In this document: in pieces, positions 1-6,802 of the stretch
Layout of the letters: each line of letters begins with the position of its first letter
How positions within the stretch are numbered: position 1 is the stretch's first letter
From: Candidatus Symbiothrix sp.
Lineage (GTDB): Bacteria; Bacteroidota; Bacteroidia; Bacteroidales; Azobacteroidaceae
DNA: 6,802 bases
Direction: 5' to 3'
Assembly: GCA_031270525.1 (NCBI GenBank)
Contig: JAISXN010000203.1
Coordinates: 1-6,802, forward strand
Made by a program: the position numbers and the translations under genes
Notes under the pieces: generated by a model
Databases searched by the model: none
What the model was told of the DNA's origin: nothing
The model's input: only the letters and a program-made list of their open reading frames with translations

Positions 1-675
1 TCCACAGACATTATCCGGCAACAAGTGGAAGCGGTATTGGACGATATCACCGTCGATGCCGTTAAAACCGGCATGCTTCCCTCTCCTGAAATTATCGAAA
101 CGGTCGCCTCGCTCATCGACCGCTACAACTTGAAAAACGTAATTGTCGATCCGGTAATGGTAGCAACCAGCGGCGCTCGCCTGACAGACCCCGGCATTGC
201 CGAAGCTTTTCGTAAACATCTATATACAAGGGCAATGCTTATTACCCCTAATATTCCTGAGGCGGAAGCCCTTTCGGGCATTACCATTCAAACGGAAGAT
301 GATTTTCAAAAAGCGGCGGATATCATGATGGAACAAGGTTGTCAGGCAGTCTTGATCAAAGGCGGCCATTTTACCAAAGAAAGAGTGACGGATATACTTT
401 TCGGACCGGAAAAAGGGGAAAGTACCTCCTTGGGATCAAGTCATGTCAAATCTAAAAATTTGCATGGCACAGGCTGCACTTTTTCTTCGGCCATCGCTGC
501 CAATATCGCATTGGGATGGGATTTGACAAACGCCGTCAGACGTGCGAAAATGTATATTTTCCTGGCCATCGAAAACGGAAGCAATCTAATCACCGGAAAT
601 GGCTATGGGCCTGTAAATCACCTATTTAAACCCAAACGGCTTAAAAAATTAAAAACTCGCGCTACTTCTCAATAG
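1..675 (+). CDS. thiD: Hydroxymethylpyrimidine / phosphomethylpyrimidine kinase, 5' end outside window
   Basis: ThiD phosphorylates 4-amino-5-hydroxymethyl-2-methylpyrimidine and then its monophosphate, giving HMP-PP for cytosolic thiamine phosphate synthesis. The frame is open from base 1 and 224 codons are visible before TAG at 673-675. By recalled alignment to the 266-residue E. coli protein, about 55 N-terminal residues are missing, including the GTDPSGGAG substrate loop. Visible ribokinase-fold marks, numbered from base 1: VKTGM near 21-25, VDPVMVATSG near 46-55, LITPNIPEA from 80, KGGH at 120-123, and the anion-hole motif HGTGCT at 155-160 with the conserved Cys at 159. The C-terminal GYGPVNHLF matches the family's GxGPVxHF ending, followed by a short basic tail. 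The GTG at 25 is an internal valine codon, not the true start. No fusion to ThiE is seen on the visible side. The gene converges on the metallopeptidase gene, and their last 14 bp overlap. Family call firm; upstream thi neighbours cannot be seen. Confidence 0.95.
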   Translation, partial: STDIIRQQVEAVLDDITVDAVKTGMLPSPEIIETVASLIDRYNLKNVIVDPVMVATSGARLTDPGIAEAFRKHLYTRAMLITPNIPEAEALSGITIQTEDDFQKAADIMMEQGCQAVLIKGGHFTKERVTDILFGPEKGESTSLGSSHVKSKNLHGTGCTFSSAIAANIALGWDLTNAVRRAKMYIFLAIENGSNLITGNGYGPVNHLFKPKRLKKLKTRATSQ

Positions 676-2686
676 CCTCCAACATCGGCTTCACCGACAA
701 CGGTTTACCCGTAGCCTGCAGAATCCATTGATTAGGCGTCAATCTTCCCAAACGATAGATGCGATCCACTTCCGTAGCGAAATCTTTTTTCTGTAAATAT
801 TGTTCCAATTGAAACTCAATGATATGCCCAAATGAATATGCCGATAAATACAAAGGATAACTGAGTATATGGGAATAGATTGCCAAAACCGGTTCGTCTT
901 TTACACCGAAGATGGGAGCATAATATTCGTTCCAAATTTCTTTTGACAGGCGGATAACAGCTTCTTTCAATTCTGCCGGCGTCGCATCGGGATTTGCATA
1001 CATCCATTTCCATACGCTTATGTCTAAGAGGGATACGCCTGAAATCTCGAATAAACTCCAAGCTTTATCCAAAACATCCGAATTATCTTCTCCCGAAGAT
1101 TGATCTTTAATTCCCAAAATATCCAAATCTCTTTTCTGGAAAACAAAAGCCAACGCTTCGGTAAAAGCGGTGTTGGGTACTCCGTTCAACAGGTAATAAT
1201 CGACGTCGTAGAGCGATATGGTTTGTTCTACGTTGTGGCCAAATTCGTGAATAGCAATGTTATAGCCTTTGTAGTCCAAGCCTCCTTCCGGAATACGGGT
1301 TCTGAGATGAGCATGGTTTCCTTTTTGGGAAGCACCCCAAGCGTGTCCCGAGCCGCGGGCGGCGTCAACATCTATTTTTCCAGCTAAATATTGGGCGCGT
1401 TCTTTCGTAAAACCTAATTTTTCGAGAATGTTCGGCAAGTCTTTTTTTAGGGCTTGGGCATTCGGATAAAGCTCTTTGGTTATGTTGCTTAAACTGTCTT
1501 CATTTAAGGAACTCCTCAATTTAAAACCATCGTACCAAATATCGAAAGCCTGCAATTTCCGGCCAAGACGGGAAGCCACAATTTTCCCGGCTGTCTTCAT
1601 TTCGGGAGCAGAAAGGTATTCCCTGAAAAGTTTTTCGGCGTCGTTGACCGACACTTCCATATCTTCCGAAAAATTCCGGTCGATATAAGTGTTTCCGGTA
1701 TAGGCGTCAATGGCTTTTAATGCGCTGAAATTGTTTAGTAAAATTTCGTAACGTGTTGTATTTTCGTTATTTACATTGATTTTTTTACCCGATTGAAATA
1801 CTTGATTGGTATATGGATTCCAATCGTAATCGCCCGAATTAATAACTTCTTTCGGAATTTCTTGCGAAATAATCCGCTTCATGGCTTCATAGATGGTTTG
1901 CTGTTTGTTGAGTCCCGTTTTTCCTTTATTATAATTTGCTTTAATCTCATCTCGTAAATTCCAGTGTGACAGCAAAATCATATTTTCCGGAAAAATCTTT
2001 TTTTCTGATTTGTCCAGCAGATGACCGGCATAAATATTGTAATTGGCTATATATACATCGGCATCGCTATTGGCTTTGGTAACAGCTTGTTGTAGTGCAG
2101 CCGGCACTCGGCTCGTGAACAAATCGCCCAGCCGGGCATAAGCCCAATCAAGGCGATTATTTCCAAGCAATTCTTTTTCTTCCAGAGAATATTCCGGAAA
2201 ATTTAACGTGATAAAAAATGCTAACTTGTTGGCATACATATCATCGCTGAAATGTGTATTCGGACTGTAAGCCGCAAATTGCTCGTCAATTTTGAGCAAA
2301 GGGCCGGTCGCTTCATGGACATTTTTTTGCAATTGGAGGGACATTTCATTGTAATTTCCCCAGATAGCTTCCAGATAATTACTGATTTTCAGGAAAATAG
2401 TTTCTTTTTCCGAAGGATTGGAAATGTAATTATCTAAGCAAAAACGAATAAATTCGTCTTCGGTCCTATCTTGTGGTTGCCAAAGCCTTGCCGTTTGTTT
2501 TACGCCTTTCTCTATCAGCGTTTTGCCGGACGGATTTTTACCGGACAAATCGGCTATTACTTTCTCAATGGACGGAAGTGTGATTGTGTGCATTTGATTA
2601 ACGTCGCTTTCACTTGAGATTCTCGCTTTCGCGGGAATGACAGAAAGAATTACTATTGAAATGATGATTGCAAAAACTTTTTTCAT
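662..2686 (-). CDS. Exported zinc metallopeptidase (HEFGH gluzincin, M3/M2-like)
   Basis: Predicted secreted zinc peptidase of 674 residues. The N-terminus MKK plus a hydrophobic stretch (residues 4-18) is a signal peptide with a likely cleavage site after A19-K20-A21; there is no lipobox Cys. Residues about 40-440 are mostly helical with no motif I recognise. The catalytic part begins near GSGHAWGA (445-452). The zinc site is H480-E481-F-G-H484, and E510 in the FTEAL segment is the likely third ligand, 26 residues after H484. That spacing is close to thimet oligopeptidase (M3) and ACE (M2), which makes this a gluzincin. The C-terminal block around 603-660 (SYPLYLSAYSFG, then RLTPNQW) resembles the helical substrate-binding end of M2/M3/M32 enzymes. 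Likely role: periplasmic or extracellular peptide trimming; substrate unknown. The start is supported by a good SD (GAAGGA, 8 nt spacing) and by the signal peptide. It is second in an operon with ald, 5 bp downstream of it. A palindromic repeat lies in frame in the signal peptide. Peptidase class firm; exact family uncertain. Confidence 0.85.
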   Translation of the reverse strand: MKKVFAIIISIVILSVIPAKARISSESDVNQMHTITLPSIEKVIADLSGKNPSGKTLIEKGVKQTARLWQPQDRTEDEFIRFCLDNYISNPSEKETIFLKISNYLEAIWGNYNEMSLQLQKNVHEATGPLLKIDEQFAAYSPNTHFSDDMYANKLAFFITLNFPEYSLEEKELLGNNRLDWAYARLGDLFTSRVPAALQQAVTKANSDADVYIANYNIYAGHLLDKSEKKIFPENMILLSHWNLRDEIKANYNKGKTGLNKQQTIYEAMKRIISQEIPKEVINSGDYDWNPYTNQVFQSGKKINVNNENTTRYEILLNNFSALKAIDAYTGNTYIDRNFSEDMEVSVNDAEKLFREYLSAPEMKTAGKIVASRLGRKLQAFDIWYDGFKLRSSLNEDSLSNITKELYPNAQALKKDLPNILEKLGFTKERAQYLAGKIDVDAARGSGHAWGASQKGNHAHLRTRIPEGGLDYKGYNIAIHEFGHNVEQTISLYDVDYYLLNGVPNTAFTEALAFVFQKRDLDILGIKDQSSGEDNSDVLDKAWSLFEISGVSLLDISVWKWMYANPDATPAELKEAVIRLSKEIWNEYYAPIFGVKDEPVLAIYSHILSYPLYLSAYSFGHIIEFQLEQYLQKKDFATEVDRIYRLGRLTPNQWILQATGKPLSVKPMLEAIEK
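2619..2638 (-). repeat. REP-like palindrome inside the metallopeptidase signal-peptide coding sequence
   Basis: Eight-base arms ATTCTCGC (2619-2626) and GCGGGAAT (2631-2638) flank TTTC; one position is a G-U wobble in RNA of the + strand. On the coding strand it reads ATTCCCGC, GAAA, GCGAGAAT and is preceded by GTC. That is one base away from the GTCATTCCCGCGAAAGCGGGAAT type of palindrome I know as a dispersed repeat in several bacterial genomes (for example the Neisseria dRS3 type), commonly mistranslated as VIPAKAGI. Here it is in frame and encodes residues 17-23, I-P-A-K-A-R-I. No second copy occurs in this window, so dispersal in this genome is not shown. Confidence 0.6.
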
Positions 2687-2691
2687 ATTGA

Positions 2692-3786
2692 CTATCCTTC
2701 ATATTTATATCCGAATGTATCAGCTACCGCTTTATAAACGATTTTTCCGTTAACGATATTCAAACCGGCTTTCAGATCGGGATATTTTTCGCAAGCTTTT
2801 TCCCAGCCTAAATCCGCCAGCGCCAGCGCATAAGGCAAAGTTGCGTTGGTAAGCGCCAGAGTAGAAGTCATTGGAACAGCTCCCGGAATATTGGCTACGC
2901 AATAATGGACAACACCCTCCACTTCGTATGTAGGATTGGTATGCGTAGTGGGGTAGGAGGATTCGAAGCAACCGCCTTGGTCTATGGCGACATCAACCAG
3001 CACGGAACCCGGTTGAATGAGTTTCAGCATATCGTTGGTAATCAGGAACGGAGCTTTTGCACCTGGAATTAACACGGCTCCGACAACCAAATCAACCTGT
3101 GGCAACATTTGTTCGATATTGTAATGGCTCGACATCATGGTGTCGACATTGGCCGGCATAATTTCGCTCAGGTAGCGCAAACGCGGCAGGGAAATGTCCA
3201 TAATCGTAACGTGCGCGCCTAATCCGGCGGCCATAAATGCGGCTTGCGTACCGACGATACCGCCGCCCAGAATCAAAACATTGGCAGGTTTTACGCCCGG
3301 AACGCCGCCCAAAAGGATTCCTTTTCCGCCTTGCGGACGTTCAAGATATTTGGTGCCTTCCTGTATCGACATCCGTCCGGCTACTTCCGACATGGGAATC
3401 AGCAAAGGTAGGGTATGGCCTTTTTCAACGGTTTCGTAAGCCAAACAAATGGCTTTGCTTGCTATCATCGCATCGGTTAATTTTTGATCGGCGGCAAAAT
3501 GAAAATAAGTGAATATCAATTGGTTGGGACGAATCAGTTTGTATTCTTGTTCGATGGGTTCTTTCACTTTCATAATCATATCGGCAATGGCGAAAACATC
3601 TTCGGCTTTCGGAAGAATATTTGCGCCGGCGCGAATGTATGCTTCATCGTTAAAACCGCTGTTTTTACCTGCATCGGTTTCAATATAAACAATGTGACCG
3701 TGTTGGACAAGGTCGTGAACGCCACCCGGAGTTATAGAAACCCTGTTTTCGTTGTTTTTAATTTCTTTTGGAATACCTATTTTCAT
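2692..3786 (-). CDS. ald: Alanine dehydrogenase
   Basis: Cytosolic NAD-dependent enzyme: L-alanine + NAD+ + water to pyruvate + ammonia + NADH, reversible. The 364 residues are about the usual family length (370). Residues line up with the well-studied bacterial enzymes at the same numbers: R15 (in KNNENR) and K75 (in KVKEP) for pyruvate binding, catalytic H96 (in TYFHFA), and D270 (in VAIDQGG). The NAD-binding Rossmann domain has G174-x-G176-x-x-G179 followed by the acidic D198 (TIMDIS), which favours NAD over NADP. The length and these residues separate it from the related transhydrogenase PntA and saccharopine dehydrogenases. The start MKIGIPKE is the standard family N-terminus; its leader is AT-rich without an SD. 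It begins 92 bp after hipA ends and has its own promoter candidate there, though read-through from hipBA is possible. Being transcribed with an exported peptidase suggests peptide or amino acid catabolism (inference). Confidence 0.97.
   Translation of the reverse strand: MKIGIPKEIKNNENRVSITPGGVHDLVQHGHIVYIETDAGKNSGFNDEAYIRAGANILPKAEDVFAIADMIMKVKEPIEQEYKLIRPNQLIFTYFHFAADQKLTDAMIASKAICLAYETVEKGHTLPLLIPMSEVAGRMSIQEGTKYLERPQGGKGILLGGVPGVKPANVLILGGGIVGTQAAFMAAGLGAHVTIMDISLPRLRYLSEIMPANVDTMMSSHYNIEQMLPQVDLVVGAVLIPGAKAPFLITNDMLKLIQPGSVLVDVAIDQGGCFESSYPTTHTNPTYEVEGVVHYCVANIPGAVPMTSTLALTNATLPYALALADLGWEKACEKYPDLKAGLNIVNGKIVYKAVADTFGYKYEG
2695..2700 (-). promoter_or_regulatory. Shine-Dalgarno site of the metallopeptidase, inside the ald 3' end
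   Basis: The coding-strand sequence GAAGGA is both the last two sense codons of ald (Glu-Gly, before TAG at 2692-2694) and a strong ribosome binding site 8 nt ahead of the peptidase ATG at 2686. It decides the peptidase start and suggests that a ribosome finishing ald unmasks or reinitiates on the next gene. It stands out because the other starts in this window have no clear SD. Confidence 0.75.
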
Positions 3787-3844
3787 AATATGTTAAATAA
3801 TAAATAGTTAATAGAATCTATGTTTGTGCATTGTTTTTGCGGCG

Positions 3845-3875
3845 TAAAGTTACAATTTTCTATTGAATATGCCAA
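3845..3875 (-). promoter_or_regulatory. Candidate Bacteroides-type promoter for ald and the peptidase
   Basis: On the minus strand TTGG (3875-3872) is followed after 19 bp by TAACTTTA (3852-3845), one base from the -7 consensus TAnnTTTG. The spacing fits Bacteroidota promoters. The start of transcription would fall near 3838-3840, giving a leader of roughly 50 nt before the ald ATG at 3786. It sits in the gap just past the hipA stop, so ald need not depend on the hipBA promoter. Confidence 0.5.
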
Positions 3876-3878
3876 TTT

Positions 3879-5168
3879 TTATTGTAATAAAAGTCGATGC
3901 GCTTTCTCAATCATTTTTATTTGCGAAGAAGGAATATCATGTTCTTTGGCAATCCGTTTCCATTGCGAAACCGATTCGATTACTTCTTCGATAATTTCAT
4001 TTGCTTTTTTGATATTCATTGACTTGGCAACTTGCAAAAAGTCGGATTTTGCAAAGCCGTCTTGTTTACCGTTGATAGTCATTTGGTGTAGCGATGTATA
4101 TTTTCCCAACGGATTGTAAGAGAAAGTCATATCATAAGCAGGAGCTAATCGCCATTTTCCTTCTTTGTTCATCAGGAAAGACACGTTTTTAGTATGGTCA
4201 TCCTGATTTCGGGCAACGACATTGAATACCATCCGGCGATAGGCTTGTTCGGCGGCGGTATAAGGCAAACGCAAAGTACGCATGGTCTGAAATAGTTGTT
4301 CGTAGGCATAAATACCCGGACTATTGAAATCGAAATGAGCCAAACCGCAAAGCGTTTGCATGTGGAGTTTTTCCTTATTGCCTATCCGGTCGAAGCGGCG
4401 GGTTAAGAAATGGTAACGGCCGTTTTCCGTCAATAAACGGGATTCCATCATTTCGATTCCGCAGGATATTGCCATGAAGTAATAGACTTGTTCAATGCGT
4501 CCGAAATGCACAGGGTCTTTTAGTTCTTTGTCTCGATTGTCTATTCCGTCTAATTTAATCAGCCAGTGCGAGAATCCTTCCGGGGCGTTTAGTTGTCCCG
4601 AACGTATTTCACCTGTCTTTTCGTTATAAGCGATTATGGCTTTGGCGCGTGCGCCTCCGGCGGAAGTTCCGACTTTGATGATTTGTGATATTTCATTTTC
4701 ATTGTGCAGGTCGGCGGTTTGTTTTTCTTTGTCGGCCAAAGCATAACGAGCCGCTTGAATCAAACCTTCCAATTCGATTTTTGTGGAGTTATTTTGAACT
4801 ACTTTTTCGGCCGGTTCAAATTCAAGGGCGCCCATTCCTCGTTTACCCAGATAGAGTAATCGTTCCACAGGATTATACGAGTCGGGGTCACGTCCTTGTT
4901 CCGCCAACCACCGGTTAATCAGGGCATTTCCGAATTTGTCGGGTAGCGAGTCTGCCAATAAACCCGGTAATCCTTTGAAAGTCACCCTGTTGATTTCCGG
5001 AAAAGAATAGATTTGTCCTGCTTGCAAGGGCATTTTTAGAGGAGAAAGATCCAGACCTTTGGCGACAAACTTCGGATCATATTCGAAGCTTGCTATTTCT
5101 CTTGCAGGATCCCACGAGACGGTGCCTGCGATATCTTCCCAAATCCGGATATGTGCGTAATTTACCAT
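3879..5168 (-). CDS. hipA: HipA-family Ser/Thr kinase toxin
   Basis: HipA kinases are toxins of type II toxin-antitoxin pairs; E. coli HipA phosphorylates GltX and causes growth arrest. The 429 residues compare with 440 in E. coli, so it is full length. The N-terminal HipA-coupling domain (about 1-115) contains GLLADSLPDKFGN (69-81) and GKRGMGAL (108-115). The nucleotide loop VGTSAGGARAKA spans 166-177; S169 falls where E. coli has the autophosphorylated S150, and K176 is the likely ATP-contacting lysine. The catalytic loop R320-N-Q-D323-D-H-T-K-N328 gives D323 as the equivalent of E. coli D309, and A-Y-D346 is the metal-binding Asp (E. coli D332) at the same 23-residue offset. All key kinase residues are present, so it should be active. 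The start overlaps the antitoxin stop by 7 bp (ATGGTAA), indicating translational coupling. The target is unknown; the loop is of the GGAR(P)K type found in HipA relatives rather than E. coli's AGAQEK, so GltX should not be assumed. Confidence 0.93.
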   Translation of the reverse strand: MVNYAHIRIWEDIAGTVSWDPAREIASFEYDPKFVAKGLDLSPLKMPLQAGQIYSFPEINRVTFKGLPGLLADSLPDKFGNALINRWLAEQGRDPDSYNPVERLLYLGKRGMGALEFEPAEKVVQNNSTKIELEGLIQAARYALADKEKQTADLHNENEISQIIKVGTSAGGARAKAIIAYNEKTGEIRSGQLNAPEGFSHWLIKLDGIDNRDKELKDPVHFGRIEQVYYFMAISCGIEMMESRLLTENGRYHFLTRRFDRIGNKEKLHMQTLCGLAHFDFNSPGIYAYEQLFQTMRTLRLPYTAAEQAYRRMVFNVVARNQDDHTKNVSFLMNKEGKWRLAPAYDMTFSYNPLGKYTSLHQMTINGKQDGFAKSDFLQVAKSMNIKKANEIIEEVIESVSQWKRIAKEHDIPSSQIKMIEKAHRLLLQ

Positions 5169-5518
5169 TCTGAAACGTTTTTATTTTCTTTGGTTTTTCG
5201 ATTGACTGAAGCTCTTTTGCGCGTCTTGCCCCGAAGTTTGGCAATTTGAATAGGGCTTACCGGAGCTTCGGCAATAAATTGATTGAGTATTTCAATTTTT
5301 TCTAAAACACGGAGAATCTGGATAAATGAACTCATTGTTCCCATGCCTCGGTTCTCTATGTCGATGATCGTACTGCGGGATAATCCTGCAGATTTTCCTA
5401 ATTTTGTTTGAGAAAGATTTTTATTCAGCCGTATTTGCCTGATTTGTGCGCCAAGCAAGCGGAGAATAGCTTCATTACTCATCAAATAATTGAATTTAAT
5501 GTTTACTTTTTCAGTCAT
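5162..5518 (-). CDS. hipB: HipB-like helix-turn-helix antitoxin / autorepressor
   Basis: A 118-residue DNA-binding protein directly upstream of hipA. Residues about 21-80 form a Cro/C1-type (HTH_3) domain: LGAQIRQIRLNKNLSQTKL leads into the helix-turn-helix, with the first helix near 36-43 (SQTKLGKS) and the recognition helix near 47-55 (SRSTIIDIE). The C-terminal tail (86-113) is rich in Lys and Arg (KLRGKTRKR) and follows a PVSPIQ linker; it may contact HipA or DNA. By family precedent it neutralises HipA by binding it and represses its own operon. The chosen ATG at 5518 lies about 20 nt after the predicted transcription start; a second in-frame ATG (codon 13, 5480-5482, MSNEAI) would still leave the whole HTH, so the exact start is open. 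Neither start has a clear SD. The upstream dyads described separately are its candidate binding sites. Confidence 0.88.
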   Translation of the reverse strand: MTEKVNIKFNYLMSNEAILRLLGAQIRQIRLNKNLSQTKLGKSAGLSRSTIIDIENRGMGTMSSFIQILRVLEKIEILNQFIAEAPVSPIQIAKLRGKTRKRASVNRKTKENKNVSEW

Positions 5519-5535
5519 TAGCCCCTATTTTTGCT

Positions 5536-5563
5536 TTTAATGCAGCAAATTTACGACATTATT
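5536..5563. promoter_or_regulatory. Candidate operator O1, overlapping the hipBA -7 box
   Basis: A dyad with core TAATG (5538-5542), 14 bp, CATTA (5557-5561), centred at 5549.5. It is the weakest of the three outside the core (6 of 11 arm positions are symmetric), but its right arm CGACATTAT matches an arm of O2 at nine consecutive positions on the opposite strand. The hipBA -7 box and the predicted start of transcription lie within or next to it. Confidence 0.5.
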
Positions 5564-5577
5564 TTTGATTTTACAAG
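5546..5577 (-). promoter_or_regulatory. Promoter of hipBA (Bacteroides type)
   Basis: On the minus strand CTTG (5577-5574) is followed after 20 bp by TAAATTTG (5553-5546), an exact match to TAnnTTTG. Transcription would start near 5539-5541, leaving a leader of about 20 nt before the hipB ATG at 5518. The -7 box lies in the middle of the first dyad, so binding there would block the polymerase. Confidence 0.65.
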
Positions 5578-5651
5578 TTTTTTCGATAGTTTTTTCAAGG
5601 AAATAAATTGGATTATTATGAGGATACTATTTGGTTTACTTTGATTGTTTT

Positions 5652-5679
5652 TATAATGTCGGTTTTTTCGGTCATTATA
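5652..5679. promoter_or_regulatory. Candidate operator O2
   Basis: A 28-bp dyad TATAATGTCGG, six T, CGGTCATTATA, centred at 5665.5. The outer seven bases on each side are perfectly symmetric; 9 of 11 arm positions pair overall. It matches O3 read on the opposite strand at 24 of 28 positions. Confidence 0.6.
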
Positions 5680-5692
5680 GCTAAAAAATGGC

Positions 5693-5720
5693 TTTAATGT
5701 CGGAAAAAACCGTCATTATA
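5693..5720. promoter_or_regulatory. Candidate operator O3
   Basis: A 28-bp dyad TTTAATGTCGG, six A, CCGTCATTATA, centred at 5706.5, 41 bp from O2. Nine of 11 arm positions pair. It is effectively an inverted copy of O2, with an A6 spacer where O2 has T6. It is the site closest to the divergent gene, ending 50 bp before the -7 box at 5770. Confidence 0.6.
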
Positions 5721-5769
5721 TTGGCTTCAAATTTTTGCAGGCAAATGCACCCATTTAATATTTAACCCG

Positions 5770-5777
5770 TAAATTTG
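5770..5777 (+). promoter_or_regulatory. Candidate -7 box for the DUF6377-like gene (distal)
   Basis: TAAATTTG is an exact TAnnTTTG match facing the right-hand gene. No convincing TTG or TTTG lies 19-21 bp upstream, so it is weaker than the hipBA promoter. It would start RNA near 5784, inside the GCGAAAT direct repeat, and could serve either possible start codon (5859 or 5898). Confidence 0.35.
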
Positions 5778-5873
5778 CGAAATTAGCGAAATGAGTGTAA
5801 TTCGCGTTCCAAATAATTTCTACGTAGTCAAATACGCCAGTGGATAAAATTTTTTTATATGAAAAAGAAGTCT

Positions 5874-5881
5874 TATATTTG
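5874..5881 (+). promoter_or_regulatory. Candidate -7 box for the DUF6377-like gene (proximal)
   Basis: TATATTTG also matches TAnnTTTG exactly; 20 bp upstream there is TTTT (5850-5853) in place of TTTG. If used, RNA would start about 10 nt before the ATG at 5898 and the in-frame ATG at 5859 would not be transcribed. It may equally be chance in AT-rich coding sequence. Confidence 0.3.
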
Positions 5882-5897
5882 TATTTTTACAAGATTT

Positions 5898-6802
5898 ATG
5901 AGACGATTATTTTTATTTGCGACGTTATTATTTTTACCGTTTTCAATTCAAGCATCTACAGATAGCGAATTGGATTCGATTTTTCAGGTCTTGTTTCGGG
6001 CTATGAATAATAAAGACATTTATGTAATTGAAAAAGAGCAGCGTCTTTATGAAATCAAAAACATGTTGACCATGCCGGATTTGACGGATAATCAGCGTTA
6101 TACGATATACAATAAATTGTATGACGAATATTGCCATTACAAAGTGGATTCCGCCATTTATTATCAGGAATTGAATCTGGAACTTGCCGGAAAATGTAAT
6201 AATTTGGAATATAAATATACGGCGCTTTTGAATCTTTCTTTTTCTTATTGGATTAAGGGGCGTTTTCTTGAGTCGATGAATATAATGGACAATCTTGATC
6301 GTAAACTTTTTGATCGCTTTCCCGAATGGTTGCTTGTCGAATATTATGAATCTTACGAACGTTTGTATATGTATTATGCGGTCATAGAAGGTAACGATTC
6401 AAATGAATATTATCGCCGGAATAGTTTGTACCGGGATTCTTTATTGCAAGTAATTCAGCCGAATACATTAAAATATAATATCATAACTGCCGAAAAATTG
6501 GGCGATGAAAATAAAACCGAAGAAGCCAAAAAATTCCTGATGGAATCTTTGAAAAACATAAAATCCGAAAATCACGATAAGGCAATTGTAGCTAATATTA
6601 TAGCGGGTATTTACAAAAAGGAAGGTAATACGGAGATGCAGAAAAAATATTGCGCCGTATCGGCAATATGCGATATAAAGAACGCGGTGAAAGAAAATAC
6701 TTCTATGATGGCGCTGGCGCTGCTGTTGTATGGCGAGGGTAATATCGACGAGGCCTACAAATGTATTAAATCCTCTATGGACGACGCCGTTTTTTGCAAT
6801 GC
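5898..6802 (+). CDS. Exported TPR-type protein resembling DUF6377 family, 3' end outside window
   Basis: An open frame of 301 codons runs off the right edge with no stop. The N-terminus MRRLFLFATLLFLPFSIQA is a classic signal peptide with cleavage likely after A19. Next comes SELDSIFQVLFRAMNNKDIYVIEKEQRLYEIK (23-54), the opening pattern I associate with Bacteroidota DUF6377 proteins. Helical pairs of TPR type follow: about 102-133 (YKYTALLNLSFSYWIKGRF), about 205-240, and 268-295 (ALALLLYGEGNIDEAYKCI). The visible end SSMDDAVFCN (292-301) also fits that family. Family members, as I recall them, continue with a membrane helix and a cytoplasmic C-terminal part, and are thought to be envelope sensors or regulators; none of that part is visible. 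An in-frame ATG at 5859 (MKKKSYICIF) would add 13 residues; I prefer 5898 because it gives a compact signal peptide. The gene is divergent from hipBA. Family assignment is from memory of its patterns, function unknown. Confidence 0.75.
   Translation, partial: MRRLFLFATLLFLPFSIQASTDSELDSIFQVLFRAMNNKDIYVIEKEQRLYEIKNMLTMPDLTDNQRYTIYNKLYDEYCHYKVDSAIYYQELNLELAGKCNNLEYKYTALLNLSFSYWIKGRFLESMNIMDNLDRKLFDRFPEWLLVEYYESYERLYMYYAVIEGNDSNEYYRRNSLYRDSLLQVIQPNTLKYNIITAEKLGDENKTEEAKKFLMESLKNIKSENHDKAIVANIIAGIYKKEGNTEMQKKYCAVSAICDIKNAVKENTSMMALALLLYGEGNIDEAYKCIKSSMDDAVFCN

Follow-up and report, generated by a model that had tools for sequence, protein, structure and literature searches.

HipBA is the founding persistence module. 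In Escherichia coli K-12, four dyads arranged as two equally spaced pairs lie upstream of hipB-hipA, with spacings of 28, 39, and 28 bp. The helix-turn-helix (HTH) antitoxin of this species represses its own operon, as stated in the sections of PMC3376134 available to us. In the review PMC7180214, it is proposed that dimerisation of the HipA N-domain blocks the active site and that the HipA-HipB-operator complex depends on it, and the hipA7 change is considered likely to impair both HipA dimerisation and the complex with operator DNA. A HipA-HipB-operator complex from the same family is that of Shewanella oneidensis hipBA (PDB 4pu4).

In Legionella pneumophila hipBST, several inverted repeats lie upstream of hipB and are bound by the HipB of Legionella; their place upstream of hipB is as at the locus described below, but unlike it that system is tripartite, with three evenly spaced, unpaired sites and 53-bp gaps (PMC10653801, accessible portion). 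Within the accessible parts of the open-access literature searched, hipBA promoter architecture is described for E. coli only, plus Legionella for HipBST. A description of Bacteroidota hipBA operators or of a 41-bp spacing was not found in this open-access literature, subscription papers being outside its scope.

In the hipBA locus presented here, from Candidatus Symbiothrix sp., the dyads ahead of hipB likewise number four and form two pairs of equal spacing, but the spacing within each pair is 41 bp instead of the 28 bp of E. coli K-12. Its dyads are 24 bp long with the core TAATG-N14-CATTA, and do not match the E. coli type TATCC-N8-GGATA with 28-bp spacing.

The hipBA operon and its dyads

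The window, that is, the whole stretch of 6,802 nucleotides that was analysed, contains the following features of the operon and its upstream region.

hipA, 3879..5168, minus strand: 429 aa, Couple_hipA and HipA_C kinase
hipB, 5162..5518, minus strand: 118 aa, HTH_3 antitoxin/repressor with Arg48 in the recognition helix
O1, 5497..5520, minus strand: dyad that straddles the start codon of hipB, its centre lying 10 nt into the coding sequence
O2, 5538..5561, minus strand: dyad 41 bp upstream of O1, over the likely -7 promoter box
O3, 5654..5677, minus strand: inner dyad of the distal pair
O4, 5695..5718, minus strand: outer partner of O3 in the distal pair, 41 bp away from it and in inverted orientation

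The HTH (Cro/XRE) antitoxin gene lies directly 5' of the kinase gene, and the two overlap by 7 nt. HipA is full length, with Couple_hipA at residues 6-117 and HipA_C at 168-402, so that both the N-terminal subdomain and the kinase domain are there. Its DDHTKN...APAYD stretch, which we take to contain the catalytic residues, aligns with HipT(Lp), for which a structure is known. We collected 35 HipB homologues, of which 29 were aligned with the HipB of the window; in these 30 rows the C-terminal W118 is nearly invariant, and the corresponding literature on E. coli calls W88 of HipB universally conserved (PMC3376134, accessible sections). The predicted HipB structure has a mean pLDDT of 75.8, and Foldseek and PDB profile searches with HipB gave HTH relatives only, HipB included, among the matches listed. 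A hipA-like ORF follows downstream in 55 of the 59 loci with at least 1500 bp; one of the four without it, L006, stops within hipB.

The window also holds a 674-aa protein (662-2686, minus strand) with a HEFGH metallopeptidase-like motif and without a Pfam match at 1e-3. Meanwhile, a DUF6377 protein (5859-6800, plus strand) is encoded divergently from hipBA, with the distal pair 141-205 bp ahead of the first ATG of its gene, which the pair could co-regulate.

The first-pass annotation had reported three dyads with identical cores and identical spacing. All three are found where it placed them, and a count by eye reproduced the match at 24 of 28 positions between the second and the third, one being inverted. 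The actual number of copies is four, however. The additional exact copy (5497-5520) had escaped notice since it extends into the hipB reading frame, its CATTA holding the complement of the start codon (5518-5516). Start-to-start distances across O1-O4 are 41, 116, and 41 bp, so the array consists of two pairs with one identical ruler.

The annotated rarity of the split core is borne out: TAATG-N14-CATTA occurs four times in the window with zero mismatches, against 0.01 copies expected, and none of 200 shuffles reached four copies. The motif is not scattered through the source genome either (1.49 Mb examined, 53% complete), where it was found at six places, against three for the reversed-pattern control. 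Only two of the six lie outside the window, both of them single copies within ORFs. We also searched 393 genomes of the order with a pair pattern of 20 fixed bases, allowing at most 2 mismatches and using no protein information. This pattern matched five distinct places in four genomes, namely two in the source genome, G343:C12, G389:C9, and G326:C42, and each of the five falls either on the start of a HipB homologue or immediately ahead of it. The reversed control matched 10 times in 10 genomes, exceeding these five matches, which means that the pattern itself is not enriched and that only its position is non-random.

The distal pair O3/O4 makes up a 65-bp inverted repeat with the potential for cruciform extrusion, and the 73-nt stretch there folds as RNA at -24.4 kcal/mol (z -9.1), a property that favours dyads acting as RNA hairpins or as a DNA cruciform. 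We regard such a role as highly improbable. Single sites fold weakly, at -0.5 to -6.0 kcal/mol, and the one z of -9.8 among them rests on near-invariant shuffles; a terminator-like site was looked for and none was found. Furthermore, O3 and O4 lie upstream of the inferred promoter, and distal pairs elsewhere, for example that of L068, are direct repeats. The RNA hairpin and terminator readings were rejected on account of the weak single-site folds and the lack of a terminator-like site.

Across 29 distal pairs, which had been selected using positions +-1 to 12, dyad symmetry peaks at +-8 to 9 (0.88, 0.78) and at +-3 to 5 (0.72 to 0.74) from the centre. These positions overlap those that the TATCC box occupies in E. 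coli (+-5 to 9), and a single HipB dimer with the usual geometry is therefore enough for each dyad. The 19 bp between half-sites had been taken to imply that the dimer is arranged differently or that each site holds two dimers, an assumption that is not needed. Judging from the sequence evidence as a whole, the proposal that the dyads are a candidate operator set for HipB is very probably right, while the copy number and the wider dimer geometry attached to it were not supported.

Conservation in close orthologues

The close orthologue set comprised 10 distinct loci with a profile score above 150, including the window and leaving out the truncated L055. The sites are kept upstream of these orthologous hipBA operons: O2 is present with at most 2 mismatches in nine of the ten loci, and O1, with at most 2 mismatches and at the same place, in seven. 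A distal pair with at most 1 mismatch per site occurs in five, with a spacing of 41 bp in all of them; when the DNA of the close orthologues upstream of -60 was examined at all other spacings between 26 and 80 bp, a pair as good as these was not found. The distance from O3 to O2 ranges from 39 to 116 bp in four of the five loci with a distal pair; the fifth, L044, has no O2. The proximal spacing is 40 bp, not 41, in L040 and L043. L044 combines its 41-bp distal pair with no match to either O1 or O2 and comes from a MAG labelled Elusimicrobiota, which would reflect either horizontal transfer or a binning error.

The upstream neighbours vary among these loci. DUF6377 stands in the window; in L006 the place is taken by a different divergent gene, a HAD-type hydrolase judging by eye, and L037 to L043 have other ORFs there. 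This bears on the idea that the array serves as operator for some other regulator, or for DUF6377 as the divergent gene, and is next to hipBA by coincidence. In its favour, the distal pair of the window lies between divergent genes; against it, the sites of the orthologues persist while the upstream neighbours change, and the letters of the sites vary together with the recognition helix of HipB, as described below. We therefore consider this idea very unlikely.

The 41-bp spacing upstream of hipB genes

We compared 93 distinct hipB upstream regions with a profile score above 50, which were 101 before regions more than 60% alike were dropped. Of these, 81 are the window and relatives of the same order, and 12 come from other contigs, including four from Flavobacterium. 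The order is very probably Bacteroidales, as G343, which is assigned to it, shares its hipB start with Dysgonomonas sp. PF1-14. Each region was given a four-arm score, which rates pairs of dyads whose arms are shared, at each of the 55 spacings between 26 and 80 bp. At a spacing of 41 the mean score over the 93 regions was 17.54, against 12.0 (sd 0.37) for the remaining spacings (z 15.1). This spacing was the best of the 55 in 51.2 of the 93 regions, with ties shared, against 4.0 for the runner-up spacing. When only DNA upstream of -45 was used, 41 still gave a z of 8.6 and was best in 31.8 of 92 regions. Meanwhile, 164 flanking pieces showed no 41-bp signal (41 ranks 38 of 55). In 32 XRE genes with a profile score below 50, a set that includes the E. 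coli hipB and possibly further HipBs, the signal was weak (z 3.4, best in 3.0 of 32).

Since the four-arm score was devised after the 41-bp spacing had first been seen, it is reported also for regions fetched as held-out. In these 34 regions the z for 41 was 13.7, and 41 was the sole best spacing in 16 and tied in 5. A 41-bp pair scoring at least 17 is present in 57 of the 93 regions and absent from 36. Such a pair is present in just one, L051, of the four distinct regions from Flavobacterium, and the evidence for the ruler thus comes mainly from a single order. The O1-like sites of Flavobacterium were discounted as independent support because coding can explain them.

Clustering by blastn into 40 unrelated groups left a strong 41-bp pair in 23 of the 40 groups, whereas no other spacing from 30 to 60 bp reached more than 3 of the 40. 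This recurrence across DNA-unrelated clusters with differing letters, like the failure of all 200 shuffles to reach four copies, makes it extremely improbable that the dyads arose by chance in AT-rich DNA or represent a shared repeat element, even though the core letters are AT-rich and two single copies exist elsewhere in the source genome. These comparisons show, at the level of sequence and chiefly for the order of the window, that the spacing outlasts the operator letters upstream of hipB genes.

The position of the dyads was reproduced only partly in held-out loci. In 58 regions, the two highest mean dyad scores were at -31 and +10 from the ATG, exactly 41 apart; when measured against arm-swapping, -31 came first (z 4.8) and +10 only tenth (z 2.3). 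In a repeat with 40 held-out regions, many of them very distant, -32 ranked first by z and second by raw score, +10 was third by raw score, and the highest raw score was at -7, while -31 was only 18th and 45th of 180. A simple scan for dyads with 12-bp arms found the 41-bp spacing 11 times in 57 distant regions, against 1.3 expected. In the 10 close orthologues it found the spacing once against 0.25 expected at threshold 8, and not at all at threshold 9; the scan is blind there because the dyad centres are poorly symmetric. An apparent second spacing of 37 bp, seen in nine loci, was rejected since only 2 of the 40 cluster representatives show it. Seven of these nine loci also have a 41-bp distal pair scoring at least 17; L102 scores 16 and L053 scores 11.

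A possible, if doubtful, explanation of the ruler is that the dyads bind HipB and that 41 bp reflects the helical phasing of two independent dimers on one DNA face, with no HipA bridge. A spacing of 41 bp is close to four helical turns, and HipB alone repressed the E. coli hipBST promoter, with high expression needed (PMC10627512, accessible portion). In addition, some HipBs with a short N-terminus keep the 41-bp pair without having the N-terminal extension; the extension is thus not the bridge, and it was rejected as the source of the ruler. Phasing, however, should tolerate spacings of about 31 and 52 bp too, and these were counted in only 0-1 of 40 cluster representatives. The spacings found in Pseudomonadota also argue against it, as the 28 bp of E. 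coli and the 27-28 bp of six other loci correspond to non-integer numbers of turns. In E. coli the highest four-arm score was at 67, the sum of 28 and 39. The six loci, from Enterobacter, Pantoea, Aeromonas, Rahnella, Hirschia, and Vibrio (six among the 40 matches listed), have their best spacing at 27-28 bp or at the double of it, 54-56, and 27-28 bp is among the top three scores in all six.

Recognition helix and operator letters

Across the 57 regions that have a strong pair, how alike the half-sites are can be predicted from how alike the recognition helices of HipB are (residues 46-53), after correction for the remainder of the HipB protein (partial Mantel 0.41, 0 of 2000 permutations). 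The best single residue among HipB positions 1-99 is R48. G at +-8 occupies at least three of the four arms in 34 of 35 Arg48 loci and in none of the 22 others (Fisher 7e-15), and among cluster representatives it is found in 10 of 10 with Arg48 and 0 of 13 without, although few independent switches lie behind these counts, as the tree requires three R48 changes (bootstrap 2-4). L104 and L105 group with seven Arg48-less HipBs, yet they carry Arg48 together with TAATG letters. In E. coli the residue aligned with Arg48 is Gln39, and the operator letter at +-8 is A, whereas it is G here. This covariation is evidence, short of proof, that HipB itself reads the dyads, and Arg48 with G8 makes a candidate one-residue specificity code.

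Genome G024 encodes two HipB paralogues, L006 and L032, each with its own 41-bp pair. The operator letters and the recognition helices of the two differ, one having Arg48 and the other not, so the two systems would stay apart.

Overlap with the promoter and the start codon

The first codons of hipB double as the O1 dyad, and its right half coincides with conserved codons (I-K-F); hence, the conservation of O1 by itself proves little. O2, meanwhile, overlaps the likely promoter, for which two elements can be proposed.

Likely hipB -7 box, TAAATTTG, 5546..5553, minus strand: within O2, matching the Bacteroides consensus TAnnTTTG
Possible -33 element, CTTG, 5574..5577, minus strand: a weak candidate located 20 nt 5' of the -7 box, with 3 of 4 letters matching TTTG

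The -7 consensus TAnnTTTG was deduced in Bacteroides fragilis (PMC7366714, accessible sections). The box lies at -35/-34, within O2, in eight of the ten close orthologues. A -7-box match is found between -60 and -15 in 75 of the 93 regions, while -330 to -60 of the same regions contains 24 in total. The placement of O1 within the coding start and of O2 on a Bacteroides-type -7 box sets this locus apart from that of E. coli.

In HipBs with an N-terminal extension, the centre of O1 lies 10 nt inside the coding sequence in 27 of 35 loci. In short-form HipBs, a pair lies at -13 to -11 in 10 of 25. The extension looks like operator DNA that became translated.

Proposed mechanism of autoregulation

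The best reading of the array is HipBA autoregulation of the known type, with a lineage-specific ruler. We consider it highly probable that the four dyads form the operator through which hipBA represses itself, with one HipB dimer on each dyad and two dimers, probably together with HipA, jointly occupying each 41-bp pair. HipB on O2 would cover the -7 box and so block the sigma factor, and HipB on O1, at the start region, may block initiation or elongation. The distal pair probably adds cooperative strength to the repression. That the spacing is fixed suggests concerted action of two HipB(A) units on the DNA, and, by analogy with E. coli, this spacing may be set by the quaternary structure of DNA-bound HipBA. 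The same analogy suggests that HipA could bridge the paired operators here.

Implications for HipBA in Bacteroidota

The ruler may be specific to lineages, at 41 bp in Bacteroidales, and perhaps in all Bacteroidota, and at 27-28 bp in Pseudomonadota, held by contacts between toxins or between repressors that span the paired operators, while the letters evolve with the HipB helix. DNA-bound HipBA would then be an obligate higher-order machine with a distinct geometry in each phylum, a proposition for which we see the case as evenly balanced. The spacing of the paired dyads offers a simple search pattern for locating hipBA operators. That this spacing recurs in unrelated sequences suggests contact or joint action between two HipB(A) units bound to DNA, and the idea developed in E. 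coli, in which the toxin is neutralised via HipA dimers on the promoter, becomes testable in a second phylum.
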